Below are positions 1 to 64,000 of a stretch of 64,000 nt of DNA, one piece after another. Each line of letters starts with the position of its first letter. The first letter of the stretch is position 1. The notes beneath the pieces are model-generated. The model made no database searches, was not told the DNA's origin, and saw only the letters and a program-made list of their open reading frames with translations. A program made the translations under genes and the position numbers. Origin of the DNA: Thioalkalivibrio sp. ALE14 (GTDB lineage: Bacteria > Pseudomonadota > Gammaproteobacteria > Ectothiorhodospirales > Ectothiorhodospiraceae); NCBI RefSeq assembly GCF_000376845.1, contig NZ_AQXY01000031.1, forward strand, positions 62,001 through 126,000, written 5' to 3'.

Positions 1-251
1 GGGTCATTGGCCAGATCCAGCTCCTTCGAGATGCACTTGAGTACATTCAGGGCCACCTTCTTCTCCAGTACCCACAGCAGGACCGACTGGCTGCCCTCGT
101 AGGTCATCCCGAGAAACGTCTTGCGGGCCTCGGCGCCGATGCCGCGCGCATCCATGATGGTCACGCCACCCGCGCCGGCCGCCTTCGCCGTGGCAATCGC
201 CTGTTCCTCCAGGTCATCGGAAAGGACGGCCACCAGTGCGGAAAATCTCAT
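1..251 (-). CDS. P-II-like regulatory protein, C-terminus cut by window edge
   Basis: This is the first 83 residues of a small P-II-family-like protein (start MRFSALVAVL); the rest lies beyond base 1. P-II proteins are trimeric cytoplasmic sensors that bind nucleotides and control transporters or enzymes. A ferredoxin-like beta-alpha-beta start and a loop around GMTYEGSQSVLLWVL fit the fold, but the classical T-loop tyrosine motif is not obvious. The gene lies only 3 bases after the DUF1538 membrane protein, and its Shine-Dalgarno (GGAGGAG) overlaps that gene's stop, so the two are probably co-translated. Genomic association of P-II-like genes with DUF1538 genes is known and suggests it regulates the membrane protein. 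The family call is moderate because the protein is incomplete. Confidence 0.72.
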   Translation of the reverse strand, partial: MRFSALVAVLSDDLEEQAIATAKAAGAGGVTIMDARGIGAEARKTFLGMTYEGSQSVLLWVLEKKVALNVLKCISKELDLAND

Positions 252-254
252 TGC

Positions 255-1766
255 TTACTCCTCCTGCCGCTCGTCGCGAGCGAACCAGCGTTCGTAAAGA
301 TCCACGGCGATCGCGTAGAGCATCACCGTGACAATGGGGAAAATCGAGGCAAACGCGATCAGGCCGAAGCCATCGATGAGCACGTTGCGGTCCTCCAGAT
401 GCGTGGCAAGGCCGATCCCCAGTGCCGTCACCAGCGGCACGGTGACCTCCGATGTGGTCACCCCGCCCAGATCGAAGGCGAGTGCCACGATCTGCTTGGG
501 CGCGAGGATTGTCAGCACGATCACCAGCAGGTACCCGCCCATGATGTAGTGGTGGATGGAATCCCCCGCGAGGATGCGATGGACCCCGATCGTGATGCCA
601 ATCGCGACGCCAAGCGCCACCAGGATCCGGATCACACTGCCCCGCAGCGAGCCCCGCGCCGCCTCCTCGGCCTTCTGGCCGATCGCGATCAACGCCGGTT
701 CCGCCATCGTCGTGGCAAACCCGATGGAAAAGGCAAAGACATAGACCCAGAAGAACAGCTCGTTGGTGATCAACTGCTCCGCCATGCTCTCGCCAATCGG
801 GAACAGTCCCAGCTTGAGCCCCACCACGAAGGCGTACAGCCCCAGCACCACCAGAACGAAGCCGAAGATCACCCGTGGGAGATACGGGATGCGCTTGCGC
901 AGCACGAAATACTGAAACACCACGATAACCGCGATGATCGGCGCCACATCGCGCAGCATCAGGAGCAGGTCCATCCCCATCGCGGATGCCCAGTGCCGCT
1001 GTCCGCTCCCTGGCAGATCCGTATCCGGGTCCATCGCGGCGGTCTCGGTACCGGTCGGGGCCGCCACATCCGCGCCGGCAAATACGATGATGCCGTAGAG
1101 CTGCACGGTAATCATCGGCACCATCACCGCCAGTGCGACCAGCCCGAAGCCGTCGCGCAACGGATTGCGCCCGCTGATCGAGGCGGCCAGCCCCAGCCCC
1201 AGGGCGGCCACCAGCGGCACGGTGACGATGTTCGTGGTGACCCCGCCCGAGTCATAGGCCAGGCCCACGATCTCCTCCGGGGCAAAGAAGGTCACTAGCA
1301 CCACCAGCACGTAGCCGCTCAGGATGTACCAGTGCAGCGGGTGGCCCATCACCGTGCGCAGGATCCCCAGTGCCACCACCGCCCCAACCGACAGGGCGAC
1401 GATCAGGCGCAATATGAAACCCTCGATTCGCCCCTCGCTGATCAGCTCGGCCTGTTCCGCCACGGCGATCAGGGCCGGCTCCGCGATCACCGTGGCAAAC
1501 CCGAGGGTAAAGCCGAAGGCCATGAGCAGCAGCAGCGAGCCACGCCGCGCCAGGGCATTGGAGAGGTTCTTGCCAATGGGGAAAATCCCCATTTCCAGCC
1601 CCTGCAGAAACAACGCCACACCGAACACCACGATGGCCAGCCCTGCCACCATCGACAGCAGACCATCCGGCATCGTGCGCAGTACGAGTGCCTGGAACAC
1701 CGCCACCACAATCACGATGGGCGCCAGGTTGCGCGCCGCGTGACCCAGGGTGTGGAGAAAGTTCAT
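255..1766 (-). CDS. DUF1538 integral membrane protein, internally duplicated
   Basis: This 503-residue polytopic membrane protein is made of two DUF1538 repeats, roughly residues 10-235 and 270-490. The repeats share visible signatures: ATVIAEPALIAVAEQAE matches ATTMAEPALIAIGQKAE, and SGGVTTNIVTVPLVAALG matches LGGVTTSEVTVPLVTALG. The linker around residues 240-260 is hydrophilic. About a dozen hydrophobic segments are apparent. The inverted or tandem two-repeat layout is typical of secondary transporters, but no substrate is established for the family. The P-II-like gene follows at 3 bases, which suggests regulated transport. The ATG at 1766 gives a hydrophobic first helix. Confidence 0.85.
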   Translation of the reverse strand: MNFLHTLGHAARNLAPIVIVVAVFQALVLRTMPDGLLSMVAGLAIVVFGVALFLQGLEMGIFPIGKNLSNALARRGSLLLLMAFGFTLGFATVIAEPALIAVAEQAELISEGRIEGFILRLIVALSVGAVVALGILRTVMGHPLHWYILSGYVLVVLVTFFAPEEIVGLAYDSGGVTTNIVTVPLVAALGLGLAASISGRNPLRDGFGLVALAVMVPMITVQLYGIIVFAGADVAAPTGTETAAMDPDTDLPGSGQRHWASAMGMDLLLMLRDVAPIIAVIVVFQYFVLRKRIPYLPRVIFGFVLVVLGLYAFVVGLKLGLFPIGESMAEQLITNELFFWVYVFAFSIGFATTMAEPALIAIGQKAEEAARGSLRGSVIRILVALGVAIGITIGVHRILAGDSIHHYIMGGYLLVIVLTILAPKQIVALAFDLGGVTTSEVTVPLVTALGIGLATHLEDRNVLIDGFGLIAFASIFPIVTVMLYAIAVDLYERWFARDERQEE

Positions 1767-1826
1767 GCGCTCCCTTGCCGGGGTATCGCCCCGGAATCAA
1801 TTCCCCGCGTGGTGGTCGCAGGGTGT

Positions 1827-2531
1827 ATGAAATCCCTGCAGATACCCTATCGCGCCTTAGTCATCGGCGCCACGGGCGGCCTCGGCGCCGCCTTCCTCCA
1901 GCATCTTGAAAACGACCCGAACTGCGCACAGGTGGTGGGCCTCGGGCGCAGCACCCACCCCGCCGTGGACCTTCTGAACGAGACCAGTATCGAGGCCGCG
2001 GCAAACTGGCTAAAGGAGCAGGCGCCGGAATGGGACCTGATCATCGACGCCACCGGCGTCCTGACCATTGACGGCCAGGGACCGGAGAAGCGCCTGCGCG
2101 ACCTCGACCCGACGATCATGGCACAGGCCTTCGCCGTCAATGCCATCGGTCCGGCGCTGTTGTTCAAGCATCTGACACCACTGCTCCCGCGCGGCCGCAA
2201 GGGTGTCCTGGCCACCCTGTCCGCCCGGGTCGGCTCCATCGAGGACAACCACCTCGGCGGCTGGGTCAGCTATCGCGCCTCCAAGGCCGCACTCAACCAG
2301 ATCGTCCGCACCACGGCCCTGGAAATGCGTTTCAGCCATCGCCAGGCCGTCGTGGTCGCCCTGCAGCCCGGGACCTGTGCCACGCCCCTGTCGGAGCCGT
2401 ATCGTTCGCGCGCACCCGAGGTGCTGAGCCCTGAGTACGCCACTGGACAGCTGCTGGCAGTCCTCGACCGACTGGACGCCGAGCAATCCGGGAGCTTCCA
2501 CGACTTCGAGGGCCAGCGTCTCCCCTTTTGA
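1827..2531 (+). CDS. Short-chain dehydrogenase/reductase (SDR) family protein
   Basis: This 234-residue cytoplasmic oxidoreductase belongs to the classical SDR fold. The nucleotide-binding motif GATGGLG is at residues 14-20, NAIG near 105-108, a candidate catalytic Ser at 132 or 137, and Tyr149 and Lys153 in SYRASK. The sequence resembles the C-factor/CsgA-like branch of SDRs found in gammaproteobacteria; its substrate cannot be read from sequence. The ATG at 1827 puts the Rossmann strand at the N-terminus, as expected; an in-frame open stretch upstream is antisense to the DUF1538 gene and was ignored. The gene is divergent from the DUF1538 gene and about 90 bases upstream of ompW. Confidence 0.85.
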   Translation: MKSLQIPYRALVIGATGGLGAAFLQHLENDPNCAQVVGLGRSTHPAVDLLNETSIEAAANWLKEQAPEWDLIIDATGVLTIDGQGPEKRLRDLDPTIMAQAFAVNAIGPALLFKHLTPLLPRGRKGVLATLSARVGSIEDNHLGGWVSYRASKAALNQIVRTTALEMRFSHRQAVVVALQPGTCATPLSEPYRSRAPEVLSPEYATGQLLAVLDRLDAEQSGSFHDFEGQRLPF

Positions 2532-2546
2532 AAACCGTCGCCGGAA

Positions 2547-2588
2547 ATGATCTGCATCAACGAATACTGATACGCGCGGCGCGATAGT
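2547..2588 (+). promoter_or_regulatory. FNR-type site and -10 element of ompW
   Basis: ATGATCTGCATCAA at 2547-2560 matches the FNR/ANR consensus TTGAT-N4-ATCAA with one mismatch. Its centre is 2553.5. A GATAGT hexamer at 2583-2588 would place the transcription start near 2595, 41.5 bases from the site centre, which is exactly class II FNR activator geometry. ompW is a known FNR-responsive gene in Escherichia coli. The spacing and the target gene together make this a plausible oxygen-responsive promoter; binding is inferred. Confidence 0.6.
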
Positions 2589-2623
2589 ACCTCCGAACAA
2601 TCACGCCTTCGGAGGAACCGAAA

Positions 2624-3289
2624 ATGCGACGCACCCTGACCTTCCGCTCCCTGGCGCTGGCCGGCCTGCTGGCCCCCGCCGCCCTGATCCCGGCCCACGC
2701 CACCGCCGCCAATGCCGATGTCTCCGCCGGCGACTGGCTGCTCCGTGGCGGCCTGACCCATGTGGCCCCCAAGTCCGACAATGGCAACCTGGATGCAAGC
2801 GGCCTGGGCCTGAGTGCAACTGCACCAGCTGACGTCGGCTCCAACACCCGCCCTTCCGGCAACATCACCTACATGATGACCGACAATCTGGGCCTGGAAC
2901 TGCTGGTCGCCATCCCATTCAAGCATGATCTGAACGTTGGCGGTGTCGACATCGGCAGCACGCGCCACCTGCCGCCGACCCTGAGCCTGCAGTACCACTT
3001 CAACACCGGTACCGCGGTCCGCCCCTACGTTGGCGCCGGCATCAACTACACCTACTTCTTCGACGAAGATACGGCGTCGGTCACATTGGGGCAGGATGTC
3101 GACCTGGATGATTCCTGGGGCGCCGCAGTGCAGGCCGGGATCGACTTCGCGGTGGACGACAACTGGTTCGTGAACGCCGAAGTGCGCTGGATCGACATCG
3201 ACACTGACGTGTCTCTGGGCGGCGCCCATCTCGGCACCGTCAATATCGATCCCTGGACCTTCGGGATGAACGTCGGCTACCGCTTCTAA
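2624..3289 (+). CDS. ompW: OmpW-family outer membrane protein
   Basis: This is a 221-residue outer membrane beta-barrel of the OmpW family, eight-stranded porin-like channels for small hydrophobic molecules. A signal peptide runs over about residues 1-28 (MRRTLTFRSL..AHATA). The mature protein alternates barrel strands and ends in the aromatic NVGYRF, with the terminal Phe recognised by the BAM machinery. PYVGAGINYTYFF and VNAEVRWIDIDTD are family-typical strands. A strong Shine-Dalgarno (GGAGG) precedes the ATG. The gene appears monocistronic, with an FNR-like site upstream that suggests induction at low oxygen. Confidence 0.92.
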   Translation: MRRTLTFRSLALAGLLAPAALIPAHATAANADVSAGDWLLRGGLTHVAPKSDNGNLDASGLGLSATAPADVGSNTRPSGNITYMMTDNLGLELLVAIPFKHDLNVGGVDIGSTRHLPPTLSLQYHFNTGTAVRPYVGAGINYTYFFDEDTASVTLGQDVDLDDSWGAAVQAGIDFAVDDNWFVNAEVRWIDIDTDVSLGGAHLGTVNIDPWTFGMNVGYRF

Positions 3290-3316
3290 CGCAAGCTGCA
3301 CCAGAAAGACGCCGGC

Positions 3317-3739
3317 CTAGCTGCCGACGTCTTCTACGAGGCCGAGGATCCGCGCGATGCGGGCCTCGGCCTCTTTCATTTCCAGGCCTCGGGATTTCGG
3401 CGCACCCCAGACCGGACCGGGCCAGGCCGGGTCCCCCTCGAAGCGTGCCACATGGTGCAGGTGCAACTGCGCGACGATGTTGCCGAGCTTGGCCACATTG
3501 AGTGCCCGGGGGGCAAAGGCCTCCTCCATCGCTCGCGCCAGTGCCCCCGATTCGCGGGCCAGCTGGACCGCATCCTCGGCGTCCAGGTGGTGCAACTCCT
3601 GGAGGTCGTCCCGCCGTGGCACCAGGATGAACCAGGGATAGTCGAAGTGATCCATCAGCCGGACACTCGAGAGCGGCCACTCGGCGACCGACCAGGTATC
3701 CGCCGCCAGGCGCCCATCCAGCTGGAACTTACTCACCAT
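3317..3739 (-). CDS. HIT-family nucleotide hydrolase/transferase
   Basis: This 140-residue protein has the histidine-triad fold. The signature reads QLHLHHVARF, so the first triad position is Gln rather than His; this form is usual in a proteobacterial HIT subgroup whose members read PQLHxHHIxR. Family members hydrolyse nucleoside phosphoramidates or similar compounds; the real substrate is unknown. The ATG at 3739 overlaps the end of the M1 peptidase gene by 11 bases, so it is the last gene of a chaN-like - peptidase - HIT operon. An in-frame upstream extension falls inside the peptidase gene and was rejected. Confidence 0.86.
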   Translation of the reverse strand: MVSKFQLDGRLAADTWSVAEWPLSSVRLMDHFDYPWFILVPRRDDLQELHHLDAEDAVQLARESGALARAMEEAFAPRALNVAKLGNIVAQLHLHHVARFEGDPAWPGPVWGAPKSRGLEMKEAEARIARILGLVEDVGS

Positions 3740-5696
3740 CGTCGAACCTCTGCCAGACTCCCGGCTGCGACCAGAGACCCGTACGCCAGGCCCCGTCCGG
3801 TTCCTGCAGCAGGTAACTGTAGTGCGACCGATGGCGCAACGCCGCGGCGACATCGCCCCGGGCATCCCCGTCCGCGCCGCTGGTCACGACCAGCCGTGTC
3901 TCCGGCACAGTCCAGGCCCGTGGACCGGTCTCCGTACCTGCATCACCCTCCACCGCGCCAGGATTCCGTGGCAAGCCTCGTGCTTCCAGCCAGTCGGCCA
4001 CGCTGGAATGGGAACCCAGCAGGATTCGCGCCCCGTCCGAATCCTCCGCAATATCCGGGACCCGGCCGAGCCAGGGTGCGACCTCGGCCGCCGCGGCGTT
4101 CCCCAGTGTGACGATCCGCGTGTCCGGGTCCAGCGCCGCCTGCCGCAGGATCGCGGGTGACTCGTCCGGGGCCAGCTGACGGAACAACCGCCAGTCCGGG
4201 TCGACTGCGATCGCCCGGGGGCGGCTGGAAGTCTCGAGCGAAACGGATGTCCGCTCGCCATTGAGCATCACCCAGTGCGTCTCGTGCCCCGCCCCGGTGT
4301 CCACCACCAGCGGGACATACAGGTCCCATGGGTCGTGATCGTCCGCCTGACGCAGAAGCCCATGGACCACCCAACCGGTTTCGCGCTCCTCCCGCCGCAG
4401 ATCCGTCAATTCCAGCGCCGGCGCCCCGGCACGGTCGATCCACTGGGCAAAAAACGGTCGCAGATCCTGGTCGGTCACCTCATCGAAGGCCGCGATCACG
4501 GCATCCCAGTCCGCCTCGCGAAAGCGCCACTCGTCGTACAGGGTCCGTGCACCGGCCCGGAACGCCTCGGCCCCGATCCGATCCTCCAGCATCCGCCACA
4601 GCATCGCCCCTCGGTGATACCCGGCGATGCGCGCCGCCCCGGAGTTCCCGCCGCGAAAACTCGCGTGCGGGCGATCCTCACCGGCCGGGAGTGCCGCGTA
4701 GTCCCGCAGCCACTGTCCCCGTTCCTCGCGCCCTTCCCCGCGTTCTCGCTTGAACTGGTAGTCGGCCATGTAGGTCGTCAACCCCTCCGACCAGTTGCCG
4801 TCCACCGCATCCACATACACCCCGGTGCCCCACCAGGCGTGCAGCACCTCATGCCCCAGCGAGGTATGCGGGATGAACGGCAGCGGAATCACGCGCTCCC
4901 CCAGCAGGGTAAATCCCGAAAACGCGAGCCCCACCGGTCGGGGACTCGCGGCCATCGTGAAGGTGTCGAAGGGATACCGCCCGATCTCGTCGCTGAAGCG
5001 CTGCAGGTACCCGGCCGCCTGGTTCCGGTAGGTCTCGCCAAAGCCTTGCTCCAGGCCCTCCGGGAACAGGGTGCGGACCGTCACCTCGCCGGCCGCGCGC
5101 TCGCCGGATACCCACGGACCGGTCGCCACGGCCAGTGCGCGCCCCGCCGGGTGTTCGTAGATTGCGCGGTACTCACTACCATTCGATTCCTCGGCCACGC
5201 GCGAGCCCGACGCAACCACGAGATGCCCGCCGGTCGTCGTCAGCTCGATCCGCACTGCGTGGGGCTCGGCGTCCGGTCGCCGTGGATACCAGTCCGCTCC
5301 GGGCGGAAGATAGCCGCCCCGAGAATCGAGGAAGCCGCTGCCCGGCCGCGCATCCTCCAGAGCGGGAAGCCGCGCGCCGTAGCGGATCACCAGGGCACCG
5401 GCATCAGGCTCCGGCGCACGCACCAACTCCAGCCAGCCATCCTCGCTGCGTTCATAGGCAACCGCCTGCCCGCCGAGCGAAACGGTGTCCACTGCAATGC
5501 CCGGATCCAGCCGGAAGCGCCGCAGCGACTCCGGCTCGACACTCCCCGGGTCTGCCTCGAAGCGTCCCTCCAGGAGGGCCTGCTCCGGGTCGAGTTCGAT
5601 CTGCAGCGTCACCCCGTCGAATCCCGCCGCGGCAGCGACCGGGCCGGTCACCAGCCACAGCACCGCGGCAACGCCAGCCATGCCCCATGCATGCAT
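3729..5696 (-). CDS. Secreted M1-family zinc metallopeptidase
   Basis: This 655-residue protein has an N-terminal signal peptide (residues 1-24, ending in ...VAAAAG) and is probably periplasmic. The zinc site is HEVLH at about 282-286, followed 17 residues later by Glu304 in NWSEGLTTY, as in gluzincins of family M1. The N-terminal 200 residues form the beta-sandwich seen before M1 catalytic domains, and residues 400-655 are the C-terminal part. The canonical GAMEN exopeptidase motif is not evident; the matching position reads PVGLAFSGF, so aminopeptidase specificity is doubtful. It starts 3 bases after the ChaN/PDZ gene and overlaps the HIT gene. Confidence 0.85.
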   Translation of the reverse strand: MHAWGMAGVAAVLWLVTGPVAAAAGFDGVTLQIELDPEQALLEGRFEADPGSVEPESLRRFRLDPGIAVDTVSLGGQAVAYERSEDGWLELVRAPEPDAGALVIRYGARLPALEDARPGSGFLDSRGGYLPPGADWYPRRPDAEPHAVRIELTTTGGHLVVASGSRVAEESNGSEYRAIYEHPAGRALAVATGPWVSGERAAGEVTVRTLFPEGLEQGFGETYRNQAAGYLQRFSDEIGRYPFDTFTMAASPRPVGLAFSGFTLLGERVIPLPFIPHTSLGHEVLHAWWGTGVYVDAVDGNWSEGLTTYMADYQFKRERGEGREERGQWLRDYAALPAGEDRPHASFRGGNSGAARIAGYHRGAMLWRMLEDRIGAEAFRAGARTLYDEWRFREADWDAVIAAFDEVTDQDLRPFFAQWIDRAGAPALELTDLRREERETGWVVHGLLRQADDHDPWDLYVPLVVDTGAGHETHWVMLNGERTSVSLETSSRPRAIAVDPDWRLFRQLAPDESPAILRQAALDPDTRIVTLGNAAAAEVAPWLGRVPDIAEDSDGARILLGSHSSVADWLEARGLPRNPGAVEGDAGTETGPRAWTVPETRLVVTSGADGDARGDVAAALRHRSHYSYLLQEPDGAWRTGLWSQPGVWQRFDDGE

Positions 5697-5699
5697 CGG

Positions 5700-6857
5700 T
5701 CAGTCTCCGTACGGGAAACGCGCCACGCGCTCGAGCCGTTCGCCTTCGCGCTCGATCTCCAGCGGCAGCCAGGTACCGGGTGCCACCGCCTGCACCACCC
5801 GCTGCAGATCGCCCGCGGCCCGGATCGGGCGTTCGCCCGCCTGCAACACGCGATCCCCCGCCTGCAGCCCCGCAGCATCCGCCACCGAGCCCGGCTGCAC
5901 GCGCAGGACACGAATACCCGGCGCGTCATCCCCCTCCAGGTGCACCCCCAGCAAAGCGCCGGAGGTCTCGAAGCGGTCATCCTGCGGGACGCCAAACAGC
6001 GCGTCGGCCAGGGCCGGATCGCTCTCCCGGCAGCTACCCGGTTCGCGCGGCAGCAACACTGCGGTATCGGTCACGCCCAGATCCGCCAGCTGGTGGGGTA
6101 CCCCGTACCCGTATTCCAGATGCCCGGAACCGATGATGGCAGCCACCAGCGGGGGCTGCTCGCCGCCCTCCTCTAGCCGGTCGGCGATGGCCCCCGCCAT
6201 CATGCGATCCCAGGCCACCTGGGTCGCGACAAAGCGATCCGCGTCCGGACCCATCCCGGCCGGGTGGCGTTCCAGCACCGCCTCGAGATACGCCCGATAC
6301 CCGTCACTGGGCTCGGCCGGCGGGGAGACGCCGTCCCGGGTTTCCGTATCCACGGCCTCCCAGCCCTCCTGCCCGAGACGGCGAATCTGCTCGCGCTCGA
6401 GATTCAAGGCCAGCAGCGGAACCCCATGGACCCGGGCGAAGTGCAGGATGGGCCAGTACAGGTCGGGATCAAAGCCCCAGTGCGTATACCAGCCACTTTC
6501 CTCCAGGAAGGTCTCGGGATCGAGTTCGCCCGCGACCCAGGCGTCGAGGACCGGTTGCCTGGAGCGCGGCAGCATCTCCAGCCCGATCACCAGGTCCGGA
6601 CGATGGCCGAGCAGCGCGGCCAGGGTGCCCAGTTGCCAGCGATGGTGATCCATCCGGTCGTGGCGTTCACCCAGCAGGACTGCATCCCGAGTCGCCAGAT
6701 CGCGATACAGCCCGGCGACATCCAGTGCCTCGCCGCCCGGCGACACCCAGGCACCCGGAGGCGGACACTCGTCGGCGCCCTGCGCCGTGCCCGCCAGCAA
6801 CAAGGCCACAAGCCCCAGGGTCCCGAACCGCTTGCTCAACCACACACCTGCGTTCAT
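5700..6857 (-). CDS. ChaN-like haem-binding protein fused to a PDZ domain
   Basis: This 385-residue exported protein has a signal sequence at residues 1-28. Residues about 40-275 match the ChaN family (haem-binding, EreA-like fold), with LLGERHDRMDHH near the start and IGSGHLEYGYGVPHQL near the end. Residues about 295-380 form a PDZ domain (GIRVLRVQPGSVADAAGL..GDRVLQ). ChaN proteins bind haem at the outer membrane; the PDZ domain suggests a peptide or protease partner. The next gene, 3 bases away, is a secreted M1 peptidase. The fusion and the operon suggest a periplasmic haem- or peptide-handling unit, which is inference. Confidence 0.83.
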   Translation of the reverse strand: MNAGVWLSKRFGTLGLVALLLAGTAQGADECPPPGAWVSPGGEALDVAGLYRDLATRDAVLLGERHDRMDHHRWQLGTLAALLGHRPDLVIGLEMLPRSRQPVLDAWVAGELDPETFLEESGWYTHWGFDPDLYWPILHFARVHGVPLLALNLEREQIRRLGQEGWEAVDTETRDGVSPPAEPSDGYRAYLEAVLERHPAGMGPDADRFVATQVAWDRMMAGAIADRLEEGGEQPPLVAAIIGSGHLEYGYGVPHQLADLGVTDTAVLLPREPGSCRESDPALADALFGVPQDDRFETSGALLGVHLEGDDAPGIRVLRVQPGSVADAAGLQAGDRVLQAGERPIRAAGDLQRVVQAVAPGTWLPLEIEREGERLERVARFPYGD

Positions 6858-6975
6858 TCAACACTCCTCGTCCCGAGCGGCCAATGGAGATTCGACGCCC
6901 GGCCGCCAACCCACCTGAAGACCCCGTGGCGCCACGGGCGTTCCCCCGGCGCGCCCCCTCGGTTAGCCTGCGGGG

Positions 6976-7755
6976 ATGAACACCACTTCGCAAAGCCCCT
7001 CGCGCCGGGTCTGGCTGGACCAGATGATCGGCGTGTTCCGGTCCCTGGTCATCTATCGCCGCCCCGGACGCCAGCGGGGACTGCAACGAATGTATGCCCC
7101 GTTCATCCAGTCCGGGGATCTTGTGTTCGACATCGGCGCGCATGTGGGCGACCGCACCCGTGCCTTCGCCGACCTCAGCGCGCGGGTGGTCGCCCTGGAG
7201 CCCCAGCCACAACTCATCCCCTGGCTGCGCCGGGCCGTACGGGGCCGCTCGGGCGTCTCGATCCGGCGCGAGGTCGCCGGGCCCCGCCCCGGTTCCGCCC
7301 AGCTGCAGGTCAGCCGTCGACACCCGACCGTTTCTTCGGCCTCGCGCCCCTGGGTCCAGTCCCTGCGCAGCCGCAATCGCAGCTTCAAGCACGTGCACTG
7401 GGACGACGAGATCACGGTCCCCATGGTGACGCTCGACCAGCTGATCGAGGAATACGGCACCCCGGCCTTCTGCAAGATCGACGTGGAAGGCCTGGAGGCC
7501 GAGGTGCTGCGCGGGCTCACCCACCCGATACCCGCACTGTCGTTCGAGTTCGTGGCCGGCGCGCTGGACGTCACCCGCGACTGCATTGGGCAACTGGATG
7601 AACTGGATAGCTACACGTACAACCTGATCCGCGGCGAGCGGCGCGAGTACCAGTTTTCCGACTGGCAGTCCGGCACGGCGATCCTGGCCTGGCTGGAGGA
7701 ACATGGCGAACGCCTGGGTTCAGGGGATCTCTACGCTCGCCGGCCACCTGCTTGA
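6976..7755 (+). CDS. FkbM-family SAM-dependent methyltransferase
   Basis: This 259-residue cytoplasmic protein has the class I methyltransferase motif I VFDIGAHVGDRT at about 50-61, the acidic end of the next strand (ALEPQPQ, 73-79), and the FkbM hallmark KIDVEGLEAEVL at 167-178. Family members O-methylate sugars, polyketides or other small molecules; the substrate is unknown here. An Arg/Ser-rich insert lies around residues 110-138. The gene is divergent from the ChaN/PDZ gene and followed at 32 bases by a creatininase-family gene, with which it may be co-transcribed. Confidence 0.88.
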   Translation: MNTTSQSPSRRVWLDQMIGVFRSLVIYRRPGRQRGLQRMYAPFIQSGDLVFDIGAHVGDRTRAFADLSARVVALEPQPQLIPWLRRAVRGRSGVSIRREVAGPRPGSAQLQVSRRHPTVSSASRPWVQSLRSRNRSFKHVHWDDEITVPMVTLDQLIEEYGTPAFCKIDVEGLEAEVLRGLTHPIPALSFEFVAGALDVTRDCIGQLDELDSYTYNLIRGERREYQFSDWQSGTAILAWLEEHGERLGSGDLYARRPPA

Positions 7756-7787
7756 CGCATGCCGGAGCGAAAGACAAGGCTGAATTC

Positions 7788-8591
7788 ATGACTACCGACC
7801 CCCTGCCCTGGTGGCAAGACCTCACGAGCGCCGCGATCGCCGACCTCGCCACGCGCGATGCCGTCGCCATCCTGCCGCTGTCGGCCATCGAGCAGCACGG
7901 CCCCCACCTGCCGCTGGAGACCGACTACCGCATCGGCATCGGGCTGCTGCAGGCGGCCTTCGCAACGCTGCAGGACGACCTGCCGCTGGCGGTACTGCCC
8001 CCACTTGCGATCGCCACCAGCACCGAACACACCGGTTTCGCCGGGACCCTGACCCTGCGCCCGGAGACCGCCCTGGCCACTCTGCGCGACATCGGCGACA
8101 GCGTCGCGCGTAGCGGCCTGCGCCGCCTGCTGATCGTGAACAGCCACGGCGGCAATACCGCGATCTGCGACCTCGCCGCACTCGAGTTGCGCCGTACCCA
8201 CGGCATGCTCGTGGTCAAGCATCACTATTTCACCCAGCCACCGCCGGAGGCGCTGGGCATCAAATCGTCAGAGCTTCGCCACGGCCTGCACGGGGGGCTG
8301 ATCGAGACCGCGATGATGCGCTACCTCGTCCCCGGGAAGGTTCATATGGGAGCGGCGGCGGCTGCACCCTCTCTGGGCGCAAGGCTTGAGGACGAGATGG
8401 AAACGCTGGAACCGGAAGGCCGTGCGTCATTCGCCTGGATGGCGGGCGACCTGAACCCGTCCGGTGTGGTCGGTGATGCCGGTAGCGCCACCGCCGAGCT
8501 GGGGCAGCGTCTGGTCGAGCATTACGCCGGGCACCTGGCCGCGACGATCCGCGACGCCGCCGGCTTCGACCTGACGCACCTCGTCCGCTGA
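7788..8591 (+). CDS. Creatininase-family amidohydrolase
   Basis: This 267-residue protein carries the creatininase metal-site motifs IEQHGPHLPLETD at about 34-46 and NSHGGN at 118-123. Members hydrolyse cyclic or linear amides, including creatinine and the formamide FAPy in deazaflavin/riboflavin-type pathways. The nearby GTP cyclohydrolase II and RibD_C genes make a role in a GTP-derived pathway conceivable, but that is inference. The ATG at 7788 was preferred over a TTG at 7752 that would overlap the preceding gene; neither has a strong Shine-Dalgarno. Confidence 0.84.
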   Translation: MTTDPLPWWQDLTSAAIADLATRDAVAILPLSAIEQHGPHLPLETDYRIGIGLLQAAFATLQDDLPLAVLPPLAIATSTEHTGFAGTLTLRPETALATLRDIGDSVARSGLRRLLIVNSHGGNTAICDLAALELRRTHGMLVVKHHYFTQPPPEALGIKSSELRHGLHGGLIETAMMRYLVPGKVHMGAAAAAPSLGARLEDEMETLEPEGRASFAWMAGDLNPSGVVGDAGSATAELGQRLVEHYAGHLAATIRDAAGFDLTHLVR

Positions 8592-8611
8592 GACGGGCTA
8601 ACGCGACACGC

Positions 8612-9757
8612 TTAGCCGCGCTCGGCCTCCGACGCCAGGAGCTCCTGCAGCCAGTGACCGCCGCGGTCGGCCTTGGTGCTGAGGTAACGCAGATTGTGGG
8701 GATTCAGCTTGCCGTGTACCGGCTCGCGGGCCACGACATCAATCCCGCCGGCGCGCAACGCGTCGATCTTGCCGGGGTTGTTGGTCAGCAAGCGGACGGT
8801 GTCGATACCGAGGAACTCCAGCATCTCCACCGCCGCGTCGTAGCGACGCCCGTCGGCTTCGAAACCGAGCTGGCAGTCGGAGTCGATGGTATCCAGCCCG
8901 GCCGTCTGCATGGTGTAGGCCCGCAGCTTGTTGGCCAGCCCGATGCCGCGCCCCTCCTGGGCCAGATACAGGAGTACCCCACCACCCGACTCGTTGATGG
9001 TCTTCACGCCCATACGGAGCTGGTCGCCGCAGTCACAACGCAGACTGCCAAAAAGATCGCCGGTCAGGCAGGCGGAATGGAGTCGTACCGGGACCGCCGC
9101 CGGCCAGTCGCGGGGCTCGCCGATCAGTACCGCCACGTGTTCGAGGATGCCATTGCCCTCGCGGAACAGCATGAAGCGGGTAACCGGGGCATCCGCCAGT
9201 GGCACGGGGGCCTCGCTGACGTAAGCCAGTTCGAGGCGCGGGTGCTGGGCCACCGCGCGCGCCTCCTGTTCGTCAACATCGAGGAACATGCCGTCCGCGA
9301 GGGCCGAGCGGATCGCCTCCGGCACCGGCTCTGGCACCGGTGCCGCCACCACGGCGGGCAGCAGCCGACCGGCGCGAACCAGTTCCAGTGCCGCGACCTC
9401 CGCCGGCAACGCGCGGGTCACCGCCGGCTGCCCCAGCGCGTCCTCGGGGTGCGCGGCCTCGTTCGAGGCCTCGGGCGCACTGGCCAGCGTAAACAGGGCC
9501 TCGGGATCGGTGTCGGGCGCGAATTCCAGCGCCACGCCCTCCCAGCCGTCCTGCAGCGGCTGGGACCAGCCCATTGCAGAGGCCCGGTGCGGCGTTAGAA
9601 TCAGTCGAGGCGCGGACCCGGTCATATGGGTCAAGCGATCCAGCAACACGGGGGTGAGACCCTCGACGGCCGCAACGAGTACACTCGACTGCGAACCACT
9701 GACCAGGACCGGATGGCCCCGGCGAAGATCAAAGATCCCGCGATCGGCGTTGTGCAT
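8612..9757 (-). CDS. ribA: GTP cyclohydrolase II with atypical N-terminal domain
   Basis: This 381-residue protein has two parts. Residues about 185-381 are GTP cyclohydrolase II, which opens GTP to the first riboflavin intermediate. Zinc ligands Cys230, Cys241 and Cys243 lie in LHSACLTGDLFGSLRCDCGDQ, and catalytic residues lie in AQEGRGIGL. Residues 1-180 occupy the position of the DHBP synthase domain of RibBA but lack its acidic substrate motif, so that activity is unlikely. Similar degenerate N-termini occur in gammaproteobacterial RibA proteins. The ATG at 9757 follows GGAAG; a TTG at 9799 is possible. It is divergent from a RibD_C gene. Confidence 0.88.
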   Translation of the reverse strand: MHNADRGIFDLRRGHPVLVSGSQSSVLVAAVEGLTPVLLDRLTHMTGSAPRLILTPHRASAMGWSQPLQDGWEGVALEFAPDTDPEALFTLASAPEASNEAAHPEDALGQPAVTRALPAEVAALELVRAGRLLPAVVAAPVPEPVPEAIRSALADGMFLDVDEQEARAVAQHPRLELAYVSEAPVPLADAPVTRFMLFREGNGILEHVAVLIGEPRDWPAAVPVRLHSACLTGDLFGSLRCDCGDQLRMGVKTINESGGGVLLYLAQEGRGIGLANKLRAYTMQTAGLDTIDSDCQLGFEADGRRYDAAVEMLEFLGIDTVRLLTNNPGKIDALRAGGIDVVAREPVHGKLNPHNLRYLSTKADRGGHWLQELLASEAERG

Positions 9758-9897
9758 CGGGTACTTCCATAGGGAGTTTTGTTTATGACCAGCCTGCAAA
9801 CCGCGAATTCCCCGAAACGGGGCCCCGGCTTAACCAGGCTGGTCGCTAGACTACCCCAACTGGCCCGTCGCGGTCCCGTAACCCCGGGATTTGCGGC

Positions 9898-10683
9898 ATG
9901 ACGGCCTATCCGGTCACCGAGGAGCAGGCCTGGCGCTGGCTCCTGGCCCAGCGGGCCGATCCCGGCTGCTGCCCCCTGCCCGGCCCGCTCGCGCCGGGGG
10001 CTCACGAGCTGCTGGACCTCTACGGTCCGATCGTCGAGGCCGCCAGCATCACGGTGGCCCAGCTCGGCCAAAGCCTGGACGGGCGCATCGCCACGGCCAG
10101 CGGCCACTCGCACTACGTGACCGGCCCCGAGGACATCGAGCGCCTGCATCGCCTGCGCGCGCTGGTGGATGCGGTCATCGTCGGGGCCGGCACGGTGGTC
10201 GCCGACGATCCGCGCCTGACCGTGCGCAAGACCGAAGGACCCAACCCCGTCCGCGTGATCCTCGACCCCGACGGCCGCATCCCCAGTAATGCCCATGTCT
10301 TCCGCGAAGCCGAGGTCCGTACCATCGTGCTGCACGCAGCCGGGTACGGGCCCTGCGGACTTCCCGAACACGTCGAATGCCTGGAGATGCCCACCGGGGC
10401 CGACGGACGCTTCGATCCCGCGCGCATCCGCGAACGGCTGGCAGAGATGGCGCTGCACCGGCTACTGGTCGAGGGCGGCGGCCAGACGGTCTCGCGCTTT
10501 CTGGAGGCGGACACCCTGGACCGCCTGCACCTGACCGTCGCGCCGATGCTGATCGGCTCCGGGCGTCCGGGCGTCACGCTGCCCGAGATCGATTCGCTGG
10601 ATCAGGCCCTGCGTCCGCCCTGCCGCATCTTCCGACTGGGGGCCGACACCCTGTTCGACCTGGACCTGCGCAGCAAGCCCTGA
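9898..10683 (+). CDS. RibD C-terminal domain reductase
   Basis: This 261-residue protein consists mainly of a RibD_C (dihydrofolate-reductase-like) domain from about residue 45 onward. VAQLGQSLDGRIATASG is the substrate/NADPH-side start, DAVIVGAGTVVADDPRLTVR is the family hallmark, and LLVEGGGQTVSRFL follows. In RibD this domain reduces the ribose of the pyrimidine intermediate in riboflavin synthesis; stand-alone copies also act in other pathways. No deaminase domain is present; the first 45 residues have no recognised motif. It is divergent from ribA with a 140-base gap, which suggests joint regulation. Confidence 0.88.
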   Translation: MTAYPVTEEQAWRWLLAQRADPGCCPLPGPLAPGAHELLDLYGPIVEAASITVAQLGQSLDGRIATASGHSHYVTGPEDIERLHRLRALVDAVIVGAGTVVADDPRLTVRKTEGPNPVRVILDPDGRIPSNAHVFREAEVRTIVLHAAGYGPCGLPEHVECLEMPTGADGRFDPARIRERLAEMALHRLLVEGGGQTVSRFLEADTLDRLHLTVAPMLIGSGRPGVTLPEIDSLDQALRPPCRIFRLGADTLFDLDLRSKP

Positions 10684-10734
10684 TCGAAGCGGGCTGGCCC
10701 ATTCGGCACCCGCGCGACGCGATACCCGTACGGA

Positions 10735-11877
10735 TCAGCTCAGGTTGTCGCGAATCGCGCGGGAGACCGCTTCCAGCTCCGCCGGGACCTTGGCCGGCTG
10801 CACCACGCTCTGGGCGATCGCGGTATCCGGATCCTTCAGGCCGTTGCCGGTCAGTGTGCACACGACGGTGGAGCCTTCCGGGATCTTGCCCTCGCGGATG
10901 TCGCGCAGCGCACCGGCCAGCGAGGCCGCCGAGGCCGGTTCGCAGAACACGCCTTCCTTCTCGGCCAGGAGCTTCTGTGCGGCCAGGATCTCGTCGTCCT
11001 GGCATTCGTCGAACCAGCCACCGGATTCCTCGCGCACCTTCCACGCCATGTCCCAGGACTGCGGATGACCAATGCGGATCGCCGTGGCCACGGTATCCGG
11101 GTTGTCGACCATCGCGCCGCGCATGAACGGCGCGGAACCGGACGCCTGGTAGCCCACCATGTGCGGGCGATTGCCTACCATGCCGCCACCCGCGTACTTG
11201 CAGTGCCCCTTGCAGTAGGCGCACGCATCGGTCACGTCGTCGCTGCTCTTGGCCGCCATCTCGCTGTAGCCGATCCAGTGCGCGGTGATGTTGCCCGCGT
11301 TACCCACCGGCAAGCAGTGGTAGTCGGGCGCGCGGCCCAGTTCCTCGACGATCTCGAAAGCGGCGGTCTTCTGGCCCTGGAGGCGATACGGATTGACCGA
11401 GTTGACCAGCGTCACCGGCGTGTTGGAGGCGACCTCCTTGACCAGGCGCATCCCGTCATCGAAGTTGCCCTCGATCTGGATCACGGTGGCGCCGTGCATC
11501 ATCGCCTGGGCCAGCTTGCCCATCGCGATCTTGCCGTCCGGGATCACCACGAATGCAGTGATCCCGGCGCGCGCGGCATAGGCCGCCGCAGCGGCCGAGG
11601 TATTGCCGGTAGAGGCGCAGACAATCGCCCGCGAGCCCTCTTCCACGGCCTTGGTCACGGCCATGGTCATGCCGCGATCCTTGAACGACCCGGTCGGGTT
11701 CAGCCCCTCGAACTTCACGTAGATCTCGACCTCGCGCGAGAGCCCGCGCGGGATGTTGTTGAGCCGGATCAGCGGCGTGTTGCCCTCGCCCAGCGAGATG
11801 ATGCGGGTGTCGTCGTGCACCGGCAGGCGGTCGCGATAGCGCTCGATCAGTCCGGTATAGCGGTGTCCAAAGGCCAT
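10735..11877 (-). CDS. thrC: Threonine synthase
   Basis: This 380-residue PLP enzyme converts O-phosphohomoserine to threonine. The PLP lysine is Lys66 in TGSFKDRGM, and CASTGNTSAAAAAYAARAG contains the phosphate-binding loop. ACAYCKGHCKYAGGG is a Cys-rich insertion typical of a proteobacterial subgroup. The gene lies 40 bases after hom and is last in the alaC-hom-thrC operon. The short form (about 350-380 residues) is the Bacillus-like type rather than the longer enterobacterial type. Confidence 0.95.
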   Translation of the reverse strand: MAFGHRYTGLIERYRDRLPVHDDTRIISLGEGNTPLIRLNNIPRGLSREVEIYVKFEGLNPTGSFKDRGMTMAVTKAVEEGSRAIVCASTGNTSAAAAAYAARAGITAFVVIPDGKIAMGKLAQAMMHGATVIQIEGNFDDGMRLVKEVASNTPVTLVNSVNPYRLQGQKTAAFEIVEELGRAPDYHCLPVGNAGNITAHWIGYSEMAAKSSDDVTDACAYCKGHCKYAGGGMVGNRPHMVGYQASGSAPFMRGAMVDNPDTVATAIRIGHPQSWDMAWKVREESGGWFDECQDDEILAAQKLLAEKEGVFCEPASAASLAGALRDIREGKIPEGSTVVCTLTGNGLKDPDTAIAQSVVQPAKVPAELEAVSRAIRDNLS

Positions 11878-11917
11878 GATGTTCTCTGTCGTTGAAGTGG
11901 TAGGCCGCGCACTGGGG

Positions 11918-13231
11918 TCAGCGCGCCAGCCCTTCCATGCGGATTCGGGTAATCGGGGTCAGCAGGTGATCCAGCGCCTCCAGGGCGGTGATCGCCTCGT
12001 TCATCGCGCCCTCGCGCACCTTGTGCGTCAGCATGATGATGGTCGCCTCGCCGCGCTCCGGGTCCGGCTCGCGTTGCAGGATCGCCTCGATGCTGATGCC
12101 GTGTTCGCCGAGGATGCGGGTAATGTCGGCCAGCACACCCGGGCGGTCCTGGGTACGCAGGCGCAGGTAGAACGACGTCTCCACATCGGCCAGGTCCAGC
12201 ACCGGCTTGTCCGACAGGGCATCCGGCTGAAAGGCCAGGTGCGGCACGCGGTTCTCCGGGTCCGTGGTCAGGGCACGCACCACGTCGACCAGATCCGCCA
12301 CCACGGCGGAAGCGGTCGCCTCGGCCCCGGCACCCGCGCCGTAGTACAGCGTCGGGCCGACCGCATCGGCATTGACCAGCACGGCGTTCATGACGCCGTC
12401 CACGTTCGCGATCAGGCGGCGTTCCGGGATCAGCGTCGGGTGCACGCGCAGCTCGTAACCCTTGGGCGTGCGGCGGGCAATACCCAGGTGCTTGATGCGA
12501 TAGCCCAGCTCGGCGGCGAAGCCGACATCCTCGCGGGTGATGTTGCTGATGCCCTCCACCGCGACGCGATCGAACTGCAGCGGGATGCCGAAGGCGATCG
12601 AGGCCAGGATCGCGAGCTTGTGCGCCGCGTCGATACCCTCGACGTCGAAGGTCGGGTCGGCCTCGGCGTAGCCCAGCGCCTGCGCCTCGGCCAGCACGTC
12701 CTCGAAGTCGCGACCCTTGTCGCGCATCTCGGTGAGGATGAAGTTGCCGGTGCCGTTGATGATGCCGGCCAGCCACTCGATCTGGTTGCCGGCCAGGCCC
12801 TCGCGGATCGCCTTGATGATCGGGATACCGCCGGCCACTGCCGCCTCGAACGCGACCATCACGCCCTTTTGCTGGGCACGCTCGAAGATCGTGTTGCCAT
12901 GCAGCGCGATCAGGGCCTTGTTCGCGGTCACCACGTGCTTGCCGGCGTCGATCGCCGCAAGCACCAGGTTCAGGGCCGGGTCGATCCCGCCCATCAGCTC
13001 GACGACGACCTCGACCTCGGGGTCATTGACGACCTCGGACGGATCGGTGGTCAGGCGGATCTGCGAGCAGTCGCACTCGCGTTCCCGGTTGATATCGCGC
13101 GCGGCGGCCGCCACGACCTGGATGTCACGACCTGCGCGCCGCGCGATCTCGGTGCCGTTGCGCGCCAGTACGTTGACCGTGCCGCAACCGACGGTGCCCA
13201 GTCCAAGAATTCCGATCTTTACCGGCGTCAT
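11918..13231 (-). CDS. hom: Homoserine dehydrogenase
   Basis: This 437-residue cytoplasmic enzyme reduces aspartate semialdehyde to homoserine, the branch point to threonine and methionine. The NAD(P) motif GLGTVG is at residues 10-15, and KHVVTANKALIA holds the catalytic-region lysine. A C-terminal ACT domain covers about residues 350-430 (RPGVLADITRILGEHGISI) and normally gives feedback control by threonine. There is no aspartokinase domain. The ATG at 13231 puts the Rossmann fold at the N-terminus; the open stretch upstream overlaps the alaC end and was excluded. It follows alaC by 52 bases. Confidence 0.96.
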   Translation of the reverse strand: MTPVKIGILGLGTVGCGTVNVLARNGTEIARRAGRDIQVVAAAARDINRERECDCSQIRLTTDPSEVVNDPEVEVVVELMGGIDPALNLVLAAIDAGKHVVTANKALIALHGNTIFERAQQKGVMVAFEAAVAGGIPIIKAIREGLAGNQIEWLAGIINGTGNFILTEMRDKGRDFEDVLAEAQALGYAEADPTFDVEGIDAAHKLAILASIAFGIPLQFDRVAVEGISNITREDVGFAAELGYRIKHLGIARRTPKGYELRVHPTLIPERRLIANVDGVMNAVLVNADAVGPTLYYGAGAGAEATASAVVADLVDVVRALTTDPENRVPHLAFQPDALSDKPVLDLADVETSFYLRLRTQDRPGVLADITRILGEHGISIEAILQREPDPERGEATIIMLTHKVREGAMNEAITALEALDHLLTPITRIRMEGLAR

Positions 13232-13283
13232 AGCCTTACTGTCCTTGACGTCAGGCGCCAAGCGGCGCCCGGTGTTGATGGTG

Positions 13284-14495
13284 TTAAGAGTCCGCCGCGC
13301 TCGCGTCGGCCAGGATCGAGTCGGCACGGAACATTGCCTTGATCCCGCGCAGCGCCTGGCGCGTGCGTTGCTCGTTCTCGATCAGGCTGAAGCGCACGTG
13401 ATCATCCCCGTAGTTGCCGAACCCGATACCCGGCGAGACCGCCACCTTGGCATCGCTCAGCATCTTCTTGGCAAATTCCAGCGAGCCCATCTCGCGGTAG
13501 GGCTCCGGGATCGGCGCCCAGACGAACATGGTCGCCTTCGGCTTTTCCACGTGCCAGCCGAGCTTGTTGAGCCCGTCGCAGAGCACGTCGCGGCGCACGC
13601 GGTAGAGCTCGCGGATCTCCTCGACGCACTCCTGCGGCCCCTCCAGCGCCGCGATGGCCGCGACCTGGATCGGCGTGAAGGTGCCGTAGTCGAGATACGA
13701 CTTGATGCGCGCCAGCGCCGCGACCAGCGTCGGGTTGCCGCACATGAAGCCAACGCGCCAGCCGGGCATGTTGTAGGTCTTGGACAGGGTGTAGAACTCC
13801 ACCGCGATGTCCTTGGCCCCCGGCACCTCGAAGATCGACGGGGCCTTGTAGCCGTCAAACGTGATCTCGGCATACGCCAGGTCGTGCACGATCCAGATGC
13901 CGTGCTCCTTGCAGATCGCCACCACTCGCTCGAAGAACTCGAGATCCACGCACTGCGTGGTCGGGTTCGCCGGGAAGTTCAGGATCAGCATCTTCGGCTT
14001 CGGCCAGGAGTCCTGGATGGCTCGCTCCAGCTCGGCGAAGAAGTCGACGTCCGGCGTCAGCGGCACATGGCGCACATCGGCACCGGCGATCACGCAGCCA
14101 TACGGATGAATGGGATACGCCGGGTTCGGTACCAGGACGGCGTCCCCCGGCCCCAGCGTGGCCAGGGCCAGGTGCGCCAGGCCCTCCTTCGAGCCGATCG
14201 TCACGATCGCCTCGGTTTCCGGGTCCAGATCGACGTCGAATTGCGTCTTGTACCAGCGCGTGATCGCGCGGCGCAGGCGCGGGATGCCCTTGGAGACGGA
14301 GTAGCGATGGGTATCCCCGCGCTGCGCGGCCTCGCACAGCTTGTCCACGATGTGCTGCGGGGTCGGCTGGTCCGGGTTGCCCATACCGAAGTCGATGATG
14401 TCCTCGCCCCGGGCGCGGGCCTCGGCCTTCAACTGGTTCACGATGTTGAAGACGTAGGGCGGAAGGCGCTCGATACGGGGGAAGACGTCGGTCAC
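13284..14495 (-). CDS. alaC: Alanine aminotransferase AlaC-type
   Basis: This 403-residue class I aminotransferase uses PLP bound to Lys239 in [25 protein letters not shown] and the terminal Arg region ([18 protein letters not shown]) are family-typical. AlaC converts pyruvate and glutamate to alanine and 2-oxoglutarate. Position immediately before hom and thrC is a common gammaproteobacterial arrangement and suggests coordinated amino acid synthesis. A strong sigma70 promoter lies at 14581-14607. Confidence 0.93.
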
Positions 14496-14580
14496 GGGTC
14501 TGGGTCCTGGTTGGGGCCTGGGCAGTCGCTTTGCAGGGCCATGAAGGCCCCTCCGGATGCCGCACCGGAAAGCGCGCCAA

Positions 14581-14607
14581 AGTATAACCCGGGCCCGGAC
14601 CTGTCAA
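14581..14607 (-). promoter_or_regulatory. Sigma70 promoter of the alaC-hom-thrC operon
   Basis: On the minus strand a perfect -35 TTGACA (14607-14602) is followed after 15 bases by TATACT (14586-14581). Spacing is short but the hexamers are close to consensus. Transcription would start near 14573, giving a leader of about 75 bases before the alaC ATG. I did not find a clear leader peptide or attenuator in it. Confidence 0.65.
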
Positions 14608-14684
14608 CGAATCGGGGCGCCGCCGCCCTCTGGTGAGGGTACCCATTCTTGAGTCATGCACGGCTCCGGAGTAGCGTACGCAGC

Positions 14685-15077
14685 ATGCTGTTCTCCGAAG
14701 TCACCAGCGAGGAATCCTACATCGTCACCGGCTACGAGTCGGGCCGTGTCGGGATCAACCAGGTTGCGTACACCCGCAGCCTGATCGTGCGCCCGCACCA
14801 CCTGCAGACCGACTGGCCGGTACAGACGTCGGAAGAGCTGACGGTTGAACATCTGCAGGCCGTGCTGGACACCCCACCCGAGGTCCTGCTGATCGGCACC
14901 GGCGAGGCACAGACGTTTCCGGATCGCGCGGTCTGGCGCCACCTGCGAGGGCAGGGTCTGGGCGTGGAGATTATGGATACCGCGGCCGCGTGCCGGACCT
15001 ACAACCTGATCATGGCCGAGGGCCGCGACGTCGCGGCCGCCCTGATCATCGACGGTCAGGCTGAACACACCGAATAG
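14685..15077 (+). CDS. Mth938-like (DUF498/NDUFAF3-type) domain protein
   Basis: This 130-residue single-domain protein has the Mth938 fold: LLIGTGEAQTFP near the middle and GVEIMDTAAACRTYNLIMAEGRDVAAALI at the C-terminus, the latter the most conserved segment. The eukaryotic relative NDUFAF3 assists complex I assembly; the bacterial function is not settled. The ATG at 14685 follows a GGAG at rather long spacing; a TTG at 14649 would add 12 residues. It converges with rpoS, with a 25-base gap. Confidence 0.85.
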   Translation: MLFSEVTSEESYIVTGYESGRVGINQVAYTRSLIVRPHHLQTDWPVQTSEELTVEHLQAVLDTPPEVLLIGTGEAQTFPDRAVWRHLRGQGLGVEIMDTAAACRTYNLIMAEGRDVAAALIIDGQAEHTE

Positions 15078-15102
15078 GCAGGGCCCGGTCCCGTCCGCGG
15101 GA

Positions 15103-16182
15103 TCAGGAGTTTGGCAGGACCTCGTCGCCCTTCATCCCGCGCGACTCCAGAAGCTTGCGTAACCGCTTCAGCGCATCCATCTGGATCTGCCGTACGCGCT
15201 CCCGGGTCACCCCGATCTCCGCGCCGACCTGCTCCAGCGTCGAACGCTCGAAGCCGTGCAGTCCGAAGCGGCGAACCAGTACCTCGCGCTGCTTGTGATC
15301 CAGTTCCTCCAGCCAGGCTTCCACCAGATGATGCAGGTCCTGATCCTCCAGCAAGGTGGAGGGTTCGGGGGCATTCACGTCCGCCAGGATATCGGTCAGT
15401 GAGCGATCCCCATCGGGACCCGACGGCAGATCCATGGACGTCGACGGCTCGGACATCGCCCGCAGTTTCTGGACCTCTGCCACCGGCTTGCCCAGGCGCT
15501 GTGCCAGCTCGTCTTCAGTCGGATCGCGGCCCAGTTCCTGGGTGAGGTTGCGGGCGATCCGCGCATGCATGCGCAGTTCCTTGCTCACATGCACGGGAAT
15601 GCGGATCGTCCGGCCCTGGTTCATCAGGGCTCGCTCGATGGTCTGCCGGATCCACCAGGTTGCATAGGTGGAAAACCGGAAACCGCGCTCCGGATCGAAT
15701 TTCTCCACCGCGTGCATCAGGCCCAGATTCCCCTCCTCGATCAGGTCGAGCAAAGGCAGGCCACGGTTCAGGTAGCGCCGGGCGATCTTCACCACCAGCC
15801 GCAGGTTGCATTCGATCATGCGCCGCCGCCCGGCATCGTCGCCCTGGCGCGCCAGACGTGCGTACTTGCGTTCCTCGTCCGGAGTCAGCAGCGGACGGTA
15901 TTCGATGTCGCGCAGGTAGATCTGTATGGCATCCAGCTCGGCGGGCCGGGCATCGCGCAGCGTCTTCGGCCGCACCGGTGCCTCTTGCTCCGGTTCCAGC
16001 CCGACCGTGACGTCGGGAGCGGCGGCTGGCGGCTCGTCTTCGGAATCCGCTGCCTCATCGATTGGCTCGGCGGGACGGGACAGGTCTTCGGGCACCGTGT
16101 CTCCATCCTGTTCCGGCACCGGTTCATGGGGCAGGCTGTCGTCGTCCAGTTCCGGATCAACCGGCTGCCGGGTCTTGGCCAT
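15103..16182 (-). CDS. rpoS: RNA polymerase sigma factor RpoS
   Basis: This 359-residue sigma70-family protein directs stationary-phase and general stress transcription. Region 1.2 starts near residue 82 ([13 protein letters not shown]), regions 2.1-2.4 include [17 protein letters not shown] and [18 protein letters not shown], and region 4 ends with [21 protein letters not shown]. The first 80 residues are an unusually long acidic, low-complexity extension compared with E. coli RpoS (about 330 residues). The nlpD-rpoS order is the classical context; in related bacteria a major rpoS promoter lies inside nlpD. The ATG at 16182 was chosen as the first in-frame start after nlpD. Confidence 0.95.
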
Positions 16183-16204
16183 GAAAAGCCCTGCTCTTGA
16201 AGCG

Positions 16205-16963
16205 TCAGCGGTCCGGTAGATAGCGCGCCGGGTCAACCGGCGTCCCGTCCACCCGGATCTCGAAATGCAACATCGGGCGCTCGGCCCCCGATGAACCCAG
16301 ACGCGCGATCGTGTCGCCCGCCTGCACCTGGTCACCCTCCGACACCAGCAGTTCGTCGTTGTGCCCGTAGGCACTGAGGAACCGCGCGTCGTGTTTGAGG
16401 ATTACCAGTCGACCATACCCCACGAGCCCGCCACCTGCATAGACCACCTCCCCGGCTCGCGTGGCACGAACGTGATCCCCGCGGTCGCCCCCGATCGCCA
16501 GGCCCCTGCGCGTGCCGCTGCTGGAAAAACCTCGCAATACCTGGCCGTCCGCCGGCCATTGCCACCCCCCGGGGTCCGAAGGCGGCGGGCTCGAACGGGA
16601 CGAAGTGGACGCGCTCTCCGAGCGCTGCGGGCTGCTGGATCCGCCCGAGGATGACGGCTGTGTGCGGGGAGTGGAAGCCGTGCGCGGCGGGCTGGGCGGC
16701 GACGATCGCGCCGCCCCCCTCAGCCGAAGGCGTTGCCCGGGGTGGATGACGTAAGGGGCGCTGATGGCGTTGCGGCGGGCCAGATCGCGCCATTCCAGTC
16801 CGTAGCGCTGGGCGATGCGGTACAAAGTCTCGTTGCGCTGCACCACATGGGTGTCCGGCATCGAGGCCCCGCTGGGGGCTCGCGCGGCACAACCGGCCAG
16901 CACGCCCACGACCAGGACCAGCACGAGCAGAGTCAGCCCTCCCTGAATCGCGCGCCGCCGCAT
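16205..16963 (-). CDS. nlpD: NlpD-like LysM/M23 lipoprotein, amidase activator
   Basis: This 252-residue lipoprotein has lipobox VLAGC with Cys25, a LysM peptidoglycan-binding domain at about 38-82 ([19 protein letters not shown]), a Ser/Pro-rich linker at 85-132, and an M23-type domain at 135-250. The metal-site positions are not retained ([14 protein letters not shown]), as in E. coli NlpD, so it should act as an activator of AmiC-type amidases in daughter-cell separation rather than as an enzyme. It sits 22 bases before rpoS and 3 bases after the yqaA gene. Confidence 0.92.
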
Positions 16964-16966
16964 CGG

Positions 16967-17551
16967 TCAATCCACGACCACGTAAATCGTCATGGCGACG
17001 ACCAGCAGAATCACTGCCGCCCAGCCCACGCGCTCCATGTACGGGCGCAGGTGATGCTCCGCGCGCGGCCCCGCCCAGGCCATAAACAGAGCGACCAGGA
17101 AAAAGCGCAGGCCTCGACCCACCAGCGAGGCAAGAAAGAATGGCAGCAGCGCCATCGACAGGGCCCCTGCGGTCACCGTGAACAGCTTGTAGGGAATGGG
17201 CGAAAAACCGGCAATCAGCACCACCCACACGCCCCAGGTGGCGAACCAGGCCTCGGCCTGGCGCAGCTCGTCGCCATAGCCGAGCTGATGCAGCCAGGGC
17301 CCCAGCGACTCGAAGGCCAGCCAGCCAATCAGGTAGCCCAGAAGCCCGCCCAGCGCGGAGAACAGCGTGGTCAGTGCCGCCAGACGCCAGGCGGAGCGCG
17401 GACGCGCGGCCGCCATGGGTGCGAGCATCACGTCCGGGGGAATCGGGAAGAACGAGGACTCGGCGAATGAGAGCCCGGCCAGATAACGCGGCGCATGGCG
17501 ATGCCGCGACCAGCCCATCACCCGGTCGTAAAGCGGCTCGAAGAGCTTCAT
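16967..17551 (-). CDS. YqaA-type DedA-superfamily membrane protein
   Basis: This 194-residue inner membrane protein has about five hydrophobic segments. SFAESSFFPIPPDVMLAPM near residues 28-46 and IAGFSPIPYKLFTVTAGAL near 111-129 are the paired re-entrant motifs of the SNARE-associated/DedA superfamily, YqaA branch. DedA proteins are linked to undecaprenyl phosphate or lipid handling and proton-motive-force homeostasis; the YqaA role is less clear. It lies between pcm and nlpD, 3 bases before nlpD, in the surE-rpoS cluster. Confidence 0.87.
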   Translation of the reverse strand: MKLFEPLYDRVMGWSRHRHAPRYLAGLSFAESSFFPIPPDVMLAPMAAARPRSAWRLAALTTLFSALGGLLGYLIGWLAFESLGPWLHQLGYGDELRQAEAWFATWGVWVVLIAGFSPIPYKLFTVTAGALSMALLPFFLASLVGRGLRFFLVALFMAWAGPRAEHHLRPYMERVGWAAVILLVVAMTIYVVVD

Positions 17552-17610
17552 CGGGACCGTACCGCCGCCACCGGTTCAGTCACGCAGGCACCGGGGTCCG
17601 GGATGCGTGC

Positions 17611-18276
17611 TCATTGCTCAGCCCCCGGCAGCATGGGCACGAACATCACCGCATCGAGGATATCGCGCACATAGGCCTCCTCCGTCCGGGTATAGCGCAC
17701 CAGTTGCTGGCGTCCGTCCGGGCCTTCAACCGGTGCGACCAGGCGCCCGCCCAGCGCAAGCTGAGTCAGCAATGCCTCCGGGACCTCCTTGGGCGCCGCC
17801 GTCAGGATGATGCCGTCGAACGGCGCCTTGTCCGGCCAGCCCTCGCCGCCATCGCTGTGGCGGAGATTGACATTATTGATGCCCAGACGACTGAGCAGCT
17901 CGCGAGCGTTGCGGCTGAGCGCCTGGATGCGCTCGACGGAGTACACCCGGTCCACGATCTGCGCCAGAACCGCCGCCTGATATCCCGAGCCCGTGCCGAC
18001 CTCCAGTACCGTTCTTGGCCGTTCGCCCTCCAGCAGTGCCTCGGTCATCCGCGCGACGATAAAGGGCTGAGAGATGGTCTGGCGATGACCGATCGGCAAC
18101 GCCGTGTTTTCGTAGGCTCGATGGCCCAGTGCCTCCTCCACGAACAGATGGCGCGGGATCGTGCGGACCGCATCCAGCACGCGCGGGTCGCGAATCCCCT
18201 GTCCCTCCAGGATCCGGACCAGCCGATCGCGGGCCCGCTGCGAGGTCAGGCCTGCACCGGCGGCATCAGGAACCAT
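17611..18276 (-). CDS. pcm: Protein-L-isoaspartate O-methyltransferase
   Basis: This 221-residue enzyme methylates isoaspartyl residues in aged proteins to allow repair. The SAM motif [17 protein letters not shown] is near 82-98, and [19 protein letters not shown] is the family's substrate-side hallmark. The ATG at 18276 overlaps surE by 11 bases, so the two are translationally coupled. surE-pcm-nlpD-rpoS is a conserved stress-survival cluster in gammaproteobacteria. Confidence 0.95.
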
Positions 18277-19036
18277 GGCCAGCCTCCGGCAGGGAATCGT
18301 CCAGCCAACGTCCCACCGTGTCGATGGCATCGAAGCGCGTCAGGTCCACCTGGATCGGCGTGACCGAGACGTAGCCCTCGCGGACCGCGTGAAAATCCGT
18401 TCCGGGACCGGCGTCCTGTTCCGAACCCGCCGGTCCCACCCAGTAGATCGGGCGGCCACGCGGGTCTTCGTCGGCGATCATTGGCTCGGCCCGATGCCGA
18501 TGCCCCAGACGCGTGGCCTGCACGCCGCGGATCTCCGATCGCGGCAGGTCGGGGACATTCACGTTCAGGATCGTCGCCGCCGGCAGCGGCACCCGGTTGA
18601 TCCGGTCGAGCAGTTCGACCACCACGCTCGCCGCGGCGTCGTAGTGCTGCAGATCGGTCCCCACCAGCGACACCGCGATCGCCGGCAGTCCCAGGAAGCG
18701 CCCCTCCATTGCCGCCGCCACCGTGCCGGAATACAGGACGTCGTCGCCCATGTTGGCCCCGGAATTGATCCCGGAGATCACGACATCGGGTTCCTCCTGC
18801 AACAGCCCCGTAATGGCCAGGTGAACGCAATCCGTCGGCGTCCCATCCACCTGAACGTCACCGCCCTGGAGGTAGCGCGCCCGCAGGGGCCGCACCAGCG
18901 TCAGGCTGTTGCTGGCGCCGCTGCGATCCCGGTCCGGCGCAACCACGTGCACCTCGGCAATCCGGCGCAAGTGCGTCGCCAGGCACTGGATGCCCGGGGC
19001 GTGAATTCCATCGTCGTTGCTAACCAGAATGCGCAT
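18266..19036 (-). CDS. surE: 5'/3'-nucleotidase SurE
   Basis: This 256-residue metal-dependent phosphatase acts on nucleoside monophosphates. The N-terminal [15 protein letters not shown] carries Asp8-Asp9 of the metal site, and [22 protein letters not shown] is the second family motif with the conserved Asn. It opens the surE-pcm-yqaA-nlpD-rpoS series. The start is supported because the Rossmann-like first strand begins at residue 2. It is divergent from smrA. Confidence 0.96.
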
Positions 19037-19145
19037 GCAGGAACAGGGCCGTTGGGAGGGCTCTTAATATACTGGAAACCGTCTTGGGCGGGCTCATTGA
19101 TGCACACGATCGCGCCCGCCCCCCGAAAAGTGCGAGTATCCTGCC

Positions 19146-19709
19146 ATGAACTCCGGGGATGATCCCAACGATTTCGACGAATTCCTGCAGGCCGTCGGCA
19201 ACGTGCGACGTCTGCACAGCGATCAGGCGGATGTCCGTCCCCCGCGCCCGGCCGCCCGGGCGCGCCAGCGCGACGCCGACGAAGCGCGCGCCCACGCCGA
19301 CTGGCTCAGCGATCCGCTCGACGCCGCCGACCTGCAACCGGGCGATGAACTGCGTTTTGCGCGTCCCGGCATCAGCCAGCGGGTGTTTCGGAAACTTCGA
19401 GGTGGACACTACCGTGTGCAGGACGAGATCGACCTGCATGGCCTGTTCGCGGACGAGGCCCGCCGCGCCATCGGCCTGTTTCTCGACGATGCGCGGCGCG
19501 AAGGCGCCCTTTGCGTTCGCATCGTGCATGGCAAGGGGCTGCGTTCGCGGCAACAGGGGCCGGTCCTCAAGGGCCTGACCGACCACTGGTTGCGTCAGCG
19601 CGACGACGTCCTCGCCTTTTGTTCCGCCCGCCCGGCCGACGGCGGAACCGGAGCGGTCTATGTCCTGCTCAAACGGCCACGCAATACCACGCCCGCCCCC
19701 CGAAAATAA
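19146..19709 (+). CDS. smrA: Smr-domain protein, SmrA type
   Basis: This 187-residue protein has a C-terminal Smr domain (about residues 95-180): QDEIDLHGLFADEARRAI and VRIVHGKGLRSRQQGPVLK. Stand-alone Smr proteins nick DNA or cleave RNA, with proposed roles in mismatch repair or ribosome rescue. The N-terminal 90 residues are charged and match the variable leader of gammaproteobacterial SmrA. It is divergent from surE, with about 110 bases between the starts. Confidence 0.9.
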   Translation: MNSGDDPNDFDEFLQAVGNVRRLHSDQADVRPPRPAARARQRDADEARAHADWLSDPLDAADLQPGDELRFARPGISQRVFRKLRGGHYRVQDEIDLHGLFADEARRAIGLFLDDARREGALCVRIVHGKGLRSRQQGPVLKGLTDHWLRQRDDVLAFCSARPADGGTGAVYVLLKRPRNTTPAPRK

Positions 19710-19955
19710 CCTCCTGCATGCCATAATTAGCCGAACCAACGGCTCACTCACATCCGGCACCTGACATATTCGCAATCCGCGATGTTCAGCCCTAGACTAA
19801 ACCCACGCCTGTGAGGTGGCCTACGGAATCCGATGCCGGTTTCGGCAACTTTTCCGTGCACCCTCCCTTGCATTTGAACCATGATCGGTCCATTCTTTGT
19901 ACAGCTCTTGTATAGGTACAGGACGCAACGGAATCTGCACTGCGAGGTATTTGCC

Positions 19956-20564
19956 ATGAAGAACTGGAAGCTTGCCCCCCTGGCCCTCGGCCTGATCGCG
20001 TTCACGGCCGGCAGCGGCTACGCGAGTGCCGACACGATGCCGCAACTCAGCCAGGATGATCTGCAGGAACGCATTGCCGCCAATCGCGACGCGATCCAGA
20101 AGTTCGCCAGCACCCTGCAAGGGGAGCTGATGTCCGCCATGCAATCCGGTGGCCCGACCGAGGCGATCCAGGTGTGCAACGAGCGCGCCCCGGCCATCGC
20201 GCGTGACATCTCCGCCGAAACCGGCATCGAGATCGGCCGAACCAGCCTGAAGCTGCGCAACCAGGACAACGCCCCCGATCGCTGGGAGCGCCTTACGCTG
20301 CAGGGTTTCGAGGCCCAGCACGCAGCCGGCACGCCGGCTTCGGACCTGCCGCCGCGCTTCGGCGTGGTCGAATCCGACGACGGGGAACCCAAGTTCCGCT
20401 TCATGGCCGCCATCCCGACGGGCGGCGCCTGCCTCACCTGCCACGGTTCCCAGGTCAGCGGCGACGTGAAACATGCACTCGAACGCTTGTACCCGGACGA
20501 CCAGGCGACCGGCTTCAGCGAGGGTGACGTGCGCGGTGCCTTCACTGTAACCCAGGAAATGTGA
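19956..20564 (+). CDS. Periplasmic mono-haem DUF3365 protein
   Basis: This 202-residue protein has a signal peptide (residues 1-25, MKNWKLAPLALG..SGYASA) and one c-type haem motif CLTCH at 159-163. The remaining sequence matches DUF3365 (Tll0287-like), a haem-binding domain shared with sensor kinases that may sense redox state or small ligands, or carry electrons. The ATG at 19956 gives a proper signal sequence; the upstream open frame lacks one. It is flanked by a strong terminator at 20605, so it is transcribed alone. The following gene encodes a LOV protein, but the terminator separates them. Confidence 0.87.
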   Translation: MKNWKLAPLALGLIAFTAGSGYASADTMPQLSQDDLQERIAANRDAIQKFASTLQGELMSAMQSGGPTEAIQVCNERAPAIARDISAETGIEIGRTSLKLRNQDNAPDRWERLTLQGFEAQHAAGTPASDLPPRFGVVESDDGEPKFRFMAAIPTGGACLTCHGSQVSGDVKHALERLYPDDQATGFSEGDVRGAFTVTQEM

Positions 20565-20604
20565 CCGCCCGGGAGGCTCCGGCTTACACGCCGGGTCCGT
20601 CCCG

Positions 20605-20633
20605 AAAAGGCCGCCTCCGGGCGGCCTTTTTTG
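20605..20633 (+). terminator. Rho-independent terminator after the DUF3365 gene
   Basis: An 11-base stem AAAAGGCCGCC/GGCGGCCTTTT closes a TCCG tetraloop and runs into a T tract. It lies 41 bases after the DUF3365 stop codon. Confidence 0.9.
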
Positions 20634-20675
20634 TGTCCGGATCTTCTCCCGGGCGCCGTGCCCGATGTCCGATTT

Positions 20676-20704
20676 TTGAACACACTCGAACCGGAACATG
20701 CTAT
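20676..20704 (+). promoter_or_regulatory. Putative promoter of the LOV gene
   Basis: TTGAAC (20676-20681) and TGCTAT (20699-20704) are separated by 17 bases. Transcription would start near 20711, giving a leader of about 77 bases; this excludes the ATG at 20698 and supports the start at 20788. The assignment rests on hexamer match and position only. Confidence 0.5.
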
Positions 20705-20787
20705 TTTCGTGCCCTACAAGCGCGGTCACGGCACCCGGAATAGCCCCCCCGCGCCTTCGAGCCGCAGACCAGATCGATACCCGTTAT

Positions 20788-21219
20788 ATGACGCGAACAA
20801 TAGACGCCGAACTGCTCGCCCTGGCGGTGGATGCCTCCAATGACGGCATCGTGATCGCCGAGCGCGAAGGCGACGACAACATCCTGATCTACGTGAATCG
20901 CGCCTTCGAGGAACTGACCGGATACCGCTCCGAAGAGATCCTGTACCGCGACTGCCGCTTCCTGCAGGGCGACGACACCGACCAGGAAGTGCGCCAGGAG
21001 ATTCGCGCCGCCATCGAGGAGAACCGCCCCTGCCGCGTAACCCTGCGCAACTACCGCAAGGATGGCAGCCTGTTCTGGAACGAACTGTCGCTAACCCCGG
21101 TGTTCAACGACGAGGACCGGCTCACGTACTACATTGGCATCCAGAAGGACATCACCGACCGGGTCGAGGCCGAGCAGCGCGCCGAGCGCGCCGAACGCAA
21201 GCTCCAGAACTCCGCCTGA
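20788..21219 (+). CDS. Short LOV-type (blue-light PAS) protein
   Basis: This 143-residue cytoplasmic protein is a single PAS domain with the LOV signature. DCRFLQGDDTDQ (residues 55-66) places the photoactive cysteine at Cys56; Gln60, Asn88 (NYRKDG), Asn98 (FWNELSL) and Gln119 (IGIQKDIT) are the usual flavin contacts. The canonical GxNCRFLQ reads YRDCRFLQ, so Gly and Asn are replaced by Tyr and Asp. A C-terminal helix at 122-141 resembles a J-alpha or dimerisation helix. There is no output domain. Known LOV proteins bind FMN and form a cysteinyl adduct in blue light. The Shine-Dalgarno is weak. Confidence 0.85.
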   Translation: MTRTIDAELLALAVDASNDGIVIAEREGDDNILIYVNRAFEELTGYRSEEILYRDCRFLQGDDTDQEVRQEIRAAIEENRPCRVTLRNYRKDGSLFWNELSLTPVFNDEDRLTYYIGIQKDITDRVEAEQRAERAERKLQNSA

Positions 21220-21231
21220 CGCGCTTCCACA

Positions 21232-22308
21232 TCAAGCGGACGCGCAAGCCTCCCTGGCCTGGCAAATCGCATCCAGGATACCGGTCGCATACTCCCCCGC
21301 CGACAGTTCCAGCGTCAGCAGCAGGTCCTCGCCTTCCCAGCGCCACTCCACGACGCCCGGCACCATGCGCAGGGCGCGCCGCGCCACCTTGACATCCGCC
21401 TTCTCCAGGCCTTCCGCCAGTGCCGGCTCGCGGGCCGCGACGGCCACTTCCAGTGCCCGAACATCGCCGTCGGTCTGCATCTCGCCCTTTCCCCATAACG
21501 GCCCCGTCGGGTGGATGTCCAGACGCCGGGCGCGCGCCTCCAGCTCGGCGTCCACTTCCGGCACCGCAAACACACTGCCCGAGCCTTCCAGATTGGCCAC
21601 GTCCCCCGGGACCAGCCGGTCCCAGTCTCCACGGCGCACCCGCTCCGACAGCACCGCGTTGAAGATCGCCGAGCGCGCAGCGGAGAGCAGCAGGCTGCGC
21701 TGGTTGCGGCTGCGGGGTGGGCGTCCGCCGCCCAGCCATGCGCGGGCCTTGGCCAGATTGTCGCGGCCAAAGCGCTGGGGCCCGAAATAGTTGGGGATAC
21801 CGCCGTCGCGGATCGCCGCCAGAATCGACTCCGCGGCCGACCGGTCGCCCTCCACACCCTCGAGGCGGATCTCGAAGCGATTGCCCGCCAGGTGCCCGGT
21901 GCGGAGCTTGCGCGCGTGCCGGGCCACTTGCCGTACGCGCATCCACCCCGCCGCCGGCCCGTCGTCCTGCCGCGAATTCCAGGCCTCCGCCCGGGCCGAC
22001 CAGTCCGGCTCGGACTCCGGCGGGCACTGCACGCTGAACCATTGCCGCGTGACGGCCTGGCGATCCTTGCGCCCGGCGTAGCTAACCCGCCCGCGCCCCA
22101 CGCCTGATTCGCGGCCCAGCCAGACGGCCACGTCCTCCGAGTTCATCAGGCGTTTCTCGATCTCCAGCCAGACATGCTCGCCCTCCCCCTCCGGCAGGGT
22201 GGCCGGCAGTTCCTCGACCCGAAAATCCTCCGGCTGGCCCTTGATCGTGGCGCACAGTGGAGGCTGCCACGGATATGGGGTCGCGTTGCTCGCGGTCTCC
22301 TGGCTCAT
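21232..22308 (-). CDS. truD: tRNA pseudouridine(13) synthase TruD
   Basis: This 358-residue enzyme makes pseudouridine 13 in tRNA-Glu. The catalytic Asp82 lies in SYAGRKDRQAVTRQWF, and GNRFEIRLEG and PNYFGPQRFGRDN are family motifs. Its ATG overlaps the tsaB stop by 4 bases, so it is translationally coupled to tsaB. truD is more often found near surE or ispDF; here it ends the mrcB - TPR - yoaA - tsaB - truD series. It converges with the LOV gene 12 bases away. Confidence 0.95.
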   Translation of the reverse strand: MSQETASNATPYPWQPPLCATIKGQPEDFRVEELPATLPEGEGEHVWLEIEKRLMNSEDVAVWLGRESGVGRGRVSYAGRKDRQAVTRQWFSVQCPPESEPDWSARAEAWNSRQDDGPAAGWMRVRQVARHARKLRTGHLAGNRFEIRLEGVEGDRSAAESILAAIRDGGIPNYFGPQRFGRDNLAKARAWLGGGRPPRSRNQRSLLLSAARSAIFNAVLSERVRRGDWDRLVPGDVANLEGSGSVFAVPEVDAELEARARRLDIHPTGPLWGKGEMQTDGDVRALEVAVAAREPALAEGLEKADVKVARRALRMVPGVVEWRWEGEDLLLTLELSAGEYATGILDAICQAREACASA

Positions 22309-22988
22309 CGCGGGGCCGCCGGTTGTGCAACGTCGTCGCGTACATACACCGGCTGCGCGTCCTCGGGGGCCACGGCCTCGCCGCGCTCCCAGGCGTCCAC
22401 CGCCAGTAACGCGACCTCACGGGCATCGGGCAGTGCGTCGGCGTCCACCGCCTGCATCGAGAGCGCCAGCGCGCCCGCCAGCTCGGGGAAGGCGGCGAAT
22501 GCGGAGCCAAGGGCATACCCCTCTCCAAAAGGCCATGCGACATCGAGGGCATCGGGTGCACCGACCTGTTCGGGGGCCGCGATCACTCGCTCGCCCCGCA
22601 CCGGACAAAGGCTCCAGTAGATTTCGCCCATGCGTGCATCCAGCGCCGCGAGTACGGCCGCCGGCCGTCGCCCCTCCCGCAGGGCCTGCTGCGCCAGCGC
22701 CTGCAGCGTGGAGACCGGGACCACGGGGCGATCCAGCGCGAAGGCCATCCCCTGCGCCACGCCCAGCCCAAGGCGGACGCCCGTAAAGGCCCCGGGCCCC
22801 CGGCCCACCGCGATCCCATCGAGACTACCGCGGGGGATATCCGCTTTCCGCAGCAGCTGCTCGACCTGTCCCAGAATCAGTTCGCCATGCCGACGGGCGG
22901 CCCGCTCCCGGACCCCATGGATCTCGCCATCGATATACAGCGCGGCCGAACACTGTTCCGTTGCGGTTTCCAGTGCAATCAGGCGCAT
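22305..22988 (-). CDS. tsaB: tRNA threonylcarbamoyladenosine complex subunit TsaB
   Basis: This 227-residue ASKHA-fold protein scaffolds the TsaBCDE machinery for t6A37 in tRNA. The start MRLIALETATEQCSAALY and the segment GRGPGAFTGVRLGLGVAQGMA are typical; it lacks a catalytic site of its own, as expected. The ATG at 22988 follows GGGAG. The 287-bp foldback element ends 24 bases upstream, between this gene and yoaA, which are adjacent in many gammaproteobacteria. The in-frame extension upstream reads into that element and was rejected. Confidence 0.94.
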   Translation of the reverse strand: MRLIALETATEQCSAALYIDGEIHGVRERAARRHGELILGQVEQLLRKADIPRGSLDGIAVGRGPGAFTGVRLGLGVAQGMAFALDRPVVPVSTLQALAQQALREGRRPAAVLAALDARMGEIYWSLCPVRGERVIAAPEQVGAPDALDVAWPFGEGYALGSAFAAFPELAGALALSMQAVDADALPDAREVALLAVDAWERGEAVAPEDAQPVYVRDDVAQPAAPR

Positions 22989-23011
22989 GGTTTCGTCTCC
23001 CGGGCCTGTTG

Positions 23012-23298
23012 TAGGGAAACACTGATCCATGTACACGCTCGCGCTCGAGTCGCTTTTGCGTGCGAACAAGGCGCGGTGACCGCCGTGCAGTCATTCTGCA
23101 CAAGGGAATCGCAACGCCGTGCGCGCGCCAGTTTCGGTCGACAACGGGCGGCCGGGCCCCTTCGGCGTTGGCACCCAAGGTTCCCCGATCCTGCGTTGCG
23201 GCCCTTGCCGGTAGAACCACTACCGACTGCGCACCGCGCCTTGTCTCGGAAAACCTGGGGTGCCAACGCGAGCGTGTACATGGATCAGTGTTTCCCTA
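23012..23298. mobile_element. 287-bp foldback (MITE-like) element, copy 1
   Basis: The element is bounded by a perfect 32-base terminal inverted repeat (23012-23043 and 23267-23298) beginning TAGGGAAACACTGATCC. Inside are nested inverted repeats: AAGGCGCGGTG/CACCGCGCCTT, GCGTTGGCACCC/GGGTGCCAACGC, and small hairpins TGCAG..CTGCA and GGTAG..CTACC. No protein is encoded. If the element proper begins at GGGAAAC, the outer TA on both sides could be a 2-base target duplication. A related copy in the opposite orientation is at 60306-60618. It looks like a non-autonomous transposable element; its transposase family is not identified. Confidence 0.85.
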
Positions 23299-25252
23299 GA
23301 AATCGCAGTGCGGCGGCCGGTTCCCGCGTGCGATGGAACGGCGGCAGGCTGGCCAGGAAGCGCCGGCCGTAAGACTTCCCGGTCAGGCGCGGATCGCACA
23401 GGGCGAGGATGCCGGCATCATCGGCATCCCGAATCAGCCGTCCCGCGCCCTGCTTCAGAGCCAGCACCGCCTGCGGCAGGGTGAATTCCATAAACGGCGA
23501 ACGCCCCTCGGCCTCCAGTGCCGAGGCCCGGGCCTGCAGCACCGGGTCATTCGGCGCGGCAAACGGCAGGCGGTCAATGATCACGACGGACAGTGCCTCG
23601 CCGCGAATATCGACCCCTTCCCAGAAGCTGTGCGCCCCCAGCAACCAGGCCCTTCCCGACTCGCGAAAACGCGCCAGCAGATCACCCCGCGGCTGTTCCC
23701 CCTGCACCAGCAGCTCGCGGTCATCCGGCAGCTCGGCTCGCAGGATCGTCGCCGCCTCCTGCAGGGCCCGGTGGCTGGTAAACAGAAAGAACCCCCCACC
23801 GGGATTGTCGCGCAGCAGGGGCCAGGCCCAGGCGATGCAGGCCCGCGTGTACCCCGGATCGTTGGGATTGGGCAGTGGAGGCTGTGGATGCACCAGACAG
23901 GCCTGGTGCGGGAAGTCAAAGGGGCTGTCCAGGCGCTCGCTGGCCACGTCCGCCGGGAGCCCGAGCCGGCGCGCGGCGTGACCGAAGTCCTCACCGACGG
24001 CCAGCGTCGCCGAGGTGAAGATCCAGGCTGCCGGACGCGCCGCCCGGCGCTGCGCCAGGGGGCGCGCCGCATCCAGCGGGGTTCGGTGCAGGGTCAGGCT
24101 CTGGCTGAAGCGCTCTGCCCAGGCCACCGTGTCGGGCGTCTCCTGGCGCCATTCGCGCAGGCGTTCAAGCAGGAGGGCGCTGCGCGCGCGCAGCTGCTCC
24201 AGGCCTGGCGCCCGCGGCGCCGCCGCCTCCAGGGCATCGCCGACAAAACCCAGCGCCGCGTCCAGCCGGTCCAGCAGCGGGTCGAGGGCGCCATCCGGGT
24301 TGACCGTGTCCCAGCTCGAGCGCCCTTCCCAGGTCCGCGAGGCGTCGAGCAGCTCGGCCACGCTGGCCTCCAGTTCCGCGACCCGCTGACGGATATCGAG
24401 CATCTCCGGGGCGTGCTGCTCCTGCTCGCGCCGCGCATCGCGCGCCAGCTCCCGCAGCGCACGGGTCCCGACCGCAATCCCGAAGAACGACCCGGCGATA
24501 TCGGGCAGCTGATGCGCCTCGTCCACGATCACCGCGTCGACCTCCGGCAGGAGCTCCCCGAAGCCCTCCTCCTTCAGCGCCATGTCGGCCAGCAGCAGAT
24601 GGTGGTTGACCACCACCACGTCTGCCTCCTGCGCCCGTTTGCGTGCCTGCACCACGAAACAGTCGTTGTAGTTCGGACATTCACCGCCCAGACAGTTGTC
24701 CACGGTCGAGGTTACCTGCGGCCACAGCATCGAGTCCTCCGCGAGGATCCCGGCCTGACCCAGATCGCCGGTATCGCTGGACCGCGCGAAACGTTGCAGC
24801 GCCTCGATCACCGGCAACTGATCCCGCCGCACACCGCCACCGGTCGCCCCGCCAGCCTCCGCGGCCGCGAGTTCCAGCCGGTAGTGGCACAGGTAATTGG
24901 CCCGCCCCTTCAGCAGCGCCGCGCGCGGGCGATACCCGAGCGCCTCGCAGACCATCGGCAGGTCGCGTTCGAAGAGCTGGTCCTGCAGGGTCTTGGTCCC
25001 GGTGGAGATCAGTGCCCGGCGGCGCGACTGCAGGATCGGCACCAGATAGGCGAAGGTCTTTCCGACCCCGGTGGCCGCCTCGACCAGCAGCGCGGTGGGC
25101 GCGGTGGCCAGCGCCTCTTCCACGGCCACGGCCATGCGCTGCTGCGGCTCGCGCGGGCGAAAGCCCTCCACCGCAGTGGCAAGGTCACCGCCCGGGCTCA
25201 GGGCACGCACAGCCGCCGAGCCCGCCGCGACGGTGCTGAACGCGTCAGACAA
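23285..25252 (-). CDS. yoaA: YoaA/DinG-family ATP-dependent DNA helicase
   Basis: This roughly 655-residue superfamily 2, XPD-like iron-sulfur helicase has Walker A EAATGVGKTFAYL near the N-terminus. Cysteines for the 4Fe-4S cluster are in NYLCHYRLE and DNCLGGECPNYNDCFV, the DEAH box is VIVDEAHQLPD, and later motifs are GVDIRGEALSVVIIDRLPF and GAGRLIRD. YoaA acts in DNA repair at stalled forks. The start is uncertain: a TTG at 25252 gives MSDAFST and overlaps the previous gene by 8 bases, while the ATG at 25306 would overlap by 62. The last four residues (LGKH) and the stop lie in or at the edge of the foldback element's terminal repeat. Confidence 0.92.
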   Translation of the reverse strand: MSDAFSTVAAGSAAVRALSPGGDLATAVEGFRPREPQQRMAVAVEEALATAPTALLVEAATGVGKTFAYLVPILQSRRRALISTGTKTLQDQLFERDLPMVCEALGYRPRAALLKGRANYLCHYRLELAAAEAGGATGGGVRRDQLPVIEALQRFARSSDTGDLGQAGILAEDSMLWPQVTSTVDNCLGGECPNYNDCFVVQARKRAQEADVVVVNHHLLLADMALKEEGFGELLPEVDAVIVDEAHQLPDIAGSFFGIAVGTRALRELARDARREQEQHAPEMLDIRQRVAELEASVAELLDASRTWEGRSSWDTVNPDGALDPLLDRLDAALGFVGDALEAAAPRAPGLEQLRARSALLLERLREWRQETPDTVAWAERFSQSLTLHRTPLDAARPLAQRRAARPAAWIFTSATLAVGEDFGHAARRLGLPADVASERLDSPFDFPHQACLVHPQPPLPNPNDPGYTRACIAWAWPLLRDNPGGGFFLFTSHRALQEAATILRAELPDDRELLVQGEQPRGDLLARFRESGRAWLLGAHSFWEGVDIRGEALSVVIIDRLPFAAPNDPVLQARASALEAEGRSPFMEFTLPQAVLALKQGAGRLIRDADDAGILALCDPRLTGKSYGRRFLASLPPFHRTREPAAALRFLGKH

Positions 25253-25817
25253 TGTCGGATTCCAGGCGGCGAATCGCCTCACGGGCCTCGGCGGCACCCG
25301 CCGCATCCCCCTGGGCCTCGCGCGCCTGCAGGATCAGGCGCCAGTTCTTCAGGGCCAGCTCGCGGTCCCGGCTGCCGGCCATCTGCAGGGAACGCCCGGC
25401 CAGGCGCTCGGCCTGCTGGTACTGCCCCTGTTCCAGGCGCAGCGCAGCCATCTGGTGCCAGAGACCCGCATCCCGCGGCGCGATGCGCAGGGCCCGTTCG
25501 AGGCGCTGTTCCGCCCGCGCCGTATCCCCCGCCTGGCGGGCGGACTCCGCCTGCTGCGCCAGGTTCAGCGCAGCGGCGGGGGTCGCTTCACGTTCCGGCT
25601 CGGGTGCCCGGGAATCCGATTCCCGCGCCGGATCCTCTTCGCCGGCCCGTTCCGCGTCATCGGGCGCCTGGGTGCCGGCATCCCGGGGGGCCGGCGTCGC
25701 GCATGCAGCCAGCAACAAGGCCAGCGCTACCGCAAGCGCAGCCGGCGCGACCGAATGGCCTCGAACGCGAATCTCAATGCCGGAAAAACAGGTCTTTGCG
25801 GTACACACTTTCTTCAA
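25245..25817 (-). CDS. TPR-repeat lipoprotein
   Basis: This 190-residue exported protein has a lipobox LLAAC with Cys39, an acidic Pro/Glu-rich linker at about 42-80, and tetratricopeptide-like helices from about residue 85 (LNLAQQAESARQAGDTARAE, then LWHQMAALRLEQGQYQQAER). It starts at TTG overlapping the mrcB stop (TTGA), with GAGAGG as Shine-Dalgarno; no ATG is available in the frame. Its position directly after PBP1b suggests a role in cell-wall synthesis, perhaps as an outer-membrane partner like LpoB, but it has no LpoB signature; that link is inference. Confidence 0.82.
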   Translation of the reverse strand: MKKVCTAKTCFSGIEIRVRGHSVAPAALAVALALLLAACATPAPRDAGTQAPDDAERAGEEDPARESDSRAPEPEREATPAAALNLAQQAESARQAGDTARAEQRLERALRIAPRDAGLWHQMAALRLEQGQYQQAERLAGRSLQMAGSRDRELALKNWRLILQAREAQGDAAGAAEAREAIRRLESDIV

Positions 25818-28168
25818 CGGAATAGCCTCTCGAACCAGCCCTGCCGGCCGGAATCACTGCCCCGATCACAATCGGCGCGAGTCTCAGGGCCCGAATTCTG
25901 CCAGAACGGCAGCGTCTTCACCGACTCGCAGGCATGGTCATCATTCTCCACCCGCAGCCCGGAGGCGAGGTCGATCCCCTGATAGGCGATCCCGGGGTGC
26001 CCCTCCAGATGCAGGGGCTGGACGCCAATCCCGTCCATGATCTCCGCCCAGACCGGAGCGGCGGAGACCCCGCCGGTCAAGCCGGTCGGGCGATTGTCGT
26101 CCATCCCCAGCCACACCACCGCCACGTGGCGGTCGTCGAAGCCGGCGAACCAGCTATCGCGGAAGTTATTGGTGGTACCGGTCTTGCCCGCCACCACCTG
26201 GCCGTTCAGGCGCGCATCGATCCGGCGCCCGGTTCCCTCGCGCGTGACGTCGTGCAGAGCGTGCATCAGTACCCGAACCGAGCCATCCGACACCGCGCCC
26301 TGCAGCGACAGGCCATAGTGCGAGAGCATCGCGTCGTCCTGGTCCAGCACATCGCGGATGACCCGCGTGCCCGTTGCATAGCCCCCATTGGCGAGCGCCT
26401 GGTAGAGCCCCGCCACCTCCAGCGGAGACAGCTCGATGGCCCCGAGCGCCAGCGAAGGCAGTGGAGCCGGCGTACGCTGCAACCCCAGCGTCTGCAACAG
26501 GCTCACCACCTGGGAAATGCCGATGTCCTCCGCGAGACGCACGGTCGCCACGTTATACGACTGCACCAGGGCCTCCCAGGCTGTAACCGGGCCGCGATAC
26601 TCGCGATCGAAATTCCGCGGTGTCCACGGTTCGCCATGCGGCAGTTGCAGGGTGAGCGGGCTGTCGTCGAGCAGCGTAGCCAGGGTGTAGCGATCCGGAT
26701 TGGTCAAGGCCGCGAGGTAAACGAACGGCTTGATCACGGACCCAACCTGGCGCTGCGCCTCCACCGCCCGGTTGTAGCCGGGATAGCGTGGATTGCGGTC
26801 CCCCACGACCCCCAGCACCTCGCCGGACTGCGGATCCGTCACCACCGCCGCGGCCTGCAGGGCCTCAAGATCCGTCCTGCCTCCACGGCGGCGCACGAGA
26901 TCGTCCACACCCCGCACCAGACGATCCTCCAGGCGCATCTGCACCACCGGGTCCATGGTGGTAAAGATCCGCAGGCCCTCGCTGCGCAGGTCCTCGTCGG
27001 CGTAGTCGGAACGCAACTCCCGGCGCACCAGATCGAGGAACGCCGGGAAGCGGCTGCGCCCTTCCGGCATCACCGGGGACACATCCAGCGCCGTCGCGAG
27101 CGCCCGGTCCACGCGCCCGCGACTGGCAAGCCCGGTCTCCGCCATCGCTTCCAGGACTCGATCCCGGCGCTGTGTGGCCCGCGCGGGAAACCGCCTTGGA
27201 TCGTAGTAACTGGCGCCCCGTGCCAGCCCCACCAGCAGAGCGAGTTGATCCAGGCGCAGCTCGTTCAGCGGACGCTGGTAGTAGAATTGCGCCGCCTGCC
27301 CGAAGCCGTGAATCGCACGCTCGCCGGTCTGGCCCAGGAACACCTCGTTCAGGTAGGCCTCGAGGATCTCCCGCTTGTCGTAGCGATGCTCCAGCAGCAG
27401 CGCCATGACCGCCTCGTTCAGCTTGCGGGTGAGCGTCTGCTCGCGGGTCAGGTAGAAATTCTTGACCAGCTGCTGGGTCAGTGTGCTGCCGCCCTGGACC
27501 GTACGACCGGCGCGCAGATTGGCGAGCGCCGCACGGCCGATACCAACGGGATCGATACCGCGGTGAGACATGAACCGGCGATCCTCGATCGCCAGCAGCG
27601 CCCCGATCAGCTCGCGCGGCACCTCGTCGATATCGACCAGGATGCGGTCCTCCCCGTGGGTCGGATAGATACTGCCGATCAGCAGTGGCTCCACGCGCAT
27701 CAGATCCACGTTGCGCCGATTGGCCTGCTCGGCGACCGACTGCACCCGACCATTCGACAACCGCACCCGAACCGAATGGGCGGGCTCCGCGCCGTCCCCG
27801 AACATGAACGGCCGGGTGGTCAGCCGGGCCACGTTCCCACCGATGTGGAACTCCCCGGGACCGGCCCCGTCGGCCGTCTCGCGATAGTTCAGGGCGCGCA
27901 GCTCCGTCTCCAGCGCATCTGCGGTCAGTGGGCGCCCGGCATACAGTTCCAGCGGTCGCGCATAGACCCGGGCCGGCAGGGCCCAGCGCTGGCCCTCGAA
28001 CCGTTCGCGGATTTCGCGGTCCAGTTGATGGACGTAGACCCCGCCCACCGCCACGACGGCGAGCAGCAATCCGGCCAGGGTCCAGCCACCGGCCCCGAAC
28101 AGACGCCGGAGACGTCCCTTTCGGGCCGGGCTTCGCTTGCGTGGACGTCGAGAGGGCTTTCGCGGCAT
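25814..28168 (-). CDS. mrcB: Penicillin-binding protein 1B
   Basis: This 784-residue bifunctional peptidoglycan synthase is anchored by one membrane helix at about 28-48 after a basic cytoplasmic tail. The UB2H-like region follows, then the GT51 glycosyltransferase with catalytic Glu195 in AIEDRRFMSHRGID and GGSTLTQQLVKNFYL. The transpeptidase has SVIK (Ser477-Lys480), SYN (537-539) and KTG (662-664). The ATG at 28168 gives the short basic tail; the open frame upstream overlaps the divergent gene's leader. It heads the mrcB - TPR - yoaA - tsaB - truD series. Confidence 0.95.
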   Translation of the reverse strand: MPRKPSRRPRKRSPARKGRLRRLFGAGGWTLAGLLLAVVAVGGVYVHQLDREIRERFEGQRWALPARVYARPLELYAGRPLTADALETELRALNYRETADGAGPGEFHIGGNVARLTTRPFMFGDGAEPAHSVRVRLSNGRVQSVAEQANRRNVDLMRVEPLLIGSIYPTHGEDRILVDIDEVPRELIGALLAIEDRRFMSHRGIDPVGIGRAALANLRAGRTVQGGSTLTQQLVKNFYLTREQTLTRKLNEAVMALLLEHRYDKREILEAYLNEVFLGQTGERAIHGFGQAAQFYYQRPLNELRLDQLALLVGLARGASYYDPRRFPARATQRRDRVLEAMAETGLASRGRVDRALATALDVSPVMPEGRSRFPAFLDLVRRELRSDYADEDLRSEGLRIFTTMDPVVQMRLEDRLVRGVDDLVRRRGGRTDLEALQAAAVVTDPQSGEVLGVVGDRNPRYPGYNRAVEAQRQVGSVIKPFVYLAALTNPDRYTLATLLDDSPLTLQLPHGEPWTPRNFDREYRGPVTAWEALVQSYNVATVRLAEDIGISQVVSLLQTLGLQRTPAPLPSLALGAIELSPLEVAGLYQALANGGYATGTRVIRDVLDQDDAMLSHYGLSLQGAVSDGSVRVLMHALHDVTREGTGRRIDARLNGQVVAGKTGTTNNFRDSWFAGFDDRHVAVVWLGMDDNRPTGLTGGVSAAPVWAEIMDGIGVQPLHLEGHPGIAYQGIDLASGLRVENDDHACESVKTLPFWQNSGPETRADCDRGSDSGRQGWFERLFR

Positions 28169-28307
28169 GGCGGGTACGGGACGGGGTGACCAGAACGGCT
28201 GCAATGGTAACCTGACAGACAGGCAAAAACGGGTGCATGGCCGGCGATTCCGGGAAAAACCTGTAGCCCCCGCCACCCCCAACCCCACGTCTCAACGCGG
28301 AGCCTCG

Positions 28308-29870
28308 ATGACCGAACTGGAACAGCACCACACTCGTCTGCGCCACCTGGTCGAGGGCCCCGGGTTTCCCGCGCCGGCGCCCGACCCGAAGACCGTGCGC
28401 ACCATCGAGACGCATATCTCCACCGTGATCCTTGCCGGCGACGACGCCTACAAGTTCAAGAAGCCCCTGGACCTGGACTTCCTGGACTTCTCCACGCTCG
28501 AGGCCCGGCGCCAGTTCTGCGAGACCGAACTGGAGATCAACCGCCGCCTGGCGCCGCAGATTTATCTCGAGGTCGTCACCCTGAATGGCGACGACGCGAG
28601 CCCGGTCATCAACGGACCGGGCCCCATCCTCGATTACGCCGTACACATGCGCCGGTTCGACCGCGAACGCCAGCTGGACCGACTGCTGGAGCAGGACCGG
28701 CTGCCGGCGGCCGCCATGGAGGCACTGGGTCACTACATCGCTGCCTTCCACGAGCGAACCGAACGCACCGACACCCGTTCCGAATACGGCACGGTGGACG
28801 CCGCTACCCAACCGATGCTGGACAACTTCCCGGCCCTGGAAAAGGCCGTCACAGGTGCGGCCGATCGCGCACGACTCGAACGACTGGAGGCCTGGACCCG
28901 ATCGGAAATCAATCGCCTTCAGCCTCATCTTCAGAAAAGACATGATGACGGATACGTCCGCCATGGTCATGGCGACCTGCATCTGGGCAACCTGGTGTAC
29001 GTCGACGACGAGGACGGGAACGAGGTCCCGGTCGCGTTCGACGCCATCGAGTTCGACCCCGCCCTGCGCTGGATCGACGTGATCTCCGAGATCGCCTTTA
29101 CCACCATGGACCTTCTGGCGCGGCAGTCCCGGGCCCATGCCTGGCGGCTGCTGAACGCCTATCTGGAGGGCCGCGAGGACTTCGACGGGCTCGCCCTGCT
29201 GCCGCTGTACCAGGTCTACCGAGCCCTGATCCGCGCCAAGGTCCAGGGCATTCATGGCGCCGAGGCCCAGCTCCCCTCCGACGAGCAGGCCGCCCACAAG
29301 GCCGAGATGGGCCGCTACCTCGCGCTGGCCGACCGCCTGACCGAACGCGGGGCCCCGCGGCTGATCCTGATGCATGGGGTCTCCGGCAGCGGCAAGACCG
29401 TGATCAGTACCCAGGTGCTGGAGGCCCTGGGCGCCGTGCGCCTGCGCTCCGATATTGAACGCAAGCGCATGCCCACGCCGGTCGACTACAGCGACTCCGG
29501 GCGCGCCCGGATCTACGACCACCTGCACGCGCGGGCAGATCAGCTGCTTTCGCTGGGTCTCACCGTGGTGGTGGATGCCACCTTCCTGTCACGCGACCAG
29601 CGGGCGCCATTCCAGGCCCTGGCGCGCAAGCATTCCGCCGGCTTTGCAGTGGTGGCCTGCCGCGCACACGAGACCATCCTGCGCGAGCGCCTGGAACAAC
29701 GGGCCCGCGCGGGCCGCGATGCCTCGGACGCGGGCATCGAAGTCATGGAGAAACAACAGCCGCAGCAGGAATGGCCCTCCGACGACGAAGGCTGCATCGA
29801 GGTCGCCCCGGAGGCCCCATTGGATCCCGATGCCCTCGCGCGCCAATTGCTGCGCCCCGTCGCATCCTGA
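28308..29870 (+). CDS. Aminoglycoside-phosphotransferase-like kinase fused to P-loop ATPase
   Basis: This 520-residue protein joins two nucleotide-using domains. Residues about 25-340 form an APH/choline-kinase-like domain with catalytic HGDLHLGN at 221-228 and FDAIEFDPALRWIDV as the metal-binding region. Residues about 350-515 form a small P-loop kinase with Walker A GVSGSGKT (357-364) and VVDATFLSRDQR. Such fusions are widespread in proteobacteria; the substrate is unknown, and resistance is only one of several possibilities. It is divergent from mrcB. Confidence 0.87.
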   Translation: MTELEQHHTRLRHLVEGPGFPAPAPDPKTVRTIETHISTVILAGDDAYKFKKPLDLDFLDFSTLEARRQFCETELEINRRLAPQIYLEVVTLNGDDASPVINGPGPILDYAVHMRRFDRERQLDRLLEQDRLPAAAMEALGHYIAAFHERTERTDTRSEYGTVDAATQPMLDNFPALEKAVTGAADRARLERLEAWTRSEINRLQPHLQKRHDDGYVRHGHGDLHLGNLVYVDDEDGNEVPVAFDAIEFDPALRWIDVISEIAFTTMDLLARQSRAHAWRLLNAYLEGREDFDGLALLPLYQVYRALIRAKVQGIHGAEAQLPSDEQAAHKAEMGRYLALADRLTERGAPRLILMHGVSGSGKTVISTQVLEALGAVRLRSDIERKRMPTPVDYSDSGRARIYDHLHARADQLLSLGLTVVVDATFLSRDQRAPFQALARKHSAGFAVVACRAHETILRERLEQRARAGRDASDAGIEVMEKQQPQQEWPSDDEGCIEVAPEAPLDPDALARQLLRPVAS

Positions 29871-30010
29871 GCGACCGGGTACAATCGCACATGGACAGGC
29901 CGCCGAAAGGTCCTCAACATAACGGGATCGCGGCACTGAAGCGTTGCTGGCGGAGCAGTCGGTTGAATCGTCCCGCTCGCGCCGACACCCCACAATCCGC
30001 AGGAGTTCCC

Positions 30011-30808
30011 ATGCAGCCTCGTTCCGGCCCGCTCGCCCATCTCCGCCAGGCACTCGCGCCCATCGCCGCGTGCGGGCTCCTCACGCTCGGCACTGTCGCC
30101 CAGGCCGACGCGCTCCTGCACTACGTGGACGACGAGGGCCTTGAGAGCCAGATCCTGGTACGCGGCGATATCGTTCGCATGGAACTCAACGAGTCCATCA
30201 GCGGCACCTCGGGCTATATGCTGTTTGACGCCACGACCGACCAGTTGACCGTCGTGGACGACACGGAGCAGACCTACACGCCGCTGACACGCGAGGTCAT
30301 GGATCAGCAGATGCGCGCGATGACCGACATGGTCAGCGACCTGCGGCGCCAGATGGAGCAACTCCCGCCCGAGGTGCGCGCGCAGCTCGAAGAGCAGCTG
30401 GGCATCGGCGCCGAGGGCTTCGACGCCGAGATCGACACCCGTGCCACCGACCGGCAGCGGGCGATCGGGGACTTCGTCTGCGACGACTACGAGGTCCTGA
30501 TCGACGGGAACGTGCAAAGCACCGTCTGCGTCGCACAACCCGATGCCCTGGGGCTTCGGCAGGATGACTTCGCCACCCTCGGCGGTCTGATGGACCGGCT
30601 GTACGAACTGTCCCTGAGTGCCCTGGAGGCCGGTGGGCCCATGGCCTCGCAGATGGGTGCCTCCCTGCTTCCGCGGGTCGACGGCATCCCGCTGGAGGTC
30701 AGCGAGCAGGACGGTGTCACCACTCGCCTGGCGGGCATCTCCACGGACGACCTGAGCCCCGAGCTCTTCACCGTTCCCGACAGCTATGCCGAACGCGATC
30801 TCTTCTGA
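30011..30808 (+). CDS. Exported protein of unknown function
   Basis: This 265-residue protein has a signal peptide (about residues 1-31, ending TVAQADA) and no membrane helix after it. The body contains a beta-rich start (LLHYVDDEGLESQILVRGDIVRM), a Met/Gln-rich helical stretch around 100-125, and two cysteines in FVCDDYEVLIDGNVQSTVCV that could form a disulfide. It resembles DUF4412-like periplasmic proteins but I cannot assign it firmly. AGGAG precedes the ATG. The next gene (NlpC/P60 lipoprotein) begins inside its end, overlapping by 23 bases, so the two are co-expressed in the envelope. Confidence 0.8.
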   Translation: MQPRSGPLAHLRQALAPIAACGLLTLGTVAQADALLHYVDDEGLESQILVRGDIVRMELNESISGTSGYMLFDATTDQLTVVDDTEQTYTPLTREVMDQQMRAMTDMVSDLRRQMEQLPPEVRAQLEEQLGIGAEGFDAEIDTRATDRQRAIGDFVCDDYEVLIDGNVQSTVCVAQPDALGLRQDDFATLGGLMDRLYELSLSALEAGGPMASQMGASLLPRVDGIPLEVSEQDGVTTRLAGISTDDLSPELFTVPDSYAERDLF

Positions 30809-31340
30809 CCGCGTCCGGTCCCGACTGGCACTGGTGCTTACCGGATCCGGCCTCGCGTTCCTCGCGGCCTGCAGCACAGGCCCCGAACCGCGCGAGTCCG
30901 GTTCAGTCTCAACCATTGCCACACCCCAGTCCCTGCCCGAAGGCCCGATGAGCCCCGCGCCGGAGGCCGGCCTGGAGCGCTCGGAGGTCGTACTCACCGC
31001 CCTCGGCCATCTCGATACGCCCTACCGCTATGGCGGCACCGACGCCTCAGGACTGGACTGCTCCGCGCTCGTCCAGCGCGCCTACAGGGAGGCGGGCCGC
31101 AGCGTTCCCCGCACCACCCGCGATCAGGCCCGCGCCGCCACGCGCCGTGACGGGTCGCCCACGCCGGGCGATGTGGTCTTCTTCGCCATCAGCGGGAATC
31201 AAATCGACCACGTCGGGGTCTACGTGGGTGACGGGCGCTTCGTGCATGCCCCGAGCTCCCGCGGACAGGTCCGCATCGAACATCTCGACAATCCGTACTG
31301 GGCGCCGCGCACGCGCTTTGCCGGCCATTTCTTCGACTGA
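30786..31340 (+). CDS. NlpC/P60-family lipoprotein (cell-wall endopeptidase)
   Basis: This 184-residue protein has lipobox LAAC with Cys29, a linker to about residue 63, and an NlpC/P60 cysteine peptidase domain. The catalytic Cys92 lies in GLDCSALVQ, His142 in DHVGVYVGDG and His154 in FVHAPS. Family members such as Spr/MepS cut D-Glu-mDAP or mDAP-mDAP bonds in peptidoglycan. It overlaps the preceding exported protein gene by 23 bases. Outer-membrane anchoring is likely because no inner-membrane retention Asp follows the Cys. Confidence 0.92.
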   Translation: MPNAISSDRVRSRLALVLTGSGLAFLAACSTGPEPRESGSVSTIATPQSLPEGPMSPAPEAGLERSEVVLTALGHLDTPYRYGGTDASGLDCSALVQRAYREAGRSVPRTTRDQARAATRRDGSPTPGDVVFFAISGNQIDHVGVYVGDGRFVHAPSSRGQVRIEHLDNPYWAPRTRFAGHFFD

Positions 31341-31432
31341 CGACACATGCCTTTCGCGGGCGGCACCCCGGTTCGGGCACCGGCCCCACCTCCGCTACAC
31401 TGCCAGCACCAACCAAGACAAAGGAAGGAACC

Positions 31433-31951
31433 ATGAAGACACTCACCGGCATCTCGCGCACCCTGCGCCATTCGACCCTGGCGATCGGGCTCGGCCTTGG
31501 GCTCGCCGTCGCGGGCACGGCCAGCGCCTACGAGACGTTCATGGAGACCGACGAACGCGTCATCTTCAAGACCGAAGGCGAATACGACTTCTACTTCGAG
31601 ATGGTCGAAGAGGCCATCACGGCCGAAGGGCTGGTGATCAACAACGTCGGCTATATCGCGAACATGCTGGACCGCACCGCCGGACAGGAGAGCGGCGAGG
31701 GGATCTACCTCAATGGCAACTCGGTCGACTTCTGCAGTGCGACCTATTCCCGCGCCACCATGGAGGCCGACCCGCACAACATGGTGTTCTGTCCCTACAT
31801 CATCACGGTTTACGAACTCACCGACGAGCCCGGCACCGTCTACATGGGCTACACGCCCGTCCCTGAAGTGGGTGACGAGGAGTCGAAAGAAAGCCTTCGC
31901 GCCGTGAACGATCTGGTCGAGCGAATCATCAAGGAAGCGCTGGCCTTCTGA
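31433..31951 (+). CDS. Exported DUF302 protein
   Basis: This 172-residue protein has a signal peptide (about 1-32, ending GTASA) and a DUF302 domain. EYDFYFEMVEEAITAEGLVI is the first helix-strand, and DFCSATYSRATMEADPHNMVFCPYIITVYEL is the conserved core, with two cysteines. DUF302 folds are found in sulfur oxidisers and other proteobacteria with no fixed function. AAGGAAGG precedes the ATG. A second, divergent DUF302 gene is at 49624-50142. Confidence 0.87.
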   Translation: MKTLTGISRTLRHSTLAIGLGLGLAVAGTASAYETFMETDERVIFKTEGEYDFYFEMVEEAITAEGLVINNVGYIANMLDRTAGQESGEGIYLNGNSVDFCSATYSRATMEADPHNMVFCPYIITVYELTDEPGTVYMGYTPVPEVGDEESKESLRAVNDLVERIIKEALAF

Positions 31952-31977
31952 GACCACCCCCGGAATACGCGCTCACG

Positions 31978-32013
31978 AAAACGCCCGGCGGCCTCTCGGC
32001 CCCGGGCGTTTTT
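31978..32013. terminator. Bidirectional terminator between DUF302 and secF genes
   Basis: The stem AAACGCCCGG/CCGGGCGTTT has A and T tracts on both sides, so it can end transcription of the plus-strand DUF302 gene and of the minus-strand secD-secF operon. Confidence 0.85.
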
Positions 32014-32057
32014 CATTCCGCGCGGCGTAGTGCGTGGCACCACCTCGGACGCGGCAC

Positions 32058-33005
32058 TCAGGGCGTCTGGTCTTCTTCCGCCCCTTCCTTCTTTACCGGC
32101 AGCAGTACCTGGCGATCCACCCCAAGCATCAGCGCCGCCGTCGCGGCAATGAAGATGGAGGAGTACGTGCCGACGATGACCCCGATGATCAGCGCAACCG
32201 AGAAATTCTGCAGCGCCGCCCCCCCGAGGAACGCGAGCGAGAACAGCACGAGCAGAGTCGTTGCACTGGTCACGATCGTACGCGCCAGGGTCTTGTTCAC
32301 CGCGTTGTTCATCACCTGCTCGGTCCCCTGCTTGCGCAGGACCCGGAAGTTCTCGCGTATTCGGTCATACACCACGATGGTGTCATTCAGCGAGTAGCCG
32401 ATCACGGCTAGTACCGCCGCGAGCACACCCAGATCGAATTCCAGCTGCAGCAGCGAGAAGATCCCCAGAGTAATCAGCACGTCATGCACCAGCGCCAGCA
32501 CCGACCCGATCGAGAAGCGCCACTCGAAACGCACCGCCACATAGATCAGGATCCCGGCCAGGGCGTAGATCATCGCCAGGCCACCCTGTTCGCGCAGCTC
32601 CTCCCCCACTGCGGGGCCGACGAACTCCACCCGGCGCAGGTCCGGATCCTCCGGGCCACCATCCCGCAAGGCGTTCAACACCCGGTTGGACAGCATGGCC
32701 GGGTTGTCGTCGTCCTCGCTTGGCGGCAGACGGATCAGTACATCCCGGGAGGTGCCAAAGGTCTGCACCTGCGCGCCGGCGTAGCCGGCGGCCGACAGGG
32801 TTTCGCGGATCGGATCCAGCTCGACCGCCTCGGGATAGCCCACTTCCACCAGGGTGCCCCCGGTGAAGTCGATCCCGAAATTCAGCCCGCGGGTCGCGAG
32901 CAGCGCCACCGAAACGAGGATCAGGACCAGCGAGATCGCGATCGTGATCTTGCGCTTGCCCAAAAAATCGATGTTCGATTCAGCGAAATTCAGATGCGGA
33001 AGCAT
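32058..33005 (-). CDS. secF: Protein translocase subunit SecF
   Basis: This 315-residue inner-membrane RND-type subunit works with SecD and YajC to use proton-motive force in late protein export. GLNFGIDFTGGTLVEV is the first periplasmic-domain hallmark; TM4-TM6 contain VLALVHDVLITLGIFSLL and IGYSLNDTIVVYDRIREN. Length is normal. It starts 15 bases after secD and ends the queA-tgt-yajC-secD-secF operon. Confidence 0.97.
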   Translation of the reverse strand: MLPHLNFAESNIDFLGKRKITIAISLVLILVSVALLATRGLNFGIDFTGGTLVEVGYPEAVELDPIRETLSAAGYAGAQVQTFGTSRDVLIRLPPSEDDDNPAMLSNRVLNALRDGGPEDPDLRRVEFVGPAVGEELREQGGLAMIYALAGILIYVAVRFEWRFSIGSVLALVHDVLITLGIFSLLQLEFDLGVLAAVLAVIGYSLNDTIVVYDRIRENFRVLRKQGTEQVMNNAVNKTLARTIVTSATTLLVLFSLAFLGGAALQNFSVALIIGVIVGTYSSIFIAATAALMLGVDRQVLLPVKKEGAEEDQTP

Positions 33006-33020
33006 GTTTTATCTCCGCGC

Positions 33021-34889
33021 TCAGATGGCCAGGCGCGTCAGCCGGCGCTGGCGCCCGTAGGTCAGATTGACGATTGCGCGGGTCACGATGATCGCGGTGA
33101 ACATCGACGCGATGATGCCGATCGACAGCGTGATGGCGAAGCCCTTGATCGGACCGGTGCCGAACAGGAACAGCACCAGCGCCGCAATCAGGGTGGTCAC
33201 GTTGGCGTCCGCGATGGTCGTGAATGCCCGGTCATAGCCCGACGAGATCGCCGCCTGGGGTGACAGTCCGTTGCGTATCTCCTCGCGTATGCGCTCGAAG
33301 ATCAGCACGTTCGCATCCACCGCCATGCCAACCGTGAGCACGATCCCGGCAATGCCCGGCAAGGTCAGTGTTGCCTGCAACATCGACAACACCGATACGA
33401 TGAAGATCAGATTAAGCGCCAGCGCCACGTTCGCGATCAGGCCGAAGACGCGGTAGTACAGGACCATGAAGATCATCACCGCGATGAACCCGATGACCAC
33501 CGACTGCATGCCGCGATCGATGTTCTCCTGCCCCAGGCTCGGCCCCACCGTGCGCTCTTCCACGATGGACATCGGCGCTGCCAGCGCACCGGCGCGCAGC
33601 AGCAGTGCCAGGTTGCGCGCCTCTCGGGTACTGTCCAGCCCGGAGATCTGGAAACGCCGGCCCAGTGGCTCATTGATGCGCGCGACGTTGATGACCTCCT
33701 CGCTGCGCGAGGTGCGCAGGACCTGTTCGCCGTCTTCTTCCACCGTCTCGGTGGTGGTCTCGATGAACACCGAGGCCATCAGGCGACCCACGTTGTCCGA
33801 GGTCACCCGCGAGAAGATCCGGGCGCCCTGTCCGTCGAGGTTGATGAACACGGCGGGACCGCCGGTGTCCTGGGCAATACCTGAGGAGGCATCGGTGATG
33901 TAGTCGCCGGTCAGCATGACCTGCCGCTGCAGCAGGACCGGCGTTCCGTCTCGCTCGTGGTACAGGCGGGTGCCGGAAGGCGCACGACCGGTCTGGTCGG
34001 CCTCCATCGGATCACCGGCCTCGGAGACGAGACGGAATTCCAGCGTGGCGGTCGCGCCCAGCACTTCCTTCGCCCGCGCAGTGTCCTGCACGCCCGGTAG
34101 CTGCACGACGATGCGGTTCTCGCCCTGCTGCGCAATGATCGGCTCGGCCACACCCAGCTCATCCACGCGCGAGCGCAGGGTGGAGATGTTCTGCTGCAGG
34201 GCCTGACGACGTAGTTCGGTCAGATGATCATCGTTCAGGGTCCCGACCATGCGAATCGTGTCACCGGAACCGCGCACTTCCCACTCGAGTTCGCCACGGT
34301 ATTCCCGCGTCAGCCAGCTCTCGGCGGCCTCGTAATTGGCCTCGTTCGCGAACAGAACCGTGAGGTCGCTGGAACTGCGCTCGATGGTGTCGAAGCTCAG
34401 GCGCTCGTCACGCATGCGCCCGCGGAGCTCATTCGAGTAGCGTTCCATCGCCGTGCCGATGACCGCCTCCAGGTCCACCTCCATCAGGAAGTGCACCCCG
34501 CCGCGCAGGTCCAGGCCCAGCGCCATCGGCTGGCCGTTGATGGCACGCAGCCAGTTCGGCGTAGCCGGGGCCAGGTTCAGCGCCACCGTATGATTGTCAT
34601 CCAGGGCATCACGCAGGATTCCGGCAGCCAGCGACTGCTCGTCGGTCGTCTCGAAGCGCAGCAGCAGCTGGCCGTCGTCCTGCTCCTCGACGTGTTTCGG
34701 CGTCACGCCCTGAGCACCCAGGATGGTGCCCATCAGCTCCCGGATGTTTTCGTCGATCTCGCCGGTCACCGGATTGCCGATCTGGACCGACGGATCCTCC
34801 GGGAACAGGTTGGGCGCGGCATACAGACCCGCGCCCAGGACGACCACGACGATCAGGGCGTACAGCCACGCCGGATAGGAATTGCGCAT
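33021..34889 (-). CDS. secD: Protein translocase subunit SecD
   Basis: This 622-residue partner of SecF has one N-terminal helix, a large periplasmic P1 domain (about residues 30-440) beginning with GLDLRGGVHFLMEV at about 128, and five C-terminal helices with GMAVDANVLIFERIREE. Substrate handling is by the P1 head; proton flow uses the conserved Asp in TM4. It starts 33 bases after yajC. Confidence 0.97.
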   Translation of the reverse strand: MRNSYPAWLYALIVVVVLGAGLYAAPNLFPEDPSVQIGNPVTGEIDENIRELMGTILGAQGVTPKHVEEQDDGQLLLRFETTDEQSLAAGILRDALDDNHTVALNLAPATPNWLRAINGQPMALGLDLRGGVHFLMEVDLEAVIGTAMERYSNELRGRMRDERLSFDTIERSSSDLTVLFANEANYEAAESWLTREYRGELEWEVRGSGDTIRMVGTLNDDHLTELRRQALQQNISTLRSRVDELGVAEPIIAQQGENRIVVQLPGVQDTARAKEVLGATATLEFRLVSEAGDPMEADQTGRAPSGTRLYHERDGTPVLLQRQVMLTGDYITDASSGIAQDTGGPAVFINLDGQGARIFSRVTSDNVGRLMASVFIETTTETVEEDGEQVLRTSRSEEVINVARINEPLGRRFQISGLDSTREARNLALLLRAGALAAPMSIVEERTVGPSLGQENIDRGMQSVVIGFIAVMIFMVLYYRVFGLIANVALALNLIFIVSVLSMLQATLTLPGIAGIVLTVGMAVDANVLIFERIREEIRNGLSPQAAISSGYDRAFTTIADANVTTLIAALVLFLFGTGPIKGFAITLSIGIIASMFTAIIVTRAIVNLTYGRQRRLTRLAI

Positions 34890-34922
34890 ATCGAGGACCT
34901 TGCGGGGACGCTGACGGGGCGT

Positions 34923-35252
34923 TTAGAGGTCTTTGAGCGTGCCCTTGGGCATCACGGAGGCAACTGACTGCTTCTGCACGGCCACATTCACGCCATCGGC
35001 AATGTCGACCTTGATGAAGTCATCGCTGACCTCGGTGATCTTGCCGGCCACACCCCCGTTGGTGACGATCTCGTCGCCCTTGGACAGGGCCTCGACCATG
35101 TTGCGATGTTCCTTCGCACGCTTGCTCTGCGGGCGGATGATCAGGAAGTACATGATCGCGAAGAAGATGATGATCATGATCAGGAACTCGATCATGCCAC
35201 CGCCGGCGGCTCCACCTTCCTGGGCATGCGCTGAAGAAATCAGAAAGTCCAT
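34923..35252 (-). CDS. yajC: Preprotein translocase subunit YajC
   Basis: This 109-residue protein has one membrane helix at about 20-39 (MIEFLIMIIIFFAIMYFLII) followed by RPQSKRAKEHRNMVEALSKGDEIVT, the family hallmark, and a small cytoplasmic domain. YajC binds SecDF and AcrB. It is in the standard place between tgt and secD. Confidence 0.96.
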   Translation of the reverse strand: MDFLISSAHAQEGGAAGGGMIEFLIMIIIFFAIMYFLIIRPQSKRAKEHRNMVEALSKGDEIVTNGGVAGKITEVSDDFIKVDIADGVNVAVQKQSVASVMPKGTLKDL

Positions 35253-35336
35253 CGAAACACTCCGTCTCTCGGTTCAGGTGCGTGCGCCGGCCGCCTGCAA
35301 AAAGGTCGCCCGCCGGCGCGAAAAATAACGCGCGGA

Positions 35337-37518
<2,182 letters not shown>

Positions 37519-37579
37519 GGCGCGCGATCCTACCATGCGGGAATCTCACTGGCGCGGCCCCCTGCGCCCCCGAGGCCGT

Positions 37580-37607
37580 TTGTGCCGCAAGAAACCTGCG
37601 CTACACT
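37580..37607 (+). promoter_or_regulatory. Promoter of tRNA-Leu (and tRNA-Thr)
   Basis: TTGTGC (37580-37585) and TACACT (37602-37607) are 16 bases apart. The tRNA-Leu 5' end lies 13 bases after the -10, consistent with a short leader removed by RNase P. Confidence 0.55.
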
Positions 37608-37619
37608 AGCGCCCCACAA

Positions 37620-37706
37620 GCCGGGATGGCGGAACTGGTAGACGCGCCGGACTCAAAATCCGGTTCTGGCAACAGAGTGCGAGTTCGATTCTCGCTCCCG
37701 GCACCA
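37620..37706 (+). tRNA. tRNA-Leu (anticodon CAA)
   Basis: The 87-base cloverleaf has acceptor GCCGGGA/TCCCGGC, the anticodon loop CTCAAAA with anticodon CAA (37655-37657), a long variable arm typical of leucine tRNAs, T-loop GTTCGATTC, and an encoded CCA. It reads UUG codons. Confidence 0.95.
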
Positions 37707-37767
37707 TTTTTCTAACGGGCCCTCCGCCAGGCCCGCACTCCGGGGAATCCGCTTTCCCCAACACCAG

Positions 37768-37843
37768 GCCGGTGTAGCTCAGTTGGTAGAGCATCTGATT
37801 TGTAATCAGAGGGTCGCAGGTTCGACTCCTGTCGCCGGCTCCA
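37768..37843 (+). tRNA. tRNA-Thr (anticodon TGT)
   Basis: The 76-base cloverleaf has acceptor GCCGGTG/CGCCGGC, D-arm GCTCAGTTGGTAGAGC, anticodon stem TCTGA/TCAGA with anticodon TGT, T-loop GTTCGACTC, and an encoded CCA. It reads ACA codons. It lies 61 bases after tRNA-Leu and may share its transcript. Confidence 0.96.
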
Positions 37844-38051
37844 TTTTTCCCGGGCTCCCCGGTTCTCGCTGAATACACAACCGCCACCGATGTCGGGCTG
37901 CCTTGACGGACCGCCTGCTGGGTGTAATCTCGAACTATCGGTTGTTGTCCAGCGCCCTCTCGCGGAATGATCGCGAACTCTACTTGGCGGAACAGTCTCC
38001 GGAAGGCCCATGGACAGAACCCCAAGGCTCCACACACAAGGAGGAGTCATC

Positions 38052-38255
38052 ATGTCCACAGACCGTTTCTTCATGTTGTTCGCCGGGATCGTGGTCCTGG
38101 TCAGTGCCCTGCTTACCTGGCTGATCAGCCCCTGGTGGCTGTTGCTGGCGGCATTCATTGGCCTCCACCTGATCCAGGCTTCGTTTACCGGCTTCTGCCC
38201 ACTGGTCATGATCCTGAAGTCGGTGGGCCTCAAGCCCGGTCAGATATTCCCCTGA
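38052..38255 (+). CDS. DUF2892 small membrane protein, first copy
   Basis: This 67-residue protein has two hydrophobic segments (about 6-24 and 26-42) and the DUF2892 tail FTGFCPLVMILKSVGLKPG, with one conserved Cys. DUF2892 is the membrane part of YgaP, where it is fused to a rhodanese; stand-alone copies are common in sulfur-metabolising bacteria. AGGAG precedes the ATG. A paralogue follows 110 bases later. The molecular function is unknown; a role in handling reactive sulfur is inference. Confidence 0.9.
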   Translation: MSTDRFFMLFAGIVVLVSALLTWLISPWWLLLAAFIGLHLIQASFTGFCPLVMILKSVGLKPGQIFP

Positions 38256-38328
38256 ACGTCGAGGCCGTTTGTGCATCTAGAAGGACGATGCGCCCGTCAC
38301 CCCTTGTATTTGCGGGTGACAGGCCCCA

Positions 38329-38346
38329 TATTAGAGTTCTCTAATA
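38329..38346. promoter_or_regulatory. Perfect palindrome overlapping the promoter of the second DUF2892 gene
   Basis: TATTAGAG-TT-CTCTAATA is a perfect 18-base inverted repeat. It overlaps possible -10 elements: TTGTAT at 38304 with CATATT at 38327 (17 bases), or GTGACA at 38316 with TCTAAT at 38340 (18 bases). Size, symmetry and position fit a dimeric repressor operator. E. coli ygaVP, which also encodes a DUF2892 region, is controlled by an ArsR-type persulfide sensor, so a similar regulator is a reasonable guess. Confidence 0.62.
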
Positions 38347-38365
38347 CATACTGGAGATACCATCC

Positions 38366-38569
38366 ATGAGCATTGACCGCGTTGTACTCGCCTTCGCCGG
38401 CCTCGTCGTAATCATCAGCGCCATCCTTGCGTGGGTGTTCACGCCGATGTGGCTGATCCTGACGATTTTTGTCGGCGCCAACCTGCTGCAGTCGGCCTTT
38501 ACCGGCTTCTGCCCTCTGGCGATGATCCTGAAGGCCATGGGCGTAAAGCCCGGTGAAGCCTTCAACTAA
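38366..38569 (+). CDS. DUF2892 small membrane protein, second copy
   Basis: This 67-residue paralogue of the gene at 38052 shares the two-helix layout and the tail FTGFCPLAMILKAMGVKPGE with the conserved Cys. CTGGAG precedes the ATG. It has its own promoter with an overlapping palindrome and its own terminator (38597-38628), so it can be regulated separately from the first copy. Confidence 0.9.
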   Translation: MSIDRVVLAFAGLVVIISAILAWVFTPMWLILTIFVGANLLQSAFTGFCPLAMILKAMGVKPGEAFN

Positions 38570-38596
38570 ACACCCAGGGAGACGTTTCTCCTGTCG

Positions 38597-38628
38597 AGGC
38601 CCGGGCGCCATTGGCCCCGGGCCTTTTT
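38597..38628 (+). terminator. Rho-independent terminator after the second DUF2892 gene
   Basis: The stem AGGCCCGGG/CCCGGGCCT with a 10-base loop is followed by TTTTT. Confidence 0.9.
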
Positions 38629-38698
38629 GTTGTTGAGGGCCCGGTTCACGCCACCCTGGCCTACACTCTGAGTACGCCCCCTGCGAGATGCGGCTCCT

Positions 38699-39352
38699 AT
38701 GCGCTTTCGTGACCGTCATGAAGCTGGCGAGCTGCTCGCACGCGCCCTGGAGCGCTATCGCGGTCAGCCCGCGGTCATATATGCCCTGCCTCGAGGCGGG
38801 GTGCCTCTGGGCGCTGTGGTCGCCCGTCACCTGGGTATGCCGCTGGATCTTTTGATCCCGCGCAAGATCGGTCACCCGTTCCACCCCGAGTACGCCATCT
38901 GTGCTGTACCGGAACACGGCGAACGGGTCTGCAATCCGCGCGAGGAGGCGCGCGCGGATCCCGGCTGGCTGGAGCAGGCGGAGGCACAGGAACGCGCCGA
39001 GGCTCGGCGCCGCCGTCGGCTGTACTGCACCACACCGGCCCCGGACGTCAGCGGCAAGCTCGCGATCATCGTCGATGACGGCATCGCGACCGGACTCACC
39101 ATGCGCGCGGCGATCCGCGACGCCCGCCAGCGCGGGCCCCACCATCTGGTCGTGGCGATCCCGGTCGCGCCAGCGGAGACCGCCGCCTTGCTGGAAACCG
39201 AGGTGGACGAACTGGTCACTCTGGACATCCCCGAGTACTACCGCGGCTCCGTGGGCGCATACTACGAGGACTTCGAACAAACCACCGACGACGAAGTGAT
39301 CGCCTTGCTTGCATCGGTCCACCAGTCACAACGCCCCGATGTCTCGCGCTGA
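38699..39352 (+). CDS. Phosphoribosyltransferase-domain protein
   Basis: This 217-residue protein has the type I PRTase fold. ALPRGGVPLGAVVARHLGMP is the N-terminal hood/strand motif, and LAIIVDDGIATGLTMRAAI contains the PRPP-binding loop (VDDGIATG at about 124-131). An Arg/Glu-rich helix lies at 90-108. Proteins of this type often precede hydrolases and are called putative PRTases without a known base substrate. The next gene overlaps its end by 14 bases. Confidence 0.88.
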   Translation: MRFRDRHEAGELLARALERYRGQPAVIYALPRGGVPLGAVVARHLGMPLDLLIPRKIGHPFHPEYAICAVPEHGERVCNPREEARADPGWLEQAEAQERAEARRRRRLYCTTPAPDVSGKLAIIVDDGIATGLTMRAAIRDARQRGPHHLVVAIPVAPAETAALLETEVDELVTLDIPEYYRGSVGAYYEDFEQTTDDEVIALLASVHQSQRPDVSR

Positions 39353-39995
39353 GGAACGCAACGTCACCCTGGTCCTGGACGGACAGCCCCACCAGGGCAT
39401 CCTCGGCCTGCCCGGGTCGCCCGTCGGACTGGTGATCTTCGCGCATGGCAGCGGCAGCAGCCGCCTGAGCCGCCGCAATCGGCAGGTCGCCAGCACCCTG
39501 CAGGACAGCGGCATGGCCACACTGATGTTCGATCTCCTGACCGAGGAGGAGGACCGGACCTACGCCAACCGCTTCGACATCGACCTGCTCGGCCGGCGGC
39601 TGGTGCAGGCCTGCCAGTGGGCCGCCGCACAGCCGTCGCTGGCGCCCCTCCCGCTGGGGCTGTTCGGCGCCAGCACCGGTGCGGCCGCCGCCTTGCGAGC
39701 TGCCGCGGCCGCTCCTCGAACCATTCAGGCCGTCGTCTCGCGCGGCGGCCGCCCGGACCTGGCAGGCGACGCCCTGGACCAGGTGCAGAGCCCCACCCTG
39801 CTGATCGTGGGTGGCGACGACACCACCGTCATCCAGCTGAATCGCCAGGCGCAGGCGCGTATGCGCGCAGGTTGCGAGCTTGAGATCGTCCCCGGGGCCA
39901 GCCACCTGTTCGAAGAGCCCGGCACACTGGAACAGGCGGCGGGACTCGCGGCGGCCTGGTTCCGCCGTTGGCTTTCGCCTGCCACTACGGCGTAA
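39339..39995 (+). CDS. Dienelactone-hydrolase-like alpha/beta hydrolase
   Basis: This 218-residue protein has the nucleophile elbow GASTG, a candidate acid Asp in LIVGGDDTTV and the catalytic His in VPGASHLFEEPG, so the triad is complete. LVIFAHGSGSSRLSRRNRQVA holds the oxyanion region. The ATG at 39339 overlaps the PRTase gene by 14 bases. PRTase-hydrolase pairs, sometimes fused, occur in many bacteria, but the joint function is not known. It ends by overlapping the convergent dehydrogenase gene by 11 bases. Confidence 0.87.
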   Translation: MSRAEERNVTLVLDGQPHQGILGLPGSPVGLVIFAHGSGSSRLSRRNRQVASTLQDSGMATLMFDLLTEEEDRTYANRFDIDLLGRRLVQACQWAAAQPSLAPLPLGLFGASTGAAAALRAAAAAPRTIQAVVSRGGRPDLAGDALDQVQSPTLLIVGGDDTTVIQLNRQAQARMRAGCELEIVPGASHLFEEPGTLEQAAGLAAAWFRRWLSPATTA

Positions 39996-41040
39996 TCGCC
40001 ACCTTCAGAACGCCGTCGCGCTGGTGCGAGAAGAGATCGTAGGCGGCCTCGATGTCCGCCAGCTTGTAGCGGTGGGTCACCAGCGGCGTCAGATCCACGC
40101 GCTCCGAGGCGACGACCTCCATCAACCGCCGCATGCGTTCCTTCCCGCCGGGGCACAGCGTCGTCACGATGGTGTGATCCCCCAGTCCAGCCGCGATCGC
40201 ATCCAGCGGCATGGAGACCTTGCCGGAATAGACCCCGAGACTGGACAGCGTCCCGCCCGGCTTCAGGATGCGCAGACAGGCCTCGAAGGTCTGCTGCTGT
40301 CCCAGGGCCTCGATGGACACATCCACCCCGCGGCCACCCGTCAGTTCCATGATCGTCGCGACCGGGTCCTGCTCGCGGAAATTGATCGCCACATCCGCGC
40401 CCAAGCGCCGTGCGGCCTCCAGCCGCTCCGGCACCCCGTCCACCACAATGATCTGCGTCGCCCCCATGAGCTTCGCACCCGCCGTGGCACACAGGCCAAT
40501 CGGGCCCTGGGCAAACACGGCCACCGTGTCGCCAATGTGGATATGCCCGCTCTCCGCGCCACCGAATCCGGTACTCATGATGTCGGGGCACATCAGCACC
40601 TGCTCGTCGCTCAGGCCGTCCGGCACCGGCGTCAGGTTGGCCTGCGCGTTGGGGATGCGCACGTACTCCGCCTGGCACCCATCGATTGTATTACCCAGCT
40701 GCCAGCCACCCATGGCCTTGCCACCGCATTGGCTGGAGATCCCCTCCTGACAGGAATGGCACTGACCACAGGGCGTAATCGCGCCCGCGATGACGCGTTG
40801 GCCGACTGCGTAGCCGGTCACCGCGCTTCCCAGCTTCTCGATCACCCCGACGGGCTCGTGTCCGACGATGCGCCCCGGCTCCACGGGATATTCGCCCTTG
40901 AGGATATGGACGTCCGTCCCGCAGATGGTGGTGGTCGTGACCCGCAACAGGGCGTCGGTCGGCCCGATATCCGGGATCGGACGTTCCTGGATCTCGATCC
41001 GCCCCGGTTCAACGAAAACGGCGGCTTTCATCGTGCTCAT
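39985..41040 (-). CDS. Zinc-dependent alcohol dehydrogenase (MDR family)
   Basis: This 351-residue enzyme carries catalytic-zinc residues in TICGTDVHILKGEYP and GHEPVG, and structural-zinc cysteines in CGQCHSCQEGISSQC. The NAD(P) motif is FAQGPIGLCATAGAKLMGA. The sequence resembles medium-chain alcohol dehydrogenases acting on short-chain or secondary alcohols. The ATG at 41040 has GGAGG at good spacing; an ATG 9 bases later is also possible. It is convergent with the hydrolase gene. Confidence 0.9.
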   Translation of the reverse strand: MSTMKAAVFVEPGRIEIQERPIPDIGPTDALLRVTTTTICGTDVHILKGEYPVEPGRIVGHEPVGVIEKLGSAVTGYAVGQRVIAGAITPCGQCHSCQEGISSQCGGKAMGGWQLGNTIDGCQAEYVRIPNAQANLTPVPDGLSDEQVLMCPDIMSTGFGGAESGHIHIGDTVAVFAQGPIGLCATAGAKLMGATQIIVVDGVPERLEAARRLGADVAINFREQDPVATIMELTGGRGVDVSIEALGQQQTFEACLRILKPGGTLSSLGVYSGKVSMPLDAIAAGLGDHTIVTTLCPGGKERMRRLMEVVASERVDLTPLVTHRYKLADIEAAYDLFSHQRDGVLKVAITP

Positions 41041-41209
41041 TGCTTGCCTCCTCGCGTTCCTGCCCACAGGTGCGACAGGCCATGCAGTTCAACGGTTTCC
41101 CCAACATGGAAGGCCCGCGAAACGGTTCCTTCGTGGGCCCCGCATCCGATCGCGACGGCCCGCTGACCTCCCATACAATAGAGACTACACCCGTCGCTCA
41201 GGATCGCAT

Positions 41210-41980
41210 GTGATCTCGCTCATCCCTCGTCTGTTCCAGCGCGCCCCGGCCCTCGATCCGGAGAGCCGCGCCTGGATCCACGCCATCTTCGACTGGGCCG
41301 ATCACGAGCCTCACCTGGCGGCCATGCTGCGCAACGCACACCTGGTACTGCCCACGGCCGAACACTTCCCCGGGCAGGCCGATAACCGTCAGGCCATGGC
41401 CCAGCTGGTGTTCGACCGCGTGCTGGAACACGCAGGACTTGCGGACAGTCCGTTCCGCCTTTCGCACCCGGGCAGTCTGATGGGCGAACCGATCCCGTGG
41501 GACACAATGAACACGCCGCGAGCCACCCAGAACCCGGCGCCTGCCGTATCCAGCGGCGTCGGCATCCCGTACGACCCCGAGCTGGTCGCCCATTCCCAGG
41601 CTTTGATCGCCCACTTCGCACGCGAGATTGCGCTGCGTCTGCTGGCCACCGCCCACCAGTCCCCGCCCGCCCTCGAGGGCAACGAGGCCCACATCGCCGA
41701 GCTCCTGGCCACACGAATGGGCTTTGGCATCATGCTGGCCAATACCGCCTTCCAGGTCCGCGTGAACCCGTGTGGCGCCTGCAAGGGCCCGGCGGCCGAA
41801 CGCGAAACCGCGCTGTCCCGCGATGACCTTGCCTACGCCCTCGGCCTGTTCTGCCGCCACCAGGGCATCCCGCCGGGGCGAGCCCGCGTTCACCTGAATG
41901 CCCCACTGCGCCCCGCCCTGCGACACGCCCTGCGCGATCTGGCCCGCCGCGAACGGGAAGCGGCCAGCGGCGCCGCCTGA
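41210..41980 (+). CDS. Conserved protein of unknown function, possible degenerate metallopeptidase
   Basis: This 256-residue protein probably starts at GTG (41210) behind AGGA; the open frame extends further upstream but there it runs antisense to the dehydrogenase gene. There is no signal peptide. The segment ALIAHFAREIALRLLATAH, followed by HIAELLATRMGFGIMLANTAF, resembles the helix pair of zinc-peptidase-like proteins that read AHELxH and LTDLLxVxxGxGxFxANxAF, but the zinc residues are not kept. A CxxC pair sits in NPCGACKGP, and the C-terminus is Arg-rich. I do not recognise the family with certainty. Confidence 0.72.
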   Translation: MISLIPRLFQRAPALDPESRAWIHAIFDWADHEPHLAAMLRNAHLVLPTAEHFPGQADNRQAMAQLVFDRVLEHAGLADSPFRLSHPGSLMGEPIPWDTMNTPRATQNPAPAVSSGVGIPYDPELVAHSQALIAHFAREIALRLLATAHQSPPALEGNEAHIAELLATRMGFGIMLANTAFQVRVNPCGACKGPAAERETALSRDDLAYALGLFCRHQGIPPGRARVHLNAPLRPALRHALRDLARREREAASGAA

Positions 41981-42187
41981 GTGGTTGCTGCCCAGGCAAC
42001 GAGAGGGCCCGCTGATGCCCGCGTTATATGACCCGTTTTGTCATTTCTCAGCAGTAACCTGCGGGGAATGCTCACGGCCCACCCGGCCCTCGGCTCATGA
42101 GGCCGGCCACGGGCAGTCCACACATTGAAGACCGGAGCTCGTACATCTAGATGAAAGGGTGAAACCCCGACCCTCTGGAGGTCCGAG

Positions 42188-42688
42188 ATGAACACCCTGC
42201 GTTACTTCCTGGCAGCCCCGATTGCCCTCGCCTTTGCCGCCGCCCCGCTGCACGCCAGCGAGGGTACCTTCGACACCCCAACCCTGATCCCGGAGCTCGC
42301 GGTCAAGGCCGCTGAAGCGGCCGTGCAAGCCTGCCGCGACCGCGATACCCAGGTCACCGCGGCGGTGGTTGACCGGCACGGCACGCCACAGGCGCTCAAG
42401 CGCGACCGTTTTGCCGGCCCGCACACCGTGGATACCGCCATCAGCAAGGCCTGGACCGCCGTCAGCTTCCGTACCGACACCCTGGGCCTGCGCGAGATGA
42501 GCCAGCCCGGTGCGGGCGGCTACGGCATCCAGCACCTGCCCCAGGTCAGTATCCTCGGCGGCGGCAAGCAGATCACGGCTGGTGGCCGGATTGTCGGCGG
42601 CATCGGCATCTCCGGCGCCCCCAGCGGCCAGGTCGACGACGAATGTGCGGCCGCCGGAATCGACGCAATCGCCGAGGATCTGCTCTGA
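42188..42688 (+). CDS. Exported GlcG/HbpS-family (DUF336) protein
   Basis: This 166-residue protein has a signal peptide (about 1-23, ending LHAS) and the HbpS/GlcG fold: ELAVKAAEAAVQACRDRDTQ, VVDRHGTPQALKRDRFAGPHT, and GGKQITAGGRIVGGIGISGA. Relatives bind haem or cobalamin-like ligands or have no known activity. A GGAGG precedes the ATG. The 207 bases upstream hold no gene; I see only a weak GTTGC/GCAAC hairpin after the previous stop. Confidence 0.88.
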   Translation: MNTLRYFLAAPIALAFAAAPLHASEGTFDTPTLIPELAVKAAEAAVQACRDRDTQVTAAVVDRHGTPQALKRDRFAGPHTVDTAISKAWTAVSFRTDTLGLREMSQPGAGGYGIQHLPQVSILGGGKQITAGGRIVGGIGISGAPSGQVDDECAAAGIDAIAEDLL

Positions 42689-42757
42689 CACGAACTCGGG
42701 CAGGGGTCTCTTCGCGTTTAGGAGAACCCCTGCCCCCACGCGCGCCCCGGGGCCCTT

Positions 42758-43391
42758 TCAGGCGCCCAGCAGCCCGCTGCGCTGTAGCCCGTCAAAGATG
42801 AACTGCATAGCAAGGGCGCTCAGCAGCACCCCCAGGATGCGGGTGAGCACATGCGCGCCGGTCACGCCCAGCCAGTGCTGCAGTCGCGACGCAACCAGCA
42901 GGCACACCAGCGCGAGCACCATCACCGCCACCAGCGCACCCAGCACCACGGCCTGAGCGGCCGGGTCGCCCTCGGCTCGGCTCATCATCAGGATCGCAGC
43001 GCCCATCGCACCGGGACCGGCGAGCAGCGGCGTCGCCAGCGGAAAGATGGACAGGTCCTTGCGGGTGCGGGCCTCCTGGGTCTCCGCCGCCGTGGCGGAC
43101 ACACCACCCGAGCTGCGCGCAAACACCATGTCGATCCCGATCAGCAGCAGCAGGATCCCGCCGGCGGTGTACAGCGCGGCCAGCGAAATTCCCAGAAGCG
43201 ACAGCAGCGCCTCCCCCACCAGCGCGAACAGCAACAGGATGACCCCCCGCCACCACCGCGCCACGGATCGCCATGGCGCGGCGCTGGGCCGGATCCATGC
43301 CCTGACTGAGCACGGCAAACACCACCGCCACATCCACTGGCCCGATGGTCACGAAAAACGTGGTCAGCGCGACGATGCCGAGTTCCAGCAT
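42758..43391 (-). pseudogene. MarC-family membrane protein gene with a frameshift
   Basis: The N-terminus (from ATG 43391: LELGIVALTTFFVTIGPVDV ... AIRGAVVAGG) and the remainder (VILLLFALVGEALLSLLGIS ... GLQRSGLLGA) lie in two frames. They join at a run of six C (43243-43248; G on the coding strand); removing one base restores a protein of about 210 residues, the normal MarC/YchE length with six helices. It is therefore a +1 frameshift, sequencing error, or slippage site. MarC proteins are inner-membrane proteins of unknown function. Confidence 0.85.
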
Positions 43392-43469
43392 GGCGGATCC
43401 CTCCTCTCCCCCGGACCGTTCCTGGCGGGTACGCCCGACCCGAATGGGCCTGACGGTTCGGGGTGTAAA

Positions 43470-43498
43470 TTGCCCTTGGCGTTCGACGACCCTACTTT
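43470..43498 (+). promoter_or_regulatory. Putative promoter of the TonB receptor - lipoate ligase pair
   Basis: TTGCCC (43470-43475) and TACTTT (43493-43498) are 17 bases apart, about 38 bases before the receptor ATG. No convincing Fur box is visible here. Confidence 0.42.
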
Positions 43499-43536
43499 AG
43501 CGCGCTCTTGAATGCTTATTGGGGAGTCATCCAGCC

Positions 43537-45669
43537 ATGAAACGTCATGTTGTCGGTCACCTGACACTGGCCAGTCTGCTTGCGTCACCCGCCCTCGCCC
43601 AGGCCCAGGAGGCCGCACAGACGCTGGGCACCGTCTCCGTCACGGCCACCGGCTACGAGACACTGGTTGACGAGACCCCCTCCTCCGTCACCGTGATCGA
43701 GGCTAGCGAGATCCGCAACCGCGAGGCGCGCACCCTGGGCGACCTCCTGCGCGGCCAGCCGGGTGTCGCCACGGCCGTGGACGGATCGGTGGGCTCCGAT
43801 CCGATCATCCGCGGCCTGAAGCGCGACCAGGTGCTGGTTCTGGTGGACGGCGTGCGGATCAACGCCATGCAACCCCCGGCACGCGGCTCGCTGGCCTCCT
43901 ACGTCAACGTGGACCTGATCGAACGCATCGAGATCGTGCGCGGCCCGGGCTCCGTACTCTATGGCGCCGGCGCCATGGGCGGCGTGATCAACATCATCAC
44001 CCGCGGCGGCGACTTCACCGAGAAGCCCGAAACCCGCGGTTTCTCGCGCCTCGGTGTCACCTCGGTGGATGACGGCATCCGCGGCGCGGTCGGCGTAACC
44101 GTCTCCAACGACCGCAACGTGCTGGACCTGTCCACCGCGTATCTGAACACCGACGACTACAAGACCGGCGACGGCGACCGCCTGCGCGACTCCGGCACCG
44201 AACAGAACGCCTACCACCTGCGCTATCGCGGCAAGCTGGCGCCGGGCCACGAGGTCCAGTTCCGCGCCCAGCGCGACGAACGCAAGGACGTCTGGTACCT
44301 CGCCTCGCGCAACTTCAATACTGAAGAGCCCGGGCCTGGGACCATCGAGCCGCCTTTAGGGCTGAACACCCATTACACCCCGCGCCAGACCCGCGACCTC
44401 TTCGAACTCCGCTACGAGGGCGAACTGTCCGGCGCCTGGGCCCCGCGCGTCGAGGCCTCGGTCTACCGGCACGAGCTCTCGCGAGGCAACTACGACTGGA
44501 ATGCCCAACTGGGCCGCGACTACCGCACCTCGGATACCGATTTCACCACGGATGGCCTGCGCGTCCAGACTGAGCTCGTACCGACCGATGACCAAATCCT
44601 GCTGGTCGGGGCCGAAGCCTGGCGGCTTCGCGCAAGCCCCGAATCGTTTTTCGGGACCGAGAGCAACGACTTCCAGCCGGGCGAGTACGTCAATCCGTTT
44701 ATCGATACCCCGCAGCCATTGGTAAGTAACGGCCGCATTGAGTCGGTGGGGATCTTCGTGCAACACGAAACTTACCTCGACTGGGGTACGGTCAATCTTG
44801 GTGTTCGGTACGACGAAGTTTCGGGAAAAGCGGACGATGCGTTCATGGTTGCGCCACCACTCGACAAGACCGACCGAAATCTCAGTTGGTCAGCTGGCCT
44901 TACCTGGCACCTGGACGAGGCCTTCAACCCCTACTTCAGTCTCTCCGAGGGATACCGCTCCGCCAGCCTGCTGGAACGCTATCTCACCTACCCCTACAGC
45001 GATGGATTCACCTGGCTCAGCAACCCGCAGCTGGAACCGGAACGCAACCGCACCTTCGAGGTGGGCGCCCGCGGCCACATTGGCGCAACCTCATACACCG
45101 TCTCGGCCTACGAGAGCCGGATTCGCGACTACATCGGTGGTGAAGTAATTGGCGACGAAACCAAACAAACCGTCAACCTCGACGAGGCCCGCATCCATGG
45201 TCTCGAGGCCCTGGTGGAGCACGCCTTCACCGACGCGATCACCGGCTACGCAAGCGGCACGTGGATCCGCGGCGAGAACCGCGACAGCCGCTTCGACGAA
45301 CCGCTGACCCAGATGCCGCCGCCGGAGGCCAGCATCGGCCTGAGCCATACCGTGGCCCAGGGCTGGCAGTGGGATGCGCGTGTGCGCGCCGTAGCGAGTC
45401 AGAGCCGCACGGCGGACACGTTCACCGACGGAACCGAGCGCAACACCTCCGGGTTCGCCACCGCCGACCTCGCCGTAGGCTACCGCTTCGGGCCCAGCGC
45501 GGGCTTTCGTTCCAACGAGATCACCTTCAGCGTGACCAACATCGCGAACAAGACCTACCGCGAGCATGTCAACGAAATGACCGAGGCACGCCTGGACCCG
45601 GCCAACGGCGTCCAGGACATCTGGGCCCCGGGCCGCAGCTTTGGCCTCACCTGGAACGCCGAGTTCTAG
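43537..45669 (+). CDS. TonB-dependent outer membrane receptor
   Basis: This 710-residue protein has a signal peptide (about 1-24, ending ALAQAQ), a plug domain at about 38-160 (VIEASEIRNREARTLGDLLR; GAGAMGGVINIITRGG), and a 22-strand barrel ending in FGLTWNAEF. The TonB box is probably LGTVSVTAT. The ligand cannot be read from sequence; receptors of this size import siderophores, haem, cobalamin or metal chelates. GGGGAG precedes the ATG. A lipoate-protein ligase follows at 44 bases, an unusual pairing that suggests joint expression. Confidence 0.92.
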   Translation: MKRHVVGHLTLASLLASPALAQAQEAAQTLGTVSVTATGYETLVDETPSSVTVIEASEIRNREARTLGDLLRGQPGVATAVDGSVGSDPIIRGLKRDQVLVLVDGVRINAMQPPARGSLASYVNVDLIERIEIVRGPGSVLYGAGAMGGVINIITRGGDFTEKPETRGFSRLGVTSVDDGIRGAVGVTVSNDRNVLDLSTAYLNTDDYKTGDGDRLRDSGTEQNAYHLRYRGKLAPGHEVQFRAQRDERKDVWYLASRNFNTEEPGPGTIEPPLGLNTHYTPRQTRDLFELRYEGELSGAWAPRVEASVYRHELSRGNYDWNAQLGRDYRTSDTDFTTDGLRVQTELVPTDDQILLVGAEAWRLRASPESFFGTESNDFQPGEYVNPFIDTPQPLVSNGRIESVGIFVQHETYLDWGTVNLGVRYDEVSGKADDAFMVAPPLDKTDRNLSWSAGLTWHLDEAFNPYFSLSEGYRSASLLERYLTYPYSDGFTWLSNPQLEPERNRTFEVGARGHIGATSYTVSAYESRIRDYIGGEVIGDETKQTVNLDEARIHGLEALVEHAFTDAITGYASGTWIRGENRDSRFDEPLTQMPPPEASIGLSHTVAQGWQWDARVRAVASQSRTADTFTDGTERNTSGFATADLAVGYRFGPSAGFRSNEITFSVTNIANKTYREHVNEMTEARLDPANGVQDIWAPGRSFGLTWNAEF

Positions 45670-45713
45670 GCAGCCCGCACCCTTTGCCTCACGAAAAAGA
45701 CAAGGACACTGCC

Positions 45714-46793
45714 ATGCGTCTACGCGTCATCGATTTCGGCCAGCAGCCGGCCGTTCGCTCCCAGGCCGTCTACCACGGCATTGCCGAGGCCATGGGCAAG
45801 GACGACGATCCGGTGCTTACCCTGGTCAACCCCGACGACCCCTATGTCTGCGTCGGGTTGCATCAGGAGATTGCCCTGGAGGCCGACGAGGAATACTGCA
45901 AGGAAAAGAACCTGCCGATCATCCGCCGTCATGTCGGCGGCGGCGCGGTGTATCTGGATCACAACCAGATGTTCTTCCACTTCATCTACCCGTCGTCGAA
46001 GGCGCCGCGTATCGTCTCCGACATCTACAAGAAGTTCATCGACCCGGTGATCAACACCTATCAGGACCTGGGCGTGAACGCGACCTTCCGTCCGGTCAAC
46101 GACATCCACGTGGACGGCCGCAAGATCGGCGGCACGGGTGCGGCGAGTATCGGCAACGCAACGGTGATGGTCGGCAGCTTCATGTTCGACTTCGACACCG
46201 CGACCATGGCGCGTTGCCTCAAGGTCCCTTCGGAGAAGTTCCGCGACAAGCTGCGCGCCGGCATGGAGGACTACATCACCACGCTGTCACGCGAACTCGG
46301 CGAGATGCCGGCCCGCGAGACCGTGCGCGACGCCTTCCTGAAACGGGTGGCCAGCGATCTCGACGTCGAGGTCGAGTTGAGCGAGCCCACCGCCGAGGAA
46401 ACCGCCGCCATCGAGGAACAGATGGCCGAGCTCACGGACCCTGAATGGACCTACCGCAAGGGCCGCAAATTCGTGGAGATGGGCGTCAAGATCGCCGCGG
46501 GCACCCACCTGACCGAGGGGGCCCACAAGGCCGCCGGCGGCCTGATCCGGGCCCAGCTCATGGAGAAGGACGATCACATCGCGGATCTCCTGCTGTCCGG
46601 CGATTTCACCGTCTTCCCGGAAGACGGCATGGACCGCATCGCCGATGCACTGCACGGCCTGCCGCTGGACCAGGAGGCCCTGCAAACCGCCGCGATCTCC
46701 TGCATGCAGGAGATCGGCCTGGATGCCCCGGGTATCGAACCCGGCGACATCGCCACCGCGATCCTGGCCTGCGTCCACCGCGAACCGCACTGA
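45714..46793 (+). CDS. Lipoate-protein ligase, sulfur-oxidiser type
   Basis: This 359-residue protein has the biotin/lipoate ligase fold. RRHVGGGAVYLD (71-82) is the lipoyl-AMP loop and the conserved Lys137 lies in DGRKIGGTGAAS. Residues about 240-359 form a C-terminal accessory domain with EWTYRKGRKF, as in bipartite LplA. The wording of these motifs matches ligases that lipoylate the LbpA proteins of the sHdr sulfur-oxidation pathway rather than housekeeping LplA. No lbpA or hdr gene is in this window, so assignment to that pathway is an inference. It follows the TonB receptor by 44 bases and ends at a strong terminator. Confidence 0.85.
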   Translation: MRLRVIDFGQQPAVRSQAVYHGIAEAMGKDDDPVLTLVNPDDPYVCVGLHQEIALEADEEYCKEKNLPIIRRHVGGGAVYLDHNQMFFHFIYPSSKAPRIVSDIYKKFIDPVINTYQDLGVNATFRPVNDIHVDGRKIGGTGAASIGNATVMVGSFMFDFDTATMARCLKVPSEKFRDKLRAGMEDYITTLSRELGEMPARETVRDAFLKRVASDLDVEVELSEPTAEETAAIEEQMAELTDPEWTYRKGRKFVEMGVKIAAGTHLTEGAHKAAGGLIRAQLMEKDDHIADLLLSGDFTVFPEDGMDRIADALHGLPLDQEALQTAAISCMQEIGLDAPGIEPGDIATAILACVHREPH

Positions 46794-46822
46794 TCACCCC
46801 CGCTCCACCGGAGGTGCAAACG

Positions 46823-46860
46823 AAAACGGCCGGCGTCCTGCAAGGGGCGCCGGCCGTTTT
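46823..46860. terminator. Bidirectional terminator between the lipoate ligase and arsR-type genes
   Basis: A 13-base perfect stem AAAACGGCCGGCG/CGCCGGCCGTTTT with a 12-base loop lies between convergent genes and has A and T tracts on both sides. Confidence 0.92.
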
Positions 46861-46890
46861 GTCATGCCGCGTATCCCGGTGGTGCGCTGA

Positions 46891-47244
46891 TCAAGCCGAG
46901 TCGAGGAACTCGGCACGGCTGGGCGCGGTAGCTAGCCGCGCCCGGTCCCCCGCATAGGGCTCCGCTCCCGCCGCCGCACGTTCGGCGGCCTGCAGGGTCG
47001 CGCCCGCCCATTCCGGGAAATCGGACGCAATCCGGTAATAGATCCAGTTGCTCTCCCGCCGCGTCCGCACCACCTTGTGCTGACGCAAGGCCGCCAGGTG
47101 ACGCGACACCTTCGGCTGGGACATCTCCAGAGAATGCGTCAGCTCGCACACACACAGTTCCCCTTCCGCCTGCATCAGCAACAGCGACCGCAGCCGTGTC
47201 TCGTCCGCCAGCAGGTTGAACAAATCCGTTGGTTTAAGCGACAT
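46891..47244 (-). CDS. ArsR-family transcriptional repressor
   Basis: This 117-residue winged-helix regulator has ELCVCELT at 29-36, with Cys31 and Cys33 matching the arsenic/antimony site of ArsR, and the recognition helix MSQPKVSRHLAALR at 41-54. It likely represses genes until As(III) or a similar soft ligand binds. No arsenic-resistance genes are nearby, so its target is elsewhere or itself. The ATG at 47244 is the family-consistent start (MSLKPTDLFNLLADETRLR); the longer open frame upstream was rejected. Confidence 0.9.
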   Translation of the reverse strand: MSLKPTDLFNLLADETRLRSLLLMQAEGELCVCELTHSLEMSQPKVSRHLAALRQHKVVRTRRESNWIYYRIASDFPEWAGATLQAAERAAAGAEPYAGDRARLATAPSRAEFLDSA

Positions 47245-47594
47245 ATTGCATCCAGCAAAGCAGGGTTGGCGAACTATATCCCGACAACGCAGGTTGGGCA
47301 ATTCGACCGAGCCAGCCATATGCGGCCCCACCGGTAAGACGCAGCGAGCCCATCGGATATTTCGGCTCCGCCCCAAAACGATACGATCCGCCCGCGCGCC
47401 TGGCCTCCAAACGAGGGATGATCCGCAACACGTTCGATCTCGTCCCCGCACAGGAACGACTGCCAGGCAGGGACGCTCCCAAGAAAGTCCCGAAGTTTTC
47501 GCTTGTTAGGGCTACGATTCGTGTATGATGCCGGGTTGGCAGTTGCCATCCGATTTTCGCCGGGCCTTTGTTTCCGGCCTGTGTGAGTATCCCA
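47245..47594. promoter_or_regulatory. 350-base divergent intergenic region (arsR-like / deaD) with a deaD promoter
   Basis: No gene is evident. On the plus strand, TTGTTA (47503-47508) and TATGAT (47524-47529), 15 bases apart, could be the deaD promoter, giving a leader of about 60 bases rich in TTTT and GGC tracts. On the minus strand, a TATAGT-like sequence near 47270-47275 could be the -10 of the ArsR-type gene. The leader of deaD may carry cold-shock control, as in other bacteria, but no specific element is identifiable. Confidence 0.45.
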
Positions 47595-49550
47595 ATGTCA
47601 GATTCCCCCTCCTTCGCCCAGCTCGGGCTTTCCGAGTCGCTGGTTCGTGCCCTGTCGAATATGGGCTTTTCCACCCCCACCCCGGTACAGGGCGCCTGCA
47701 TCCCCGCGCTTCTGGCGGGGCGTGATGTCCTGGGCGAGGCTCAAACCGGTACCGGCAAGACCGGCGCCTTTGGCCTGCCACTGATCGACCTCATCGACGC
47801 CACCCAGCGCGTTCCGCAAGCGCTCGTGCTGGCCCCGACCCGCGAACTGGCCAACCAGGTGGCCGGCGCGCTGACCGAATTCGCGGCCGGTTTTGCCAGC
47901 ATCGACGTCCTGCCGGTCTACGGCGGCCAGCCGATGGGCGAGCAGCTGCGCGCCCTGCGCAAGGGTCCGCAGATCGTGGTCGGCACCCCCGGGCGCGTCG
48001 TGGATCACATCAAGCGTGGCACGCTGAATCTCGACGCCCTGCGCGTCGTGGTGCTGGACGAGGCCGACGAGATGTTGCGCATGGGCTTTGTCGAGGAGAT
48101 CGAGTGGATCCTCGAGCAGACCCCCGATACCCGTCAGACCACCCTGTTCTCGGCCACCATGCCGGCGCCCATTCGCCGCATTGCGCACCGTCACATGCGC
48201 GAGCCGGAAGAGATCAAGATCGGTGCCGGCAACGAGGCGGGTACCGATATCGACCAGAGCTACTGCCTGGTCGACGCCCGTCACAAGCTGGAGGCCCTGA
48301 CGCGCCTGATGGAGACCGAAGACGGCCTGGACGGTGCGGTCGTCTTCGCCCGCACCAAGGCCTCCACGGTCGAGATCGCCGACGCCCTCGGTCAGGCCGG
48401 CATTGCCGCCTCGGCCCTGAATGGCGACATGGAACAGGGCGAGCGCGAGCGGGTCGTCAGCGACCTGCGCGACGGCCGTCTGGACGTGATCGTGGCGACC
48501 GACGTGGCCGCCCGCGGCATCGATGTGCCGCGCATCAGCCACGTCTTCAACTTCGATGCCCCCGGCGATGCCGAGGTCTACGTGCACCGCATTGGCCGTA
48601 CCGGCCGCGCCGGGCGCAAGGGCCGCGCGATCCTGTTCTTGGAGCCGCGCAAGCGTCGCATGCTGAAGGACATCGAGCGCCTCACCGGCAAGCCGGTGCG
48701 CGAACAACCGCTGCCCGACCGCCAGGCCGTCCAGGCGCGACGCGAAGGTCGTTTCGCCGAGCGCGTGCAGGCCTTGCTGGGCAGCGAACAGGCCAGCGCA
48801 CACGAGGCTCTGGTCGAGCGTCTGCTGGCCAACGGCGATGTATCCGAACGCGAACTGGCGACGGCCCTGGTCGCCCTGGCGACGGCCGGTAGCCCGCTGG
48901 ACGCGAATGCCCAAAAAGGCAACGATCCGCTGCTGGCCGCCGCGCGTGCACCCTATTCCGAGCGTGACAGCCACCGTCGCGACTCGAAGCCGCGCGGTGC
49001 GCGTCCGTCACGCGGCAAGGATCGCGAGCCGGAAGCCGACATGGTGCGCTACTACATGCCCGTGGGGCGCAATAATGGTGTGGCCCCGGGTGCCATCGTC
49101 GGCGCACTGGCGAACGAAGGCGGCCTGAACGGTCGCGACATCGGCCGCATCGGCCTGCGCGACGACCACAGCCACGTTGATCTTCCGGCCTCGCTTGATG
49201 AAGCCGCGATTCAGCGCCTGGGCAATATCCACGTGGCCAATCGCAAGCTGGAGCTGAGCCGCCAGGCACCCCGACCGGGCCAGGCTGCCAACCAGGAAGA
49301 CGCACGTCCGGCTACCCCGCGCAAGCCGAGTAAGCCGCGCAACGAGCGGGCTGAATCGAGCAACACGAAGCCCAAGTCCTTCGCCAAGCCGGCCCCGGCC
49401 AAACGCGGACCGGCACCGGCCAACCGCAAGCGTCCGGCCTATGCCGCGCCCGGAAAACGGCCTGCCTCCAAGGGGGCAGGCGCGGCGAAAAAATCGGGCT
49501 CGCGCGCGGATGGCACGCTGATGATCAAGCGCAAGGCCGCCAACGGCTAG
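47595..49550 (+). CDS. deaD: DEAD-box RNA helicase DeaD/CsdA
   Basis: This 651-residue helicase unwinds RNA in ribosome assembly and mRNA decay, especially in the cold. Motifs seen are the Q motif (FSTPTPVQGACIP), AQTGTGKTGAF, PTRELA, DEADEML, SATMP, ATDVAARGIDVPRI and HRIGRTGRAGRKG. The DeaD-specific RNA-binding domain is at about 480-550 (RYYMPVGRNNGVAPGAIVGAL). A basic Lys/Arg/Pro/Ala tail covers the last 90 residues. Length and domain order match CsdA. It has a strong terminator. Confidence 0.95.
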   Translation: MSDSPSFAQLGLSESLVRALSNMGFSTPTPVQGACIPALLAGRDVLGEAQTGTGKTGAFGLPLIDLIDATQRVPQALVLAPTRELANQVAGALTEFAAGFASIDVLPVYGGQPMGEQLRALRKGPQIVVGTPGRVVDHIKRGTLNLDALRVVVLDEADEMLRMGFVEEIEWILEQTPDTRQTTLFSATMPAPIRRIAHRHMREPEEIKIGAGNEAGTDIDQSYCLVDARHKLEALTRLMETEDGLDGAVVFARTKASTVEIADALGQAGIAASALNGDMEQGERERVVSDLRDGRLDVIVATDVAARGIDVPRISHVFNFDAPGDAEVYVHRIGRTGRAGRKGRAILFLEPRKRRMLKDIERLTGKPVREQPLPDRQAVQARREGRFAERVQALLGSEQASAHEALVERLLANGDVSERELATALVALATAGSPLDANAQKGNDPLLAAARAPYSERDSHRRDSKPRGARPSRGKDREPEADMVRYYMPVGRNNGVAPGAIVGALANEGGLNGRDIGRIGLRDDHSHVDLPASLDEAAIQRLGNIHVANRKLELSRQAPRPGQAANQEDARPATPRKPSKPRNERAESSNTKPKSFAKPAPAKRGPAPANRKRPAYAAPGKRPASKGAGAAKKSGSRADGTLMIKRKAANG

Positions 49551-49574
49551 CATAGCGGGTAGCGCCCCACGACC

Positions 49575-49612
49575 AACGCCCGCGGCCTCCGCAAGGAGCC
49601 GCGGGCGTTTCT
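49575..49612 (+). terminator. Rho-independent terminator after deaD
   Basis: A 12-base stem AACGCCCGCGGC/GCCGCGGGCGTT is followed by a short T tract. It also lies just after the stop of the convergent DUF302 gene and may serve both. Confidence 0.85.
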
Positions 49613-49623
49613 ATTGGCGGGAC

Positions 49624-50142
49624 TCAGAAGTCGCCGGTGCGTCCCGCCTCGACGATGCTGTAGATCGTGTCCCGGACCTCGCGCGCGGTCGCCTCGAGAT
49701 CCTCGGGGAGATCCGTCGCGTGCAGCATCATGTCCATGTTGGTGGTCACGATCCAGCCCTGGCCCTCACCGTCTTCCACCACCGCGATGCGGCAGGGCAG
49801 GAAGCTGGCGAAGATGATGTCGTGCTGCACCATCTGGTTCGCAATCAGCGCATCGCAGAACGCCAGGATACGCATGTAGTTGCCCTCGCCTCCCATGGCC
49901 TGCACCTGATCCGACAGAGGGAGGTCGGCCACTTCCTGGAAGTTGCGCAGGTTCGCCCGTAGCTTCATCGACTCGATGGCGTCCTCGATACTCACGCCAT
50001 CCTCGATGCGGACCAGTTCCACGCTGTGGCGGACCATCTGCTGCAACGTCTCGCGATCGAACTCCTCGACGTCTCCGGAATCGGAGGCCCCCAGGGGGAA
50101 CGGCAGCAGCATCAACAGCAAAACCAGCATCCAGACTCTCAT
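49624..50142 (-). CDS. Exported DUF302 protein
   Basis: This 172-residue protein has a short signal peptide (MRVWMLVLLLMLLPFPLGAS) and a DUF302 core: YMRILAFCDALIANQMVQH and FASFLPCRIAVVEDGEGQG, then WIVTTNMDMML. Two cysteines lie at positions matching those of the other DUF302 gene (31433-31951), but overall similarity is low. AGGAG precedes the ATG at 50142; a start 36 bases upstream would weaken the signal sequence. It is transcribed alone. Confidence 0.87.
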   Translation of the reverse strand: MRVWMLVLLLMLLPFPLGASDSGDVEEFDRETLQQMVRHSVELVRIEDGVSIEDAIESMKLRANLRNFQEVADLPLSDQVQAMGGEGNYMRILAFCDALIANQMVQHDIIFASFLPCRIAVVEDGEGQGWIVTTNMDMMLHATDLPEDLEATAREVRDTIYSIVEAGRTGDF

Positions 50143-50239
50143 CGCGCACTCCTTTTTCGGGTGGACGGGAGGGCTCACCGGCCAGGACGGCTTGTGACCT
50201 CTTCCCCCGTGAATCTAGATCATATGGATGCACTTGAAC

Positions 50240-50269
50240 GGATCTCCCACGCCGGGAAGCGGGAGATCC
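50240..50269 (-). terminator. Hairpin after the TPMT-family gene
   Basis: A 9-base stem GGATCTCCC/GGGAGATCC lies 36 bases after the stop of the methyltransferase gene on the minus strand. It lacks a clear T tract, so it may be a weak terminator or an mRNA-protecting hairpin. Confidence 0.45.
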
Positions 50270-50304
50270 TCGACCACAGTCCGGCTGTCTCCCGCCGCTT
50301 GCCG

Positions 50305-50925
50305 CTACCGCCGGAGCAAACGGTACAGCTGCTCGTACTTGCCGTTCGTGTGGTCGGTGCGCCCGACGTCATCGCGCCACTCCCAGTGGTCGGACGTGAA
50401 CAGCGCGCGCATGTCCGGCAAGGCACAATGGAAGGGTGGACCACCCTCGCGCCCGGTCTGCATGAAACATGCGAAGAGTTCGCCCCCCGGCCGCAACCAG
50501 GCATGCAACTGATGCTCGTAGGCTGGCCACTGGTCGGGTGGCAGCGCGCAAAGGGATGTTTGCTCGTAGACCCCGTCTGCCGGAGTCTCGGGCTGCCAGG
50601 CGAGCATATCGGCCTGGACCACTTCAGCTTCCAGCCCGGCCTGGCTCACTTCCCGCCGCAGCTGCCGCACCGGGGTTGGCGCCACGTCCAGCCCCACCAC
50701 ATGGAATCCCCGGCCGGCCAGCGCCGGAACCTCGTGGCCAAACCCGCAACCCGGCACCACGATGCGGGCGCCGGGTTGCAGCGCCGTCACCTCCATCCAC
50801 CGCTCCAGCGACGGGCTGGGCCCGCCCCGATCCCAGCGGGTGGAGCCCGCCTGGTAGCGGGCCTCCCAGTCCGCCTCGGCATCAAGAGCGGCGGAAGCAA
50901 CAGGTGCATTCTCGGAATTTGGCAT
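50305..50925 (-). CDS. TPMT-family SAM-dependent methyltransferase
   Basis: This 206-residue protein resembles thiopurine S-methyltransferase-family enzymes. YQAGSTRWDRGGPSPSL is the N-terminal substrate-side motif, RIVVPGCGFGHEV is motif I, and VYEQTSLCALPP is the family's characteristic loop. Bacterial relatives methylate tellurite, selenite, thiols or halides; the substrate is not determined here. It is divergent from the MBL-fold gene. Confidence 0.87.
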   Translation of the reverse strand: MPNSENAPVASAALDAEADWEARYQAGSTRWDRGGPSPSLERWMEVTALQPGARIVVPGCGFGHEVPALAGRGFHVVGLDVAPTPVRQLRREVSQAGLEAEVVQADMLAWQPETPADGVYEQTSLCALPPDQWPAYEHQLHAWLRPGGELFACFMQTGREGGPPFHCALPDMRALFTSDHWEWRDDVGRTDHTNGKYEQLYRLLRR

Positions 50926-50999
50926 CGGGCTGGTTCTCGGAACAGGATGGTTGGCTCATGGACCATACCAAACCCCGAACGATTCCCGGAGACGCGCCG

Positions 51000-51707
51000 A
51001 TGGACCGCCATAACCTTCCCTACCGAATCCACCGCCAGGAACTCGGCCCGATGGAGAATTTCGTCTACCTGATCGAGGATCGCGCCAGCCACCGCGGCGC
51101 CGTGGTCGACCCCGCCTGGGAACCCGAGGCGATCATCCGCCAGGCGCGCGAGAACGACGTCGAGATCTCCGACATCCTGCTGACCCACAGCCATCACGAT
51201 CACATCAACGGGGTCGAGGCGATCCTCGATCAGTACCCGAATGCTCGCCTGCACCTGCTCAAACCCGAAGCGGAGTTCTGGGGGAAGGCACTGGAACGCC
51301 CCGAGCTACACCACGGCGGAGACGACATGCGCCTGGGCGACACCGAAATCCGTTTCCTGCACACCCCCGGCCACACCCCCGGTTCCGCCTGCTTCCACAT
51401 GCCGGCCGGCGACGACCTGATTACCGGCGACACCCTGTTCGTGTTCGGCTGCGGCCGCTGCGACCTGGCCGGCGGCGACCCGGAACAGATGTTCCATACC
51501 CTGAACGGTCTTCGTGAAGGGCTTCCGGCCCACACGTGCATCCACCCGGGTCACAACTACGCGGAAAAGCCGGAATCCACACTGGAGGAGGAGGACGCGG
51601 GCAACCCCTTCCTGCACTTCCACGACAAGGACGACTTCGTCCACTACCGCATGGTCGAGCACGACCGCGTGCGCAGCACGCCTTATCAGCCCATCCCGCG
51701 ACGGTGA
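51000..51707 (+). CDS. Metallo-beta-lactamase-fold hydrolase, glyoxalase II-like
   Basis: This 235-residue protein has metal ligands in THSHHDH (62-68), HTPGHTPGS, TGDTLF and HPGHNY, all present. VFGCGRCDLAGGDPEQMFHTL is the glyoxalase II/YcbL-like middle section. Substrates in the family include S-lactoylglutathione, persulfides and other thioesters; this sequence lacks the specific persulfide-dioxygenase pattern as far as I can tell. The ATG at 51000 has GGAG upstream; an ATG at 50958 is an alternative. Confidence 0.88.
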   Translation: MDRHNLPYRIHRQELGPMENFVYLIEDRASHRGAVVDPAWEPEAIIRQARENDVEISDILLTHSHHDHINGVEAILDQYPNARLHLLKPEAEFWGKALERPELHHGGDDMRLGDTEIRFLHTPGHTPGSACFHMPAGDDLITGDTLFVFGCGRCDLAGGDPEQMFHTLNGLREGLPAHTCIHPGHNYAEKPESTLEEEDAGNPFLHFHDKDDFVHYRMVEHDRVRSTPYQPIPRR

Positions 51708-51742
51708 GAACGATCGAAAGACACAGAATCCTTCCCGACGGC

Positions 51743-51771
51743 TTGCATCCCCCGGGGTCAATCGCGATAAT
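51743..51771 (+). promoter_or_regulatory. Promoter of tRNA-Arg
   Basis: TTGCAT (51743-51748) and GATAAT (51766-51771) are 17 bases apart, with the tRNA starting 17 bases after the -10. Confidence 0.68.
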
Positions 51772-51788
51772 GCGCGCCTTCAGACGAT

Positions 51789-51865
51789 GCGCCCGTAGCT
51801 CAGCTGGATAGAGTACCTGGCTACGAACCAGGTGGTCGGAGGTTCGAATCCTTCCGGGCGCGCCA
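51789..51865 (+). tRNA. tRNA-Arg (anticodon ACG)
   Basis: The 77-base cloverleaf has acceptor GCGCCCG/CGGGCGC, D-arm GCTCAGCTGGATAGAGT, anticodon loop CTACGAA with ACG, T-arm GGAGGTTCGAATCCTTC, and an encoded CCA. A34 is expected to be edited to inosine to read CGU, CGC and CGA. Its 3' end and terminator are duplicated 181 bases downstream. Confidence 0.96.
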
Positions 51866-51909
51866 TATTCCTGAGAGAGGGCACCCACATCCGGGTGCCC
51901 TTTTTCGTT
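51848..51909 (+). repeat. Direct repeat, copy 1: tRNA-Arg 3' end plus terminator
   Basis: This 62-base segment runs from the T-arm of tRNA-Arg through CCA and the terminator. It matches 52029-52090 with three mismatches, all in or near the terminator loop and stem. Duplication of a tRNA 3' end is the classic result of site-specific integration. Confidence 0.88.
51879..51905 (+). terminator. Rho-independent terminator of tRNA-Arg
   Basis: The stem GGGCACCC/GGGTGCCC with a 6-base loop is followed by TTTTT, 14 bases after the CCA. Confidence 0.92.
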
Positions 51910-52196
51910 TGGGCCAGCACAAAGGATTCGAACCTCCGTCCAACAATACGGTTCGATCCCGAGCGCAGCGAGGAACGTGTCGGCCCACGGCCGACACCCG
52001 GAAGGGCAAGACGCGCAACGTCGCCGCCATCCTTCCGGGCGCGCCATATTCCTGAGAGAGGGCACCCGCATTCGGGCGCCCTTTTTCGTTCCGGACTGTA
52101 TGAAGGCTGCAAGCCTTAATCGGATATTCCGGTTAGACCCGAATTGGTGTTATGAAGCGTCGGCCACACGCCGCCGTGCGGCGTCCTCCAAACGCT
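51910..52196. other. Non-coding stretch with tRNA fragments
   Basis: No gene is seen. It contains a 17-base inverted copy of the tRNA-Arg T-arm (51922-51938, against 51837-51853), a perfect 9-base hairpin GTGTCGGCC/GGCCGACAC (51977-51997), the second copy of the tRNA 3' end (52029-52090), and about 105 bases with no further structure that I recognise. It looks like a scar of integration or rearrangement next to the tRNA. Confidence 0.6.
52029..52090 (+). repeat. Direct repeat, copy 2: displaced tRNA-Arg 3' end (possible att site)
   Basis: This copy starts with the last 18 bases of the tRNA including CCA and continues through the terminator (52060-52086), whose stem now has one A-C mismatch. 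It lacks the rest of the tRNA. It could be an att site left by a small or lost element. Confidence 0.8.
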
Positions 52197-52331
52197 TTAC
52201 GGCAACGATGCCAGGTAGTCACGCATCGCCTTCAGGTTCAGGCCCTTTTCCGTCAGCGAAACCCGTATGCGGCGCCGATCCGCGGGATCGGGATACCTGA
52301 GGACAACCTTGTGAGACTCCACCGCCGACGC
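52197..52331 (-). pseudogene. Remnant of a MarR-family regulator
   Basis: The last 45 codons of a minus-strand frame read RYPDPADRRRIRVSLTEKG, the wing and following helix of MarR regulators (consensus DPxDRRxxxVxLTxKG). The upstream helix-turn-helix half is absent: beyond 52331 the frame gives Gly/Trp-rich non-family sequence. The fragment lies next to the duplicated tRNA end, so it is probably debris from an inserted and decayed segment. Confidence 0.68.
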
Positions 52332-52425
52332 CCCGTGACAACCTTGCCCTACCCACCATCCGCCTTCTTGCCAGCCCCCGGCCCTGGTCATAGCGTGATC
52401 TCCGTACTCAGGCACGGATCGACCC

Positions 52426-52746
52426 ATGCGCCAAATATCTCCCCGGGAATTGCACGACTATCTCTCGCAGGCAACGAACCCGCCGAAGCTGCTGGATGTG
52501 CGCGAACCCTGGGAGTTTCGTCACTGCCGCATTGAAGGCTCGCAGCTGCTCCCGATGGGCCAGATCCCGACGGCATACCAGGATCTGAACCCGGAGGACG
52601 AAATCGTGGTGATCTGTCACCACGGCGTGCGCAGCCAGCAGGTGTGCGGTTTCCTCGCCCGCGTCGGGTTCAACAACGTGGTCAATCTGTCCGGCGGCAT
52701 CGATGCCTGGGCACGCGAGGTCGATCCTCACATGGCGACCTATTGA
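52426..52746 (+). CDS. Single-domain rhodanese
   Basis: This 106-residue sulfurtransferase has the active-site loop CHHGVRS (64-70) with nucleophile Cys64, and LLDVREPWEF as the N-terminal family motif. It resembles GlpE-type rhodaneses, which move sulfane sulfur from thiosulfate or persulfides to acceptors. It is cytoplasmic, with no signal peptide. A GT2 gene begins 13 bases later. In a sulfur oxidiser it could take part in persulfide handling with the DUF2892 proteins; that is inference. Confidence 0.93.
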   Translation: MRQISPRELHDYLSQATNPPKLLDVREPWEFRHCRIEGSQLLPMGQIPTAYQDLNPEDEIVVICHHGVRSQQVCGFLARVGFNNVVNLSGGIDAWAREVDPHMATY

Positions 52747-52759
52747 GCCTCGCCCCGGC

Positions 52760-53494
52760 GTGACCCGCGCCCCCGCCCTGTCCGTCATCGTCCCGGCCTG
52801 GAACGAAGCCGAGTGGCTGCCCCGCACCCTGGCGGCCGTTCAGGACGCGCTTGCGGGCTTCGATCGGCCCACCGAGATCATCGTGGTCGACAACGCCTCC
52901 ACGGACGCGACCCCGCAGATCGCGCAGCGCGCGGGCTGTCGCGTGATTTTCGAGCCGGAACGCAGGATCAGCCGCGCCCGCAATGCAGGGGCGGAGGCCG
53001 CCACCGGGGATTACCTGCTGTTCGTGGATGCCGATACCTGGCCGGATCGCGACCTGCTGCAGGACACCCTGAAGGCACTGGACAGCGGCCGCGTCTGCGG
53101 CGGCGGTGCCCGGGTAGATTTCGACCACCTGAATCACCACATCTACCGCTGGGGTGCCGGCGCCTGGAACGCGCTGGCGGCGCGCCTGAAGCTAGCCGCC
53201 GGCTGTTACGTCTTCTGTACCCGCGAGGCCTTCACCGCCGTCGGCGGCTTCAGCGAAACCGTGTACGCCGGGGAAGAGGTCTTCCTGTCGCGCGCCCTGC
53301 GCCGCTGGGGCCGGGCACACGGCCAGCGCGTGGAAATCCTGGACACCCCCGTGTTGACCTCCGGGCGCAAGGCGGACTGGTTTCACCCCGCGCGCCACAT
53401 CCTGGTCGTGCTGCAGGTCCTTCTGTTCCCCTGGAGCCTGCGCTCCCGTCGCCTCAGCTGGTTCTGGTACACCCGGCCGCGCCATCGCGACTGA
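52760..53494 (+). CDS. Family 2 glycosyltransferase
   Basis: This 244-residue GT-A protein starts at GTG (52760), directly before the first strand ALSVIVPAWNEAEWLPRTL. EIIVVDNASTDAT and LLFVDADTWPD contain the nucleotide-sugar and metal-binding Asp residues. GGFSETVYAGEEVFLSRAL is the acceptor-side ED-type motif. A hydrophobic, basic C-terminus (HILVVLQVLLFPWSLRSRR) suggests membrane association. The acceptor is unknown. It follows the rhodanese gene by 13 bases. Confidence 0.88.
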   Translation: MTRAPALSVIVPAWNEAEWLPRTLAAVQDALAGFDRPTEIIVVDNASTDATPQIAQRAGCRVIFEPERRISRARNAGAEAATGDYLLFVDADTWPDRDLLQDTLKALDSGRVCGGGARVDFDHLNHHIYRWGAGAWNALAARLKLAAGCYVFCTREAFTAVGGFSETVYAGEEVFLSRALRRWGRAHGQRVEILDTPVLTSGRKADWFHPARHILVVLQVLLFPWSLRSRRLSWFWYTRPRHRD

Positions 53495-53578
53495 ACGATC
53501 GCGGTGCCGTCGCCCCGCCGGGTTCGGTATACTGCGCGGTCTTTCGGTTCGCGCCCTGCACAGGAATCCCCGGACGCC

Positions 53579-54772
53579 ATGAATCCCCGCCTGGACCGGC
53601 TACAGCCCTACCCGTTCGAACGCCTGCGGGCCCTGTTCGCGGACCTGCGCCAGCCGGAAGGGCTGGAGCCGATCGCGCTGTCGATCGGCGAACCGCGCCA
53701 CGCGCTTCCGGGTTTCGTCGAGCCCGCCCTGCGCGAAGCCGTACAGGGTTACAACCACTACCCAACCACGCGCGGCGAACCGGCCCTGCGCGAGACCATC
53801 GCGGCCTGGCTGCAGCGGCGTTTCGATCTGGATACAGTCGACGCCGAGAAACAGGTGCTGCCCGTCAGTGGCACCCGCGAGGCGTTGTTTGCCATCGCCC
53901 AGGCGGTGGTCGAGCAAAAGCCCGGTGCGCGCGTGTTGATGCCGAACCCCTTCTATCAGATTTACGAGGGCGCGGCGCTGCTCGCCGGGGCGGAGCCGGC
54001 CTTCTACGATCTGGCTCCGCAGAACGGCTATTTGCCCGACTTCTCCGCCGTAGAGCCCGCCACCTGGGATGCGATACAACTCGTCTACATATGCAATCCG
54101 GGCAATCCGGCCGGGGCTTGCATGTCCGAGGCCGCGATGCAGAACCTGATCCGTCTCGCCCAGCGCCACGACTTCGTGATCGCGGCGGACGAGTGCTACT
54201 CCGAGATCCATCACCCGGACGCGCAACCGCCAGCCGGGCTACTGGGCGCCGCCGCACGCATGGGCAACACCGAATTCCAACGCTGTGTCGTGTTCCACAG
54301 CCTCTCCAAGCGCTCCAACCTGCCGGGGTTGCGGTCCGGGTTCGTGGCCGGGGACGCCGCGTTGCTGGAGCGCTTCGCGCTGTATCGCACCTACCACGGC
54401 TGCACCCTGCCGCCACCCACCCAGGCGGTCAGCCGCGCGGCCTGGTCGGATGAGGCGCATGTGGCCGAGAATCGCGCCCTGTATGCCGAGAAATTTGCCG
54501 CGGTGGTACCCATCCTGAAACCGGTCCTCGACGTGCAGACGCCGGCCGCCGGCTTCTACCTGTGGCCGCGCGTGCCGGATGGCGATGACGAGGGCTTTGC
54601 CCGACGCCTGTATGGCGAGGCAGGTATCACCGTCCTGCCCGGGCGTTACCTCTCCCGTACCGACCCGGCCAGCGGGCACAATCCCGGCGCCGGCCATGTG
54701 CGCATGGCACTGGTCGCCGAACCCACTGCCTGTATCGAGGCCGCGGAACGGATCGCGGCACTCTATCAATAA
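53579..54772 (+). CDS. dapC: Succinyldiaminopimelate transaminase
   Basis: This 397-residue class I aminotransferase has PLP Lys244 in HSLSKRSNLPGLRSGF and substrate/PLP residues in CNPGNPAGA and ADECYSEI. DapC makes N-succinyl-diaminopimelate in the lysine/peptidoglycan precursor pathway. The dapD gene next door supports the specific assignment over a generic aminotransferase. Confidence 0.95.
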   Translation: MNPRLDRLQPYPFERLRALFADLRQPEGLEPIALSIGEPRHALPGFVEPALREAVQGYNHYPTTRGEPALRETIAAWLQRRFDLDTVDAEKQVLPVSGTREALFAIAQAVVEQKPGARVLMPNPFYQIYEGAALLAGAEPAFYDLAPQNGYLPDFSAVEPATWDAIQLVYICNPGNPAGACMSEAAMQNLIRLAQRHDFVIAADECYSEIHHPDAQPPAGLLGAAARMGNTEFQRCVVFHSLSKRSNLPGLRSGFVAGDAALLERFALYRTYHGCTLPPPTQAVSRAAWSDEAHVAENRALYAEKFAAVVPILKPVLDVQTPAAGFYLWPRVPDGDDEGFARRLYGEAGITVLPGRYLSRTDPASGHNPGAGHVRMALVAEPTACIEAAERIAALYQ

Positions 54773-54810
54773 CTTATAACCATTTTTCATCGTCTTAAAG
54801 GGAACTATTA

Positions 54811-55624
<814 letters not shown>

Positions 55625-55632
<8 letters not shown>

Positions 55633-55978
55633 GATCGCGCTCTACGGCATCGCCAACTGCGATACCATCCGCCAGGCCCGCCGGGCGCTCGATGCGGCCG
55701 GCGTGAGCTATCGTTTCGTGGACGTTCGCAAGGACGAGCTGGAGGCCGATCGGCTGCGCGCCTGGGTCGACGCCGTCGGCTGGGAAACCCTGGTCAACCG
55801 GCGCGGCACGACCTGGCGCCAACTCCCGGACGATCAGCGCGAGGGACTGGATGCGGAACGTGCCATCGCGCTGATGCTCGAACACCCGGCGCTCATCAAG
55901 CGGCCCGTCATCGAACAGGACTCCGCGATCACCGTCGGCTGGACGCCCGAGACCGCGGCCCGGTGGGGAGCGGCCTGA
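55625..55978 (+). CDS. ArsC/Spx-superfamily protein YffB
   Basis: This 117-residue thioredoxin-like protein starts [18 protein letters not shown], with Cys12 as the only active-site-type cysteine, and has [12 protein letters not shown] and PALIKRPVI, the ArsC-family anchor. YffB relatives lie beside dapE or dapD in many proteobacteria and may be glutathione-dependent reductases; the function is not settled. It overlaps dapD by 8 bases. Confidence 0.9.
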
Positions 55979-55991
55979 GGCACCCGCGGCC

Positions 55992-56519
55992 ATGCTGAGG
56001 TGGGCCAGCATCCGCTGGCGGGCCTTGCGCTGGCGCGCCCACAACTGGCTGGCCCGTCATCCGCGACTGCATTCCGGGCTGCATGCCGCCGGGAGCATGA
56101 AGAGCGGCCCGGAGGCGATGGCCCGCGGGGTCGCCATCGGTCTGTTCATTGGACTGACGCCGACGGTCGGGTTTCAGACCGTGTTGATCATCATCCTCTG
56201 CATCGCGCTGGCCGGGAATTTTCCAACGGCCTTCGTGGCCTCGTTCGTCAGCAACCCCTTCACCGCAGCGCCCCTGTACTGGGTCTTCCACCAGCTCGGC
56301 GAAGCGGTCTTCCGCTATACCCCGCTGCTGGCCCGCGACATGGACGCCTGGTATCTGCAAGGGATCGGGGACGAGATCACATATACCCTGCTCGGCAGCC
56401 TCCTGATCGCCACACCCACGGCGATGGCCGGCTACTGGGCATCTCGACGGGTATCGGCCGCCTGGCAACGCCACCGTGACCGTCGCCGGGCCGAGCGCGC
56501 AGGCCGCCCTAAATCATAG
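55992..56519 (+). CDS. DUF2062 membrane protein
   Basis: This 175-residue protein has a basic N-terminus, the DUF2062 motif ARGVAIGLFIGLTPTVGFQT at about 44-63, and SFVSNPFTAAPLYWVFHQLGE, with three or four hydrophobic helices and an Arg-rich C-terminus. The family is of unknown function, sometimes linked to glycosyltransferases and cell-envelope genes. It follows yffB by 13 bases and converges with the short SPOR-like gene. Confidence 0.88.
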   Translation: MLRWASIRWRALRWRAHNWLARHPRLHSGLHAAGSMKSGPEAMARGVAIGLFIGLTPTVGFQTVLIIILCIALAGNFPTAFVASFVSNPFTAAPLYWVFHQLGEAVFRYTPLLARDMDAWYLQGIGDEITYTLLGSLLIATPTAMAGYWASRRVSAAWQRHRDRRRAERAGRPKS

Positions 56520-56526
56520 CGAACGG

Positions 56527-56748
56527 TTAATCAGCCCCGCTTGCGGGCCGCTCACGCCCTGCGACATCGTCCGGTCCCTGACCCTCTGCGGACACTTCCA
56601 ACCACACATCCAGCAACTCCACATCCCCACCATTGCGCTCCACCGGGGGCACATCGGCGTAGGGGTCCGGATCCAGACGCCCGTCGTGCCAGACCCAGGC
56701 GAAATAGCCCAGGTTCAGCAGTGCGAGCGACAGGATCAGCCAGCGCAT
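56527..56748 (-). CDS. Short membrane-anchored protein, likely SPOR-protein remnant
   Basis: This 73-residue protein has one N-terminal helix (MRWLILSLALLNLGYFAWVW) and an acidic tail. In many gammaproteobacteria the gene after coaX encodes a SPOR-domain protein starting with the same MRWL..LNL.YFAW anchor; here the SPOR domain is absent and the frame stops at residue 73. It overlaps the coaX end by 13 bases. It may be a truncated relic or a shortened protein that is still made. Confidence 0.65.
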   Translation of the reverse strand: MRWLILSLALLNLGYFAWVWHDGRLDPDPYADVPPVERNGGDVELLDVWLEVSAEGQGPDDVAGRERPASGAD

Positions 56749-57515
56749 CCGACGCCCTCCACACGCGACAGCTCCCACAGGCCGTCGAGCACCAGATTGG
56801 GGAAGATCCGCGAGTCCTCGCGCAGCAGCGGCGCCAGCCAGTAGGCATCCCCACCCGTCAGCCAGCACGGCGCGGTTTCGCCCAAGGCGTCGCGTGAACG
56901 CCCGATGAGGCCGTCGAGCGCGCCGGCCAGCCCCAGGCCCCAGCCCCGCTCCAGTGCATCCGCGCTGTTCAGGCCTGGCGCAGGGTCCAGATCCTCCGGC
57001 CACTGCGTGGCCTCGCGCGGCGCGATGCGGTCGGCCAGGCGGGGCTGCAGCGTCTCCCAGCCGAGCTGGCGCCCCGGCAGCAGATAACCGCCGGCATGGC
57101 GTCCGCTCCCCTCCAGTACATCCACGGTCACCGCCGTCCCGGCGTCGACCACGATGACCGGCGTATCGCACAGCGCCCGCGCGGCGACCAGCGCACAGTA
57201 GCGGTCCGCGCCCAGCTGCCCCGCCGCATAGTCGCTGTACAGCCCGTTCGGCCCCGTTGCCGCCGCCTGCGCCTCGTGCAGCGTGGCCTCCACTCCAGCC
57301 GCCGCCAGCTCCGCGGAAAACGCGGCCCCCCGCTCGCCTGTCACCCGCGAGACCCACACAGCGTCGATGGGGGACTCCTGCGTCATGGAGGCTAGGGCTC
57401 GCGCACAGCCGGCGGGCTCGCGCGTCGCGCCGGAACCCAGTACGTCCCCGTCCGGGCTGCGGACCTGCCATTTGACCCGGCTGCTGCCGATATCCACCAG
57501 CGCGATGTCAGCCAT
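56736..57515 (-). CDS. coaX: Type III pantothenate kinase
   Basis: This 259-residue ASKHA-fold kinase catalyses the first step of CoA synthesis. ALVDIGSSRVKWQV is the phosphate loop, GADRYCALVAAR the pantothenate site, and VVDAGTAVTVDVL the second phosphate motif. CoaX needs a monovalent cation. The ATG at 57515 has GGGGAT upstream; one 6 bases further is possible. It overlaps birA by 8 bases. Confidence 0.94.
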   Translation of the reverse strand: MADIALVDIGSSRVKWQVRSPDGDVLGSGATREPAGCARALASMTQESPIDAVWVSRVTGERGAAFSAELAAAGVEATLHEAQAAATGPNGLYSDYAAGQLGADRYCALVAARALCDTPVIVVDAGTAVTVDVLEGSGRHAGGYLLPGRQLGWETLQPRLADRIAPREATQWPEDLDPAPGLNSADALERGWGLGLAGALDGLIGRSRDALGETAPCWLTGGDAYWLAPLLREDSRIFPNLVLDGLWELSRVEGVGCAG

Positions 57516-58344
57516 GTTCATATCCCCGTATCGAAACCTCGCCCGAATGCAGGTGCCGCACCTGACCGTCCTCGAACGCCGCCACCAGGCAACCGCTCGC
57601 CGAATCGATCCCGAGCGCCCGGCCCTTCGACCCGTCGTCCAGGACCTCGATCGTCCGACCTTTCAGCAGGTCAAGGCGTTCCAGATCGTCCTGCAGCGAC
57701 GTGATCCCCTCCTGCAACAATACCGGATGCAGGCGGCATTGCCGCTCGACCACCCGGGCGGCCAGTTCCAGCCACTCCGGTACCTTTCCCGGGAGATGGC
57801 TCGCGAGATCGGTTACCGCGCGCTCCAGCCCCAGCGTATCCGCGGCCTCCCGATTGATCCCGATGCCCGCGACCAGCCAGCCCGGACGGTCAGCTCCCGC
57901 CATCCGCTGCTCCATCAGAATCCCGCCCAGCTTGGCACCGTCCACCATCACGTCGTTGGGCCACTTGAGGCGCACGCCCTCAAGGCCCAGTTCCTCCAGA
58001 GCCTGGATGACCCCGATCCCAACGCCAACCGGGTAGGCCGGCGGCACCCGCCCCTCCCGGATCGGCCACGCCAGCGAAAGGGCCAGACTCGCCCCCGGCC
58101 GAGCCTGCCAGGTCCGGCCTCGCCGGCCGCGACCCGCCGTCTGGCACCTGGCGAGGCAAGCTCGCGGCGTTGCCCCGGCGTCAGGCGCCGTCTCCAGCAG
58201 GTAACGATTAGTCGAGTCCACCGACTCCAGCACCTCGATTTCCGGTACCGCAACATCGCAGCCCGCGAGCAACTCGTCCACACGCTCTTTAAGCCGTGCG
58301 CTTTCGGGCGCCATAATGCAGACTGTGAACGGGGTCTCGGTCAT
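57508..58344 (-). CDS. birA: Biotin-[acetyl-CoA-carboxylase] ligase without HTH domain
   Basis: This 278-residue enzyme attaches biotin to AccB. The biotinyl-AMP loop GRGRRGR is at 71-77 and KWPNDVMVDGAKLGGIL at 127-143, with a C-terminal SH3-like cap. The N-terminal winged helix of E. coli BirA is missing: only about 35 residues precede the catalytic core. It should therefore be a ligase and not a biotin-operon repressor. The birA-coaX order is common in gammaproteobacteria. Confidence 0.93.
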   Translation of the reverse strand: MTETPFTVCIMAPESARLKERVDELLAGCDVAVPEIEVLESVDSTNRYLLETAPDAGATPRACLARCQTAGRGRRGRTWQARPGASLALSLAWPIREGRVPPAYPVGVGIGVIQALEELGLEGVRLKWPNDVMVDGAKLGGILMEQRMAGADRPGWLVAGIGINREAADTLGLERAVTDLASHLPGKVPEWLELAARVVERQCRLHPVLLQEGITSLQDDLERLDLLKGRTIEVLDDGSKGRALGIDSASGCLVAAFEDGQVRHLHSGEVSIRGYEHG

Positions 58345-58388
58345 CGGGATCGGTACTCGGCTCTCGACAGAGCCAGGGAGAACAGGGG

Positions 58389-59168
58389 TTGCATCCAAGC
58401 CATGGTAAGCATTCCGCCCGGTCGGCGCTGCGCCTGCTCGCACTGCTCTCAGGCCTGGTGCTGGCCGGCAACAGTGCCGCCGAGCTCTACAGCTACCGGG
58501 ACGCCTCCGGCGCCCGGGTCCTGACCGACGAGCGCCCGCACGGCGTCCCGTACGAGACCATCCGCTCGCCCGCCCGCACCGGCACCGCCGCCACGACAAC
58601 CCGCGGTGGCGACTGGTCCCCCAGCCAGATCTTCGTCTTCCAGGGCCCCGACGGCGAACGCCTGGTCACCAACCAGCACCGCCAGGACAACGGCATGGAG
58701 CTGGTCGCGACCTACGGGCGCCCCACCGCGCGCGCGCGCTGCGGCGCGCGCGCCCGCCACGCACTGGCCACCGGGGGCGGCGAGTTCGCGGACCTTATCC
58801 ATGCGGCGGCCAATCGCCAGGGGGTCGACCCGGCGCTGGTGCAATCGGTGATCCACGTGGAGTCCTGCTTCGATCCGCAGGCAGTCTCGCGGGTGGGCGC
58901 GTACGGGCTGATGCAGCTGATGCCCGCGACCGCGGCCGATCTCGGTGTAACCGACCGCTTCGACCCCGCCCAGAACATCGACGGCGGCACGCGCTACCTT
59001 GCCGCCATGCTCGACCGCTTCGAGGGGAATCTGGAACTGGCGCTGGCCGCCTACAACGCCGGGCCCGGTGCGGTGGAACGCCATGGCGGCGTCCCCCCGT
59101 TTCGCGAGACGCAGAACTACATCCAGCGCATCCGCGCACAGTACGCCGGCAACGGACGGCCGGACTGA
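58389..59168 (+). CDS. Lytic transglycosylase with N-terminal DUF4124-like domain
   Basis: This 259-residue exported protein probably starts at TTG (58389) behind GGGAG; no ATG is available before the signal sequence (about 1-31, ending GNSAA). Residues 32-60 resemble DUF4124 (ELYSYRDASGARVLTDE). The SLT domain is at about 135-255 with the catalytic Glu in SVIHVESCFDP, then GAYGLMQLMPATA and YNAGPGAVERHGGVPPFRET. It cuts peptidoglycan glycan strands. It is divergent from birA. Confidence 0.9.
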   Translation: MHPSHGKHSARSALRLLALLSGLVLAGNSAAELYSYRDASGARVLTDERPHGVPYETIRSPARTGTAATTTRGGDWSPSQIFVFQGPDGERLVTNQHRQDNGMELVATYGRPTARARCGARARHALATGGGEFADLIHAAANRQGVDPALVQSVIHVESCFDPQAVSRVGAYGLMQLMPATAADLGVTDRFDPAQNIDGGTRYLAAMLDRFEGNLELALAAYNAGPGAVERHGGVPPFRETQNYIQRIRAQYAGNGRPD

Positions 59169-59169
59169 T

Positions 59170-59490
59170 TCAGGCTTTGGGCTTCTCCCGCCCGCAGTTC
59201 CAGCACTGGGTGAACTGCGGCTCGATCCGCTCGCCACAGCGCGGGCATTTCCACTCGCGGCCGTCGTGTTCCGGCTCGCCTTCCAGATATTCCAGGATCA
59301 GGGCGCGGGCCTCCTCGGCCTGCTCCTCATGCACCACCATAATGCGCGCCCAAGTCTCGGTCGGAGGGATCTCGCCGGCGGCCCCCAGAAGCCCGGCCTG
59401 GTTCACGTAGGCCGGGATCCCCGCCTCCTTGAGCAGATCCTCGATAAACCCGGCCATAACCGGGTCGGCAGCGGAATAGACAGTCCTCAT
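59170..59490 (-). CDS. DUF2007 protein with C-terminal zinc ribbon
   Basis: This 106-residue protein has an N-terminal DUF2007 domain, a P-II-like ferredoxin fold (MRTVYSAADPVMAGFIEDLL; GIPAYVNQAGLL), at 1-70. A four-cysteine zinc ribbon follows, CPRC at 82-85 and CWNC at 96-99. DUF2007 is a putative signal-transducing domain without a known ligand. It converges with the lytic transglycosylase, one base apart. Confidence 0.88.
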   Translation of the reverse strand: MRTVYSAADPVMAGFIEDLLKEAGIPAYVNQAGLLGAAGEIPPTETWARIMVVHEEQAEEARALILEYLEGEPEHDGREWKCPRCGERIEPQFTQCWNCGREKPKA

Positions 59491-59539
59491 GGCCGTGACC
59501 GTAGCACGGGCCACCGGGTACACACAGCGACAGCGCTGC

Positions 59540-60157
59540 CTACTGCACGGTGCCCTCGTTGGCGGCCTGGAAGTACTCCATCGCTTTCTGGATGGCGAAA
59601 AACGGAGCCTCGTCCAGCGCCTCCCGGGTGTGCGGCAGGTTGATGTCCGCGTGGTACTTGCGCATGGCCAGCACATGGATCGGCAGCTCGCGCGCAAACA
59701 TGGGATTCTCGAAGTTGAAGTACTGGCCGAGGCCCAGCACGAGATCCTGGCGCTCGTCGGCGGCCAGGCTTTCCGGGGATACCCGGACATCCGGCAGCTG
59801 ACCGGCCTGACCGTCGACGGATACCACCACCTGGCGATCCCCTTCGGCGGCGGCCGGCACCTCGTCGCCGCTCACCAGCTGCAGGTTCTCCGACAGATCC
59901 AGGTAGCCCTTTGCCAGGATATGCCCATGCGGCTGGAAGACCTTGCTGGACATGTTCACCGCCCAGAGCTCCATGGTCTCCTTGAGGTTCTGGGCCGCCT
60001 GCACCTCGCCGAGGGCGAACAGCTGCTGGGCGTAGACGATGTCCCACATCCATACCTGACCGTATTCGGGCAGCTCGCCTTCAGCAGCTACCGAGACCTT
60101 GCGCAGCTCCGGCTGCGATTCGTCGCGCGCATGCAGTGTCAGGGAAAATTCGGCCAA
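59540..60157 (-). CDS. Conserved protein of unknown function
   Basis: This 205-residue protein is cytoplasmic by appearance (no signal peptide, no membrane helix) and mildly acidic. Recognisable stretches such as VWMWDIVYAQQLFALGEVQ and MSSKVFQPHGHILAKGYLDL do not match a family I can name. The gene lies 49 bases upstream of the DUF2007 gene on the same strand, and the second foldback element begins about 150 bases upstream of its start. The frame is long, GC-typical and has a Shine-Dalgarno-like AAGGAGA, so it is probably a real gene. Confidence 0.75.
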   Translation of the reverse strand: MAEFSLTLHARDESQPELRKVSVAAEGELPEYGQVWMWDIVYAQQLFALGEVQAAQNLKETMELWAVNMSSKVFQPHGHILAKGYLDLSENLQLVSGDEVPAAAEGDRQVVVSVDGQAGQLPDVRVSPESLAADERQDLVLGLGQYFNFENPMFARELPIHVLAMRKYHADINLPHTREALDEAPFFAIQKAMEYFQAANEGTVQ

Positions 60158-60305
60158 CGGACTTCTCCTTACGGCAGCGGATATCGCGCTGCATGATCAA
60201 GCCTTGAATTATAGCCGTCCGTCGACCCGGGCCGCAGTTCAGGCACGTCGCCCGGGGACTTCGGCCAGGCCTGCCCCCCCATTCACGGAACTGACATAAT
60301 GCCGG

Positions 60306-60618
60306 AGGGAAACACTGGTTAATCTACACGTTCGCGTTGGTGCCCCATGTTTCCCGAGACAAGGCGCGGTGCGCAGCCGGTAGTGGGGCTACCGGCCCGT
60401 TGTTGACTGATTCGGGCCGCAACGCTGCATCGGGGAACATGGGGCACCAACCCCACAAACTATTGAACGCAGGGGCTCGGCCGCCCGTTGTAATCAAAAA
60501 CGGGCGCGCACACGGCGTTGCGGTTCCCTTGTGCAGAATGCTGCACGGCAGTCACCGCGCCTTGTTCGCACGCAAAATCGACTCGAGCGCGAACGTGTAG
60601 ATTAACCAGTGTTCCCCT
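60306..60618. mobile_element. 313-bp foldback (MITE-like) element, copy 2
   Basis: Terminal inverted repeats of 31 bases (60306-60336 and 60588-60618) begin AGGGAAACACTGGTTAATC and differ at one position. In reverse complement, most of the element aligns with copy 1, for example TGCACAAGGGAA..GCAACGCCGTG and GCGCACCGCGCCTTGTCTCGG. Stems are kept while loops differ (CCGGTAG..CTACCGG). No protein is encoded and no obvious target duplication is present. It ends 34 bases before the ppk start codon, with the same end facing the gene as copy 1 has towards tsaB. Confidence 0.85.
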
Positions 60619-60620
60619 AG

Positions 60621-60647
60621 ACTCGCGGGTCCATTCCTGCCGCGAGT
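60621..60647 (+). promoter_or_regulatory. Hairpin just upstream of ppk
   Basis: An 8-base stem ACTCGCGG/CCGCGAGT with an 11-base loop lies between the foldback element and the ppk ATG (60653) and covers the place where a Shine-Dalgarno should be. It could restrict translation of ppk; this is inference from position. Confidence 0.45.
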
Positions 60648-60652
60648 CGTGC

Positions 60653-62737
60653 ATGCCGGATGCCGACGTGACCCAAACCGAACTGTTCCTCAACCGCGAG
60701 CTGTCGCTGCTGGAATTCAACCGGCGGGTGCTCTCCATCGCGCAGGATTCGACCTTCCCTCTGCTGGAACGCCTGCGCTATCTCAGCATCTCCTCCACCA
60801 ACCTGGACGAGTTCTTCGAGGTCCGCGTCGGCTCCCTGCGCCAGCAGGTTGAACTCAATGTGCAGGCACCGGGACCGGATGGCCTCTCGGCCGCCGAACA
60901 ACTGCGCCAGATCGCGCCGCGCGCCCACGAACTCGTCGACGCGCAGTACCGGACCCTCAACGACGAACTCATCCCCGCGCTCGCCGCCGAGGGCATCCAC
61001 TTCGTCCGCCGGACTCACTGGGACACGGCGCAGCAGGAATGGGTGCGGGAATACTTCCGCGAACAGCTACAGCCGGTCCTCACCCCGATCGGCCTGGACC
61101 CCGCGCACCCCTTTCCGCGCATCCTCAACAAGAGCCTGAACTTCATCGTTACCCTCAAGGGCAAGGACGCCTTCGGTCGCGAATCCGGGCGCGCCGTGGT
61201 GCAGGCACCCCGCTCGCTCCCGCGCCTGGTGCGCCTGCCGCGCGAGGTCGCCAGCGGCGACAACGACTTCGTGCTCCTGTCCTCCATCCTGCACGCCCAC
61301 GTGGACGAGCTGTTCCAGGGCATGAAGGTCACCGGCTGCTACCAGTTCCGGCTGACCCGAAACTCCGACCTGTTCGTGCAGGAAGAGGAGATCGATGACC
61401 TGCTGAACGCCCTGGAAGGCGAGCTGCCCCAGCGCAACTACGGGGCCGGCGTGCGCCTTGAGGTCGCCGACAACTGTCCGCAGGAGGTGGCCGATTTCCT
61501 CCTGCAGGAATTCCACCTGGGGCCCGAGGATCTCTACCAGGTCACCGGGCTGGTCAACCTGAACCGCCTGATGGCGGTGCACGAGCTGGTCGATCGCCCG
61601 GATCTCAAGTTCCCGCCACTGGTGCCGGCCCTGCCCCGCGTCGACGCGAGCGGCAGCAGCATCTTCGCCTCGATCCGCGAGCAAGAACTCCTGCTTCACC
61701 ACCCGTACCAGTCGTTCATGCCGGTGGTCGACTTCCTGCGCCAGGCGGCCGCCGACCCGAGGGTACTGGCGATCAAGCAGACCCTCTACCGCACCGGCAC
61801 CCATTCGCCGCTGGTCGAGACCCTGATCGAGGCGGCTCAGGCCGGCAAGGAAGTCACTGTCGTCATCGAGCTGCGCGCCCGCTTCGACGAGGCCGACAAC
61901 ATCGAACTGGCCAACCGCATGCAGGATGCCGGGGTCCATGTGACCTATGGCGTGGTCGGCTACAAGACCCACGCCAAGCTGGCCCTGGTGGTACGCCGCG
62001 ATGGCGACCGCATCACCCGCTATGCTCACCTGGGAACCGGCAACTATCACTCCGGCACGGCCAAGGCCTACACCGATTTCGGCCTGCTGACGGCCGACCC
62101 GGTGCTCACCGAGGACGTCCACCGCGTATTCCTGCAACTCACCGGCCTGGGCAAGGTGACCCGGCTGCGCCAACTGATTCAGGCGCCCTTCCGCCTGCAC
62201 GACGCGATGCTGGAGAAGATCCAGCGCGAGATCGACCATCACCGGGCCGGGAAGCCCGCGCGCATCGTCGCACGCATGAATTCGCTCAACGAGGCGCGGA
62301 TTATTCAGGCCCTGTACGAGGCCTCGCAGGCGGGTGTGCCCATCCAGCTGATCGTGCGCGGCATCTGCAGCCTGCGCCCGGGCGTCCCCGGCATCTCGGA
62401 AACCATCGAGGTCCGCTCGGTGCTGGGCCGGTTCCTGGAGCACTCCCGCGTGTTCTATTTCGAGAACGGCGGCGATCCCGAGGTGTTCCTCTCCAGCGCG
62501 GACTGGATGCCGCGCAATTTCTTCCGCCGGGTCGAGGTCGCCTTCCCTGTTCGCGATCCGGAACTGCGCGACCGGGTGGCAGAGGAATCCCTGTTCAACT
62601 ACCTGCGCGACACCTCCACCGCCTGGTCCCTTCAACCGGACGGCAGCTACACCCGCATTCGACCCGCCGACGACCAGGCACCCTACTCCGCGCAGGAGGC
62701 CCTGACAGCCGGACTGGCGGGGTCTACCTCTGGCTGA
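60653..62737 (+). CDS. ppk: Polyphosphate kinase 1
   Basis: This 694-residue enzyme makes polyphosphate from ATP. The N-terminal domain starts ELFLNRELSLLEFNRRVL, and the phosphorylated His is His440 in GYKTHAKLALVVRR. AHLGTGNYHSGTAKAYTDF and FFENG-like FYFENGGDPEVFLSSADWM are further PPK1 motifs. The ATG at 60653 is preceded by a poor Shine-Dalgarno and a hairpin; a GTG at 60668 would still keep the conserved start. The foldback element lies just upstream and would be in its leader if transcription starts before it. Confidence 0.96.
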   Translation: MPDADVTQTELFLNRELSLLEFNRRVLSIAQDSTFPLLERLRYLSISSTNLDEFFEVRVGSLRQQVELNVQAPGPDGLSAAEQLRQIAPRAHELVDAQYRTLNDELIPALAAEGIHFVRRTHWDTAQQEWVREYFREQLQPVLTPIGLDPAHPFPRILNKSLNFIVTLKGKDAFGRESGRAVVQAPRSLPRLVRLPREVASGDNDFVLLSSILHAHVDELFQGMKVTGCYQFRLTRNSDLFVQEEEIDDLLNALEGELPQRNYGAGVRLEVADNCPQEVADFLLQEFHLGPEDLYQVTGLVNLNRLMAVHELVDRPDLKFPPLVPALPRVDASGSSIFASIREQELLLHHPYQSFMPVVDFLRQAAADPRVLAIKQTLYRTGTHSPLVETLIEAAQAGKEVTVVIELRARFDEADNIELANRMQDAGVHVTYGVVGYKTHAKLALVVRRDGDRITRYAHLGTGNYHSGTAKAYTDFGLLTADPVLTEDVHRVFLQLTGLGKVTRLRQLIQAPFRLHDAMLEKIQREIDHHRAGKPARIVARMNSLNEARIIQALYEASQAGVPIQLIVRGICSLRPGVPGISETIEVRSVLGRFLEHSRVFYFENGGDPEVFLSSADWMPRNFFRRVEVAFPVRDPELRDRVAEESLFNYLRDTSTAWSLQPDGSYTRIRPADDQAPYSAQEALTAGLAGSTSG

Positions 62738-62866
62738 CGCGACACCCATGGGCAACGCGGGGGCACCTGGGCCCGGGATTGCGCCGGTCCCCGCTTGACC
62801 CCGTTCTTCGGACAACCGAACCTGAGAATCACAACCTCCCTGTGGGCGCGAGCATCCGGACCCCCT

Positions 62867-64000
62867 ATGAAGATCCTGATACTGGAAGACGAAGATCTCA
62901 TGGCGGATCTCCTGAAGACGCTCGTTCGCGGCCTTTATCCCGATTCCGACATCTTCCACGCGCGCTCCATTACCGAGGCCCTGCGACGGTGGCGCGAGAC
63001 ACACCACGACCTCGTGCTGTCGGACCTGTCGCTGCCCGACGGGAACGGGCTGGACTTCCTGCGACGGGCGGCCATCGATGGCCGCGTCACGCCCATCGTC
63101 ATCATCACCGCAAACCCGGACCGTAAGAGCGTCCAGCGCGCCGCTCGCTACGGCGTCCGGGGTTTTATCTCCAAGCCGTTCGAGGCGGAACTGGTGCATG
63201 ACCGTCTGCAAGCGATACTGGCCACGGGAGCGACTACCGCCGAGTCCCGCGAAGAAGCCGAGGGCGAGCCAGAGGCGCCCGCCCTGGAAAACGCCCTGCA
63301 ACAAGCCGAATCCGGTGAGCTGAGACTGCCTACACCGATCGATCTTGACGCACTGCGGGAACTGAGGGCGCGGGCCGACACACTCTCGCTGTCCGAACTG
63401 GAGAAGGCCTGGCAGGACATTCCATCCCTGGTCACGCGCCTGATCGATGCATCCAACGGCAGTGCACTGCGGCGCACCGACACCCCCAATACCTCGCTAC
63501 GCGACGCCCTGCAGGTTCTGGGCATCCCCACCGCCCTGAATCTGGCAATGGCCATGGCCCTCGATCTCACCACCACACTTCAGGACCCCACCCTCCAGAC
63601 CCGCGCCCGGCATTACCAGGAACAGAGCGAGCGCATGGCCCACCAGGCCGCAGCCCTGGGTCGCAGCCTGCGGGCGGACGCCAGCCTTTGCTTTACCGCC
63701 GGACTGATGCATCGCCTGGGCGAGCTCGCGGTCATCGCCACGGCACAGCGCTGCGTCCTTCAGGGCTGCAGCCTCGACCCAGCCGCCCTGGATACGGCGC
63801 TTGCGGGGGACTGGCCCGCTCGAATGGCCGTAGCGCTGAAATCGCGTCTGCGGCTTTCTCTCCCGTTAAAGCAGATGATTGGGGCCGCCCACGGCTTCGG
63901 TCTGGGCAGCGGCCACATTCATCTCCCCATCATGCGCACCGCCTTCTTGCTGACCAATGGGGCGGCGGACTCCGCCGAATGCCAGAAGCTACTGGGGCGC
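62867..64000 (+). CDS. Response regulator with HDOD domain, cut by window end
   Basis: The first 378 residues are visible. Residues 1-122 form a receiver domain with acidic pocket LEDED (6-10), phosphoacceptor Asp53 in LVLSDLSLPDG, Thr81 and Lys103 in FISKPFE. An acidic linker follows (125-150). From about residue 165 an HDOD domain begins (LPSL-type start DIPSLVTRLIDASNG; CFTAGLMHRLGELAVIATAQ). HDOD response regulators act in signalling, often with cyclic-di-GMP or chemotaxis systems. The gene lies 129 bases after ppk; no partner kinase is in view. Confidence 0.88.
   Translation, partial: MKILILEDEDLMADLLKTLVRGLYPDSDIFHARSITEALRRWRETHHDLVLSDLSLPDGNGLDFLRRAAIDGRVTPIVIITANPDRKSVQRAARYGVRGFISKPFEAELVHDRLQAILATGATTAESREEAEGEPEAPALENALQQAESGELRLPTPIDLDALRELRARADTLSLSELEKAWQDIPSLVTRLIDASNGSALRRTDTPNTSLRDALQVLGIPTALNLAMAMALDLTTTLQDPTLQTRARHYQEQSERMAHQAAALGRSLRADASLCFTAGLMHRLGELAVIATAQRCVLQGCSLDPAALDTALAGDWPARMAVALKSRLRLSLPLKQMIGAAHGFGLGSGHIHLPIMRTAFLLTNGAADSAECQKLLGR

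Follow-up and report, generated by a model that had tools for sequence, protein, structure and literature searches.

The window analysed in this study, the whole 64,000-nt stretch of contig NZ_AQXY01000031.1 of Thioalkalivibrio sp. ALE14, contains two related and strongly folded segments, E1 and E2 (Table 1). A sequence-only reading of the window had described a perfect 32-base terminal inverted repeat enclosing nested inverted repeats, and the sequence confirms that both segments exist, the perfect repeat being that of E1. The ends of E1 are perfectly complementary over 32 bases (35 nt at 97% in a repeat search) and enclose further inverted repeats at 23066-23078/23232-23244 and 23165-23188/23246-23269, and E2 (60306-60618) is a diverged reverse complement of E1 with arms of 31 nt at 97%. 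Compared to dinucleotide shuffles, the RNA folds of E1 (z -9.55; matched by none of 200 shuffles) and E2 (z -10.29; by none of 100) are exceptionally stable, and with DNA parameters E1 gives a z of -10.14. A simple scan found no promoter-like or intrinsic-terminator-like signal inside E1. The best explanation, and probably the correct one, is that these segments are MITEs moved in the IS5 manner whose interior consists of two structured arms acting as folded single strands.

Table 1. Features of the two MITE copies, in window positions
Feature	Positions	Strand	Remarks
E1, MITE copy without target duplication	23015..23295	+	ends GGAAACACTG...CAGTGTTTCC
E1 left terminal inverted repeat	23012..23043	+	32 nt including flanking bases
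E1 right terminal inverted repeat	23267..23298	-	
E1 left target flank GTAG	23011..23014	.	empty sites of relatives here read CTCCAG, CTCGAG or GGCCAG
E1 right target flank CTAG	23296..23299	.	
E1 L-arm module	23057..23126	sense +	R3 72.9 bits, E 3.5e-17; family in R3 training set
E1 R-arm module	23184..23250	sense -	R3 49.1 bits, E 6.1e-11; R arms in R3 training set
E1 L-arm hairpin tip, long form	23128..23149	+	G011 has the short form at the orthologous site
E1 middle hairpin region between arms	23154..23167	+	family consensus loop TTCG
E2, MITE copy without target flanks	60308..60616	-	
E2 terminal inverted repeat, low-coordinate end	60306..60336	+	
E2 terminal inverted repeat, high-coordinate end	60588..60618	-	
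E2 L-arm module	60506..60574	-	R3 65.7 bits, E 2.7e-15
E2 R-arm module with long tip	60348..60434	+	R3 27.5 bits, E 3e-05

Copy number, ends and movement of the family

The sequence-only reading had counted two copies, and held that confinement to two, a lack of inverted-repeat boundaries in other genomes or a lack of empty sites would speak against a mobile family. The first figure needs correction, as the genome itself carries about 50 copies: at least 41 long places were found by BLAST (40 of 82 candidates scored), and 51 matches by R1, a covariance model of the L-arm core built from 54 copies. R1 matched 16 of the 30 genus genomes, including the own genome, with 5-70 matches per genome, and gave no match in the remaining 14, among them the single-contig genomes G010 and G012. 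BLAST over 58 genomes returned matches in 17, consisting of the own genome, 15 of the 29 other genus genomes and G051, which lies elsewhere in the class and gave one weak match. Zero matches resulted from a plasmid search with E1 and from a phage search with the element at L221, and a plasmid search with the latter found three records (one from Halomonas and two from Azotobacter) covering 16-17% of the query.

Among 83 copies in two genomes, the ends lie 262-313 bp apart, and elements terminate in GGAAACACTGAT; the ends in the window read GGGAAACACTGAT and belong to repeats of 31-35 nt in both copies. The inverted repeat bounds the element in other genomes as well. Exact 4-bp direct repeats flank 31 of the 83 copies, compared to a mean of 13.7 and a maximum of 22 in 1000 shuffles. 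Twenty-seven of these duplications are CTAG or TTAA, which are palindromic, so that a direct repeat is indistinguishable from an inverted one for 27 of the 31; the other four are TCAA, CTAA, CTTG and TTAG. Matching flanks were found at 10 of the 62 copies outside CTAG/CTAG. The common flanks are CTAG, TTAG, TTAA and CTAA, with CCAG and CTTG also frequent, a pattern that fits the 4-bp YTAR target duplication of the IS5 group. Empty sites are present in relatives at both window positions, with flanks 4 bp apart for E1 (L112-L115) and 3-5 bp apart for E2 (L138-L142), where the left flank aligned at only part of the loci and many loci are uninformative. Among the loci examined, the E1 site is also occupied in G011, and the E2 site in G011 and G004.

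The transposase family that the sequence-only reading left unnamed is IS5. DDE_Tnp_1 was matched 36 times in 15 of the 30 genus genomes searched, and loci were obtained for 30 of the matches. MITE-type ends (at most two mismatches) surround the transposase at eight of these loci, with both ends present at seven, and the eight are distributed over five genomes (G000, at a contig edge, G011, G013, G022 and G029); L090, L108 and L109 each have a single isolated end match with two mismatches. The element is ~1.2 kb long, and its 321-aa product at L083 belongs to the IS5 family (NF033581 at 319.3 bits, where the cut-off is 140; PF01609 and PF05598). Copies of the insertion sequence are flanked by 4-bp duplications of CTAG (L083 and L095), TAAG (L084) and GTAG (L101), and the copy at L082 lacks one. 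Derivation of the MITE interior from this insertion sequence was rejected, as BLAST found only chance-level pieces beyond the ends.

The target duplications, the empty sites and an insertion sequence with the same ends agree with the earlier description of a MITE or structured intergenic repeat, and the classification as a MITE moved in an IS5-type manner is well supported. The IS5-family transposase would move the MITE in trans by recognising the terminal GGAAAC(A/G)CTGATNNAT, duplicating 4 bp that are usually CTAG or TTAA; the shared ends, duplications and empty sites are direct observations, and it is from these that the action of the enzyme on the MITE is inferred. No description of the family was found in the open-licence literature, including the portions consulted of PMC10969869, PMC3733652, PMC4853749, PMC2229807, PMC5039591 and PMC9778887, and the literature searched does not print those of its end and arm strings that were looked for. 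The label "undescribed" given by the sequence-only reading would therefore apply to open-licence sources, and an earlier description elsewhere is possible.

Several copies have unusual surroundings. At L083, a MITE (1002-1311) whose terminal repeat is the variant GGAGACGCTGAT... lies directly against the IS5-family element (1312-2519), the two sharing a CTAG. The copy at L060:3399-3466 stops after ~64 bp, and the unrelated DNA adjoining it resembles another insertion element. Unpaired single terminal repeats occur near genes at L061, L065, L066, L068, L070, L074, L076 and L079; in the own genome, some unpaired repeats belong to copies that have partly decayed or look like an insertion-sequence end and others are partnerless, and some may be decayed insertion-sequence ends. 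In the mechanical list of open reading frames across E1, a minus-strand frame of 673 aa, which we take to be DinG-like, stops inside the terminal repeat (23285-23299; last codons LGKH, stop TGA), so insertion at a gene end can furnish a new stop codon.

Anatomy of the interior and its occurrence in other genera

Rather than a decayed transposase gene, the interior holds an L arm, a small middle hairpin and an R arm, in that order between the terminal repeats. The two arms are inverted, non-identical hairpins, and a conserved, structured module of ~70 nt caps each of them. In the module common to both, read on each arm's own strand, CAAGGCG is followed by a helix, a tandem G·A pair and a short hairpin, after which come AAG and GCAACGC. 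The tandem G·A pair is present in L arms and in most arms elsewhere and absent from the R arms of this genus; the pairs are kept in 38 and 39 of 47 modules. A broadened covariance model, R2, was trained on 47 modules. R1, although trained on L arms only, also matches R arms at L001, L007 and L017 (E 0.004-0.036) and the R arm of E1 (E 0.036). The broadest model, R3, recovered all four arms in the window together with one chance-level place (47247-47299, E 0.18).

The earlier statement that stems are retained while loops differ holds across the 83 copies. Each of the three hairpin tips has either a short form or a form ~15 nt longer, the long tips being variable. Typing succeeded for 72 of the copies, which show seven of the eight possible tip combinations and fall into element length classes near 266, 281, 296 and 310. 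Long L tips occur in both orientations. At the sites shared by the own genome and G011, six of the seven element pairs show a length difference of 15 or 30 nt, one of them with a flank divergence of only 1-3%, which indicates that tip switching is fast. At L233:1392-1569, both arms lie in the same orientation, as though one entire arm had been flipped.

The arm module extends far beyond the genus. In the class, 369 genomes were sampled, and R1 matched 34 of them, of which 32 lie outside the genus; in total the matches cover 29 of 271 genera. R2, at E<=1e-5, matched 77 of 398 sampled phylum genomes in 40 of 213 genera, with E-values that are rough in both scans and have no reversed-sequence control. 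The 77 genomes consist of the own genome, 26 others of the class and 50 outside the class; spread outside the class is mostly that of one lineage, because 42 of the 50 belong to a single family (f207). The layout of the loci lends the matches independent support. Fifty-seven loci outside the genus, which are the best matches rather than a random draw, comprised 31 inverted pairs, one direct pair and 25 single modules. Twenty-three of the 31 inverted pairs are spaced 107-109 nt apart, and the order is plus then minus in 36 of 37 pairs when the own genus is included. Similar terminal repeats, many of the form AGGGCCTGTTAACAC, bound 30 of the 31 paired elements, and the two arms differ in type in 26 of the 31 by the rule that one has a paired helix III and the other G·A pairs there. 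The matches to the covariance models, the fixed spacing and the agreement of the terminal repeats together place the same arm pair in similar elements of many other genera of the phylum. At curated thresholds, Rfam identified only three tRNAs in the window and nothing in 20 loci, and with E1 alone it gave one chance-level match (E 3.7). A likeness is also seen between the genus terminal repeat AGGG-AAACACTGAT and the AGGGCCTGTTAACACTGAT of other genera after a short internal loss, which suggests one old family of ends.

Possible strand constraint and the orientation of the arms

The outer stems of the arms, which lie outside the model, pair well in 76 of 88 modules, compared to a mean of 7.25 and a maximum of 14 when partners are swapped. 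Outside the genus, their mismatches read in module sense are G·T in 57 cells and A·C in 17, and by locus the lean is 28 G·T to 4 A·C (p 2e-5, a value that, like the others given here, is optimistic because related sequences are non-independent). As G·T pairs keep the fold of only one strand, this excess suggests that the sense strand of each arm is constrained. The signal comes from the class loci (38:6), the phylum loci alone giving a non-significant 19:11 cells and 10 modules against 4; the set without f207, the one over-represented family, gives 40:6. The terminal repeats of the same elements, a small control, gave 8:5, and an excess of this kind could also arise from C-to-T mutation biased towards one strand. 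Elsewhere in the module, the G·T:A·C ratio is 14:2 in helix III, 11:4 in helix IV and 19:35 in helix II, and the innermost hairpin is Watson-Crick in 438 of 444 cells, with one G·T and one A·C.

Within the genus, selection on the RNA strand was sought among 102 modelled pairs and not seen there (G·T:A·C 96:130 uncapped and 68:64 capped); the outer stems of four own-genus loci gave 11:0, from six closely related modules. Compensatory changes affect 12 of 27 pairs in the terminal repeats, 6 of 36 in the R arm and 1 of 36 in the L arm, and their being commonest in the terminal repeat fits arm-to-arm correction. The covariation score of the fitted alignment is 0.496 compared to 0.175 when shuffled, in alignments (A2 and A3) that were fitted to the model, so that pair counts favour structure. 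The sequence-only reading had proposed selection on the structure or conversion between arms, and this holds in part: positions 13-14 of the terminal repeats co-vary between the two ends in most copies, the long tips are found in either orientation, and strand-specific stem constraint appears outside the genus.

Orientation relative to transcription is strongly skewed. The 157 copies in the sampled genomes were reduced to 129 independent sites by flank comparison, and 87 of these lie between co-directional genes, with the sense of the L arm opposing the genes at 69 and agreeing with them at 18 (p 3e-8; gene neighbours were assigned by a simple ORF heuristic). The remaining sites are convergent (19), divergent (20) or unassigned (3). 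Opposing to agreeing copies number 26:9 in the own genome, 19:6 in G011, 15:4 in G029, 8:1 in G005 and 17:1 in others, counts that precede deduplication, overlap to some extent between groups and include for G029 and G005 only the copies from earlier searches, which are fewer than all. Relative to replication direction, the one nearly complete genome (G029) was roughly balanced at 17:12, with the origin assumed at base 1. Since both ends of the element are nearly identical, the interior must set the orientation, and coding effects at insertion cannot do so. Outside the genus, where orientation was counted by arm type instead of by L arm and gene neighbours were assigned by the same heuristic, the ratio was 10:4, which is not significant.

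Possible role of the arms and relationship to known elements

Under the preferred reading, each arm would act in its own sense as a single strand that folds, most likely as RNA. Because the arms are inverted, the first arm to leave the polymerase is in sense whichever strand is transcribed. An L arm in sense might harm the host transcript, for example through cleavage or polarity, in which case copies so oriented would be removed. Our best guess favours an element of RNA processing or transcript stability over a promoter or an intrinsic terminator; on comparative evidence, the arms may function as folded RNA and the interior may exceed mere filler. A broader proposal, which we advance tentatively and rate at somewhat less than an even chance, is that the modules form a phylum-wide class of structured RNA outside Rfam, spread as cargo of IS5-type MITEs, in which the inverted pair yields a sense arm first from either side and governs host tolerance, so that mainly one orientation is kept.

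There are several potential explanations that differ from this one. It is possible, though in our view unlikely, that the arms matter as DNA, with hairpins or a cruciform conserved in replication or transposition through strand exchange, protein binding or repair avoidance. Such a role would account for a near-perfect Watson-Crick innermost hairpin, which RNA need not have, and would agree with the joint change of positions 13-14 at both ends, the long tips in both orientations, the paired arms of one orientation at L233, the strong DNA folding of E1 and the modelled pairs within the genus without G·T excess. However, a 69:18 transcription bias without a clear replication bias (in the one genome counted) is hard to explain at the DNA level, because the two ends are nearly identical. 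The structure might instead be unselected, with the arms kept paired by template switching within palindromes and by conversion among copies. At the seven sites shared with G011, orthologous elements diverge by a median of 4.5% compared to 9.5% for their flanks, with the element lower in five of the seven, and a paralogue is closer than the orthologue in two; the length differences at six of these pairs and the predominance of compensatory changes in the terminal repeats point the same way. Yet self-correction predicts zero asymmetry between G·T and A·C, whereas the outer arms outside the genus give 57:17, and it leaves both the kept tandem G·A pairs and the orientation bias unexplained; we allow it only a slight chance.

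The origin of the arms is a separate matter, and their identity with the core of the Neisseria Correia element (CREE/NEMIS), which would place the family there, seems improbable. Correia elements are likewise small, high-copy, intergenic and strongly folded, with terminal repeats, in the parts consulted of PMC10969869, PMC2229807 and PMC9778887; the strings ACAAGGCG, AAG and GCAACGCC appear by eye to be common to both, and R2 gives E 0.0044 for one Neisseria repeat, L284:1739-1807, whose ends are related. Nevertheless, none of the ten weak matches of R1 fell at a located Correia copy (40 loci), Correia copies scored no better than E 0.02 with R2 and were for the most part matched only partially (40 loci), and the best R3 value over 75 loci was 0.13. 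With R1 and R3 negative and R2 marginal, membership is not claimed. Correia elements have one core, whereas the family described here has an inverted arm pair, and its terminal repeats are unrelated, the window ends differing from the Correia TATAGTGGATTAA given in the excerpts available of PMC5039591 and PMC9778887.

Other known elements share some of these properties. The CIR elements of Caulobacter and Brucella are also built of two long inverted repeats forming linker-joined arms with conserved structures, a comparison made by description only; unlike the present family, they are ~110 bp long with a GANTC motif at the loop (PMC2229807, as far as consulted). REP/REPIN elements of the GTAG families, reported in two Thioalkalivibrio isolates, resemble the family in being palindromic and intergenic, but are associated with IS200/IS605-type RAYT transposases (from the part consulted of PMC3733652) instead of DDE-type IS5 ends and duplications, and REPs, at 20-40 bp in the excerpts available, differ in size from an element of 262-313 bp. 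The closest relationship is with IS5-family (IS5 group) insertion sequences and their derived MITEs, which agree in ends, in the 4-bp duplication and in the occurrence of an IS5-family element in the same genus; in contrast to these, the MITE interior has nothing in common with the insertion sequence apart from the ends, and it is conserved independently across genera.

The interiors of bacterial MITEs are usually regarded as leftover DNA specific to one genus. The movement of the present family is ordinary, but its structured interior is unusual and widely shared: a two-arm interior in many genera of one phylum, often behind related ends, with a suggested constraint on the fold of one strand and an orientation strongly biased against transcription. 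This raises the testable question of whether transposon passengers bear RNA devices that make insertions tolerable to the host, for which the MITE and the IS5-family element of the same genus provide an experimental pair, and the covariance model can now be used to annotate many intergenic repeats.

One further arrangement was seen in Neisseria sp. HMSC077D05, where a small element (L284:1700-1830) with the ends TATAGCGGATTAAA directly adjoins a normal Correia element and has a core resembling the arm module (R3 E 0.22, beside the R2 value given above).
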